IMG/VR virus record: IMGVR_UViG_3300047356_000549
Coordinates: 1-26,343 of that record
Strand: one strand, 5' to 3'
DNA from: a virus
Length of the DNA: 26,343 nt
Shown: positions 1 to 26,343 of the stretch, in pieces
How positions within the stretch are numbered: position 1 is the first letter of the stretch
How the letters are laid out: each line of letters begins with the position of its first letter
Translations under genes and position numbers: made by a program
Notes under the pieces: generated by a model
The model's database searches: none
What the model was told of the DNA's origin: nothing
Seen by the model: the letters and a program-made list of their open reading frames with translations, nothing else

Positions 1-1124
1 TTAACTACTTGTGCTTCTGCACTTTCACGTAATCTTTGTATTTCATCTCTTGCTGTTTGTATGATAGGACTTTCGTCTTTACGTACATCATCAATCTTAC
101 CTAGCATTACAAGTTCACGTTCTTTGAGTGCAGGTATCTGTACTTCACGTATATCTTTAACAACACCTGCTAAACGGAAACGTTCCATCTTAACAGTTTT
201 AGTTGCTTCTGCACGTACTGTTGCTACTTCACCTTGTATTTGTGTAATTCTATCACGTTGTCCTTGTACCCATTTAGCAAGAGCTGTACGAGTATTGCCT
301 CCAAACAATCCATCACTTGTTACACCGATGATTGCCTGTCCTGCTCTAACTTGTCCTTGCTCTGTTGATTGTAGTTGATTAGTTACACGAATAATTTCCT
401 CTTCGAGTGCGGCTATTTGTGCTAGTAAAGGCTCAACACCACTGTTGTCAGTGTCTAAGTTTTCAATCTTTGCTTCGTACTCTTTAGCACTAGTTTCTAA
501 ACGTAAGATCTCTGCTGTAATACTTGTAAGTTGATCTTCGTATGGCTTTGTTCTATTGCCATCTGTTGCTCTTGCGTCTTCAATAATTTTATTCTGTTGA
601 TCAATAGCAGGTTTAATACGATCGTATGCTTTATCAATACGATCTTGTTCTTTGTCAATCTGTGATTGTATATTAGCATCAGCACCTGTACCACTTGTTT
701 CTAATGCTTCAATTTTATCGTCAGCACGTTTAATAATTGCTTCGAGTCTACTAAGTTCGCTTTCAATTTGTTGTACTTGTGCAACACTTTCTTCGCCTGC
801 ACTTGTCTGTTCGATATGTGCTTTACTTAAGAAGCCAAAAATTCCCATGCTTGTAATAAACATGAGTACAAGTACGGCAGTGGCTAGATAATATTTTAAC
901 CACCAAGTGGCCTGTTTCCAATAACGGTGTAACCAAACAGCCGTGACTAATTTAGCAACTTCGAGTGTGCCTCCCATAATTATAATAGGAACAGCCGCAG
1001 CCGCGAAGATTGCCACAAGTCCTGCGACAGAATAATATATTGCAACGGCACTAATTGCTAATGCCGTTATCATTGTAAGAATGGCCATAAACATCGTATA
1101 GTATTTACCAGGTTTTACGTGCAT
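1..1124 (-). CDS. Membrane-anchored coiled-coil protein with peptidoglycan-binding-like motif (partial)
   Basis: The frame is open from an ATG at 1124 to the left edge, so the C-terminus is missing (374 complete codons visible). The N-terminus has two or three strongly hydrophobic segments (about residues 10-50 and 70-95). They are followed by a long charged region rich in E, K, Q, R and D with heptad-like spacing, which suggests a coiled coil. About two thirds along is a G-V-T-S-D-G-L-F-G-G-N-T-R-T-A-L stretch, which resembles the core of the PG_binding_1 repeat (G..DG.FG..T..A). An AAGG lies about 10 bases before the ATG. It is the last visible gene of the lipoprotein block, starting 15 bases after the stop of the preceding lipoprotein gene. 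A cell-envelope role is inferred; no enzyme motif was seen. Similar coil-containing membrane proteins occur in marine T4-like phages as far as I recall. Confidence 0.75.
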   Translation of the reverse strand, partial: MHVKPGKYYTMFMAILTMITALAISAVAIYYSVAGLVAIFAAAAVPIIIMGGTLEVAKLVTAVWLHRYWKQATWWLKYYLATAVLVLMFITSMGIFGFLSKAHIEQTSAGEESVAQVQQIESELSRLEAIIKRADDKIEALETSGTGADANIQSQIDKEQDRIDKAYDRIKPAIDQQNKIIEDARATDGNRTKPYEDQLTSITAEILRLETSAKEYEAKIENLDTDNSGVEPLLAQIAALEEEIIRVTNQLQSTEQGQVRAGQAIIGVTSDGLFGGNTRTALAKWVQGQRDRITQIQGEVATVRAEATKTVKMERFRLAGVVKDIREVQIPALKERELVMLGKIDDVRKDESPIIQTARDEIQRLRESAEAQVV

Positions 1125-1139
1125 AATTAAGTACCTTTT

Positions 1140-1535
1140 TTATTGAAATATCCACTTTTTGTTACTGTGGTTGTAACAGGCAGTCTCTTGCCATTGCTTT
1201 TGTTTTCCTCGGTAACGCATTGTATTGAACATGTAATGACATCCTGTTGCATCTATTTGTACTAGCTTAACAATACCAATACTGTTACCTGGAACTTCCC
1301 AAGTGCATTGTTGTCCAACTTCCATTTCACGTAATACAAATCCTACACATCGATCATATTCTTGTTGTGCAAGTCTTGGAACAGTGTAATAAGACTTTTT
1401 AAACTTGTTCATACCTAATGCAAACGCACCTGTATTTGGTTGGTACTGAGTAGCAACACTCATATTAGTTGTGTTGTTTGAACTACATGCACCTAGTGCA
1501 AGACTAATTAAAAGTGGGATAAGCAAACGCTTCAT
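1140..1535 (-). CDS. Small lipoprotein, third of three in tandem
   Basis: This 131-residue protein starts with a lipoprotein signal peptide: basic MKR, a hydrophobic stretch, then the lipobox L-G-A-C with Cys at residue 16, followed by SSNNTT. The Cys would be lipidated after signal peptidase II cleavage. The rest has two further Cys residues (CVGF and CTWE) and one CYNH near the end, which could form disulfides in the periplasm. The residue after the lipid Cys is Ser, so outer-membrane sorting is expected if the host has a Lol system. It overlaps the preceding lipoprotein gene by 32 bases, and GGAG lies about 11 bases before the ATG. The mature protein is not recognised. An envelope role, for example superinfection exclusion or help with lysis, is only inference. 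Confidence 0.85.
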   Translation of the reverse strand: MKRLLIPLLISLALGACSSNNTTNMSVATQYQPNTGAFALGMNKFKKSYYTVPRLAQQEYDRCVGFVLREMEVGQQCTWEVPGNSIGIVKLVQIDATGCHYMFNTMRYRGKQKQWQETACYNHSNKKWIFQ

Positions 1536-1857
1536 TTACTGGTCTCCAAGTTACATTACCGACATGGTCAGTAAACTTACAAAGTAATGTTTCACCTGAC
1601 TTAGGGTTGTTACGGTTAGAGTTGATAGGACGACTGATTCTACAATCACTTGCTACACCAGAATCTTTCACAACGTGTTCAACTCTAGGTTTGTCTGTAC
1701 ATTCAGTTACGCCTTCACTTGAAACATTGTTACCCTGTGTATGTATTTTTGTTGTTTGGTAACAATATTGCTGATTGTCGTGATAAGCATATTGAGGTCC
1801 GGAGGAGCAGGCCGACAGTGCGGCCAGCACTCCAATTAGTGTTAACACCCTAAACAT
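1504..1857 (-). CDS. Small lipoprotein, second of three in tandem
   Basis: The chosen start is the ATG at 1857, one base after the stop of the upstream lipoprotein gene (TAAAATG), which implies translational coupling. It yields a compact signal peptide, MFRVLTLIGVLAALSAC, with lipobox L-S-A-C. A frame extension to an ATG at 1890 would add 11 residues with no ribosome-binding site, so it is less likely. The mature part has several Cys (CYQTT, CTDK, CRIS, CKFT) and no recognised domain. The CKFTDHVGNVTW segment resembles surface-antigen-like lipoproteins (17 kDa type), but only weakly. It probably sits in the envelope together with its two neighbours. Function unknown. Confidence 0.8.
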   Translation of the reverse strand: MFRVLTLIGVLAALSACSSGPQYAYHDNQQYCYQTTKIHTQGNNVSSEGVTECTDKPRVEHVVKDSGVASDCRISRPINSNRNNPKSGETLLCKFTDHVGNVTWRPVNEAFAYPTFN

Positions 1858-1858
1858 T

Positions 1859-2389
1859 TTAATTGCCGTCGGGTGTATTATTTTGTGCAATTACGTTTGC
1901 AGATTTTGCTTCAGCTAGTAACGCATCAAACACATCTTTACGCATACTAAGTTTTACGAAAGTAAAGTTCTTGCCTGCATACTTAAATGTACCTGTTTCA
2001 CGTGATACATGCTCACGAATTGCTGTGTTGTCAACTTTGTAACTAATAATAGTATCTGTTTGTCTTTGTTCAGAACCATTGTTGTCTTGAAACTTTAATA
2101 CCGTTTCTGAATTAACTTTACTATTAATACGTTTTGCAAAGTTATTCATTGCAATAGCGTACATTTGTTCTTCAGCGGCTTGTACAAAAATACTTTCACC
2201 TGCACCGCAAGAATAAGCATAATCTTCTTTCCACCAGAACCAGCCTTCGCTACCAGTTTCTGCACAACTTGCATACCATTTAGGTTGTGCATATGTGTCT
2301 CGTTCTGCGATTTCTACATATCCGCTTGAGCAAGCGCCTAGTAGTGATAGAGCACCAATCATGATGCCGGTCTTTATAATGCCTTTCAT
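1859..2389 (-). CDS. LPP20-like lipoprotein, first of three in tandem
   Basis: This 176-residue protein has a lipoprotein signal, MKGIIKTGIMIGALSLLGAC, with the lipid Cys at residue 20. The mature part contains a region (about 75-165) with AEEQMYAIAMNNFAKRINSKV followed by alternating beta strands. This resembles the LPP20/flagellar-assembly lipoprotein fold, in which an A-x-x-N-x-A-x-x-I helix is followed by strands. I am moderately sure of that family and sure of the lipoprotein class. GGAGG lies 6-7 bases before the ATG. It is the first gene of a lipoprotein operon driven by a clear sigma-70-like promoter at 2431-2459. Bacterial-looking lipoproteins are unusual in a T4-like phage; they may have come from the host or modify the envelope of the infected cell. 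Confidence 0.85.
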   Translation of the reverse strand: MKGIIKTGIMIGALSLLGACSSGYVEIAERDTYAQPKWYASCAETGSEGWFWWKEDYAYSCGAGESIFVQAAEEQMYAIAMNNFAKRINSKVNSETVLKFQDNNGSEQRQTDTIISYKVDNTAIREHVSRETGTFKYAGKNFTFVKLSMRKDVFDALLAEAKSANVIAQNNTPDGN

Positions 2390-2430
2390 TTAAGCCTCCA
2401 TAGCCTTGGTTGTTTGTTCATTATGTTTAT

Positions 2431-2459
2431 ATAATACTACACTTTAAGGTAGTAGTCAA
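2431..2459 (-). promoter_or_regulatory. Sigma-70-like promoter of the lipoprotein operon with upstream TTACCAAAA box
   Basis: On the minus strand, TTGACT (2459-2454) is followed by 17 bases and then TATTAT (2436-2431), 42 bases before the ATG at 2389. A TTACCAAAA box lies at 2472-2464, exactly 4 bases upstream of the -35. The same box with the same spacing recurs at two other promoters in this window. Confidence 0.75.
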
Positions 2460-2476
2460 CCTGTTTTGGTAAACCT

Positions 2477-3049
2477 TTAGTTCCAACGATAAAAGATGTG
2501 TGTTGAAATTGATCCGACTAGTTGGATCTTACTTGCCCACTTAGGTGATACATAGTCAGCATGATAGTGTGTAGCACCTTCTGTGATACCTCGCATCTTC
2601 TCGTTATGTAAAATTTTATAGGCAACAATTTGAGCCATACGCCAAGCATCGTTATCTCTTACTGTATCAGCCTTGCCATCACAGTACCAACTGAATTGAC
2701 ACCTGTTCTTTTTTGGATAGTAGATACGTTCATCATCAGATAAGTTAGGATCTTGTTTTGTTTTCCAACTTTCTTTAATTGGTCCTTCTCGAACAACTTC
2801 ACATATTGTGTTAGGATAACGAGTGTCTTGCACTCTGTTTAAAACTACATCAGCAACAGCATATTGTCCTGCTAATGGTTCTGACTTCGCTTCGAAGTAA
2901 ATGTTTTGTGCTAGACAATAAAGTTCTGGATGATTGTCTGCTGTGTACAATTCTTCAAGTTGTGGCTTTTGAAATGTACTTGCTTGTGTTTGGGCGAAAG
3001 CGGTCGACACCGTCATAACAGCTATTGCCCAGTATATTATATGTTTCAT
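2477..3049 (-). CDS. SleB/CwlJ-type cell-wall hydrolase (secreted endolysin)
   Basis: This protein hydrolyses peptidoglycan, probably for lysis. With the start at 3049 it has 190 residues. A signal peptide (MKHIIYWAIAVMTVSTAFA, cleavage before Q20) would carry it to the periplasm through Sec. The Hydrolase_2 domain spans about 44-190: CLAQNIYFEAKSEP with the likely catalytic Glu at residue 53, AVADVVLNRV, CQFSWYCDG, GATHYHADYVSPKWA and a final HIFYRWN. The frame extends to an ATG at 3061, but only the ATG at 3049 has a GAGG at the right distance, and it gives a cleaner signal peptide. The length suits a minimal SleB-like enzyme. A TTAAATA sequence lies just upstream and may be a late promoter. 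It sits beside the lipoprotein genes but is transcribed separately. The family call is firm; the role as main endolysin is inferred. Confidence 0.93.
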   Translation of the reverse strand: MKHIIYWAIAVMTVSTAFAQTQASTFQKPQLEELYTADNHPELYCLAQNIYFEAKSEPLAGQYAVADVVLNRVQDTRYPNTICEVVREGPIKESWKTKQDPNLSDDERIYYPKKNRCQFSWYCDGKADTVRDNDAWRMAQIVAYKILHNEKMRGITEGATHYHADYVSPKWASKIQLVGSISTHIFYRWN

Positions 3050-3103
3050 AGTTTGCCTCATCGTATATTTAAGTTATAACAAAACAACATTTAGTATGTG
3101 TTT

Positions 3104-3556
3104 TTAGTTTCGACGCATCTGTGCAATTTCAGTTGCTTGTTTCTGTCCGGTCTTATCGTCATCGTCTGCGAACACTGGAACCAAATTACTTTTATGCATC
3201 ATAGCAATACCAACAAGTTTCCGTTCGCCTGTGTACTGCATAGATTCTTTCTTGGTCGCAGGAGCAAAACTTTCCTTAGAAGATAAACTAGGAACGTGTT
3301 GTGTTTCACGTACCTTAGGACCGTCCCATGTCCATGGCTTGTTAGATGTTGTTTTCTTAGGTTTGAAATTTCCACTTACATATTCTACGTACTCGTCAAA
3401 CGTCATCACATTACTGTGTGCGTGTATACGTTTCATATATTTGTTGTGTTCTCGATGATCTTTTTGTAGCTTCTCTAGTCTACCGGCTGTCATCTTAGTT
3501 GCCTTGCGTTTTTTGGTATTGAGCGTGGTCATACCACGTACTAAACTCATTGTCAT
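3104..3556 (-). CDS. Conserved T4-like marine phage protein, function unknown
   Basis: This 150-residue hydrophilic protein is strongly basic at the N-terminus (TKKRKATKM, RLEKLQKDHREHNKYMKR) and has no membrane segment. The opening MSLVRGMTTLNTKK and the later YTGERKLVGIAMMHKSNLVPVF recall a conserved hypothetical of cyanophages and related myoviruses, from memory. The ATG at 3556 has AAGG at suitable spacing; an ATG six bases further in is an alternative and matches the usual start of the family as I remember it. The gene is driven by the promoter at 3591-3619. Function unknown; the basic N-terminus could bind nucleic acid. Confidence 0.85.
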   Translation of the reverse strand: MTMSLVRGMTTLNTKKRKATKMTAGRLEKLQKDHREHNKYMKRIHAHSNVMTFDEYVEYVSGNFKPKKTTSNKPWTWDGPKVRETQHVPSLSSKESFAPATKKESMQYTGERKLVGIAMMHKSNLVPVFADDDDKTGQKQATEIAQMRRN

Positions 3557-3590
3557 ACTATTGCGCCTTTCGTTTGCCTATTACTTGTAT

Positions 3591-3619
3591 ATAATAGCAC
3601 GCCTAGGCGCAAAAGTCAA
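3591..3619 (-). promoter_or_regulatory. Sigma-70-like promoter with palindromic spacer and TTACCAAAA box
   Basis: TTGACT (3619-3614), 17 bases and TATTAT (3596-3591) stand on the minus strand, 35 bases before the ATG at 3556. A TTACCAAAA box (3632-3624) lies 4 bases upstream of the -35. The spacer contains the perfect 10-base palindrome CGCCTAGGCG (3600-3609), placed where a repressor or activator could bind. Confidence 0.75.
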
Positions 3620-3637
3620 GTTATTTTGGTAACTTAA

Positions 3638-3898
3638 TTACGCAAATGCTCTTCTTTGCATAATTTTGTATGTAGCTTCTGGTCTACCCACTGAATCGTG
3701 TGAGTTAGTTTCAACTACTCTGATATCAAAACCAGCATCTCTTAGCTCAGTTAATCTAGCACCTGGAGACATAATGTCCAAGTTGTCAGTTAGATCTTCT
3801 GTAGTAAAAGATTTTCCGTTGCCCCAGTAATTTTCTAGGATTTGTTGATTTTGTGTACCTTCTTTAAAGAACTTAGTTCCTTTAGCTTTAGTTGTCAT
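3638..3898 (-). CDS. Small winged-helix-like protein (HTH_39-like candidate)
   Basis: The chosen start is the ATG at 3898, preceded by AAGGAG. It gives 86 residues, MTTKAKGTKFFKEG and onward. The frame stays open to 3976, but those codons overlap the promoter and encode an unlikely peptide. Residues about 20-75 (QILENYWGNGKSFTTEDLTDN, then SPGARLTELRDAGFDIRVVE) have the pattern of a small winged helix: a helix, the turn, a recognition helix with RLTELR-AGF-I, then a wing (RPEATYKI). This resembles the phage HTH_39 and related families. A DNA-binding regulator is likely but its target is unknown. It has its own sigma-70-like promoter of the shared-box type. Confidence 0.8.
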   Translation of the reverse strand: MTTKAKGTKFFKEGTQNQQILENYWGNGKSFTTEDLTDNLDIMSPGARLTELRDAGFDIRVVETNSHDSVGRPEATYKIMQRRAFA

Positions 3899-3947
3899 GT
3901 TTTTACTCCTTATTATTTTTTTTATTAAGTTTAACATAATTAAAACT

Positions 3948-3976
3948 AATATACAATAATAAAGCGCAAACGTCAA
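3948..3976 (-). promoter_or_regulatory. Sigma-70-like promoter of the winged-helix gene with TTACCAAAA box
   Basis: TTGACG (3976-3971), 17 bases and TATATT (3953-3948) stand on the minus strand. TTACCAAAA lies at 3989-3981, again 4 bases before the -35. The spacer begins TTTGCGC, also found just after the -35 of the promoter at 3591-3619. Confidence 0.7.
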
Positions 3977-4018
3977 CCTTTTTTGGTAAAAGACCTATTT
4001 TCCGCGTATTTTAGCGGT

Positions 4019-4486
4019 TTATTTACTCATTTTGGCAACAGCAGCATCGTATTCATCACGGGGAACAACGCCTTCACGTAGCAATTTTTCTCTATTTGCC
4101 ATGTGTTTCATCTCAATTTCGTCCTTAGATCCACCAAAGTATGCTACAGCATGTCCCTCTTCAATAAGAATATCAGTGGCTCTTTTATCCTCAATAAGGA
4201 AGTCTCCGAGTATTCGTCCGAACTTACCCTTTTTATCTTCTCCGCTTCTATCAATTTCTGTCTTGAGCACTTGTATTGATCCAATTGGTAATAATTCTTT
4301 AAGACGGTCTTTTGATGCGAGTCCAAAGGTCTTCTCCACTTTATCTCTTGTTCTTGATTCTGGTGTATCTATGCCCATCATACGGACACGTTCTTTGTGC
4401 ATCCAAACTCCAAACCCTAGATCTATATCTACGTCGACTGTATCACCGTCCACTACTCTTAATATTTTACATTTGTATTCGTACAT
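4019..4486 (-). CDS. Thermonuclease-like (staphylococcal nuclease family) endonuclease
   Basis: This 155-residue SNase-fold protein hydrolyses DNA or RNA phosphodiester bonds with calcium in characterised relatives. Visible motifs are VVDGDTVDVDID (Asp13, Asp15), then ERVRMMGIDTPES with Arg35, Asp40 and Glu43 in the same positions as the staphylococcal catalytic residues, and KFGRILGDF with Arg91 as the counterpart of Arg87. The domain fills residues 2-145. No signal peptide is present, so it acts inside the cell. GGAG lies about 9 bases before the ATG. Phage copies may help break down host nucleic acid, which is inference here. It follows the small membrane-protein group and ends just upstream of the promoter at 3948-3976. 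Confidence 0.93.
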   Translation of the reverse strand: MYEYKCKILRVVDGDTVDVDIDLGFGVWMHKERVRMMGIDTPESRTRDKVEKTFGLASKDRLKELLPIGSIQVLKTEIDRSGEDKKGKFGRILGDFLIEDKRATDILIEEGHAVAYFGGSKDEIEMKHMANREKLLREGVVPRDEYDAAVAKMSK

Positions 4487-4499
4487 GTTTTACTCTCCT

Positions 4500-4967
4500 T
4501 TACATTCTCCATGGTAAAATAGTCATTCCAATTAAATTGAAAACTAATTCTATTAATCCTATGGCAACTACAGCACGAACAACTTGGAACAGTAACCATT
4601 TCCATCCTGTTAGTGATGATTCTCTTTTGTCTAGCCATTTTCTGACTCTACTGTTTTCAGCTTTTTCTTGTAGTCCTGTTTTGTCTGAAATTTTTTGTGC
4701 GGCTTCTGCGGCCCACCAATTTGGTGTGAACCAATCTTTTACCATACTAGCATACTTGTGAAAAATTCTATACTGTTCTCTGTATACCCAAAGGAAATAG
4801 ATTATACCAACAATTAACGAAGTCATCATAATTATATCTACAAAGTAGTAACAACTACTTGGTCCGTATTCTTCGTCACCGCCAAAGCAGGTTTCATGAC
4901 CATAACCAAAGATTAAAATTAGTATCCAAGGTAACGCTAATCCAAACCATGCTAGTGCGTGTTTCAT
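4500..4967 (-). CDS. Membrane protein with three predicted helices, unknown function
   Basis: This 155-residue protein has hydrophobic segments near residues 3-22, 43-63 and 125-150. A charged middle region (about 64-120) contains KDWFTPNWWAAEAAQKISDKTG. Two Cys (CFGG and SCYYF) lie in the first loop. The ATG at 4967 overlaps the stop of the upstream gene (ATGA), so translation is coupled. It belongs to a run of small membrane proteins that also occurs in T4-like marine phages as far as I remember. Its role is unknown; an inner-membrane effector is plausible. Confidence 0.8.
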   Translation of the reverse strand: MKHALAWFGLALPWILILIFGYGHETCFGGDEEYGPSSCYYFVDIIMMTSLIVGIIYFLWVYREQYRIFHKYASMVKDWFTPNWWAAEAAQKISDKTGLQEKAENSRVRKWLDKRESSLTGWKWLLFQVVRAVVAIGLIELVFNLIGMTILPWRM

Positions 4968-5155
4968 CTTTTACCCAATATGTCTTTCATAACATTACTT
5001 GCTGTCTTTGTAAAAAACCTAGGTGCAATACTGTGTATTAGTAAAGCAGGCACTAATAGTTGTAATCTTGCCGCCGTAATTAGTGCATGCTTCATATGTT
5101 GTAAAGGTGTTTCGCCTACTTCTTTTAAATGGAGTTTACATTGTTTACTTAACAT
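4964..5155 (-). CDS. Small DUF6356-like membrane protein
   Basis: The chosen start at 5155 gives 63 residues, MLSKQCKLHLKEVGETPLQHMKHALITAA and onward. The pattern HLxExxETxxxHxxxA, followed by a hydrophobic LLVPALLIHSIAP and TASxxxxxIL, matches what I recall of DUF6356, a small phage and bacterial membrane family. One transmembrane segment lies at about 30-48. The start overlaps the end of the upstream gene by 11 bases and the stop overlaps the downstream ATG by 4. The frame is open to an ATG at 5188, but that lies well inside the upstream gene. Function unknown. Confidence 0.75.
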   Translation of the reverse strand: MLSKQCKLHLKEVGETPLQHMKHALITAARLQLLVPALLIHSIAPRFFTKTASNVMKDILGKR

Positions 5156-5348
5156 TGTCGCCAACCATATCAAATAGTGCAGGACCAAATGTGCTACCTG
5201 CCCAACCTAATGCTACAATAGTAACTACTCCTAGTACTAACCATTTCATTTTAAAATCGTCTACTACCATTTTAAGTCCAATTAGTTCGTTACCTAATAC
5301 ACGAACGCTTACTTCTAGTTTACCTTGATCATCGGGTTGGTTTGCCAT
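5145..5348 (-). CDS. Small single-span membrane protein
   Basis: The protein has 67 residues. The N-terminal part (MANQPDDQGKLEVSVRVLGNELIGLKMVVDDFKMKW) is charged, followed by one transmembrane segment (about 37-57, LVLGVVTIVALGWAGSTFGPAL). I recall close relatives in T4-like cyanophages. AAGGA precedes the ATG. It is co-transcribed with the two membrane proteins downstream and follows the 47-residue gene by one base. Function unknown; it has no holin features beyond its small size. Confidence 0.8.
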   Translation of the reverse strand: MANQPDDQGKLEVSVRVLGNELIGLKMVVDDFKMKWLVLGVVTIVALGWAGSTFGPALFDMVGDNVK

Positions 5349-5349
5349 T

Positions 5350-5493
5350 TTATTTTCCTTGTCCTTTGTACTTCTTGTAAGAACGCTTCTTACCTTTATT
5401 CATAGAACTAAACTTTGTTCTACTGTGATTATTTCCTATACTTGTTTTCTTTGGTTGTGTTTCATGTGCTACGAAAAATTTGTGTAATTTCAT
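5350..5493 (-). CDS. Small basic protein of 47 residues
   Basis: This short frame starts MKLHKFFVAHETQPKKTS and ends KGKKRSYKKYKGQGK. It is very rich in Lys and Arg, and the C-terminal third is almost entirely basic, so RNA or DNA binding is likely. A strong ribosome-binding site, AAGGAGGG, lies 4 bases before the ATG. The stop is one base before the next ATG, giving an operon with the small membrane proteins. Similar short basic proteins ending K-(Y/R)-(K/R)-GQG occur in marine T4-like phages, from memory. The ribosome-binding site can pair with the end of the preceding gene (see the repeat at 5495-5546). Confidence 0.75.
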   Translation of the reverse strand: MKLHKFFVAHETQPKKTSIGNNHSRTKFSSMNKGKKRSYKKYKGQGK

Positions 5494-5494
5494 A

Positions 5495-5546
5495 ACCCTC
5501 CTTGGTTATGTATGTATTTATTGATTTATTTCTTTTTTAGGAGGGT
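5495..5546 (-). repeat. Inverted repeat masking the ribosome-binding site of the 47-residue gene
   Basis: In the minus-strand RNA, ACCCUCCU (5546-5539) lies in the last codons of the 48-residue gene. Its perfect complement AGGAGGGU (5502-5495) is the ribosome-binding site of the next gene, with a 36-base loop between them. Ribosomes reading the first gene would open the pairing, so this looks like a translational-coupling device. A chance anti-Shine-Dalgarno match is possible. Confidence 0.45.
5515..5522 (-). promoter_or_regulatory. T4-late-like promoter AATAAATA before the 47-residue gene
   Basis: The minus strand reads CAATAAATACATAC, 22 bases before the ATG at 5493. The T4 late consensus recognised by the gp55 sigma factor is TATAAATA. 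One mismatch and an AT-rich background limit confidence. Confidence 0.4.
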
Positions 5547-5672
5547 ATTAAAGTGGTGTAGACGCTGTCGAAGCATCTCTTGTGCCATAGGATCAGATTC
5601 TTTGCGTAGTTGTTCAATGATTTGTTTGCATATATCCGAAGGATTTTTTCTTTTATTTTTATTATGTTTCAT
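5526..5672 (-). CDS. Small charged protein of 48 residues
   Basis: The frame runs from ATG at 5672 to TAA at 5526: MKHNKNKRKNPSDICKQIIE, then QLRKESDPMAQEMLRQRLHHFN and a KKK end. It is basic at both ends, with a central amphipathic helix and one Cys. No domain is recognised. It lies directly after the porin terminator and has its own late-like promoter (5684-5691). Spacing, codon use and the overlap of its 3' end with the inverted repeat support a real gene. Confidence 0.65.
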   Translation of the reverse strand: MKHNKNKRKNPSDICKQIIEQLRKESDPMAQEMLRQRLHHFNTLLKKK

Positions 5673-5683
5673 GAAGTGTACCC

Positions 5684-5691
5684 TATTTATT
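5684..5691 (-). promoter_or_regulatory. T4-late-like promoter AATAAATA before the 48-residue gene
   Basis: TCAATAAATAGGG on the minus strand lies between the porin terminator and the ATG at 5672, so it can restart transcription after termination. It has one mismatch to TATAAATA. Confidence 0.45.
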
Positions 5692-5694
5692 GAT

Positions 5695-5724
5695 AAAAAA
5701 AGGCCGCACTAAGCGACCCTTTTT
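5695..5724 (-). terminator. Intrinsic terminator after the porin-like gene
   Basis: On the minus strand, AAAGGGTCGC, a TTAGT loop and GCGGCCTTT form a stem of nine pairs with one bulged G and one G-T pair. A run of seven T follows. It stands 22 bases after the porin stop codon. Confidence 0.8.
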
Positions 5725-5745
5725 AAAATTAGTTCTAAGACTGCT

Positions 5746-6561
5746 TTAAAATTTAAAGCTGATTCCTGCCATTGGAGACCAATCTTTTGAATCAGTGTCA
5801 TAGTCAACACCTGCTGATAGCTCTGTGCCATTCCATGCAACAACATACTCACCACCAATGTGCTGTAGTTTGTTAGTGTCATCACCGTTAACATATGCTG
5901 TAATTCCGTTTGATGCTAATGAACCTTCGTACGCCATTTTTGATGCGTCTGTGTCATATGTCATCATTCCGCCTGCTGTTAATCCAACTAAGTCTACGCC
6001 TGTTAGAGCTCCACCTAATACTGTGTTTTCAGTTGTGCGATTGTAGTCAGCACTTGCTGTTAACGAACCAACACCTGCATCTAATGTGTATGCACCTTGT
6101 AGGTTACTTACTTCAGATACATCAGTTGTCCAGTCTGTTAAACCTACGACTACACTTGCGCCACCCATTGTTACTTGTAATGACTCAGTCATTGTTGGTA
6201 CGTTTAGTGTTCCGTCTGCTGTTGTGTTTGCATTTGTTTCTGGTAATAGTCCATTGCTATCGCCAAATGCTAATGCTACTGCACCTGCTGTTGTTCCAAC
6301 AGTCCAAGTGTCTAATTTTAGTGAATCGCCGTCTGTTGCTTTGAAATCCAAATCAACTGTTGCAACATCACCTGCATCAATATCCAGTTCGACACCCATT
6401 GTGCCTGCTGTTTTATTTGCTGCTGTCTCTGCAAAATCAAGTGACACCGCACCTGAAATTATCGGAGTTGGCGCCAATACCGCTGTATCTTCTGCGGTTG
6501 CTAAAGTCGCTGATGAAAGCGCCAGAGTCGCCATTGCGACTGTGATTAAAGTCTTTTTCAT
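5746..6561 (-). CDS. Outer-membrane porin-like beta-barrel protein
   Basis: The 271-residue protein begins with a Sec signal peptide (MKKTLITVAMATLALSSATLATA, cleavage near residue 23). The mature chain consists almost entirely of alternating polar/apolar beta strands with Gly- and Asp-rich turns. It ends W-S-P-M-A-G-I-S-F-K-F: a C-terminal Phe with aromatic/hydrophobic residues at alternate positions, the BAM insertion signal of outer-membrane barrels. I infer a barrel of roughly 12-16 strands, smaller than typical trimeric porins (300-400 residues). No Cys occurs. AGAGGAAT precedes the ATG, and a strong terminator follows. It lies directly downstream of the phage tmRNA. Known phage outer-membrane proteins (Lom, PhoE-like porins of some prophages) alter surface properties; here nutrient entry or receptor masking is a guess. 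The class is well supported; the substrate is not. Confidence 0.85.
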   Translation of the reverse strand: MKKTLITVAMATLALSSATLATAEDTAVLAPTPIISGAVSLDFAETAANKTAGTMGVELDIDAGDVATVDLDFKATDGDSLKLDTWTVGTTAGAVALAFGDSNGLLPETNANTTADGTLNVPTMTESLQVTMGGASVVVGLTDWTTDVSEVSNLQGAYTLDAGVGSLTASADYNRTTENTVLGGALTGVDLVGLTAGGMMTYDTDASKMAYEGSLASNGITAYVNGDDTNKLQHIGGEYVVAWNGTELSAGVDYDTDSKDWSPMAGISFKF

Positions 6562-6655
6562 TTTATTCCTCTTTTATGTGAAGTGTAGTTCTCTCTTTGT
6601 CTACATTTAATAGTTATCTAATCAAATAGATAGTGTTTGTGTTTTTGGCACAATT

Positions 6656-6663
6656 TATTTATT
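6656..6663 (-). promoter_or_regulatory. Possible T4-late-like promoter AATAAATA upstream of the porin
   Basis: The minus strand reads GATAATAAATAAATTG between the tmRNA and the porin, about 95 bases before the porin ATG. The leader also holds a 6-bp hairpin (TATCTA/TAGATA, 6615-6632). The distance is long and the region is very AT-rich, so this is tentative; the porin could instead be read through from the tmRNA promoter. Confidence 0.3.
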
Positions 6664-6679
6664 ATCTAATACAATTAGT

Positions 6680-6953
6680 TAAAGCACAACTTTTCTGTTG
6701 CCAGGTAAGTTGCCAACCCCTACATACCTAATTTAGGCTGCTAATGCCATTTCTGGCGCTATATTTGCGTTTGCAATTATAAGTTTTCTTCGCGATAACC
6801 GTGCTTAGATCCGGGCAACTCCACTCTTCTACTAATCCGCCTGTCGATCCTAGTTCAGCCCCATCATAAAAACATTCAGCAAATGTGCTTATGGTGGAGC
6901 TGTCCGGTACTGCCCCGGAGTCCAGCTCGTCGTTTGAATTGCTTCAACGTTAC
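6680..6953 (-). ncRNA. ssrA: Circularly permuted (two-piece) alphaproteobacterial-type tmRNA
   Basis: tmRNA with SmpB rescues stalled ribosomes and adds a degradation tag. On the minus strand the acceptor half comes first, as in permuted genes. T-arm TCCGG-GGCAGTA-CCGGA (6919-6903) is followed by acceptor strand CAGCTCC (6902-6896), discriminator A (6895) and encoded CCA (6894-6892). A 29-base intervening segment (6891-6863) would be excised. The coding half then opens with GGGGCTG (6862-6856), which pairs with CAGCTCC over 7 bp with one G-U, and continues AACTAGGATCGAC. The tag frame GCA...TAA (6774-6733) encodes ANANIAPEMALAA. With the charged Ala the tag would end ALAA, as in known tags. 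The stop lies in a CCTAA/TTAGG hairpin. The outer ends (about 6953 and 6680) are estimated from the promoter and the last hairpin. Permuted tmRNAs are known in alphaproteobacteria and a few other lineages; a complete phage-borne copy is notable. SmpB is not in the window. Confidence 0.93.
6733..6774 (-). other. tmRNA tag reading frame
   Basis: Resume codon GCA at 6774-6772, then AAC GCA AAT ATA GCG CCA GAA ATG GCA TTA GCA GCC and TAA at 6735-6733. The encoded tag ANANIAPEMALAA has the A-L-A-A end recognised by ClpXP-type proteases in studied bacteria. Confidence 0.92.
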
Positions 6954-6958
6954 AGTAC

Positions 6959-6989
6959 TATTTATACAGTCACTTTACCTAAATGTCAA
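6959..6989 (-). promoter_or_regulatory. tmRNA promoter: consensus sigma-70 whose -10 is also a T4-late motif
   Basis: TTGACA (6989-6984), exactly 17 bases and TATAAA (6966-6961) are followed by TA, so the -10 reads TATAAATA, a perfect T4 late consensus. Transcription would start near 6953, giving an acceptor RNA of about 60 bases. An A-tract (TTTAAAAAAA) lies just upstream of the -35. The same piece of DNA could therefore serve host polymerase early and gp55-type polymerase late. Confidence 0.8.
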
Positions 6990-6998
6990 GAACTTTTT

Positions 6999-7178
6999 TT
7001 AAATTGTCCAACTTTTTAATTGTTCTTTAGTAGGTTTCATATCTGGAAGTTTTTCTACTTTCCCACCTTTGTCTAAGAACGCTTTCATTTTCTCATCAAG
7101 CTCTTTTTGTTTTTCTTGCGGAGTCTTTTCTATTTCGCCTGCTTTATAGGGTCTATTGATTCCTGAAAACTTTGGCAT
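6999..7178 (-). CDS. Small hydrophilic protein of 59 residues
   Basis: The frame from ATG 7178 to TAA 6999 encodes MPKFSGINRPYKAGEIEKTP and continues with charged helical sequence rich in Lys and Glu, ending KPTKEQLKSWTI. GAAAGGA lies about 10 bases before the ATG, and a near-consensus promoter stands at 7214-7244. No domain is recognised. Its stop is 10 bases before the -35 of the tmRNA promoter with no terminator between, so its transcript may read into the tmRNA gene. Confidence 0.75.
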   Translation of the reverse strand: MPKFSGINRPYKAGEIEKTPQEKQKELDEKMKAFLDKGGKVEKLPDMKPTKEQLKSWTI

Positions 7179-7213
7179 AAATTTGTAGTCCTTTCTATAT
7201 TAAAATATAAGAC

Positions 7214-7244
7214 TATTTATAGCGTATTAATGTAAGTTTGTCAA
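7214..7244 (-). promoter_or_regulatory. Sigma-70-like promoter with TATAAATA -10 before the 59-residue gene
   Basis: TTGACA (7244-7239), 17 bases and TATAAA (7221-7216) run on into TATAAATA (7221-7214). This is the same composite architecture as the tmRNA promoter. The TGA stop of the 7241-7567 gene lies inside the -35 hexamer. Confidence 0.75.
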
Positions 7245-7567
7245 CCTAAAATTAGATCCATAGCAAACTTTTTATCGCTTAGATCTTCAGATGCTTTATC
7301 TTTTTCTTCGCCATCTGGTCTAATAGGCTCTAACCAAGTGTCTGCTATATAAGCTCTAGGACTAGGACCAAACTGTATATTCAAATCCTCTGCTTCAATC
7401 CACCAATAATTATCTGTAATTGGAGCCATACAGTTCATGCCTCTAAATGTAAATAACGAACCTTTTTCGAATCTTCCTATAAGTTCTGCTACTTTTACAA
7501 TGCGTCCTATATTTTCTTGTCGAACACTCATTTTGATTACGGCTACATCGCCTTGTTTACACTTCAT
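7241..7567 (-). CDS. Small conserved hypothetical, MKCKQGDVAVI family
   Basis: The chosen start at 7567 gives 108 residues, MKCKQGDVAVIKMS and onward. This start has an AAGAG-like site, and the opening C-x-x-G-D-x-A-V-I recalls small phage and prophage proteins that begin the same way. An ATG at 7582 would add five basic residues but has no binding site. The middle (ITDNYWWIEAEDLNIQFG, then AYIADTWLEPIRP) is beta-rich, like a small SH3-type or KOW-like barrel. It overlaps the preceding gene by 11 bases. Function unknown. Confidence 0.75.
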   Translation of the reverse strand: MKCKQGDVAVIKMSVRQENIGRIVKVAELIGRFEKGSLFTFRGMNCMAPITDNYWWIEAEDLNIQFGPSPRAYIADTWLEPIRPDGEEKDKASEDLSDKKFAMDLILG

Positions 7568-7787
7568 TTTTCTCTTTTTCATATTTTAATATTAATGCTG
7601 ACAAATGATCTGATTTTTTTAACCATCCATGTTCGTTTACTACAAACACATCCCCTGGTTTATACAAGTAGTGATCCTTGTGTGTGCCATCTTGTGCAAT
7701 ACCCATTACTTCGCCTTCCCAGTCTCCTTTGACTTTAAAGCCTTTACCTCCTGGAATACTATCTATTGTATAATCTACCCACATCAT
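7557..7787 (-). CDS. Small hypothetical protein of 76 residues
   Basis: The ATG at 7787 follows AAGGAG by 8 bases (a second ATG is adjacent). The product MMWVDYTIDSIPGGKGFKVK, then GDWEGEVMGIAQDGTHKDHYLYKPGDVFVVNEHGWLKK, is beta-rich with a Lys/Glu-rich tail (YEKEKNEV). The layout suggests a small barrel of the same type as its downstream neighbour, and the two overlap by 11 bases, so they may act together. No known family is recognised. Confidence 0.75.
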   Translation of the reverse strand: MMWVDYTIDSIPGGKGFKVKGDWEGEVMGIAQDGTHKDHYLYKPGDVFVVNEHGWLKKSDHLSALILKYEKEKNEV

Positions 7788-7840
7788 AATGAAGTCTCCT
7801 TAATCTATTCTAAGTATTTACTAGATGCATAAGTAATATT

Positions 7841-8131
7841 ATGATATTTTGGATAGGATTTACAGTAATGGTTCTAAACGAAGGATTTGTTATCATGCGA
7901 CATGTGCATCCATGGTTTGCAAACAAACGCCAAGAACTTATCGACCGTTTAGGTGATAAATGGAAAAAGATACACGGATTCTTAGACTATACATGGATAG
8001 GTGGCGTCACGCTAGGAATAATATTAGACTTTGCTAATTGGAAACTTTATGCAACAGTTTTAGGTGGTTTCTGGGGATTTGTTGCTGTAACAGTATATTT
8101 GCCGTTACTAATCAAAAAATTAAAAAAATAA
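7841..8131 (+). CDS. Small membrane protein on the plus strand
   Basis: One of only two complete genes on the plus strand. The 96-residue protein has hydrophobic segments near residues 3-20 and 54-90, separated by a charged helix with HPWFANKRQELIDRLGDKWKKIHGFLDYTWIGG. The final LIKKLKK is positive-inside. The ATG at 7841 lacks a clear ribosome-binding site; an ATG at 7868 has AGGA at suitable distance and is an alternative that removes part of the first segment. It ends 12 bases inside the convergent 8120-8326 gene. I recall similar short proteins in marine myoviruses. Function unknown. Confidence 0.75.
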   Translation: MIFWIGFTVMVLNEGFVIMRHVHPWFANKRQELIDRLGDKWKKIHGFLDYTWIGGVTLGIILDFANWKLYATVLGGFWGFVAVTVYLPLLIKKLKK

Positions 8132-8326
8132 GGTTTTAGCATTTCCTGCTATGATCATAAAACATGTAACAATGTGTAGTATGATCCAAAAGGTGCGAAA
8201 AGCCAAAGCCTTCCTTACATCTGATTGTGTAATTGGAAGAAACTCTGGCTTATCGTTGTCGTCAATACCAACTGGCATACCAACAGTCCTAGCCCATAAT
8301 TTAAGCCAGCGCCGTTGTCCGCTCAT
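8120..8326 (-). CDS. Small C-terminally anchored membrane protein
   Basis: The 68-residue protein starts with basic MSGQRRWLKLWARTVGMPVG, has a PEFLPIT segment and ends with one transmembrane helix (about 43-62, FRTFWIILHIVTCFMIIAG). The RRWLKLWARTVG start and the ALAFRTFW...NIVTCF-like end are a pattern I recall from T4-like cyanophages. Its ATG shares one base with the stop of the upstream gene (TAATG), so translation is coupled. Convergent overlap of 12 bases with the plus-strand gene. Function unknown. Confidence 0.8.
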   Translation of the reverse strand: MSGQRRWLKLWARTVGMPVGIDDNDKPEFLPITQSDVRKALAFRTFWIILHIVTCFMIIAGNAKTLFF

Positions 8327-8502
8327 TACATTGCGTTCTTTTTGTCTTGAATTTCTGCTCTACGTGATTTTGTTAGTTTACCTAAGTCACCTAGTGCTTT
8401 TCTTGCTCTTGCAGCTGCAGCTTTTACGCTCTTATCTTCGAATGTCTCTGATTCTGCTAGATAATTGTTAAAAGCCTGTACTATTTCTTCATGTATTGTC
8501 AT
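8326..8502 (-). CDS. Small basic protein (58 residues), candidate DNA-binding or internal protein
   Basis: The frame from ATG 8502 to TAA 8326 encodes MTIHEEIVQAFNNYLAESET, then FEDKSVKAAAARARKALGDLGKLTKSRRAEIQ. The second half is Ala/Lys/Arg-rich, like histone-type nucleic-acid binders. I-H-E (3-5) and L-A-E (15-17) resemble the prohead-protease sites discussed for the head block. AAGGAG precedes the ATG, and a perfect consensus promoter stands upstream at 8525-8553. Function unknown; DNA binding is inferred from composition. Confidence 0.8.
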   Translation of the reverse strand: MTIHEEIVQAFNNYLAESETFEDKSVKAAAARARKALGDLGKLTKSRRAEIQDKKNAM

Positions 8503-8524
8503 GTTATTCTCCTTGTGAATTTAA

Positions 8525-8553
8525 ATTATAACAGGTTTGTTGTTATTTGTCAA
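8525..8553 (-). promoter_or_regulatory. Consensus sigma-70 promoter (TTGACA-17-TATAAT)
   Basis: TTGACA (8553-8548), exactly 17 bases and TATAAT (8530-8525) stand on the minus strand, 22 bases before the ATG at 8502. Both hexamers match the bacterial consensus perfectly. Upstream is TTAAAAAGG, an A-rich element like those at its sister promoters. Confidence 0.8.
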
Positions 8554-8558
8554 CCTTT

Positions 8559-8822
8559 TTAATCACCAACGTAGACATCATCGCTACCTGTTGAAGCTTC
8601 TCCACAATTTGAAGCCTTATCACCTGCATTGCATACAGCAATCCCGCCGATAAACACTGCGTTTGATCCGGCAATGATAGTTTGTGGAGTGTGAGGTGGT
8701 GGTCCGTGACCTGCAACTCCGTCACCGTCTACAATAACTTTTTCTTTGTTTGCAAACACTGTAGACTGACTTGGTTGTAAGTCTCCACCAGCGGCGTCAT
8801 TGTCTCTACTAATGCCTGGCAT
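8559..8822 (-). CDS. PAAR-domain tail spike tip protein
   Basis: PAAR proteins cap the trimeric spike of contractile tails and sharpen it for piercing the outer membrane. This 87-residue protein is essentially the domain alone: MPGISRDNDAAGGDLQPSQS, then VFANKEKVIVDGDGVAGHGPPPHTPQTIIAGSNAVFIGGIAVCNAGDKASNCG. The repeated short beta strands, Pro/Ala-rich turns, and His and Cys residues that may bind a metal at the tip are typical. The length matches other single-domain phage PAAR proteins. Its ATG shares a base with the glutaredoxin stop (TAATG), so a virion protein is translationally coupled to nucleotide-metabolism genes. The family call is firm. Confidence 0.9.
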   Translation of the reverse strand: MPGISRDNDAAGGDLQPSQSTVFANKEKVIVDGDGVAGHGPPPHTPQTIIAGSNAVFIGGIAVCNAGDKASNCGEASTGSDDVYVGD

Positions 8823-9070
8823 TAGCCGTGTCCTGTACCATTGTAATTTGTATCTTCTATGTAACTTACCATTTGTTCGTATCCGCCAACTTTGTTTCCG
8901 CCAACAATAATCTGCGGGAACGTTCTTGCTGTTGGGAATTCTTCGAATACTTGTTCTCTAGTAAAGTCTTTACCTAGTTCTTTGTATTCGTATTTCAGTT
9001 GTCTTGATTCGCATAATGCTTTTGCCTTCATACAACTTGGGCATGCAGGTTTTCCCCATATGGTTATCAT
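8822..9070 (-). CDS. Glutaredoxin
   Basis: This 82-residue thioredoxin-fold protein supplies reducing power to ribonucleotide reductase. The active site C-P-S-C lies at residues 10-13 (KPACPSCMKAK), the cis-Pro segment is RTFPQIIVGG, and GGYEQM binds glutathione in relatives. The CPSC variant differs from the CPYC of classic glutaredoxins. The length is the normal minimum for the family. Its ATG overlaps the nrdB stop (ATGA), so it is co-translated with NrdB; it probably reduces the C-terminal Cys pair of the phage NrdA. Cytoplasmic. Confidence 0.93.
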   Translation of the reverse strand: MITIWGKPACPSCMKAKALCESRQLKYEYKELGKDFTREQVFEEFPTARTFPQIIVGGNKVGGYEQMVSYIEDTNYNGTGHG

Positions 9071-10170
9071 AAACTAAATCCTTTCAATGAATCCTTGTCT
9101 ACGTCTTGTTTGATTCCGCCAATAATATATGACTCTACTTCTGTCTCTTGTGGAGCAACTTGTAGTCCTGATGAACTCAACCAATGCTGTGTCCAAGGAA
9201 GTGGGTTAGTGTTTACAGGCTGATCGAAAATTGCTTGCATACCTAGCGCCTTTAACCTACGGTTTGCAATATACTCAACATATTGATTTAAAAGTGCTGC
9301 ATTCAAACCAATCATTGAACCATCTTTAAATAAGTATTCTGCCCAATCTTTTTCTTCTGCTACACACTCACGCCATAAGTCGTATACATCTTCTTGACAC
9401 TCTTTTGCAATACTTGCCATTTCTGGATCGTCTTTGCCTTGTGACCAAATTTTCAATATGTGTGTGCTAAGTGCTAAGTGTTGTGCTTCGTCACGAGCAA
9501 TTAATGAAATAATCTTTGCAGAGCCTTCCATTAATTTAAGTTCGCCAAAACCAAATGTACATGCAAAACTTACATAAAAACGCAAGCCTTCTAGGATGTT
9601 AACAGTTTGCATTGCAAGATACAATTTCTTTTTAACATCTCGCATGTTTCCTTTTTTGCGATGTATAAAAGCATCTGCCGCTTCTGTAAATGCGTCATAG
9701 TGTTTTGTTACACTTGTTGCTCTAGCAATAATCTTTTCGTCATCGAGAATAGTATCAAACACTTCTGCAGGATCAGCATATACGTTTTTCATAATGTGTG
9801 TATAGCTACGTGAATGGATTGTTTCAAAGAAGTCCCAAGTAACAATACATCCTTCTAGTTCAGGCAATGAAACATGCGGCAAAAATGCTAGGCATGGACC
9901 ACGTCCTTGGACACTGTCAAGTAGTGTTTGGTATTTTAGATTAGCAGTAAAAATATGTTTCTGCTCTGGTCTAAAATTAGCAAAGTCAGCTCTATCTTTT
10001 TGTAGACTTACTTCTTCAGGTCTCCAAAAATATCCAAGCATTGTTTGGTTAAGTTTGTCAAACACAGGAAATTTGAATACATCATATCTCTGTGTGTTTT
10101 GATCTGCTCCGAAGAACATATTTTGTTTTGTGAAGTCTACTTTGTCTTTGTTAAAAACTGTCTTTGCCAT
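9067..10170 (-). CDS. nrdB: Class Ia ribonucleotide reductase, beta (radical-generating) subunit
   Basis: The R2 subunit houses the diiron-tyrosyl radical needed to reduce ribonucleotides. The 367 residues align by eye along the whole E. coli protein (376 residues). Metal ligands are Asp85 (LLDSVQGR), Glu116 and His119 (FETIHSRSY), Glu194 (LEGLRFYVSF), Glu228 and His231 (IARDEAQHLA). The radical Tyr is Tyr123 in the HSRSYTHI motif. The C-terminal tail ends GFSL, the flexible peptide that docks on NrdA. AAGGA precedes the ATG. It is transcribed from its own sigma-70-like promoter (10198-10226) and overlaps glutaredoxin by 4 bases. No key residue is missing and no intron is seen. Confidence 0.97.
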   Translation of the reverse strand: MAKTVFNKDKVDFTKQNMFFGADQNTQRYDVFKFPVFDKLNQTMLGYFWRPEEVSLQKDRADFANFRPEQKHIFTANLKYQTLLDSVQGRGPCLAFLPHVSLPELEGCIVTWDFFETIHSRSYTHIMKNVYADPAEVFDTILDDEKIIARATSVTKHYDAFTEAADAFIHRKKGNMRDVKKKLYLAMQTVNILEGLRFYVSFACTFGFGELKLMEGSAKIISLIARDEAQHLALSTHILKIWSQGKDDPEMASIAKECQEDVYDLWRECVAEEKDWAEYLFKDGSMIGLNAALLNQYVEYIANRRLKALGMQAIFDQPVNTNPLPWTQHWLSSSGLQVAPQETEVESYIIGGIKQDVDKDSLKGFSL

Positions 10171-10197
10171 GTGTCTTTTCCTTACTATGTCTACTAT

Positions 10198-10226
10198 ATA
10201 ATACTATAGTTATTTGTCTGTGTCAA
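10198..10226 (-). promoter_or_regulatory. Sigma-70-like promoter of the nrdB-grx-PAAR genes
   Basis: TTGACA (10226-10221), 17 bases and TATTAT (10203-10198) stand 28 bases before the ATG at 10170, starting 4 bases after the nrdA stop codon. The PAAR gene, though structural, could be transcribed from here together with nrdB and glutaredoxin. Confidence 0.75.
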
Positions 10227-10229
10227 CAA

Positions 10230-12578
10230 TTAAATTGCACAACTATCGCAATATTCTTCATACTCGTCGTCAGTACCGTTAAACTCAGTACGTTCTACGG
10301 GTGACTCTTTTACGTTGTCGTGCCAGCCTACGTTATGTGTAGGTTCATCAATTGCAGCTTCACTTGGATCAGTTTTATAATCATAAGTGTTTTGGTAGTA
10401 ACTAGTTTTCCATCCCATTTTATAAGTGGTCAATAAATCTTGAATCATTTGACTCATTGGCACTTCATTGTTTTCGTAATGAGTTGGATTGTAACTCCAG
10501 TTACCACTGATAGCTTGGTCGAAAAACTTCTGCATAACAGCCACAGTATTTATATATCCTGTGTTGTTTGGCATCTCCCATAACAAAGTGTAGTGGGTCT
10601 TTAGTGTTTGATACTGTGGAACAATCTGCTTAAGAGGCCCTTTTTTGCTTTTCTTAACGGACAAGTAACCTCTAGGAGGTTCGATTCCGTTGGTAGCGTT
10701 CGACACAACGGAACTGCTCTCTGAAGGCATTTGTGCGGACAATGTGCTGTGCCGTAGTCCGTGTTTCCTAATCTGTACTCGTAAAGCCTCCCAATCATAG
10801 TTTAGCTTGTTCTCCACAATAGTATCAACATCTGTTTTATATGTATCAATAGGTAAGATGCCGTCTGAGTATTTAGTACGGTCAAAGTACTCACATGCTC
10901 CACGCTCTTGTGCTAGTGTGTTAGATGCTTTTAACAAATAGTATTGAAATGCTTCACTAAGATCATGTACTAGTTTCCATGCTTTAGGATCTGCATAGTT
11001 TACTTTGTTTTTTGCTAGATAGTGTGCAAGTCCAATGTACCCTACACCCAGTGAACGTCTTGCCTTTGTTGATTTTTCTGCCGCTTTGATTGGATATTTC
11101 TGATAATCAATAATTTCTTCCAATGCTCTTACAGCTAATTCACACAATTCATCTAAGTCGTCTACCGATTTAATTGTTCCTACATTGATAGCACTAAGAA
11201 TACACAATGCAATCTCACCTTCGTCATCATCAATATGATTAAGCGGCTTAGTTGGTAGTGTAATTTCTTGACACAAGTTACTCATATACACTGTGTCTTT
11301 AAAAGAACTGTGTGTATTACAATGATCAACGTTCATAATATAGATACGTCCTGTTTCAGCACGTTCTTTAATTAATGCTGAAAATAGTTCCATTGCTGGT
11401 ACCACTTTCTTTTTAATACTATAAGCACGTTCGTACTTTTCGTAAAGCTCTTGGAATACTTCTGGATCACCAAAGTATGCATCATATAAACCTGGCACAT
11501 CGTGTGGCGAGAAAAGAGTTATGTCTCCTCCGGATAACAATCTTTCATACATTGTTTTGTTAAGTTGGATCGAATAATCTAGTTTACGTACACGATTGTC
11601 TTCTGTGCCTTTGTTGTTTTTAAGCACAAGGATGTCTTCAATCTCTTGATGCCAAAACGGGAAGTGTGTTGTAGCTGATCCGCCACGTACACCATTTTGT
11701 GTACAACAACGTACTGTGCTTTCAAATTTCTTTAGGAACGGGACAATACCTGTGTGTGCTACTTCACCGCCTCTAATCTTAGAGTTTACTCCGCGGATTC
11801 TTCCTGCGTTGATTCCAATGCCTGCCCTTTGCGCCGTATAACGTCCAATAGACATATCGCTGGCAAAGATGCTATCAAGGGTATCGTCAGAGTCAACAAG
11901 AACGCAACTTGCAAACTGCCTGACAGGGGTCCTGACTCCAGCCATGACTGGCGTTGGGATATTGATTTTAAATAATGAGGTCGCATCGTAGTATCTCCTT
12001 ACATAATACATTCTATCTTCTTTAGGATAATTTGCAAATAGCGTTGCCGCAATCATCATGTACATGAACTGAGGAGTTTCAAATATTTCGTCTGATGAAC
12101 GATCCTGAACTAGATATTTGTCAACTACTTGACGTAGTCCTGCATAGGTAAAGTTTTCGTCACGCTTATGTTTAATATATGAGTTAAGTGTTGCTAGTTC
12201 TTCTTTAGTATACATTTGTAATATACTAGGATCATATACACCACGCTCGATATTTTTTTCTATCATATCTAAAAAACTAATTGCATTAAACTCGCCGAAC
12301 ACTTGCTTGTTTAAAGTATATGCTAATAATCTTGCAGCCGCATATTGGTAATTAGGAGCATCTAAATTAATTAAATCGTTTGCACTACGGATAAGAACTT
12401 CTTGAATTTCTTGTGTACTCATACCATCATAAAACTGTATATTGGCATTCATTTCGATTTGACTTGCACTAACTCCTGCTAATCCTTCACAGGCATGCAT
12501 CACTACTTTATGTATTTTATCGATGTTTAAGTGTTCTTTTGAACCATCACGTTTGATGATCATTGTTCCGTTTGACAT
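10230..12578 (-). CDS. nrdA: Class Ia ribonucleotide reductase, alpha (catalytic) subunit
   Basis: NrdA converts ribonucleoside diphosphates to deoxy forms for phage DNA synthesis. The 782 residues cover an N-terminal ATP-cone (about 5-95, IIKRDGSKEHLNIDKI) and the barrel with its catalytic residues: Cys225 (QFASCVLVDS), Asn434, Cys436 and Glu438 (MSNLCQEITLPTKP), Cys459 (GEIALCILSAINVG) and the radical-path Tyr pair in KTSYYQNTYD. The mobile redox pair is Cys777 and Cys780 (EEYCDSCAI). Length and residue spacing are close to E. coli NrdA (about 760). AGAGGAA lies 8 bases before the ATG, and an AATAAATA late-like site overlaps the upstream gene's stop. No split, intron or intein is visible, although nrd genes of T4-like phages often carry them. 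Confidence 0.97.
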   Translation of the reverse strand: MSNGTMIIKRDGSKEHLNIDKIHKVVMHACEGLAGVSASQIEMNANIQFYDGMSTQEIQEVLIRSANDLINLDAPNYQYAAARLLAYTLNKQVFGEFNAISFLDMIEKNIERGVYDPSILQMYTKEELATLNSYIKHKRDENFTYAGLRQVVDKYLVQDRSSDEIFETPQFMYMMIAATLFANYPKEDRMYYVRRYYDATSLFKINIPTPVMAGVRTPVRQFASCVLVDSDDTLDSIFASDMSIGRYTAQRAGIGINAGRIRGVNSKIRGGEVAHTGIVPFLKKFESTVRCCTQNGVRGGSATTHFPFWHQEIEDILVLKNNKGTEDNRVRKLDYSIQLNKTMYERLLSGGDITLFSPHDVPGLYDAYFGDPEVFQELYEKYERAYSIKKKVVPAMELFSALIKERAETGRIYIMNVDHCNTHSSFKDTVYMSNLCQEITLPTKPLNHIDDDEGEIALCILSAINVGTIKSVDDLDELCELAVRALEEIIDYQKYPIKAAEKSTKARRSLGVGYIGLAHYLAKNKVNYADPKAWKLVHDLSEAFQYYLLKASNTLAQERGACEYFDRTKYSDGILPIDTYKTDVDTIVENKLNYDWEALRVQIRKHGLRHSTLSAQMPSESSSVVSNATNGIEPPRGYLSVKKSKKGPLKQIVPQYQTLKTHYTLLWEMPNNTGYINTVAVMQKFFDQAISGNWSYNPTHYENNEVPMSQMIQDLLTTYKMGWKTSYYQNTYDYKTDPSEAAIDEPTHNVGWHDNVKESPVERTEFNGTDDEYEEYCDSCAI

Positions 12579-12611
12579 ATTTTCATTCCTCTTCGTTCTC
12601 TATTAGTTTCA

Positions 12612-12619
12612 TATTTATT
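12612..12619 (-). promoter_or_regulatory. T4-late-like motif AATAAATA before nrdA
   Basis: The minus strand reads CAATAAATATG, and the TAA is the stop codon of the preceding gene. It lies 33 bases before the nrdA ATG. Late timing would be surprising for nrdA, so read-through or another early promoter may matter more. Confidence 0.35.
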
Positions 12620-13040
12620 GTAGTTTGGGCATGCTGTATTTCTTCTTGACTTCAAACTGATCTGGCGGTAGTTTAGCATAATTTCTCACGCCGATCGGAT
12701 AACTGATTAATAATTTATCTATGTAAAGTAAGTAATTAAACATAGAATTCTTTTTGTCTATAACGATATGTATCTCAAAATTTGACTCAGAAAAACGGTC
12801 TGTTAACTGTAAAGAATAACACATACCTAGTACGATACAGAACTCACAGTATTGATTCTCCTGTACAAGTTCCCACGGTGTTGGCCAGACAGTTTCGTCC
12901 CATGGATCAGTATGAATACTAACTATAGGAGATTGACTGTAAAAGTCAAAAACATCTTGCATTGGGTTATTTGATGTTTCTAAAGATTTTCTAAACTCGG
13001 ACCAGGCTCGAAGGCGTTGATCGTTATTTTTATCGAACAT
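12615..13040 (-). CDS. Conserved T4-like marine phage protein, function unknown
   Basis: The soluble protein has 141 residues. Motifs worth noting are RAWSEFRKSLETSNNPMQDV, DPWDETVWPTPWELVQENQY and YSLQLTDRF. I recall a protein with this WPTPWEL...ENxYCEF pattern in T4-like cyanophages and pelagiphages, of unknown role. Five residues around CEFCIVLGMC include three Cys. The ATG shares one base with the stop of the tail-fibre gene (TAATG), and AGGTGA precedes it. The coupling suggests a chaperone or accessory part for the fibre or baseplate, which is inference. Confidence 0.82.
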   Translation of the reverse strand: MFDKNNDQRLRAWSEFRKSLETSNNPMQDVFDFYSQSPIVSIHTDPWDETVWPTPWELVQENQYCEFCIVLGMCYSLQLTDRFSESNFEIHIVIDKKNSMFNYLLYIDKLLISYPIGVRNYAKLPPDQFEVKKKYSMPKLQ

Positions 13041-14734
13041 TATTCACCTGTAGCATCAATGTTTGTTTTTGATAATGTCACCTTGAATTCTATTTGCGAT
13101 AAATCATCGCTAGGCATATTGCTACCTATGTTTACATCTATTGTTTCGTCGAGTGTATCAGCATCAGCATCTTGTATAAGGACGTTAAAAGATATATCAT
13201 CTTCATATGCTTGTACTCCAGTATAGTTATGACTGTCGTGTAATGTTGCTGTTTTGTCTTTACCGTTCACGTTTATAGTAAGTATTCCTGTTCTATAAGC
13301 TGAATAATTTCTACTTGCTATTTGATAGTGTATATCAAAACGCTGACTAGCCACATCAGTTTCTGCCGGAAGTCTAAATCTTTTCTGATGTATGATACCG
13401 CTATCATCTGTGCCTGTTCGTGAAATTGTATTTAATATATGTGTTTCACCAAATACAATATCGGCTGGGCCTTCTACTTCTGGAAGGTATGCTACACTGT
13501 CCCAATATGAAGGATCATATGATAATACTGATGTTCTACTAAAAGTATCATGGTCACTTGAGTTTCCTGGCTGTTCAAATTTAACAACACTTACAGCCGG
13601 AAAGTGATCAGCACTTCCGTCGTTACCACACAAAGTAAACATATTATTTGATAGGTAATTCTTTGTACCAAATTTTGCCCAAATTGCATGCTTGTTTATA
13701 TTTTCAAAACTGTTATGCATAATTGTATTTTCATATGGGCCTGTTTGCTTACCACTGTTTGCTGTTAAATCTACTGTTAACAATCCAGAACCAAAAGCAA
13801 TTCCATATGCACAATTACTAAAGTTAACGTCTTTAATATGATTGTTGTTTGTATCCCAATCACTTGACATTCCGTATTCAAATCCTTGAATATCACAATC
13901 GTAAAACTTAATACGTTTTGTTTCAACTGTACCGTTTAGACTGTTCATTTCTATTCCTATAGAACCTGCATCAGCTGCATCGCCTGTTATCCACGGACCT
14001 TTAACTTTTACATCTTTAAATATACTATCTTTACAGCTATCTAAAACTATGGCTTTGTTTATTACAGTTGTTTCTAATGTTATACCTTCAATGTGAATAT
14101 TTGTTGCTTGGTTTAACGTTGTACTAGTTGCATCACTTGCTGGTGTTCCTACTGTACTAGTGCTGTTTACAGTTTTAAATAATGGCTTATTAGTTGTTGC
14201 TGATCTAATTACTGTTTTGTCACTACCGTCACCGATAATAGTTGCATATGGAGGAATATAAATTGTATCGTCAATTACATACTCACCAGCTGTAAGGTAT
14301 AATTTTACTCTACTTCCAATTGAACCTTTGATTGCATCACTAAGATAGAGTTGGTCAATAGCTGTTTGTAATTTAACTGTTGCTACTTGTGTAGTTTCAC
14401 CTGTTAGTCCAAAAGCCTTACCGTTTACTGTATCATCTAAGCGATCTTGTAATGATCTTGTTACTGGTGTACCACCTGGGCCGCCTGTGTCCATCCATGC
14501 ATCATCTGCTCTGTATGTATATGTATCAGCTAGATCAAATATATTATCGTATTGTGTTAAAACTTTTGTATTACCTACAGCTGGCGCTCCTTCACTAACA
14601 GCACCGTTACCTATAAATAATTCCCTTGCATCAACAGCCCAACCTAACTCACCTGAAGCAAGTTGAGGTATGCCGCTACCTGCGTTTTTTTGTCCTCTAC
14701 GGACTTGTATTCTTGATATCTGAACTACAGCCAT
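13040..14734 (-). CDS. Tail fibre or baseplate protein with right-handed beta-helix (pectate-lyase-like)
   Basis: The 564-residue protein opens with MAVVQISRIQVRRGQKNAGS followed by LASGELGWAVDARELFIGNG, the N-terminal module seen in many phage fibre and tropism proteins (mtd-like N region). After a linker, residues about 125-400 show YLTAGEYVIDDTIYIPPYATIIGDGSDKTVI and repeated short strands with N/D/G turns, the signature of pectate-lyase-like beta-helices. The C-terminal 120 residues form a separate beta-rich domain. No catalytic lyase motif can be assigned. GGAG precedes the ATG, and a GATAAATA late-like site overlaps the upstream stop. It is probably part of the adsorption apparatus, binding or trimming surface sugars. 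Confidence 0.88.
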   Translation of the reverse strand: MAVVQISRIQVRRGQKNAGSGIPQLASGELGWAVDARELFIGNGAVSEGAPAVGNTKVLTQYDNIFDLADTYTYRADDAWMDTGGPGGTPVTRSLQDRLDDTVNGKAFGLTGETTQVATVKLQTAIDQLYLSDAIKGSIGSRVKLYLTAGEYVIDDTIYIPPYATIIGDGSDKTVIRSATTNKPLFKTVNSTSTVGTPASDATSTTLNQATNIHIEGITLETTVINKAIVLDSCKDSIFKDVKVKGPWITGDAADAGSIGIEMNSLNGTVETKRIKFYDCDIQGFEYGMSSDWDTNNNHIKDVNFSNCAYGIAFGSGLLTVDLTANSGKQTGPYENTIMHNSFENINKHAIWAKFGTKNYLSNNMFTLCGNDGSADHFPAVSVVKFEQPGNSSDHDTFSRTSVLSYDPSYWDSVAYLPEVEGPADIVFGETHILNTISRTGTDDSGIIHQKRFRLPAETDVASQRFDIHYQIASRNYSAYRTGILTINVNGKDKTATLHDSHNYTGVQAYEDDISFNVLIQDADADTLDETIDVNIGSNMPSDDLSQIEFKVTLSKTNIDATGE

Positions 14735-14753
14735 TTCATTCTCCTGTTATACA

Positions 14754-14761
14754 TATTTATC
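14754..14761 (-). promoter_or_regulatory. T4-late-like promoter GATAAATA before the tail-fibre gene
   Basis: The minus strand reads GGATAAATATG; its TAA is the stop codon of the exonuclease gene. It lies 20 bases before the fibre ATG. One mismatch to TATAAATA, with the right gene class downstream. Confidence 0.5.
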
Positions 14762-15464
14762 CGTGTTTCTCATAATATGCATACACTCTTTCATACCATT
14801 CATGTTTCCATTCATCGTATTCATGCGGCCATAAGTCAAATTGCTGATAGGTCTCGCCCCCTAATATCATACTGTCATCACCGCGACTACACATAAACAC
14901 ATGTCCTTCACGTATATCTGTACCAAATACAGCATTGTGTGCTTCTGCGTATGCAACCATTTGTAAGTAATAATCAACTACCCACTCTTGTTTCTTGGGC
15001 TTATTAGTTTGTTTAAAATCCATAATAGCAGGGTTACCTTTAAATGTTCCTACTAGATCGGTTGTGCCTGCATACAGTTGCGGCACATAAAGTTGTACTT
15101 CGCTACCCCATATATTGTCTACATGCACCATTGCTTCATCACGTATTACTTCAGCCATGCGGTGTGCTTTTTTAGCAAATGGATTACTGCCTGGAGTTGG
15201 CCATTCGCCAAACTCTACATAGTCTTCAAGGTACTTGTGCATCCGTGTGCCTACGCCTGCGGCTTCGGTTGTAATTTCTCTTGCTTTTTGTTCTCCTACT
15301 CGTTTGCGCCAAGCAATAAGATGTGTTTTATCTTTAGTAGCATCTAAGATTGTGGTAACACTTGCAACAGCATGTCCATCGGGTGTAAGATACTTACGTT
15401 TACCGTCTACTTCTTTTCGTGATATAGGTTTATAGTCGAACTTATTTTGTATCAGTGTTGTCAT
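14757..15464 (-). CDS. PD-(D/E)XK exonuclease of the RecB/Cas4 type
   Basis: The 235-residue nuclease is recognised by its core: G-T-R-M-H76, Glu122, Asp136 (AGTTDLVGTF), Asp149-Phe-Lys151 (IMDFKQTNK) and the RecB-type Q168-x3-Y172 (YYLQMVAY). These form the metal site of PD-(D/E)XK enzymes. The N-terminal YLTPDGHAVASVTTILDATK is typical of phage single-domain exonucleases related to MGME1 and Cas4. No Fe-S Cys cluster is visible, unlike many Cas4 proteins. It overlaps the upstream oxygenase-like gene by 23 bases, and AGGAA precedes the ATG. Likely role: trimming DNA ends in recombination-dependent replication or degrading host DNA (inferred). Confidence 0.9.
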   Translation of the reverse strand: MTTLIQNKFDYKPISRKEVDGKRKYLTPDGHAVASVTTILDATKDKTHLIAWRKRVGEQKAREITTEAAGVGTRMHKYLEDYVEFGEWPTPGSNPFAKKAHRMAEVIRDEAMVHVDNIWGSEVQLYVPQLYAGTTDLVGTFKGNPAIMDFKQTNKPKKQEWVVDYYLQMVAYAEAHNAVFGTDIREGHVFMCSRGDDSMILGGETYQQFDLWPHEYDEWKHEWYERVYAYYEKHG

Positions 15465-16005
15465 GTGTTTCCTGTTTAAAATCTATAATAAGACATCGTC
15501 GTGTTGATGTTGTTGGGTATGCACCGTGTTGAATAGCCCCTTCCATTACAAGGAATTTTCCTGCCCAATAAGGACACACTTGTACAATTTGTTCACCGTC
15601 TGGTTCAGAAAAAACTGCATAGAATGCTCCGTCACTTGTGTTTTCATTTTCATTTGTATCAAAATATATTACAGTGCTTATAATATTATACCTATATGCA
15701 TGGCTATGTAAGGCTTGCCATCCACCCGGATTATATGTAATAGTCCAAGCCTTGTCAAGCTCACCTGCTATAATAGGTGATTCTTGTTCTGTTAATAATT
15801 CGTTTGTGCGTTTACGTACAAGATCAGCTACACTAGCAATATCTTCGTTTTTATAATAGTGTTGTATACCGTTGTTTGTTGCTGTAGTAAATCCATTACG
15901 GTTATCTTCTAATCCGTCAAAAAGATACTCTAACTTTTCATGACCTGGAAAGTCAGATTCAATAATCCATTGTTGAAAGTTAAATGCACTTAGTAGTCTT
16001 GTCAA
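15442..16005 (-). CDS. 2OG-Fe(II) oxygenase-like (cupin-fold) protein with TTG start
   Basis: The 187-residue protein has the double-stranded beta-helix pattern of phage 2-oxoglutarate/iron oxygenases: W-T-I-T-Y-N-P-G-G-W-Q, then LHSHAYRYNIISTVIYFDT for the proximal metal site, and KFLVMEGAIQHGAYPTTSTRRCLIIDF with the distal His and the Arg that binds 2-oxoglutarate in relatives. The start codon is TTG at 16005, preceded by AGGAGA at 8 bases; no ATG occurs for more than 100 codons, so this rare start is well supported and may limit expression. Such proteins are common in marine myoviruses; their substrates are largely unknown. It is the first gene of an operon with the exonuclease, from the promoter at 16029-16056. 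Confidence 0.82.
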   Translation of the reverse strand: MTRLLSAFNFQQWIIESDFPGHEKLEYLFDGLEDNRNGFTTATNNGIQHYYKNEDIASVADLVRKRTNELLTEQESPIIAGELDKAWTITYNPGGWQALHSHAYRYNIISTVIYFDTNENENTSDGAFYAVFSEPDGEQIVQVCPYWAGKFLVMEGAIQHGAYPTTSTRRCLIIDFKQETHDNTDTK

Positions 16006-16028
16006 AGTATTGTTCTCCTATTGTTATT

Positions 16029-16056
16029 ATTATAACACAATATAGAGATAAGTCAA
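16029..16056 (-). promoter_or_regulatory. Sigma-70-like promoter of the oxygenase-exonuclease genes
   Basis: TTGACT (16056-16051), 16 bases and TATAAT (16034-16029) stand on the minus strand, with an A-tract upstream (TTTAAAAAAA) like that before the tmRNA promoter. It starts 24 bases upstream of the TTG start codon. Confidence 0.7.
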
Positions 16057-16064
16057 GAGTTTTT

Positions 16065-16478
16065 TTAAAGTTTATTGCCTAAGTCTGTTGCTGACTTGGC
16101 CATGCTTGATACAGCATTTGGATCAGCTTCTCCGTTGGCTACCGGACTGTCTGATGGTGTTTCTTTTGTTTTAGGTTCGACGCCTTTTTCACTAAAGTTT
16201 GCTATCATCGACTTAACTCTATTATCAGTGTCGTAAGCAGCTTTAAATGTCTCATAATCAAACTGTTCGCCGCCTACATTTTGCATAATTTTGTTTAAGT
16301 CTAAATTACGTGCATCAGTTCGTATATCGTTTGGAAGTGGCGTGTCAAAATGTAAGAACAGTTTGTCACCGTTCTGATCAGCTTGTCCAATAAGTGTTCT
16401 TAGAACATGAACAAGTTTAGGAGAAGCTGTAAGTCCAACTTCTTCACCTGCTTCATTGATAATGTCGGACATCAACAT
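16065..16478 (-). CDS. Head-block structural protein candidate, function unknown
   Basis: The 137-residue acidic protein begins MLMSDIINEAGEEVGLTASP. The I-N-E|A at residues 7-9 resembles a T4 prohead-protease site. The N-terminus parallels that of the 134-residue protein at 21144-21548 (DI-NE....GL....KL....RTL). The C-terminal third is low in complexity and rich in Ser, Pro, Glu and Lys (KTKETPSDSPVANGEADP). AAGGA precedes the ATG. It follows the large acidic protein by 10 bases. A role as a small head, core or internal protein is inferred from neighbourhood and the N-terminal signal. Confidence 0.75.
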   Translation of the reverse strand: MLMSDIINEAGEEVGLTASPKLVHVLRTLIGQADQNGDKLFLHFDTPLPNDIRTDARNLDLNKIMQNVGGEQFDYETFKAAYDTDNRVKSMIANFSEKGVEPKTKETPSDSPVANGEADPNAVSSMAKSATDLGNKL

Positions 16479-16488
16479 TGTTGTATCC

Positions 16489-17589
16489 TTAGTTTCTGCT
16501 TGAAAGGATTGTGCCTAATCTACGTGAACGTTGAATTGACTCACGCTTTGCTCTGCCTGCTTCGTCGTCGCCACCTATTGCCGCTTCAGCTGCTGCAAAA
16601 TCATCATCAGCTGCTGCATCCATATCGTCAGTTGGTTCCATTGCTGGCTCTTCTGCATCTAAAGCTGGCTCGTCACCCATAGCATCCATTGGCTCTGCTT
16701 CACCTGTTAGCATACCAACACCTTGTGTTAATGCAACTCTAGTTCCTTCCATTGCTGTGTACAATGATTCTAGTGCAGGCTTAACTGTGTTTGTAAATGC
16801 TTCACTTTGTTGTGCGCCCATTTCGTCTCTGATAGCATCAGCTAGTTCTAGCATTGATTCACTTTGCATTTCTGCTGTGTCTTCCATCCAACCAGTTAAT
16901 CTATCAACCATATCTTTAGAAGCCATTACTATTTCTGCTTTATCTTCTTCACCTTCAATTAGTTTAGTAAAATAATTGTTGATGATGTCTTTACCTTCGT
17001 CTATGTGTTTTGATTCTTTCATGTAGTCTGACTCCTTAACCCAGCAATCCTGTGTAGGATCATTACAATCGTTTTTGCAATCTGTTGTTGGCTTACCAAA
17101 TGTATCGCCACACTCTTTACATACTGCTTTCACTGCACCTTCTTTAACTACAGCTTCATTCTTCTTTTTTAAGAACGCTGGCTTGTCGTCTGACTTATCA
17201 TCAGGTGTACCATTGTCGTCCATTGGCATCTTGCCGTCTTTTGGTTTTTTCGCTTTATCTTCTTTGTCGGCTGATTTACCTTTTTTCTTGTCTTGATATG
17301 CTTTAAGACCTGCAGGCACTTCACCTTCGTCAATATCAGCTCTTTCACTAATCGCTGCATTAAGAACGTCTAGGAAGAGTTTGTTCTTACTGTAGGTTTT
17401 GTTCTGTGATAAGCCTGAAAAACTTTCGTTAGTTTCAATATCACTAAGTTTTGTTCTTAGTTTGTTTCTAGCATCTTGAAGTTGTTCAAGTGTAAACGAA
17501 TCAACGTTTATCTTTGTACCATATTTTTTGGCCATTGTTTCATTCAGTGTTTTTGAGTTCACTGGTTTGTTAATATCTCTAATTTGCAT
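16489..17589 (-). CDS. Virion structural/core-like protein with acidic C-terminus and a Cys cluster
   Basis: The protein has 366 residues. The N-terminal helix region (about 30-90, LEQLQDARNKLRTKLSDIE, then NKLFLDVLNAAIS) and the later VMASKDMVDRLTGWMEDTAEMQSE, LELADAIRDEMGAQQSEAFT and VKPALESLYTAMEGTRVALTQG match a conserved structural protein of T4-like cyanophages, from memory. Residues 105-140 are charged and repetitive. A Cys group, C157-x2-C160, C171, C175 and C182, looks like a zinc knuckle inserted before the conserved part. The last 70 residues are very acidic and Ala-rich (AEEPAMEPTDDMDAAADDD). L-N-E at 15-17 resembles a prohead-protease site. A GATAAATA late site stands 35 bases upstream. 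Scaffold or internal core function is inferred. Confidence 0.85.
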   Translation of the reverse strand: MQIRDINKPVNSKTLNETMAKKYGTKINVDSFTLEQLQDARNKLRTKLSDIETNESFSGLSQNKTYSKNKLFLDVLNAAISERADIDEGEVPAGLKAYQDKKKGKSADKEDKAKKPKDGKMPMDDNGTPDDKSDDKPAFLKKKNEAVVKEGAVKAVCKECGDTFGKPTTDCKNDCNDPTQDCWVKESDYMKESKHIDEGKDIINNYFTKLIEGEEDKAEIVMASKDMVDRLTGWMEDTAEMQSESMLELADAIRDEMGAQQSEAFTNTVKPALESLYTAMEGTRVALTQGVGMLTGEAEPMDAMGDEPALDAEEPAMEPTDDMDAAADDDFAAAEAAIGGDDEAGRAKRESIQRSRRLGTILSSRN

Positions 17590-17623
17590 ATCTACTCTTC
17601 CCTAGCATAAATGTTGTTATAGT

Positions 17624-17631
17624 TATTTATC
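17624..17631 (-). promoter_or_regulatory. T4-late-like promoter GATAAATA before the 366-residue structural gene
   Basis: GTGATAAATAACTATAAC on the minus strand lies between two genes, 35 bases before the ATG at 17589. The bases after the core (AACTATAA) resemble the downstream part of T4 late promoters. Confidence 0.55.
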
Positions 17632-17635
17632 ACAG

Positions 17636-18052
17636 TTAATTAAATATCATGCAGTCAAGATGACGCTTTGCGTCTTCTGTACGTATTTTTGCTATATCTA
17701 GGCGTGTTTCTGTGACTTCTTTCTTCATTTCGTCTTTAGTTGTTCGCAAAGTATGCGAATAAAACAATGCATCTGAGAAGTTTTTCTCAATTACTTTATC
17801 TAAGTCTATTGCATTTGCTGTAACATTATGCCCTTTAGCTAGATTTTTTGCTATTGCTACTGCCGCTGTCTTACTAAATGTAGTTGCTATATGATCTTTT
17901 GTTTTTAAATTGTGTATATGAAACCCTTTTTTGTTCTCACGAATAACTAAGCTACCAATACGGATACTATTACCCTTAGCATATGGAAACATGCTTGGGT
18001 CTAAGTTTTCTTCTATTAGTTTTTTAAGTTCTTCTACTAAGTTAGAGTTCAT
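17636..18052 (-). CDS. Conserved T4-like phage protein, function unknown
   Basis: The chosen start is the ATG at 18052 (138 residues, MNSNLVEELKKLIEENLDPS and onward). A TTG at 18061 has a better-placed GAAGG and would add three residues, so the start is uncertain. Features: KGNSIRIGSLVIRENKKGFHI, then TFSKTAAVAIAKNLAKG, and a C-terminal helical part with LFYSHTLRTTKDEMKKEVTETRLDIA. I recall the SIRIG...VR..KKG and KTAA.AIAKNLA motifs from cyanophage hypotheticals. L-V-E (5-7) and L-I-E (12-14) fit a prohead-protease site. It overlaps the upstream gene. Function unknown. Confidence 0.83.
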   Translation of the reverse strand: MNSNLVEELKKLIEENLDPSMFPYAKGNSIRIGSLVIRENKKGFHIHNLKTKDHIATTFSKTAAVAIAKNLAKGHNVTANAIDLDKVIEKNFSDALFYSHTLRTTKDEMKKEVTETRLDIAKIRTEDAKRHLDCMIFN

Positions 18053-18245
18053 TTTTAGCAACCATTATACCTTCTTTGGATTGTATTTTACTTACCAAAC
18101 TCTTGCGTATAAGGTTGTTTATAATGACTTGCTGTCGTTCGTTAAAACTTCCGAACGGAACCATACCTTCGAGCTGGGTTAATTCTTGCTGTTCTTCATT
18201 AGTTGTATAGATATCAAAGCTACCTATAAGTTCATTTAATTTCAT
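18042..18245 (-). CDS. Small conserved phage protein of 67 residues
   Basis: The sequence MKLNELIGSFDIYTTNEEQQ, then LTQLEGMVPFGSFNERQQVIINNLIRKSLV, recalls a small cyanophage protein with the same SFDLYTTNEE...SF.EREQ.II..LIRK pattern. It looks like a short helical domain, perhaps winged helix (two helices, then a strand with KEGIMVAKN). L-N-E at 3-5 fits a protease site. ATGA overlap with the upstream gene shows coupling. Function unknown. Confidence 0.8.
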   Translation of the reverse strand: MKLNELIGSFDIYTTNEEQQELTQLEGMVPFGSFNERQQVIINNLIRKSLVSKIQSKEGIMVAKNEL

Positions 18246-18535
18246 TTTAGTGTGGCCAGTTGCTGTTGTAATGCTTTCTTTTGATCATCTAAAGATTTAA
18301 TTTGGCCCTGTAATGCTGTTCTTTGCTGAACGATTGTTTTCTTTCTTTCAGCTTCTGCTTTTGCTGGATCGGTAGGTGCTTGTCCTGCCGGCATAGGATC
18401 TTGTGTCGGAGCTGCACCTTGTCCTTGTGGTGCTGTTGCTGTTGGCGCCGGAGTTGCATTTGATCCTTGTGGTGCTGTTGCACCTGGTGCTGTTGCTGTT
18501 GGCGCTGTAGCTTGTTCTATTTCAAAAATCTTCAT
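18242..18535 (-). CDS. Ala/Pro/Thr-rich protein with C-terminal coiled coil
   Basis: The 97-residue protein has three parts: a short lead MKIFEIEQ, a low-complexity region (9-62) built from repeats of ATAPQG and ATAPTA type, and a coiled coil (63-97, KKTIVQQRTALQGQIKSLDD, then QKKALQQQLATLK). The DNA shows matching direct repeats. I-F-E at 3-5 fits the (L/I)-x-E pattern. AGAGG precedes the ATG, which overlaps the upstream stop (ATGA). A flexible tether plus an oligomerisation helix is the natural reading. No family recognised. Confidence 0.78.
   Translation of the reverse strand: MKIFEIEQATAPTATAPGATAPQGSNATPAPTATAPQGQGAAPTQDPMPAGQAPTDPAKAEAERKKTIVQQRTALQGQIKSLDDQKKALQQQLATLK
18423..18505 (-). 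repeat. Direct repeats encoding Ala/Pro/Thr-rich linker
   Basis: CCTTGTGGTGCTGTTGC occurs at 18423-18439 and 18465-18481. TGCTGTTGCTGTTGGCGC occurs at 18431-18448 and 18488-18505. They are in frame and encode the ATAPQG-like units, so length variation by slippage is likely. Confidence 0.75.
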
Positions 18536-18813
18536 ACTCTTGACCTCTTTCTTGGTTTATTTAACTTCTTAATTCTTTTTGAACCTGGTGCTGATCTTTT
18601 TGTAATTTTAGTTTTAGCAGCTACTAAGCCTCCTTTAGCTGTACGTGTCTTCTTTAATGTATTACTTGCTTTTACATTTAACGGTGCGTTACATGCAGAT
18701 GGACTAGCTCGAACTTGTCCTTTGCGTGGCCCGTATGTACATCTAAACTTAAGACTTGGACTTTTACCTGGGCGTCTTTGATACGCTCTTGATGTTATTT
18801 CAAGCACATTCAT
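18532..18813 (-). CDS. Very basic protein, paralogue of the next gene upstream
   Basis: The protein has 93 residues and is rich in Lys, Arg and Ala. The first half (SLKFRCTYGPRKGQVRASPSACNAPLNVK) has two Cys and matches the neighbouring protein by eye: (K/R)-(F/Y)-R-C-x-x-G-x-R-K-x-x-(I/V)-x-A-(S/T)-P-S-A-C-x-A-P-x-(N/D)-V-K. The second half is a basic tail (KKTRTAKGG, then KRSAPGSKRIKKLNKPRKRSRV). I recall such RC..GPRKG...AP proteins in T4-like cyanophages, sometimes called structural. DNA binding inside the head is plausible. V-L-E at 3-5 is close to, but not exactly, the protease pattern. ATGA overlaps at both ends. Confidence 0.8.
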   Translation of the reverse strand: MNVLEITSRAYQRRPGKSPSLKFRCTYGPRKGQVRASPSACNAPLNVKASNTLKKTRTAKGGLVAAKTKITKRSAPGSKRIKKLNKPRKRSRV

Positions 18814-19091
18814 TTTCTTCTATTCATTCCCTTGGCTAATCTAATACTTGCTGGGTTTGTACGCTTGGTACGTTTTGATACTCTTGCCATTTTAGCAGAT
18901 AATCTAGCTCTAGTACGCTTCATTACAGCTCGTTTTTTAACATCCATTGGTGCAAAACATGCACTAGGAGTAGCTACAATTCTATTTTTACGTTGGCCGC
19001 CCATGCAACGGTACTTACGCACTAAAGACTTGCCTTTGCGAGCCCAAATTTGTTTTTCGTCGAGGGGTGATGTGAGTTCTCTTAATAACAT
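18810..19091 (-). CDS. Very basic protein, paralogue of the next gene downstream
   Basis: The protein has 93 residues: MLLRELTSPLDEKQIWARKG, then SLVRKYRCMGGQRKNRIVATPSACFAPMDVK followed by a basic tail (KRTRARLSAKMARVSKRTKR). It shares the two-Cys core with the gene at 18532-18813, so the pair arose by tandem duplication. L-R-E at 3-5 (and L-D-E at 10-12) fits the protease pattern. The ATG at 19091 has no Shine-Dalgarno sequence: a perfect TATAAATA late motif ends only 5 bases before it. Translation is therefore leaderless from that promoter, or depends on coupling with the upstream gene that ends 16 bases earlier. Candidate packaged DNA-binding protein. Confidence 0.8.
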   Translation of the reverse strand: MLLRELTSPLDEKQIWARKGKSLVRKYRCMGGQRKNRIVATPSACFAPMDVKKRAVMKRTRARLSAKMARVSKRTKRTNPASIRLAKGMNRRK

Positions 19092-19096
19092 ATAGT

Positions 19097-19104
19097 TATT
19101 TATA
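19097..19104 (-). promoter_or_regulatory. Perfect T4-late motif TATAAATA abutting a start codon
   Basis: CGTATAAATAACTATATG on the minus strand: the motif ends 5 bases before the ATG at 19091, so a T4-like late start site would fall at or next to the A of the ATG. Confidence 0.5.
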
Positions 19105-19107
19105 CGT

Positions 19108-19341
19108 TTATTGTAATGAAATTAACAGAACGACTATTGTAGATAATAATCCAGCTACTATTGTGCCTGCGGCACCAATAATAACTTTGGTCATTGATTT
19201 TTGACCTGCTGTAATATCACGGTGAATATGTTCTACTTTAGACTCTATGTTTACCATACGAGTTTCAAGATTCTTGTAACGCTGTTCACATAAGTCAACA
19301 TGCGCTTCTAGGTTCTCTTTTTCTAAATTAGTTGTAGACAT
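19108..19341 (-). CDS. Small coiled-coil protein with C-terminal membrane anchor (XhlA/holin-like candidate)
   Basis: The 77-residue protein has residues 1-45 charged and heptad-like (LEKENLEAHVDLCEQRYKNL, then ETRMVNIESKVEHIHRDI) and residues 50-76 one hydrophobic helix (VIIGAAGTIVAGLLSTIVVLLISL). This architecture matches XhlA-type proteins (haemolysin XhlA family), which help lysis in Bacillus prophages, and a recurrent T4-like cyanophage protein that starts TTNLEKENLE. CGGAGA precedes the ATG. A holin or anchor role is inferred from shape alone; no (L/I)-x-E head signal is present. Confidence 0.78.
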   Translation of the reverse strand: MSTTNLEKENLEAHVDLCEQRYKNLETRMVNIESKVEHIHRDITAGQKSMTKVIIGAAGTIVAGLLSTIVVLLISLQ

Positions 19342-19361
19342 TTAGTTATTCTCCGTTGTAA

Positions 19362-19760
19362 TTATTTATCGATTATTTCAAATAAAATGTTCTTATCAGT
19401 TACATGTTTTGTAGAAAAAATGTTATTAGTATTAGCTGCTGTTTCTTCAAGGTTTACTATTACAGGTACAAGATCAAAATCATTAATCATCATATCCAAA
19501 GTTAATGCGCCTTCGTATGTATTTTCAAATTCAAATGTCCATACTCTTTGTTTGCCCTTAATAGCACTGCCAAACTTGTATTCAAGTTTATCAACATCAA
19601 TCACAGACTGTGTACAACCTAAAGGTTCAACATTAACACGTAGCCCTATGGTTTGAAACATAGTATTAAAGTTTGCTTGTTGATTTTCTTTTTTCTTGTC
19701 TTCACCGCGACGAGCATTTGTTTGTGTTATGTCGACTACAGTTGTTAATTTAAATAGCAT
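19362..19760 (-). CDS. Conserved T4-like marine phage structural-type protein
   Basis: The chosen start at 19760 gives 132 residues, MLFKLTTVVDITQTNARRGE and onward. The frame continues to an ATG at 19778, but that ATG lies at the T-run of the terminator and adds an unlikely MTISKC. Motifs QANFNTMFQTIGLRVN, KGKQRVWTFEFENTYEGALTLDMMINDFDLVPVI and ILFEIIDK recall a conserved cyanophage protein in the same position. It is beta-rich, about the size of a small baseplate or neck component. It has no strong ribosome-binding site. The stop overlaps a GATAAATA late motif used by the next gene. Function unproven. Confidence 0.82.
   Translation of the reverse strand: MLFKLTTVVDITQTNARRGEDKKKENQQANFNTMFQTIGLRVNVEPLGCTQSVIDVDKLEYKFGSAIKGKQRVWTFEFENTYEGALTLDMMINDFDLVPVIVNLEETAANTNNIFSTKHVTDKNILFEIIDK
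19363..19370 (-). promoter_or_regulatory. T4-late-like promoter GATAAATA overlapping a stop codon
   Basis: Minus strand ATCGATAAATAATTAC: the codons ATC GAT AAA TAA end the 19362 gene, and the same bases form the late motif 22 bases before the ATG at 19341. Confidence 0.5.
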
Positions 19761-19778
19761 ACACTTACTTATAGTCAT

Positions 19779-19809
19779 AAAAAAAGGCCCACTTAAAAAG
19801 TGAGCCTTT
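19779..19809 (-). terminator. Strong intrinsic terminator
   Basis: On the minus strand AAAGGCTCACTT pairs with AAGTGGGCCTTT (12 pairs, one G-T) across a loop of about three T, followed by seven T. It lies 24 bases after the stop of the 19833-20189 gene and insulates that gene from the one downstream. Confidence 0.9.
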
Positions 19810-19832
19810 AATGTTAAGTTACAGTTAAGCTA

Positions 19833-20189
19833 TTAAGCTACTGCGAAACTTGTTGCTGCTGCTACAGTTGTATCTGTACCAATGCCGTCTAGTTGTACTA
19901 AACGTGCTTTGATTGAAGCTGCATCGCCGTGATGTGCGTCCATGATCACACTCATTACGCCTGTTGCGTCATTGATAGCATGTGCCATTAATGGATTTAA
20001 TTCTCTAAGAATTAAGTCATAAGTTGAACCATGTGCTGCGTCTACTGCACGTAGATCTACTGGAGCATCATCTGTTCCGTCTGAATCACTGTCTAAACTG
20101 ATTAAAAATCCGTTTATTTGTGCTGTTTTTTCTAAAGTACCGACTGCATTATCGCCGCCGTTTACTGGTGTTACGTCATAAGTTGCCAT
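19833..20189 (-). CDS. Small Ala/Asp-rich structural-type protein, monocistronic
   Basis: The 118-residue acidic protein (MATYDVTPVNGGDNAVGTLE, later DLILRELNPLMAHAIND and GDAASIKARLVQLDGIGTDTTVAAATSFAVA) has no Cys, Trp or membrane segment. It stands alone between a CTAAATA late-type promoter and the strongest terminator of the window, with an ideal GGAG site 8 bases before the ATG. Such isolated, well-expressed small genes are typical of abundant virion or decoration proteins, which is my inference. No (L/I)-x-E N-terminal signal is present. Family not recognised. Confidence 0.8.
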   Translation of the reverse strand: MATYDVTPVNGGDNAVGTLEKTAQINGFLISLDSDSDGTDDAPVDLRAVDAAHGSTYDLILRELNPLMAHAINDATGVMSVIMDAHHGDAASIKARLVQLDGIGTDTTVAAATSFAVA

Positions 20190-20247
20190 TTTATTTCTCC
20201 TGTTATCATTAAATGGACCAGCACCCTCTGTGCTGTTCTTGTATATG

Positions 20248-20254
20248 TATTTAG
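20248..20254 (-). promoter_or_regulatory. Late-type promoter CTAAATACATATAC
   Basis: The minus strand carries CTAAATACATATAC, and the same 14 bases stand before the 25040-25303 gene. The site is 59 bases upstream of the ATG at 20189. The core matches the T4 late motif at six of seven bases. Confidence 0.5.
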
Positions 20255-20271
20255 TCTCTTAGGAAAAAAAC

Positions 20272-21144
20272 CTAGTCTTTGGTGCTTTTTTGGGCTCTTT
20301 TGTGTAATACACGCAATTGATTAATAAATGCAGGGCCTGCACGTACAATATCATGTACCATTTTTATAATAGGAAAATAAGCTGTAATAAAATTACTAGG
20401 CACACTTGCGCCTCTACTAGCCAATTGCACAACTCTTTGTGCTTGCATTAGATTCTTTGTTCCAACTAAAAATCTATAGTTTATCAAGTCTTTTGATTCT
20501 AATGGCATATCTGGTAAACTAACAGTTGGTTCGTTGTCTTTGACCAATCCTGTTTCAAAGTTACCTTCAACAGCTAATTTTTCTAAGTCGTCTATTATGT
20601 CACTTGATCTTAATTTAGCTCTAGTTGCATACAATAACCTTGTAACATTTTTCTTTTTGTCAAGAGCTGTTAAACTATCAAAGTTTCCTATTGCTCTACG
20701 CATATTTTTATAGTCTTGGTTAACTATTTTTAAAGATGTTTCAGCACTTACAAGAATTGATAATGCATTAGTTGGATTGCTTCCGTTGCCTATGCTAGTT
20801 AGGTATCCGTTAATTTGCATTGTAGATAGGTAAGTTGTCTTACGCATTGTTTTTGCTGCGGCAGGATTTTTAAGTTTATCCTGTGCATCATCGCCTCCAG
20901 ATACAAAATACATAAAATTGTATAAGTCAGTTCCGCTTGCTTTAAATGAATTATAGTTTGAATAACGTGTTGTACGACTAGCATAACTTTGCACTGATGA
21001 TTTATACTTAGGGAACCTTCTTAGTAAATCAACAATTAACAAACTTAGATACAGTCGTTCGCAACAATCTGTATACGTGAGAACACGTAGATTGTTCCCG
21101 TCTCGGGTCATCCTTGCTTCGTGTATCTCTTGTATAAAATCCAT
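20272..21144 (-). CDS. Head-block protein of unknown function
   Basis: The 290-residue mostly helical, basic protein starts MDFIQEIHEARMTRDGNNLR. I-Q-E (4-6) and I-H-E|A (7-9) resemble prohead-protease sites, with an Arg-rich stretch right after. No membrane segment is obvious apart from a mild hydrophobic part near 245-270 (NFITAYFPIIKMVHDIVRAG). Its ATG shares one base with the upstream stop (TAATG), and AAAGG precedes it. No family recognised. A packaged (ejected) protein is the hypothesis from position and N-terminus. Confidence 0.8.
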   Translation of the reverse strand: MDFIQEIHEARMTRDGNNLRVLTYTDCCERLYLSLLIVDLLRRFPKYKSSVQSYASRTTRYSNYNSFKASGTDLYNFMYFVSGGDDAQDKLKNPAAAKTMRKTTYLSTMQINGYLTSIGNGSNPTNALSILVSAETSLKIVNQDYKNMRRAIGNFDSLTALDKKKNVTRLLYATRAKLRSSDIIDDLEKLAVEGNFETGLVKDNEPTVSLPDMPLESKDLINYRFLVGTKNLMQAQRVVQLASRGASVPSNFITAYFPIIKMVHDIVRAGPAFINQLRVLHKRAQKSTKD

Positions 21145-21548
21145 TACTGGCCTTTTGCGAATGCTACTGCGTCTCTGTCTATGTCTGCGTCACTTGGTTC
21201 ATTAAAGTCATCATCGTCGTTGTCTTTGTCGTCTAAGCCACTATCAGCATGATCTTTTTTAAGATCTGTATGTACATCGCCAATCTTATCTGCATAAGCC
21301 ATTAGTTTCTTAATTACTTCTGCTGATACTCCTGTTTTTTTAACAAGTTCTTCTAAATTTGTTGCACCAAATAATGCTCCAAAGTTAGTAAGTTCGTTAC
21401 CTACTTTTGACATTACGTTTGACAATGCATCATCTTTTGTAGTTGCAGCTGCATTCATAAGTGTTCTACCCAGGTTAGCAAGTTTGCGTTGTTCTGGTGA
21501 AAGACCGAAGTTATCGTTTACTTCGTTTAGTATATCGTTCATTTTCAT
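21144..21548 (-). CDS. Small acidic head-block protein, N-terminus similar to the 16065-16478 product
   Basis: The protein has 134 residues: MKMNDILNEVNDNFGLSPEQ, then a helical middle and an Asp-rich tail (DDKDNDDDDFNEPSDADIDRDA). L-N-E|V at 7-9 fits the protease pattern. Helices around TLMNAAATTKDDALSNVMSK and LEELVKKTGVSAEVIKKLMAYADKIG are regular. The strongly acidic end may counter the basic proteins of the same block. AAGGA precedes the ATG. Function unknown. Confidence 0.78.
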   Translation of the reverse strand: MKMNDILNEVNDNFGLSPEQRKLANLGRTLMNAAATTKDDALSNVMSKVGNELTNFGALFGATNLEELVKKTGVSAEVIKKLMAYADKIGDVHTDLKKDHADSGLDDKDNDDDDFNEPSDADIDRDAVAFAKGQ

Positions 21549-21560
21549 TTTTTTGGTTCC

Positions 21561-23348
21561 TTATCGTTGTATTGATCTATTTGCTTTTGTAAAGCCTGCC
21601 CTTGGAACTAATTTAATATCGCCTTCAGGGTGTGCTAATACATATCCTTCTCCACCTGATGTGTGTGCATCTTGTGATACCGGTCCGTGACTGCCTATTT
21701 CAGCTGTAACATCTGCATCATGGCTATCAAATTGATCAATTATTTTATTCTTGATTGTCATTATACCTGTAACAATTTTCCACATAGCATCAAATGCCTG
21801 CTTGTATTGTCCTATGTATTCAGCTATCTTTTGTTGTTTCTTGCCGCTTTCTTTACTTGTTTTAATCCATTGTAAAAAGTCTGCACCAAGATTATCTAAT
21901 CCAGTATCGACTTTACTGTTTAGGTATGTGTAAAATATTGTTGGTAAGTTCTTCATTTGCATTTGAGTTAGTGTGTTAACATCTAACATATTATCAATTG
22001 CTTGTGCGTTTCCTGCTACAACTGCTTTTAATTGGTTTATGTCTTCATCATCTATTTGTGCTGGCTTTGAAACTGTTACACTTGGGAATATCATTACCTC
22101 AAGTCCTTGCATTTTTAAATCTTGCGGTACTGGTGATTGATTACCTTGTTCATCTAGTAATCTATGCACAACTATTCCTGTTTTTGATTGTCCTATACGC
22201 TTACCTAGGTCGCTGTTAACATCTACTCTATACGTAACAATATTAGGAGTAAATGTATATTTGCCATCAATTACTTCAGGCGTGTTATAATATAACAAGT
22301 CGCCCATTAAGTAACCTCTAAAGTCTTTTGGAGTTGCTCTTTCGTATTGATTAAAGATTTGTTTCATATTATTTGCAAATGCTATACGTTTTGGATCTTC
22401 TTTGTTTGCTCCACCGCTTCTGTTAAGGAGGTGATTAGCAATTTCGTCACCGCTTGTTGCTCGTTCAACTCCGCCTTTTTTAACAAAGCCTGACTTGTCT
22501 GTAAGTATAAACTCTCCATTTTCATTGCGGCCAAAAACGAGGGCGGGAGATCCGTCCCATTTAACTGTGACATTAGTGTGTCCTCCTTGTTCCATTTGCT
22601 TTAATGATTCAAGAGCGCGAATGGCTCCTTTACTACCTTCTGTAAAAATTATGTCTTCTGCGTGATCAATACGAGCACCTTCGTTTAGTTGTATTGCACT
22701 TTCAAGAGATGCAATTAAATCTTCTGAAACTTTGAATTTTGTTTTACCTTTTCCACTATTGGATGCTGTTGCTGTAGTTCCGTCAGGCATTTTATAACTT
22801 GCTGACATACCTTTGCGTGTATCATGTTTAAGTTTTAGTTTATCTTTTGTGTAAGTTGCAGACATTCTTCCTTGCGATCCATCTTTGTTCAATGTATTGT
22901 CTGCATCTAGTTCAAGGTCGCCTACTTTAGTATTGACGCTTTGCTTGCCTGTTCTAGTGTTTGCACGAACAGTGGTGTTACCAACTTTCGCAACACGGTC
23001 ATGTGGTCCATACTCTCTTACTTTTGTTTTAGGTTTAGGCGCAGCAATGCCTGGTACAGAGATAGGTTTTGATCGTTGCATAGGCTTAGACATATCGTTA
23101 AGAAACTTATTAACTTGATTTTCAAATCCGTTTTGTCTAAAAAACTCTGCTTCTCTATCTAGTTGAGCCTTTTGATCTTTCATACTTTTATCAAACGCTT
23201 GGCTAGTGACATTAAGCTCGCCTTGCATTGTATCCATAGTTGATTGATTCTTAAACTCTTGCCAAGTTACATATTGACTCATCCAGTCATTTAATCTTTT
23301 TTGAAGACGAGCATTAGTTTCAACTATTTTAAAATCGCTGTAACGCAT
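21561..23348 (-). CDS. Ligase-superfamily-like nucleotidyltransferase protein (DUF6267-like)
   Basis: The protein has 595 residues. Residues 1-95 are helical; about 110-206 is a beta-rich repetitive region (KVGNTTVRANTRTGKQSVNTK). From 225 on there are elements resembling ATP-dependent DNA/RNA ligases: K263-W-D-G-S-P-A (motif I, the lysine that takes AMP), RGYLMGDLLYY at 344-354 (like motif III), GGEGYVLAHP at 565-574 (like motif IV) and D-I-K579-L-V (like motif V). The gap between the motifs III and IV is larger than usual, so a helical insertion (about 425-540) is present. I recall this as a DUF of T4-like marine phages without a known function. I-V-E at 8-10 fits a prohead-protease site. 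Whether it is active is unknown; motifs are read by eye. It shares a base with the upstream stop (TAATG). Confidence 0.75.
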   Translation of the reverse strand: MRYSDFKIVETNARLQKRLNDWMSQYVTWQEFKNQSTMDTMQGELNVTSQAFDKSMKDQKAQLDREAEFFRQNGFENQVNKFLNDMSKPMQRSKPISVPGIAAPKPKTKVREYGPHDRVAKVGNTTVRANTRTGKQSVNTKVGDLELDADNTLNKDGSQGRMSATYTKDKLKLKHDTRKGMSASYKMPDGTTATASNSGKGKTKFKVSEDLIASLESAIQLNEGARIDHAEDIIFTEGSKGAIRALESLKQMEQGGHTNVTVKWDGSPALVFGRNENGEFILTDKSGFVKKGGVERATSGDEIANHLLNRSGGANKEDPKRIAFANNMKQIFNQYERATPKDFRGYLMGDLLYYNTPEVIDGKYTFTPNIVTYRVDVNSDLGKRIGQSKTGIVVHRLLDEQGNQSPVPQDLKMQGLEVMIFPSVTVSKPAQIDDEDINQLKAVVAGNAQAIDNMLDVNTLTQMQMKNLPTIFYTYLNSKVDTGLDNLGADFLQWIKTSKESGKKQQKIAEYIGQYKQAFDAMWKIVTGIMTIKNKIIDQFDSHDADVTAEIGSHGPVSQDAHTSGGEGYVLAHPEGDIKLVPRAGFTKANRSIQR

Positions 23349-24202
23349 TATGCAATACCTCTAATATCATCTAAGCCTTGTAGAGCAGCCTGTGCTCCTA
23401 TCCCTGCTTTGTTATCTAGTACTCCAGCATAAGCACTGCGGCCATTTGTCTTTGGAATACCTGCCCAGGTACCTGCTAGTCTGTTTAGAAATTGTTCGTT
23501 ACTCATTGATCCACTTAACCATCTATCTAATCCGTGATTTGCACGTAGATGAAAAATAGCTATCTCGTCTTGCAACTTAGGTGTAAATTTTTCTTTTGAA
23601 GTATCAAGTCCCATTTGTCTTGCAACACTTGATAATGTTTTTCTAATATATTGATAACGTCCGCTCGCACTTGATCCTGTAAATCTTCCACGTTCTCTTT
23701 GATCAGCAGCCAATTCATCAAGAGTCATGTTTAATATTTCAGGTCTACGTTTGCCTGGGTATACTGCATCATATCGTCCGCCTGACTCTGGTCCTGCAAT
23801 AAGATCTAATACTTTTCCAATCTTACCTTGTGTTACACTGTCTTGTGATACTTTTCCTAACTCTGATCTTTTTGTAAGTGTTCTACTATCGTCAGCTGAA
23901 CTTTTACCCGATCTTGATTTTCTTACTTGTGGTATTTGACCACTTGCAGCCATGCTGATGGTAGTCATTGTTTTTGTATCAACGTCTTGGTTGCCGCCTG
24001 GCAACTTATAATCTTTCTTAAATGCACCAACAGCTCTTGCTGTTCTCGGACCGTACTTGCCGTCAACTCCTGTTGACCCTACTGAATATCCTGCTGCATT
24101 TAATGCACTTTGTAATTCTTTGACAGCGTCCATATCTTCTGGCGGATATGGTGGACCCATTTGCAATACTGTGTCTCCGGTTGATATTTCTGAAAGTCTC
24201 AT
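23348..24202 (-). CDS. Lysozyme-like peptidoglycan hydrolase with PG-binding domain
   Basis: The start is the ATG at 24202, which overlaps the upstream stop (TAATG); the frame continues to a TTG at 24208. The protein has 284 residues. Residues 26-85 are a PG_binding_1 domain (ELQSALNAAGYSVGSTGVDGKYGPRTARAVGAFK). Residues about 128-270 resemble phage lysozyme/transglycosylases: VLDLIAGPESGGRYDAVYPG with likely catalytic Glu139, GSSASGRYQYIRKTL, and LQDEIAIFHL, then W...RLAGTWAGIP. No signal peptide; instead L-S-E at 3-5, so it is probably a virion protein that opens the cell wall at infection rather than the lysis enzyme. It is the second cell-wall hydrolase in the window. Confidence 0.88.
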   Translation of the reverse strand: MRLSEISTGDTVLQMGPPYPPEDMDAVKELQSALNAAGYSVGSTGVDGKYGPRTARAVGAFKKDYKLPGGNQDVDTKTMTTISMAASGQIPQVRKSRSGKSSADDSRTLTKRSELGKVSQDSVTQGKIGKVLDLIAGPESGGRYDAVYPGKRRPEILNMTLDELAADQRERGRFTGSSASGRYQYIRKTLSSVARQMGLDTSKEKFTPKLQDEIAIFHLRANHGLDRWLSGSMSNEQFLNRLAGTWAGIPKTNGRSAYAGVLDNKAGIGAQAALQGLDDIRGIA

Positions 24203-25053
24203 TAGCAAATCATCCTTGTGCTATTAAGAGTAAGTCCACTTAGTTGTTTGATTCTTTCTAGTTGCTTGTCTTCTAAAGTTTGTACAGCTTCAGGAAGTTT
24301 CTTACCTTCTTTTTCTAATTGGAATTCAAACTGTGCAACTAGTTCTTCATAGTTAGGTTCGTTTGCTCTTAGGAAAGCAATCATACTTTCAACTGTGTGA
24401 GTATCTTCTTCAGTAGCACCTTTACCTAATAATATTTCTGGGATACCTTTTGACCAATCATCACTTACAAGTTGGTCACCATTGTTTGGATCAACAATAC
24501 CAAACTTAGGACTCATTTTATATCCACGTCCTCTTGCAAGACTTGCTAGTAACATTGCTCTCAATGCTCCGCCGTATTCTTCTGTGCCGCCACGCTTGGC
24601 TCCGCGTTGATAGTCTGGCTTCATTGAAAACATAAAGTCTGTTTGTACGTAGCCGTTGTTAGCATCACCTTTAATAGGAGTACGAAAATGTATTTGATCA
24701 CCTGCTGAATGAATCCATCCGTCTTGCTTGGTGCGCCCTTTGTTCATTATGTCTGCATCAGCAATACCTTGGCTTTTGCACCAGGCGGTTAACTTGTTAA
24801 TTAAATCCTGCTTAGAAACTTCATTCTCATCTGTATTGATATCTAAATCTCCTGAAGAATTAAGTTCAAACTTTCCACTAGGATGATTCTTTTTACCAGT
24901 TGTACCTAGTAGATCTTGTTCATCTATTTCAAATCCAATAACCTTTTCAAGCCATTTGATAGTAGGGTCAACATCAGGCGTTGCAATTCGCTGTGCAATT
25001 AGTTCTTTCTCCGGCTCTGTTTTAAATACATTGCCGCCTTCACTTAGTATCAT
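24202..25053 (-). CDS. Pol-beta-type nucleotidyltransferase-like protein (candidate)
   Basis: The 283-residue protein has S-S-G-D69-L-D71-I at residues 66-72, after a helix-loop (HPSGKFELN), and a third acidic residue in V-Q-T-D139-F-M-F. This order (two Asp in G-D-x-D, then one Asp on a later strand) is the metal triad of the Pol-beta nucleotidyltransferase superfamily. The helix between them (KQDLINKLTAWCKSQGIADA) and the HFRTPI strand fit. Residues about 150-283 are helical. L-S-E|G at 3-5 fits a prohead-protease site. GAGG precedes the ATG, which lies 14 bases inside the upstream gene. It stands two genes from the ligase-like protein; a shared nucleic-acid task is conceivable. The fold is inferred by eye. 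Confidence 0.65.
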   Translation of the reverse strand: MILSEGGNVFKTEPEKELIAQRIATPDVDPTIKWLEKVIGFEIDEQDLLGTTGKKNHPSGKFELNSSGDLDINTDENEVSKQDLINKLTAWCKSQGIADADIMNKGRTKQDGWIHSAGDQIHFRTPIKGDANNGYVQTDFMFSMKPDYQRGAKRGGTEEYGGALRAMLLASLARGRGYKMSPKFGIVDPNNGDQLVSDDWSKGIPEILLGKGATEEDTHTVESMIAFLRANEPNYEELVAQFEFQLEKEGKKLPEAVQTLEDKQLERIKQLSGLTLNSTRMIC

Positions 25054-25303
25054 TATTCTTTGCCTCGATTACTTTTGCAATGCCGCGTTTGAATTTACGA
25101 GGGTCACCACTTTTAATTGCATTAATAAATCTACGTTCAAGCTCGCCTGCTGTAGTATCATCGTATGTACTACTAATTCTGTTAATTAAATTAATGCTAC
25201 TTTCAATTAAATTATTAGCTGTAGCTTCTATTAGACGATCATTACCATGATTGCGGCCTAATTCGTTTAATTCTTCTAATATGGATCTTGTACGTTTTTT
25301 CAT
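25040..25303 (-). CDS. Conserved small helical protein of T4-like marine phages
   Basis: The 87-residue protein starts MKKRTRSILEELNELGRNHG and later has LIESSINLINRISSTYDDTTAGELERRFINAIKSGDPRKFKRGIAKV. The GELERR(F/L)INSI.. .DP.KF.RGI pattern is one I remember from cyanophage genomes. It is helical and basic. I-L-E, L-E-E and L-N-E in residues 8-14 fit the protease pattern. GGAGCG precedes the ATG, and a CTAAATACATATAC promoter lies upstream. It is the first gene of the head block operon. Function unknown. Confidence 0.82.
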   Translation of the reverse strand: MKKRTRSILEELNELGRNHGNDRLIEATANNLIESSINLINRISSTYDDTTAGELERRFINAIKSGDPRKFKRGIAKVIEAKNNDTK

Positions 25304-25321
25304 TTTATCGCTCCGTATATG

Positions 25322-25328
25322 TATTTAG
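25322..25328 (-). promoter_or_regulatory. Late-type promoter CTAAATACATATAC, minus arm of a divergent pair
   Basis: The minus strand carries the same CTAAATACATATAC as the site at 20248. It is 19 bases before the ATG at 25303 and 6 bases from the plus-strand late motif at 25335. Confidence 0.5.
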
Positions 25329-25334
25329 CGTTTC

Positions 25335-25342
25335 GATAAATA
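25335..25342 (+). promoter_or_regulatory. T4-late-like promoter GATAAATA of the lipase gene
   Basis: CGATAAATATGATTG on the plus strand, 27 bases before the lipase ATG at 25369. It forms a back-to-back pair with the minus-strand site at 25322. Confidence 0.5.
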
Positions 25343-25368
25343 TGATTGTAATACATGAAGGAGGGCAT

Positions 25369-26130
25369 ATGAGTATATCAACAATGAATTTCAATGAAAG
25401 ATCCTTATTATTTGCAAAATTGTCTAGTATTGCTTATAGTAACATCAAAGAAGCAAAAAGTCAAGTAAAGAAATTAGGATTTACAACTGTAGAATTCTAC
25501 GAAAAGGACGGAGCACAAGCATACCGTTTTATGAACAAAGAAGATCTAGTTATTGCATGTCGCGGAACTGAGCCAACAGAGTTCAATGACATTAGCGCAG
25601 ATCTAAAAGCAATACCAGTAATGGCAGAAACAATATCAAGAGTGCATCAAGGTTTTAAAGCAGAAGTAGACGAACTATGGCCTGCTATTACGGAAGACAT
25701 TAACCGTAAAGCAAACTTAGGCAAGACACTATGGTTCTGTGGACACTCACTAGGAGCGGCAATGGCAACTATAATGGCAAGCCGTTGTTTACATGATGTA
25801 GAACTTAACGATCCTGTTGAGCTTTACACATTTGGTTCGCCACGTGTAGGTTGGAGAGGATATGTTAAGAGTTTAGGTGTAACACATCACCGTTGGAAGA
25901 ACAACAATGACATCGTCACTACTGTTCCTCTTTGGGCAATGGGTTACGTACATCACGGTACAGAACATTATCTTAATGCATACGGAAACTATAGAAAACC
26001 TACGGGTTGGCAGTTGTTCAAAGACAAGTGGCGTGGTATATGGATGGGACTAAAGCAAGGTAAGATAGATAGCTTTGGTGATCATTCAATGACTGAGTAC
26101 ATAAAACACATTACACGAATAGAGAGCTAA
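25369..26130 (+). CDS. Class 3 lipase (alpha/beta hydrolase)
   Basis: This protein likely hydrolyses ester bonds of lipids. With the start at 25369, where AAGGAGGG lies 5 bases before the ATG, it has 253 residues; an upstream extension of the frame to 25288 would cross the promoter. The Lipase_3 pattern is clear: VIACRGTE (64-68, oxyanion region), WFCGHSLGAAMA with nucleophile Ser127, VELYTFGSPRVG, then the acid Asp181 in NNNDIVTTVP, and a His in the C-terminal part (His239 in GDHSMTEY is the likely catalytic one). No signal peptide, so it acts in the cytoplasm or on the inner membrane, or is carried in the virion. It overlaps the convergent prs gene by 20 bases. Its role in infection is unknown; host membrane breakdown is one possibility. 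Confidence 0.9.
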   Translation: MSISTMNFNERSLLFAKLSSIAYSNIKEAKSQVKKLGFTTVEFYEKDGAQAYRFMNKEDLVIACRGTEPTEFNDISADLKAIPVMAETISRVHQGFKAEVDELWPAITEDINRKANLGKTLWFCGHSLGAAMATIMASRCLHDVELNDPVELYTFGSPRVGWRGYVKSLGVTHHRWKNNNDIVTTVPLWAMGYVHHGTEHYLNAYGNYRKPTGWQLFKDKWRGIWMGLKQGKIDSFGDHSMTEYIKHITRIES

Positions 26131-26343
26131 CACTTTCTTCGTTTGTAACACGTCTAATAGCTTCACCAAACAAAGGCGCGACACTAACCTGTCGTGTCTT
26201 TTTACAATTCTTAGGACAGCGATTAGGAATAGTATCAGTAACTACTAATTCATCTAGTACTGACTTCTCAACCTTTTGACATGCTTCGTTACTTAATACT
26301 CCGTGTGTAATATAAGCACGAACACTACTAGCACCTGCATCCA
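26111..26343 (-). CDS. prs: Ribose-phosphate pyrophosphokinase, C-terminal part (partial)
   Basis: The enzyme makes PRPP from ribose 5-phosphate and ATP. The frame runs from the right edge (77 complete codons) to TAA at 26111. The visible part DAGASSVRAYITHGVLSNEA, then VLDELVVTDTIPN, and the end RQVSVAPLFGEAIRRVTNEE, closing SVSSLF, is typical of the C-terminal 80 residues of bacterial Prs. Between them, RCPKNCKKTRQ with two Cys replaces the usual short loop. The PRPP loop and the ATP site lie outside the window. T4-like phages of the KVP40 type carry prs next to nadV (nicotinamide phosphoribosyltransferase) for NAD salvage, so nadV may lie beyond the edge; that is inference. Confidence 0.93.
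   Translation of the reverse strand, partial: DAGASSVRAYITHGVLSNEACQKVEKSVLDELVVTDTIPNRCPKNCKKTRQVSVAPLFGEAIRRVTNEESVSSLFV

Follow-up and report, generated by a model that had tools for sequence, protein, structure and literature searches.

A predicted porin-like outer-membrane protein encoded next to the tmRNA gene in uncultured T4-like aquatic phages

A gene encoding a porin-like outer-membrane protein occurs in a group of uncultured T4-like aquatic phages, where it usually lies directly behind a tmRNA gene. The evidence presented here supports the gene itself, its signals, its conservation, the predicted fold, the acidity of the chain and the linkage to tmRNA. The scales appear evenly balanced on the further reading that this is a phage porin, a cation-favouring pore of 16 strands in the outer membrane of the host that probably keeps or widens the nutrient flow and whose loops offer little grip. 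The window (the whole 26-kb stretch of DNA analysed, an IMG/VR virus record) contains the T4-like genes nrdA, nrdB, an endonuclease, an exonuclease and DUF6267. The features in and around the gene are the following.

5746..6561, minus strand: gene of the porin-like outer-membrane protein (open reading frame, family relatives, AlphaFold2 model and fold search)
6493..6561, minus strand: signal peptide, residues 1-23 (sequence; similar N-terminus with AxA-type site in aligned relatives)
6187..6261, minus strand: residues 101-125, a long segment of low pLDDT that links predicted strand 5 to strand 6, where 16-stranded porins have their constriction loop L3
5749..5772, minus strand: C-terminal beta-signal MAGISFKF, the last strand, with F at -1 and -3 and G at -6 (family alignment)
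5696..5724, minus strand: intrinsic terminator hairpin and then a U-rich tail, downstream of the porin gene (-15.8 kcal/mol, z -5.2)
6656..6663, minus strand: AATAAATA, a late-promoter-like box differing at one position from TATAAATA, the late-promoter box of T4, and lying 102 nt ahead of the ATG
6683..6993, minus strand: two-piece (permuted) tmRNA gene of alphaproteobacterial type (Rfam RF01849 with 116.7 bits and RF04321 with 108.2 bits; E 1.5e-31)

The open reading frame starts with ATG and encodes 271 amino acids. Its signal peptide, MKKTLITVAMATLALSSATLATA followed by E, shows an AxA-type site with cleavage after ATA, and a comparable signal-like N-terminus was recognized in all 41 aligned relatives despite varying sequence, as judged by eye and from the AxA pattern without a dedicated predictor. 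At the opposite end phenylalanine is terminal in 41 of 41 chains, position -3 is F or Y in all of them and G stands at -6 in 33. Thus both the Sec signal peptide and the C-terminal aromatic beta-signal of general porins are present in this family. The original prediction had already named the signal peptide, the terminal phenylalanine (GISFKF), a terminator belonging to the gene and the position behind the tmRNA, and all four were borne out, the terminator as a hairpin of 12 pairs and the tmRNA by its Rfam match just upstream. The regularity of the protein ends also bears on the possibility that we are dealing with a component of the virion or tail which is all-beta by coincidence. All-beta chains rich in Gly and Thr are common in phage fibres, but the signal-like N-terminus together with an FxF C-terminus recurs in every complete member, the protein matched no named structural family in a PHROG search and the fold matches are porins; we give this explanation hardly any credence.

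A scan with the protein as query revealed 24 loci and a scan with the alignment 79 loci, all of them on viral contigs and 41-95% identical, and a third scan with a distant member as query added two further contigs. Altogether more than 75 relatives on uncultured viral contigs are known, so the proposed search for the same gene in other phages was positive for these contigs, though not for isolate phages, among which, as among plasmids, no sequence relative was found. The alignment of 41 members contains 33 invariant positions, and dN/dS values of 0.09-0.39 indicate purifying selection. Judging by the number of loci and these low values, the open reading frame is not a chance product. At the level of sequence the family has no tie to any porin family: none of the Pfam porin families (Porin_1, Porin_2, Porin_4, OprB, OprD and others) matched any of the 41 members scanned, where Opacity was the sole porin-type match (2 of 41, best E 0.05), a PDB sequence search returned no relative, and hhalign of the family against the Rhodobacter porin 2por was not significant. 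The absence of sequence matches is weak evidence in the case of barrels, since the solved porin 2por finds itself alone in the PDB sequence search. A search of 84,980 prokaryote species genomes detected no relative by conserved motifs, and as it used short motif patterns, distant bacterial relatives may still exist. No match was found in the genome of phage Melnitz, the CsgG profile PF03783 did not match the family, and the open-licence literature contains no report of it. PHROG_9220 (E 0.002-0.02) was considered as a homologue and rejected; it matches none of the porin-carrying contigs.

The fold was predicted with AlphaFold2 from a family alignment of 20 sequences. The best model comprises 16 strands of barrel length and no helix of four or more residues; since its confidence is moderate (pLDDT 67, pTM 0.56), the strand count and the closure of the barrel are to be read as predictions. 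Only this one of five models is good, the other four reaching pLDDT 43-61, and even in the best one the N-terminal half is weaker (pLDDT 52-75). A model from the single sequence was meaningless (pLDDT 36) and was discarded. In the predicted strands hydrophobic residues alternate more strongly than in any of 5000 shuffles (z 6.9). In Foldseek the first rank is taken by an entry listed as an artificial metalloprotein, and the top natural matches are OmpC, OmpE36, OmpU and OmpF (E about 5e-5; 33 matches at E<=0.001), with TM-scores to porins of about 0.5 and high rmsd. VIA-align gave Z 13.0 to 2por (211 residues, 4.3 A) and 13.8 to OmpT, spanning residues 31-269. The best structural matches are thus porins with 16-18 strands, but VDAC and 18-stranded channels score just below, so what is matched is a porin-like barrel shape and not one particular family. 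Of the alphaproteobacterial porins with which a comparison had been called for, the Rhodobacter porin 2por matched in structure but not in sequence. The all-beta mature chain and the porin-like outer-membrane barrel proposed at the outset both find support in these results together with the signal peptide and the beta-signal, and the structure predicted, at moderate confidence, was not the non-closed one that would have spoken against them.

The connections between the predicted strands alternate regularly, odd-numbered ones having 4-25 and even-numbered ones 2-5 residues, and this alternation fits a barrel with both chain ends in the periplasm. The extracellular loops of the model measure 4-10 residues (L4 has 10, the rest 4-6), except for the one that joins strand 5 to strand 6. 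The exceptional 25-residue segment, although of low pLDDT, contains conserved N103, T118, L119, P122 and M124-S127. Seven of ten gap runs in the alignment fall into loops, which make up 36% of the residues, and loop conservation is close to that of the strands. The moderate confidence, the weaker N-terminal half, the disagreement among the five models and the lack of any sequence relation to porins would also suit another outer-membrane barrel, either with fewer strands or closed and serving as adhesin, structural anchor or enzyme without an open pore. Since the structural matches along the entire chain are mostly porins, and both the L3-like loop and the acidic residues at inward positions agree with a pore, we consider such a barrel distinctly unlikely.

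The composition of the chain is extreme. The 41 mature chains contain 32-43 acidic residues (D+E) and only 0-9 basic ones (K+R), and six of them have no basic residue at all. In each chain about 15 acidic and 1.2 basic residues occupy strand positions that face inward, as against 2 and 0.1 at those facing outward, a split that is partly circular because the facing was assigned by hydrophobicity. The porin 2por is acidic too (51 D+E versus 17 K+R), but less extremely. A basic cluster in the pore eyelet is typical of OmpF; with so few basic residues, and about 1.2 of them inward per chain, an eyelet of this type is excluded in the phage family, which does not exclude the porin fold as such. From the acidic lumen a preference for cations can be predicted. 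Additionally, side-chain nitrogen amounts to 0.125 per residue, the lowest value among the 26 window genes compared (0.22-0.53 in the others), a trait that could be of advantage for a protein made in quantity where the water is poor in nitrogen.

From these features we infer the following about the phage porin, namely its insertion into the membrane, its pore activity and selectivity, its timing, its host and its benefit. It would be made in an infected Gram-negative, probably alphaproteobacterial, cell, where the signal peptide would direct its export by the host machinery and the beta-signal would guide its assembly into the outer membrane as a compact 16-stranded barrel. The loop at the L3 position would narrow the pore, and an acid-lined lumen almost without basic residues would favour cations and neutral small solutes. 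In this way the flow of solutes and nutrients into the cell would probably be kept or widened while the synthesis of host porins fails, and the very short remaining loops would give other phages hardly any hold. A diffusion pore would be consistent with the short predicted loops and the acidic lumen, which also agree with a protein that is poorly suited as a phage receptor. As these phages carry a pore protein of their own that was found only in viral sequences, they probably rebuild the surface of the infected cell; a remodelling of the host outer membrane is not generally attributed to lytic T4-like phages.

Because nearly absent outer loops make a poor receptor, the main rival is receptor replacement, in which the protein would mainly displace or crowd out those host porins that other phages use, with the result that phages no longer adsorb to the infected cell or to its debris (superinfection exclusion), and the almost loopless outside would be the active feature. 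The loops of 4-6 residues predicted apart from L3 and L4 speak for it, and there is a precedent in the lambdoid phage PA-2, which harbours an OmpC-like porin gene, lc, and whose lysogens make less OmpC, the receptor of PA-2. The exact box TATAAATA was found upstream of the porin gene in 12 of 51 relatives, which belong to several separate lineages, as compared to 2.8% of random stretches. Such boxes count in favour of a phage porin and may function as late promoters of the gene. A late product would profit less from exclusion, and no rapid change of the loops is visible, as dN/dS is low overall and loop conservation resembles that of the strands. Receptor replacement thus appears unlikely, if still worth attention, beside a porin serving nutrient flow.

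The tmRNA gene directly upstream is complete, with a tag read from the sequence as ANANIAPEMALAA, although ARAGORN missed it. A permuted tmRNA precedes the porin gene on the same strand in 32 of the 35 relatives scanned; it was not found at L081, L089 and L091 within the DNA scanned. In many relatives the gap between tmRNA and start codon remains at about 116-150 nt despite diverged sequence, and the constancy of this neighbour hints at a gene module of one infection stage. The usual gene order is nrdA-nrdB-grx-...-tmRNA-porin-...-nuclease-...-cell wall hydrolase. In L061 and L063 tmRNA and porin are kept and the other neighbours known from the window are absent within 8 kb; the L063 contig encodes capsid and portal proteins that are closest to those of jumbo phages, e.g., Phosso, Atu_ph07 and PA5oct, and the 300-kb contig L095 has genes matching this capsid and portal. 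Since jumbo-type contigs carry it as well, the tmRNA-porin module spans at least two lineages of the T4 superfamily. The alpha-type tmRNA and the kinship to rhizobial jumbo phages suggest alphaproteobacterial hosts; Melnitz has a similar SAR11-like tmRNA, yet its host belongs to another class. Taken to its full extent, the hypothesis of a virus-exclusive porin family that ranks among the most stripped-down and acidic of the 16-stranded porins, is inherited along with the two-piece tmRNA as a module moving between T4-like and jumbo T4-like phages, and remodels the outer membrane of infected aquatic bacteria, is conceivable but rather doubtful.

Further genes of the window touch the envelope or stand out for other reasons.

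2477-3061: cell wall hydrolase (PF07486)
1140-2389, minus strand: three consecutive lipoprotein-like open reading frames with GACSS/SACSS lipoboxes, adjoining the hydrolase
13040-14734, minus strand: pectate-lyase-like beta-helix protein with an Mtd N-terminal-like domain, encoded on the stretch that separates the ribonucleotide reductase genes from an exonuclease
18532-19091, minus strand: two adjacent, similar basic proteins of 93 amino acids with the related stretches ASPSACNAPLNVK and ATPSACFAPMDVK
25288-26130, plus strand: class 3 lipase (PF01764, E 2e-19); nearly all other window genes lie on the opposite strand

The hydrolase and the lipoprotein-like genes form an envelope or lysis cluster, in which two of the three lipoprotein-like frames diverge faster than their neighbours. 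The vicinity of this cluster, and the fact that the hydrolase remains a neighbour in most of those relatives whose contigs extend far enough, would suit a lysis helper, a barrel that disturbs the envelope by destabilising the outer membrane when infection ends. Nevertheless several kilobases and other genes lie in between, in the jumbo-type contigs tmRNA and porin persist although no PF07486 hydrolase lies within 8 kb, disruption would not need so strongly conserved a porin-like chain and nothing points to envelope damage; a lysis helper is therefore very improbable. The beta-helix protein is a possible tail fibre, and the pair of basic proteins may result from tandem duplication.

A conserved, apparently virus-only and nearly loopless porin makes it testable whether aquatic phages control the entry of nutrients into infected cells and whether they disarm phage receptors, and its compact, nearly all-acidic barrel could be a useful model pore. 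The general 16-stranded porins (OmpF/OmpC/OmpU, 2por) resemble it in the signal peptide, the C-terminal Phe, the fold over the whole chain and, as far as the moderately confident model predicts, in the number of 16 strands and the long loop that follows strand 5. The mature phage chains have about 230-250 residues in contrast with about 300-340 in general porins, their other loops are very short, there is no sequence match, and with almost no Arg and Lys the basic eyelet cluster of OmpF appears to be missing. The curli pore CsgG/CsgF is known from pelagimyophages and phage Melnitz (PMC7029224, PMC9004378). CsgG is likewise an outer-membrane pore of related marine T4-like phages, but it is an unrelated oligomeric pore encoded by a separate gene, which was found on seven of 16 longer porin contigs (L054, L069, L091, L093, L095, L023, L011); these phages would have two distinct outer-membrane pores each. 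In viruses of marine oxygen-minimum zones an OmpL-like porin gene adjoins glnK-amtB and was traced to Flavobacteriales (PMC8115048). It resembles the present gene as a beta-barrel porin on a marine viral contig in auxiliary-gene context, but it is linked to an ammonium transporter, whereas the phage family is linked to tmRNA and has no bacterial relative detected. BFVD A0A2I7SAB4 and OmpC-annotated proteins of uncultured Caudovirales are predicted porin-like viral barrels as well, and with 8-11% identity to the phage porin they give no evidence of a common family. Temperate phages carry porins of the lambdoid Lc/NmpC type, which are closely related to OmpC of the host. These porins have in common with the present family that the porin gene is borne by a phage, but the latter resides in T4-like phages and has no match in Pfam or among the prokaryote genomes. 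Phage-borne porins are therefore already known, and the family described here is new among them in being separate in sequence, compact, very acidic, restricted to viruses in our searches and linked to tmRNA.
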